This document shows positions 1 through 6,113 of a stretch of DNA of 6,113 bases, piece after piece (position 1 is the first letter of the stretch; the number at the start of each line of letters is the position of its first letter). A program made the translations under genes and the position numbers. The stretch lies in contig LJUI01000187.1 in NCBI GenBank assembly GCA_001303705.1, positions 1 through 6,113 on the forward strand. The letters are read 5' to 3'. The notes under the pieces are model-generated. The model worked only from the letters and a program-made list of their open reading frames with translations. It had not been told where the DNA came from and did not search any database. The stretch comes from a candidate division TA06 bacterium SM23_40 (GTDB lineage Bacteria > LJUI01 > SM1-40).

Positions 1-68
1 CGCTCCGCCCCTTCACGCCAGGCTGCACCACGAGCTCTGTCTTTCTCGTCGGGCATCGAATTGGCCAT
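1..68 (-). CDS. Possible start of a further downstream gene (partial, unrecognised)
   Basis: An ATG at 68, 28 bases after the hdrB stop, opens a frame that stays open to the left window edge (22 codons, MANSMPDEKDRARGAAWREG...). AGAGGA lies about ten bases upstream as a possible ribosome binding site, and a second in-frame ATG is at 56. The visible residues are hydrophilic and match no family I recognise; they do not resemble the usual start of HdrA. An open frame this short can occur by chance, so this is only a candidate. Confidence 0.3.
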   Translation of the reverse strand, partial: MANSMPDEKDRARGAAWREGAE

Positions 69-96
69 TGTTGCTCTGTCCTCTCGTTCAAGACCC

Positions 97-794
97 CTAG
101 CTTGGGCTGCCCGCGGAGGCAGTTTCCTCTCTCCGCACACAGTCCAACACGGGAGTCGCAGGCACCAGTTCCGTCCCAATTTTCAGCCGTTTGGGATCAA
201 TCCCGAACGCCAGTCCCATCAACTGTGTGAAATACAGGATCGGCACGGCGAACTTCTTCCGAAACTCCCGGCTCACCTGGTTCTGATAGCACTCGAGGTT
301 GATCTGACATAGTGGACATGCCGTGGCAATCACGTCAGCGCCGCCGTCGATTGCACTCTGCAGAAGCTCGCGTAACATGCCCAGAGCGGCTTTGCGATTC
401 GTGGCAACCAAAGACCCGCCGCAGCAGCGGAGCCGCGCCGGGTAGTTGATCGGATCGGCCCCAATCGCCGACAGAAGATCCTCGAAGAATCGAGGCCCCT
501 CCACGTCCTCTGCGTCTTCACCCTCTTTCCGCGGACGCATCATTTGACACCCGTAATAGGGAGCTACGCGCAGACCCTTCAAGGGAACCGACACCGCTTC
601 CTTGATCGCATCCAGACCCACATCATTGACGAACACTTCCATGAGGTGATAGACGCCGATGGAACCCGAGTAGTGCAGATCGTCTTCCTCGAGAGCGTAG
701 TTGATGGCTTGCGAGCCGTCTCCAGTGCGGAAACGTGGTAGCTCGTGGCCATCGTTTCTAGCGAGCAACCCGGGTAATACGCATACGTTTTCAT
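97..794 (-). pseudogene. hdrB: HdrB-like heterodisulfide reductase subunit, disrupted by internal deletion and frame change
   Basis: HdrB normally has about 290 residues with two CCG-type cysteine motifs (C-x30s-CC-x30s-CxxC) that hold the non-cubane [4Fe-4S] clusters of the disulfide-reducing site. The gene starts at ATG 794 (good GGAAGGGA site, ATGA overlap with hdrC) as MKTYAYYPGCSLETMA, a typical HdrB N-terminus with the first cysteine C10. At about 708-717 the HdrB reading moves to another frame, which starts abruptly at AINYALEEDD and runs to the TAG at 97. That part keeps the second motif: C at 547-549, CC at 421-426, CPLC at 307-318. The CC and CxxC of the first motif, about 55-60 residues, are missing. 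Read straight on from 794, the product would leave the HdrB frame and stop at 579. Either the gene is dead or truncated, or the assembly lost bases here. Internal starts such as TTG or CTG could still give a C-terminal half. Confidence 0.82.
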
Positions 795-1354
795 GCGATC
801 CCTTCCACCGGCATGATCCTGTTTACCATTCGACGGAAGCTCTTGATCCTCTTGATCTTCGGCGGTATGAGCACCATCCTGCCCTTGCGCAGGAGCTTGA
901 GCCCCATGCTCATCTCGCGGAACAGACCCAGGAATCCGTTGCGGAAAATGAACGCCGTCGCATATCCAGGCTCGTAGGACTTCCCGGTACGAATGATTGT
1001 CCTGACAAAGCGCCGCGAGAATTCCGGTCCGATCATCCCTCTCTTGTACTGCCTCTTCCAGATCGAGTAGCGCTTTAGAGCATACATCAAGTCCGCAGGA
1101 CGAATGCCTTTCGGACAACGCTCGGAACACGCATAACACGACGCGCAGGTCCAGAACGCGTTGCTCGCAAGCACCTCGTCCCTGAGATCAGCGTTGATCA
1201 TGGCGATCAGCTGACGAGGCGTGCAGTCCATGTAGTCAACGGCCGGACAGGCCGAAGAGCAGGTTGCACACTGGACACAGCAATTGAGCGGTTTGCCCTC
1301 TGCAGAGTACAGGAGGTTGGAGACCTCCTGGCTAAACGAAGGTTTCGTATGCAT
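791..1354 (-). CDS. hdrC: HdrC-like heterodisulfide reductase iron-sulfur subunit
   Basis: A 187-residue soluble protein with two ferredoxin-type [4Fe-4S] motifs: CVQCATCSSACP (C26, C29, C32, C36) and CASCYACSERCP (C70, C73, C76, C80), followed by a basic helical C-terminal region. Spacing, length and the PxQLIAMI segment between the motifs match HdrC. In the family HdrC carries electrons from HdrA to the catalytic HdrB in the cytoplasm; in bacteria without coenzymes M and B the final disulfide or other acceptor is usually unknown. The start ATG has a good AGGAG site. The stop overlaps the hdrB start by ATGA (791-794), the usual tight hdrC-hdrB arrangement. The gene itself looks intact. Its partner hdrB is damaged, so whether a working HdrBC pair is made is doubtful if the sequence is correct. 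Confidence 0.92.
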   Translation of the reverse strand: MHTKPSFSQEVSNLLYSAEGKPLNCCVQCATCSSACPAVDYMDCTPRQLIAMINADLRDEVLASNAFWTCASCYACSERCPKGIRPADLMYALKRYSIWKRQYKRGMIGPEFSRRFVRTIIRTGKSYEPGYATAFIFRNGFLGLFREMSMGLKLLRKGRMVLIPPKIKRIKSFRRMVNRIMPVEGIA

Positions 1355-1365
1355 GCGGTCTCCTA
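1355..1365 (-). promoter_or_regulatory. hdrC ribosome binding site overlapping the receiver stop codon
   Basis: The minus-strand sequence TAGGAGACCGC directly precedes the ATG at 1354. TAG is the stop of the receiver gene and its last two bases begin AGGAG, the Shine-Dalgarno sequence of hdrC, five bases from the start. This ties hdrC translation to ribosomes finishing the receiver gene and argues that the signalling genes and hdrC share a transcript. Confidence 0.65.
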
Positions 1366-1788
1366 ACGGCTAGCCTTTCCCTTCCGCGTTGCCGCAGCAT
1401 CCAGTAAGGATCGCACCCTCTCGAGAAGATGTTCCGGCTCGACCGGTTTCTCGACGAACTCATCCACCGGCACATACCCGGGATGCACGCCCTTGCCCGG
1501 AAAGAGAAACGCGATCTGTTCCCGAATGCCGGTGATGATCAACACCGGCAGCTCCTTGAGCTCCGGATCCTTGCGGATCTTGCGGGCCATCATGATGCCT
1601 TCGGCACCTCGGCCCATCATGATGTCGAGCAGCAGTAGGTCGTAAGCTCGGCGCTTCAAGGCCTGAAAGCCGTCCTTGGGGTTGTACGCTACGTCAGTTT
1701 CGTAGTCGGCGCCTTCAAGAATGGCCCTGATACCCTCGACAAAATCGGGGTCATCGTCGACAATCAACAGTCTCTTTCGTTCGCTCAT
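1363..1788 (-). CDS. Stand-alone response regulator receiver protein
   Basis: A 141-residue protein consisting of a receiver domain only. D11/D12/D13 form the acidic pocket, D55 (LLLDIMM) is the phosphoacceptor, T86 (LIITG) the switch threonine and K114 (FVEKPVEP) the conserved lysine. Between T86 and K114 there are 27 residues, including FPGKGVHPGYVPVDEF, somewhat longer than in CheY-like proteins; I recall similar HP-x-PVDEF-EKP receivers beside metabolic operons of anaerobic bacteria. The tail after about residue 125 is short and basic, with no DNA-binding or enzymatic output domain, so it may act by protein contact or as a phosphorelay intermediate. The likely donors are the two kinases encoded just upstream. 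The ATG has a strong GGGAGGTG ribosome binding site lying inside an inverted repeat. The TAG stop is eight bases before hdrC and forms part of the hdrC Shine-Dalgarno sequence. Confidence 0.92.
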   Translation of the reverse strand: MSERKRLLIVDDDPDFVEGIRAILEGADYETDVAYNPKDGFQALKRRAYDLLLLDIMMGRGAEGIMMARKIRKDPELKELPVLIITGIREQIAFLFPGKGVHPGYVPVDEFVEKPVEPEHLLERVRSLLDAAATRKGKASR

Positions 1789-1808
1789 CCCCCACCTCCC
1801 TTGGGAGG
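1789..1808 (-). promoter_or_regulatory. Strong ribosome binding site inside an inverted repeat, before the receiver gene
   Basis: On the minus strand the bases before the ATG at 1788 read CCTCCCAAGGGAGGTGGGGG. GGAGG, six bases from the ATG, is a near-ideal Shine-Dalgarno sequence. The arms CCTCCC (1803-1808) and GGGAGG (1795-1800) are complementary; a realistic fold is five G/C-rich pairs closing a four-base CAAG loop, which would hide the Shine-Dalgarno. This could lower or gate translation of the receiver. The repeat is seen directly; the regulatory role is inferred. Confidence 0.4.
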
Positions 1809-1850
1809 ACGATCCAGCAGGCCCTGTCCACCGAAAGCTACTTGCACAAC

Positions 1851-2948
1851 TTAGCCCTCGATGGCAGGCAGAGTGATCACAAACGTGCTTCCTTCACCAA
1901 GCTTGCTCTGCACCGAGATCGAACCGTCATGAGCCTCGATGATGCGCCGGCTGATGGCCAATCCCACCCCCAGACCGCTTTCAGCACCCTCAGCCGACTT
2001 GGCTCTGTACAGACCATTGAAGATGAACGGCAGGTCTTCCTCCGATATGCCCACGCCCGTGTCCGACACTGATATCACTACCTGGTTGTCCTTGCGTTCC
2101 CACGCAATAGACACCTTGCTCTCCGTGGGCGAGTACTTGACCGCGTTGCCAAGAACATTCACCAGCGCTTCCGTGAGAGCCCCCTCGTCGCCCATCACCT
2201 GCCCCGCAGACTCCTCGACGGATGTGACGATCTCGATGTCTTTCCTGACCGCTTGCGGTAGGACGCTCTCGACTGCCTTCTCGATCGCCGAACTGACCGC
2301 AAGAGGCTGGTAGTTCTCCTTCATTGCTTCGATATCGACGGACATCCCGCGCAGCCACCGGTCAACCAGCTGCAGCAGATCCTTGATGCGGGTCTTCATT
2401 CGGTCCAGTCGCCGCTTCTGATCCTCGCTTGCCGTGCCTGCCAACTCCTGCTCCAGGACGAACATGTTCTGCTGTACCGCGCTCAGAGGACCCTTGAGCT
2501 CATGCGACACGATGGCGGCGAAGTTCTCCCTCAGCAGCTCTCTCTCCCTTCGCAGCGCCATAGTTTCCAGAACCAGTGTTCTCTTCTCCAGGCCCCTTCG
2601 AGTAATCAGGCGGAACTCGTCCGGCGTAAACGGTTTGGGAAGAAAGTCGTAGGCACCTTTCTTCATGGCCTCGACGGCGGAACTCACGGTCGCATAGCCG
2701 GTGATGACGATCGTGACAACGGTGGAATCATGCTCACGGATCTTCTCCAAGACTTCGAACCCGGAGATCCCGGGCATTTTCAGGTCCACAAACACCAGAT
2801 CCGGGCGGAATTCTTGCACCAGCTTCAACCCCCGACCCCCGTCTGTCGCCGTGGTGATCTCGTAGTCGGACCCTTGCAGAATCTCGGTGCACGAATCCAG
2901 AACGACTTCCTCGTCGTCGATAATCAAGATCTTCTGCCCGTTCTCCAC
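1851..2948 (-). CDS. Soluble hybrid receiver-histidine kinase (REC-HisKA-HATPase)
   Basis: A 365-residue cytoplasmic protein with no membrane segment. The N-terminal receiver (about 5-120) has the acidic pair D11/D12, phosphoacceptor D55 (VDLKMPG), T83 (VITGYAT) and K105 (LPKPF). A helical linker (about 120-140) leads to HisKA with H149 in SHELKGPL and a complete second helix (RMKTRIKDLLQLVDRWLRG). The ATPase domain has N268 (LGNAVKYSP), D296 (DTGVGI) and GLGVGLAIS (G325-G329). This order, receiver before kinase, suggests the receiver is phosphorylated by another kinase, perhaps the membrane kinase just upstream, and in turn modulates this kinase. The start is GTG at 2948, five bases after the TAG of that gene; AGGA just upstream can serve as ribosome binding site, with short spacing. 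No better start lies ahead of the receiver fold. It ends with TAA, 62 bases before the next receiver gene. Confidence 0.92.
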   Translation of the reverse strand: MENGQKILIIDDEEVVLDSCTEILQGSDYEITTATDGGRGLKLVQEFRPDLVFVDLKMPGISGFEVLEKIREHDSTVVTIVITGYATVSSAVEAMKKGAYDFLPKPFTPDEFRLITRRGLEKRTLVLETMALRRERELLRENFAAIVSHELKGPLSAVQQNMFVLEQELAGTASEDQKRRLDRMKTRIKDLLQLVDRWLRGMSVDIEAMKENYQPLAVSSAIEKAVESVLPQAVRKDIEIVTSVEESAGQVMGDEGALTEALVNVLGNAVKYSPTESKVSIAWERKDNQVVISVSDTGVGISEEDLPFIFNGLYRAKSAEGAESGLGVGLAISRRIIEAHDGSISVQSKLGEGSTFVITLPAIEG

Positions 2949-2953
2949 TTGTC

Positions 2954-4831
2954 CTACGATCCTTCCTCGGCTTCCTCATCCACTGCCACGGGAAGCCGAA
3001 TAGTGAAAGTCGTTCCGTGGCCTACCTGGCTCTCCACCGAGACGCTTCCCTTGTGCTCTCTGATGATCCCGTAACTGATCGCCAGACCCAGTCCCGTCCC
3101 GTGCCCGACTGCCTTGGTGGTGAAGAACGGATCGAAGATCCTCTCCACGTTCTCTTCACTGATCCCATGACCGGTATCTGTGAACTCCACCTCGATGACC
3201 TGTTCTGTCGAATCGAATCGACTCGCCACTATCAGCCGCCCACTGCCGTCCATTGCCTCGGCGGCATTGATGATCATGTTCATGAAGACCTGCTGCATTT
3301 GTGAAGGGTCGACCACGACCAGCGGCAGGTTCCCGTTCCAACTCTTCACGATCTCGATGTTGTGAAACAGCGCCTGGTTCTCGACCAGTGACACACATTC
3401 CTCCAACACCGAATTGACATCAGAGAGCTTCTTCTGCGGCTTGCGCGGCCGCTTCTCGATCGACCCGGTCATCGACTCATCGCAACTCCTCCTCTCCAAG
3501 AGCAGATGAGAATACGTGACGATTCCCTGTAGCGGATTGTTCAGCTCATGCGCCACATCCGCGGCGAGCTGCCCGATGACCGCTAATCGCTCCGACTCCA
3601 TGATCCTCTTCTTCGTGTACTCCGCGAGCTTCTCATCCCGTGCCTTCAACGCAGAGGCCATGATATTGAAGGCCTCTGCAAGCTCGGCCAGCTCGTCGTC
3701 CGATTGCACCTCGACCTTCGCGTCGAGATTGCCGTGCGCCACTTGCCAGGATGCCGACACGAGTTGCCTGATCGGGCCCAACAGTCTCTTCGAGAACAGG
3801 TAGGACAAAGCGATTGCCAGAAGAGCGCCGGCGAGGGCGATGCCCAAGAAGAGAAGTACGGTCCGCCTTTTCAGTGCCAGGTATGGTTCCTCCAGGATCC
3901 CCACATAGAGGATGCCGATGATTCGGCCGTGTATGTCCCGGATCGGCTCGTAGGCGCTGATGTACCAGTTGTTCACCACATAGGCACGGCCAATCCACCG
4001 TTCGCCTTCCCGCACAACACCCTCGTATACCTCCTCGGCCACGCGGGTCCCGATCGCCCGCGTACCGTCTTCATTCAGAACATTCGTCGAGATCCTGACA
4101 TCATCGTTGAAGATGGTGGCCGTGCCGATATCTCGGCCCTCGTACTTCGCACCTTGAAAGACAGTCTCCTTGATCTTGTCAACGATCTCGTAGCGTCGGT
4201 TCAGCAGAAGCCCAGCGTAGAGAACGCCAATCACGTTGTCGTTGTAGTCGACGATCGGAGCGGCAGCCTTCAACATCATGCCCGTTGTCTGCTCCGTTTC
4301 CTCTCTGGGCCGCGCCCTGGGCGTCTCCACCAACTCGCAATAGGCTTGCTCGGCCACATGGGGGCAGTCTTTCTGCAGTGCCTCCGCAGACACGATGGTC
4401 GTTGCGGCGACCGGTTCCCTTCCCTCAAGCACGGCTCGGATAAGGTCATCATCTGCTTGGCTGTCGCCCGCTACAAGCGGATTGGTCGCGCGGAACAGCA
4501 CAACGCCTCTGCCGTCCGTTACCGCGACGACGTCCAGTCTCTCTCTCGCCCACAGATCGGTCAGCTCATCGGCAGCGCGCCCGATCTCTCCGCTCAGTAT
4601 GGCATCTCTCAGATAGAAACGGTGTGCCGTGAAGCGAATCACGTCCGATACGTGACTCAGGTAGTTCAGGTAGATCTCCCAAGCAGCGTTCAGATCCGTT
4701 GCGACTCTGCTCTGGGCCTCGGCCACGACGCGGTGCTCAATAATCCGAATCCCCACCACGCTGAAAATCATGCTGACGACCACGATGATCAGCAGGAAGC
4801 TCGACATCAGCCTGATGGCGATTCGTCTCAT
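2954..4831 (-). CDS. Membrane sensor histidine kinase (Cache-HAMP-HisKA-HATPase) with shortened HisKA
   Basis: A 625-residue membrane kinase. TM1 spans about residues 7-30, an extracytoplasmic double-Cache-like sensor about 32-320 ([37 protein letters not shown]), TM2 about 326-346, and HAMP about 347-397. The phosphoacceptor is H428 in [10 protein letters not shown]. The ATPase domain has an N box at N522 (INAAEAM), D552 in DTGHGI, the FDPFFTTK segment and GTGLGLAIS (G580, G582). The expected reaction is autophosphorylation of H428 and transfer to a receiver aspartate, probably of a neighbouring gene. Oddities: about 20 residues that normally follow SIEK (the second HisKA helix) are absent in frame, so EK460 runs straight into RPRKPQKK; and C156 and C165 lie in the sensor domain. 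The start is ATG with only a weak Shine-Dalgarno (AGGTAAGAG). It ends five bases before the next kinase gene. The ligand is unknown. Confidence 0.9.
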
Positions 4832-4896
4832 TGCACCACTCTTACCTGCCCAACACCTACTCCACCGGTCCGCAACTCCCGCGGTTCACCGGAACG

Positions 4897-5871
4897 TCAT
4901 GTGGTCTCCAATTTCTTCCGTCGCAGCAGCGAGGCGGGCAGGCTGTAGCGATAGAAGGTACCCACCGGGTCAGGGATCCGCTCCACGATCCTCGCGATCT
5001 TCGCCTCGTCGTTGCTGTCAATCATCGAAGTGATGGCGGCGAGAAACTTGGCGCCTTGATCTTTCACCCGGCTGGTGGGGCCGAAGCAGCCAGTGCAAGG
5101 CATGTTCCCTTTGATACACAGAGCCTCGCAGCCGGCGCGCGTCGCCGGACCCATGCAGAGCAACCCTTGCGCCAGCAGGCACTTGTCCTCTTCGATCACG
5201 ACCTCGTGCGGACGCTTGAACTCCGTCAACGCGAGGGTCTCCGGCTTGGTGTCTTTGCGCGGGCATTCCTCGCACAGCGCGTAGTCGGGGGCCAGCACGG
5301 TTCCCTTCGGCGGTAGCTCCCCGCTCAGCAGCGTCTCCACCGCCTGCCAGATGATCTTCGGTGTCGGCGCGCAACCCGGTATGTAGTAGTCCGTGTCCAC
5401 CACCTGATCGAGGGTCCGGACGGTATTGAAGAAGCCGGGCAGGGTCACGCTGTAACCGTCCTCCTTATGCTCCGTCTCTGGGAAGACTCGATCCGGATTC
5501 TCGGTGCTGGGAGATTCCACATACACCGTCTCGAACACGCTGCGCCGGTCCCACAGATTGGCCAGGCCGGGGATCCCGCCCAGGTGCGAGCAGGAGCCGA
5601 ACGCGATGAGCAACTGCGACTTCCTGCGCAGTAGCTCAACCATCTCCTCCTGCTCAGTGGTACGGATCGCGCCATTCACAAAGGTCGCGAGGATCGACCC
5701 GTCCTCCATCGCCTCCACGTCCTTGCGCTTGAAGTCCAGTGCCACAGGCCAAAAGACGATGTCCACGGCTGCGACCACATCGAGGATCTTCTCCGCGAGA
5801 TCGACAACCGCCTCCTCACAGCCGCCGCAGGAGGCGCACCAATAGAACGCGACTTTCGGCTTGTCACTCAT
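4897..5871 (-). CDS. mvhG: MvhG-like hydrogenase small subunit (F420-non-reducing type)
   Basis: A 324-residue protein of the NiFe-hydrogenase small-subunit / NADH dehydrogenase 20-kDa superfamily. The N-terminal motif WCASCGGCEE (C12, C15, C18), GSCSHLGGIPG (C94) and PGCAPTP (C167) supply the usual proximal [4Fe-4S] ligands. The C-terminal half has a cysteine-rich region (C200, C203, C231, C239, C248, C252, C259, C262; QGLLCMGPATRAGC and CTGCFGP) that fits two more clusters, as in MvhG. No signal peptide or membrane segment is seen, so it should act in the cytoplasm, relaying electrons to MvhD/HdrA. Length fits the family. The ATG start overlaps the mvhD stop and is preceded by GGGGGTGAG. 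No large catalytic subunit follows; the next gene is a histidine kinase after 65 bases. It could therefore serve a hydrogenase with a distant large subunit or a different electron donor. Confidence 0.88.
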   Translation of the reverse strand: MSDKPKVAFYWCASCGGCEEAVVDLAEKILDVVAAVDIVFWPVALDFKRKDVEAMEDGSILATFVNGAIRTTEQEEMVELLRRKSQLLIAFGSCSHLGGIPGLANLWDRRSVFETVYVESPSTENPDRVFPETEHKEDGYSVTLPGFFNTVRTLDQVVDTDYYIPGCAPTPKIIWQAVETLLSGELPPKGTVLAPDYALCEECPRKDTKPETLALTEFKRPHEVVIEEDKCLLAQGLLCMGPATRAGCEALCIKGNMPCTGCFGPTSRVKDQGAKFLAAITSMIDSNDEAKIARIVERIPDPVGTFYRYSLPASLLRRKKLETT

Positions 5872-6113
5872 GCGACGCTCACCCCCTCGGCGAAGTCCTC
5901 AGACGGGACCGCGAGATTGAGTGGGCCCAAGGCCTTGAGCTTCTCCACCATGTCATCCACGGCCCACTTCAATCGCTCGGCTTCCGACGCAGAGATCCAC
6001 TCGAGACGGAAACGCTCCTCCTCGATGCCCATATCTTTCAGCATCCGCTTGAGCAGGTTGTAGCGCCGCAACGCCTTGTAGTTCCCCTCCTGATAGTGAC
6101 AGTCGCCGGGATG
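5868..6113 (-). CDS. mvhD: MvhD-type delta subunit (hydrogenase iron-sulfur subunit), C-terminal fragment
   Basis: This is the last 81 codons of a gene whose 5' part lies beyond the right window edge. The visible protein begins HPGDCHYQEGNYKA and continues with an RRYNLLK stretch and the LEWISASEAE motif, the characteristic C-terminal half of the MvhD/FrhD delta-subunit family (usually about 140 residues, or fused to HdrA). The family carries a [2Fe-2S] cluster and passes electrons from a hydrogenase or other input module to the flavoprotein HdrA in the cytoplasm. One probable cluster-ligand cysteine, in GDCHY, is visible; the others would be upstream. The stop TGA overlaps the ATG of the next gene (ATGA, 5868-5871), so translation is probably coupled. 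Whether this is a free MvhD or the tail of an HdrA-MvhD fusion cannot be told here. Confidence 0.9.
   Translation of the reverse strand, partial: HPGDCHYQEGNYKALRRYNLLKRMLKDMGIEEERFRLEWISASEAERLKWAVDDMVEKLKALGPLNLAVPSEDFAEGVSVA

Follow-up and report, generated by a model that had tools for sequence, protein, structure and literature searches.

A membrane histidine kinase of the Cache type (CacheHK), a receiver–histidine kinase hybrid (RHK) and a lone receiver (REC) stand upstream of hdrC and hdrB in the stretch of DNA analysed here, and this block is conserved in every close relative of the receiver that was found. The best reading of the arrangement appears to be direct control of the enzyme at the protein level. 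We consider it somewhat better than an even choice that the trio is a dedicated two-component input to the HdrB/HdrC-containing, hydrogenase-linked enzyme, and that phosphorylated REC docks on this enzyme and alters it. The signalling parts are of known kinds; their attachment to an electron-transfer enzyme is unusual and conserved.

The window is the whole of contig C27 (6,113 nt) of a 2.88-Mb metagenome-assembled genome; C-numbers denote contigs of this source genome and L-numbers loci of relatives. Gene order on the minus strand is mvhD(fragment)–mvhG–CacheHK–RHK–REC–hdrC–hdrB (Table 1), and coordinates and domain assignments bear out the preliminary description, which had placed the trio between mvhG and hdrC on the same strand. 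The intergenic gaps measure 65 nt (mvhG–CacheHK), 5 nt (CacheHK–RHK), 62 nt (RHK–REC) and 8 nt (REC–hdrC), and neither a terminator-like nor a minus-strand promoter-like site was found from mvhG to hdrC; the trio is co-linear with the electron-transfer genes. The last junction reads CGT TAG GAG ACCGC ATG, so that the stop codon of the receiver, as first described, is part of the hdrC ribosome-binding site. HdrC carries a 4Fe-4S dicluster domain and HdrB a CCG domain. Top NCBIfam models are NF045875 (VhuG) for the mvhG product, TIGR03290 for HdrC and the HdrB model for HdrB, each with a score under its cut-off. In L026 hdrB is followed by the large-subunit gene, and by this analogy the gene that begins at the end of the contig is probably mvhA. 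In the other genomes searched, none of them closer than the same domain, matches to REC at 1e-30 were absent.

Table 1. Features of the window, listed in the direction of transcription
Feature	Position	Strand	Domains and remarks
mvhD (FlpD), C-terminal fragment, truncated by the contig end	5868..6113	(-)	PF02662 (6.5e-20)
mvhG-like hydrogenase small subunit, 324 aa	4897..5871	(-)	PF01058 (Oxidored_q6)
CacheHK, Cache-HAMP histidine kinase, 625 aa	2954..4831	(-)	sCache_3_3, HAMP, HisKA, HATPase_c
RHK, receiver–histidine kinase hybrid, 365 aa	1851..2948	(-)	Response_reg, HisKA, HATPase_c
REC, lone receiver, 141 aa	1363..1788	(-)	Response_reg alone
REC stop codon overlapping the hdrC Shine-Dalgarno sequence	1354..1369	(-)	TAGGAG...ATG; TAG 8 nt upstream of ATG
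hdrC-like 4Fe-4S subunit, 187 aa	791..1354	(-)	PF13183
hdrB, disrupted	97..794	(-)	PF02754; frame opens at ATG 794
Start of the next gene (MANSMPDEKDRARGAAWREGAE...), probably mvhA	1..68	(-)	

This copy of the locus is damaged. In comparison with the relatives, about 68 codons are deleted from hdrB near position 708-712 with a shift of frame, and the first CCG domain is gone with them; the open frame downstream of the deletion retains the second CCG domain only. An intact copy of this hdrB was not found elsewhere in the assembly, and none of the other HdrB paralogues of the genome exceeds 36% identity to the query, which was taken from L018. CacheHK has an in-frame deletion of 57 nt at about position 3449, by which DHp helix 2 is 19 residues short; the missing segment is present in seven of seven relatives aligned, and the His, N and G boxes of CacheHK are still in place. 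Two deletions within 6 kb suggest misassembly or decay, and judged from sequence the hdrB and CacheHK copies may be the product of either. The functional conclusions are drawn mainly from the relatives and not from the damaged copy.

A receiver-similarity search returned 80 loci, among them 29 close ones with a REC 64-75% identical to that of the window. CacheHK–RHK–REC–hdrC–hdrB is found on one strand and in the same order in 29 of 29 (the contigs of L030 and L033 start inside the block, and the kinase end is missing there), which excludes the lack of conservation that had been named as a possible refutation. The gap between REC and hdrC has a median of 12 nt across these relatives. CacheHK and RHK were both measured in 27 loci; in 25 of these no more than about 30 nt separate them, and they often overlap. 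According to the depositors' titles the relatives represent at least six phyla: Chloroflexota, Bacteroidota, Ignavibacteriota, Verrucomicrobiota, Armatimonadota and Actinomycetota. Most Chloroflexota have Etf–HdrD-like genes upstream of the block and HdrA–MvhDGA downstream. MvhDG is upstream in the window and in L026, with MvhA downstream in the latter, and Etf is downstream in L014, L015 and L032. In L010 and L031 no Hdr/Mvh/Etf homologue was recognised outside the block except a weak fragment (38%) where the short L010 contig begins, and 0.6-1.9 kb of upstream sequence in these two loci was not matched to any gene. Because the surroundings vary while the block stays, the constant partner is HdrC/HdrB and not MvhG; of the linkage with hdrC and mvhG put forward in the preliminary description, the hdrC part proved invariant and includes hdrB, whereas mvhG is the upstream neighbour in the window and in L026 only.

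A second survey started from HdrC and drew on 199 genomes, all from one class. The five genomes with an HdrC of at least 51% identity are exactly the five with a REC, and the two genes are 33-158 nt apart. The chance of such a match would be about 4e-10 if the two sets were independent, though the genomes share ancestry. Of the 25 HdrC loci that come next in identity (45% or less), none had a REC detected within a flank of about 1.5 kb.

PF00072 is the sole domain in the 141 aa of REC, and neither an output domain nor an HTH domain was found in any protein of the trio. Residues D11, D12, D13, D55 and K114 are invariant in 62 sequences, and T86 is present in the sequence of the window. The AlphaFold model has a CheY-like fold with Z of about 20 against known receivers; the structures of DivK and CheY match it, and none of the solved relatives among the Foldseek matches listed exceeds about 31% identity. 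Helix α4 is absent from the model, pLDDT being below 50 at residues 95-100, and its place is taken by segment 87-109 (REQxAFLFPGxxVHPxF..). Five α/β units including α4 are typical of single-domain response regulators, but are not strictly required. Over 30 sequences there is hardly any variation at positions 87-113, which differ with enzyme type across the wider family. The model of the RHK receiver, which served as a control, does have α4 from the shallower alignment of just 28 sequences, and this weakens the explanation of the loss in REC as an artefact of shallow alignment. In these predictions the output face of REC looks remodelled into an α4-less fold, and a face that is conserved yet unfolded suggests a binding site that would become ordered upon contact with a partner. 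The FAT GUY receivers are marked by a family-specific motif around β4; at this place the sequence of REC is IITGIREQ. With CheY, DivK, Spo0F and SdrG REC shares the receiver fold, the intact acidic pocket, D55, T86, K114 and the absence of an output domain, but differs from them in the conserved segment that stands for α4 and in its position in enzyme operons. Against direct control of an enzyme speaks that many lone receivers act upon other signalling proteins, as does SdrG, which hands phosphate via PhyT to PhyR (PMC5898713).

RHK has conserved D11/D12/D55, H149 and kinase motifs, and in its model a continuous helix (109-169) leads from the last helix of the receiver into DHp. No HPt model was reported in the trio proteins at E 0.001, which leaves the originally suggested phosphorelay unproven; as RHK is modelled with one helix from receiver to kinase, a cascade in which the hybrid receiver steers the kinase of the same protein is no less likely. 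CacheHK and RHK are closely spaced and the RHK receiver resembles those of NtrC type, and on these grounds CacheHK is likely to phosphorylate the RHK receiver, which, going by the model, may be the input to its own kinase. REC would then be the natural substrate of RHK. The pair resembles NtrB/NtrC (AtoS/AtoC), AtoS being the top NCBIfam model for CacheHK (212 bits, under its cut-off), but in RHK a histidine kinase replaces the AAA+/HTH output, and the lone receiver is additional.

In the mechanism that we propose, CacheHK would perceive an extracytoplasmic signal and phosphorylate the receiver of RHK. This receiver would tune the RHK kinase via the helix joining both domains, and RHK would pass phosphate to the lone REC. 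Phosphorylated REC would dock via segment 87-113, in place of α4, on its cognate electron-transfer enzyme, with HdrC/HdrB as the likeliest site, and once docked would alter activity, assembly or partner coupling of the enzyme. We infer the order of phosphotransfer, the binding between REC and the enzyme, and any effect on activity; the output of REC would most simply be HdrC/HdrB or their complex.

More distant receivers (36-54% identity) are found in HdrA–MvhD–(kinase)–REC–MvhG operons, in [FeFe] hydrogenase operons with NuoE/NuoF, and in NuoE/NuoF operons holding several receivers. One NuoEF locus, L068, additionally encodes a [NiFe] large subunit. The source genome itself has an HdrA–MvhD–REC–MvhG cluster on C64, and on C88 the order CacheHK–σ54 activator–double receiver–receiver–RHK–Fer4_22 protein–NAD/FAD protein–[NiFe] small and large subunits. 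Among 81 receivers placed in a tree, the clades agree with the adjacent enzyme (HdrCB 100/98, HdrA-Mvh 91/91, NuoEF 99/98), and 10 of 11 rows of the [FeFe] type fall together (100/96). The HdrCB, NuoEF and HdrA-Mvh groups correspond to one change each and the [FeFe] group to two, owing to the long-branched L053. Such an enzyme lies within 1.5 kb of the receiver in 39 of 39 cases in the Hdr clades and in 28 of 41 in the remaining family, compared with 1 of 30 generic receivers from the same 29 genomes. Since the family also adjoins enzymes without HdrCB, its members need not have one docking partner in common, and clade and context could agree simply because operons were inherited vertically, with no physical contact involved.

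Among the alternatives, control in trans survives best, though we regard it as rather unlikely: CacheHK and RHK would pass their signal to a DNA-binding regulator encoded elsewhere, such as the NtrC-type protein of C88, and REC would be a phosphate sink or relay intermediate. On C88 a paralogue of CacheHK (50% identical) adjoins a REC–AAA–HTH_8 activator, together with RHK2, and the receiver region of this activator gives a 54% tblastn match to RHK. A CacheHK–σ54 activator operon is divergent from the block in L014; similar matches and a PF00158 match at the corresponding position suggest, by similarity, the same for L032. Rrf1 is a receiver protein. Receiver-bearing redox operons such as hmc–rrf1–rrf2 of D. 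vulgaris are described as controlled in their expression, rrf1/rrf2 being the regulators of hmc; this operon, with an HdrD/GlpC-like subunit in its electron-transfer complex (PMC10924467), likewise holds regulatory genes among electron-transfer genes, but has neither the trio nor HdrCB. The adh–hdr operon DVU2405-2397 of the same species is controlled by the DNA-binding regulator DVU2394 (Rajeev 2011, PMC3333781), likewise a two-component control of heterodisulfide-reductase genes, but through an output that the trio proteins do not have. The DivK-like DVU0259, to which NCBIfam NF045717 points, was not found in PMC3333781, nor was divK in PMC4215793.

The survey of DNA-binding regulators covered σ54 activators only. 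In 9 of the 24 trio genomes searched, L026 and L031 included, no σ54-activator domain was recognisable above the chance level of AAA matches, whose best E was about 1e-8 or weaker, and the assemblies may be incomplete. The σ54 route is thus not general, and a σ54 activator as universal output is rejected for these nine genomes, subject to the completeness of their assemblies. The statement that the block is without DNA-binding output holds for the trio itself and has to be qualified for its paralogues and surroundings: the nearby cognate DNA-binding regulator that the preliminary description would have taken as a refutation has a partial counterpart in trans (C88; divergently in L014), and one of the σ54 type was not recognised in the nine genomes. 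Control in trans also leaves the adjacency of REC and hdrC and the enzyme-specific output face unexplained.

An improbable alternative is that REC serves the life cycle of the enzyme, i.e. its assembly, maturation, localisation or proteolysis, and not catalysis, in analogy to the adaptors CpdR and RssB. Such a role would be compatible with the unvarying linkage and with a protein-binding face that is remodelled; maturation proteases are present in many of these operons, and nothing specific was found to speak against it. Reverse flow, with HdrC/HdrB sensing redox state on behalf of the kinases and an output elsewhere, would fit the occurrence of the block without a recognised adjoining hydrogenase or HdrA in L010 and L031, but CacheHK has an extracytoplasmic sensor of its own and the partner in other clades is a complete hydrogenase, which makes this reading very unlikely. 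Least probable is a mere co-inheritance of signalling genes and hdrCB in one operon: transfer of a compact operon across phyla would preserve gene order too, but such hitchhiking is disfavoured by flanks reshuffled in at least three ways around an intact REC–hdrC boundary and by related receivers in three other enzyme contexts.

Anaerobes rely on Hdr–hydrogenase and HydABC-type enzymes to set the balance among ferredoxin, NADH and H2, and to our knowledge none of these enzymes is controlled by two-component phosphorylation. In the open-access literature, subscription journals aside, neither the trio nor receivers gating Hdr or bifurcating enzymes were found described. With direct control as the preferred reading, the conserved linkage of trio and enzyme without a DNA-binding part means that a hydrogen-linked enzyme may be switched on and off by direct signalling, and not through its expression alone. 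It is conceivable, and proposed here only tentatively, that the lone receivers form a family in which each clade serves one electron-bifurcating or NAD-linked hydrogenase/Hdr complex as a phosphorylation-dependent subunit gating electron flow; the clade-specific remodelled receivers give concrete candidates for docking partners. If such gating is true, a membrane sensor would steer energy metabolism within seconds and without transcription, and fast post-translational control would be placed on flavin-based electron bifurcation.

The hdrB gene of the window is disrupted and its first CCG domain is missing; no intact copy was found anywhere else in the assembly of this genome. The Cache-HAMP histidine kinase (CacheHK) lacks a stretch of DHp helix 2 that is present in all seven aligned relatives.

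Coordinates of the features described
Feature	Location	Strand	Details
hdrB, disrupted	window 97-794	-	frame-changing deletion, ~68 codons, near 708-712
CacheHK deletion	window ~3449	-	in-frame loss of 57 nt (19 residues, DHp helix 2)
C88 cluster	L007 3016-12962		CacheHK, σ54 activator, double receiver, receiver, receiver–histidine kinase hybrid, Fer4_22 protein, NAD/FAD protein, [NiFe] small and large subunits
C64 genes upstream of HdrA	L006 1099-4012		DRTGG, CBS/ATPase-like, PHP-like, HATPase-like
MvhD–receiver open frame	L006 7739-8008		shared sequence, ~60 residues
Flanking proteins, Chloroflexota	L018 6292-6789, 17650-18144		cyclic-nucleotide-binding
HdrA-like matches	G000 C176:7614-9563, C176:2551-3816, C86:5244-6503, C67:7965-8408		one in-frame TGA each

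The window's own genome carries a third signalling–hydrogenase cluster on contig C88. Among the genes preceding HdrA on its contig C64, Pfam confirmed the first DRTGG only. A small open frame between MvhD and the receiver in the HdrA-Mvh type occurs at the C64 locus and also in L039, L041, L042 and L044, with the common sequence ..YFEGKKYFWDGEQYD..LLYTRRVV..

In some Chloroflexota the Hdr–Mvh operon is flanked by two cyclic-nucleotide-binding proteins, for which Pfam gives cNMP as the sole domain. Four lone receivers surround the NuoE–NuoF operons in L055, L058, L061, L063, L064, L076, L077, L080, L082, L084 and L089. The in-frame TGA of the four HdrA-like matches in genome G000 possibly encodes selenocysteine.
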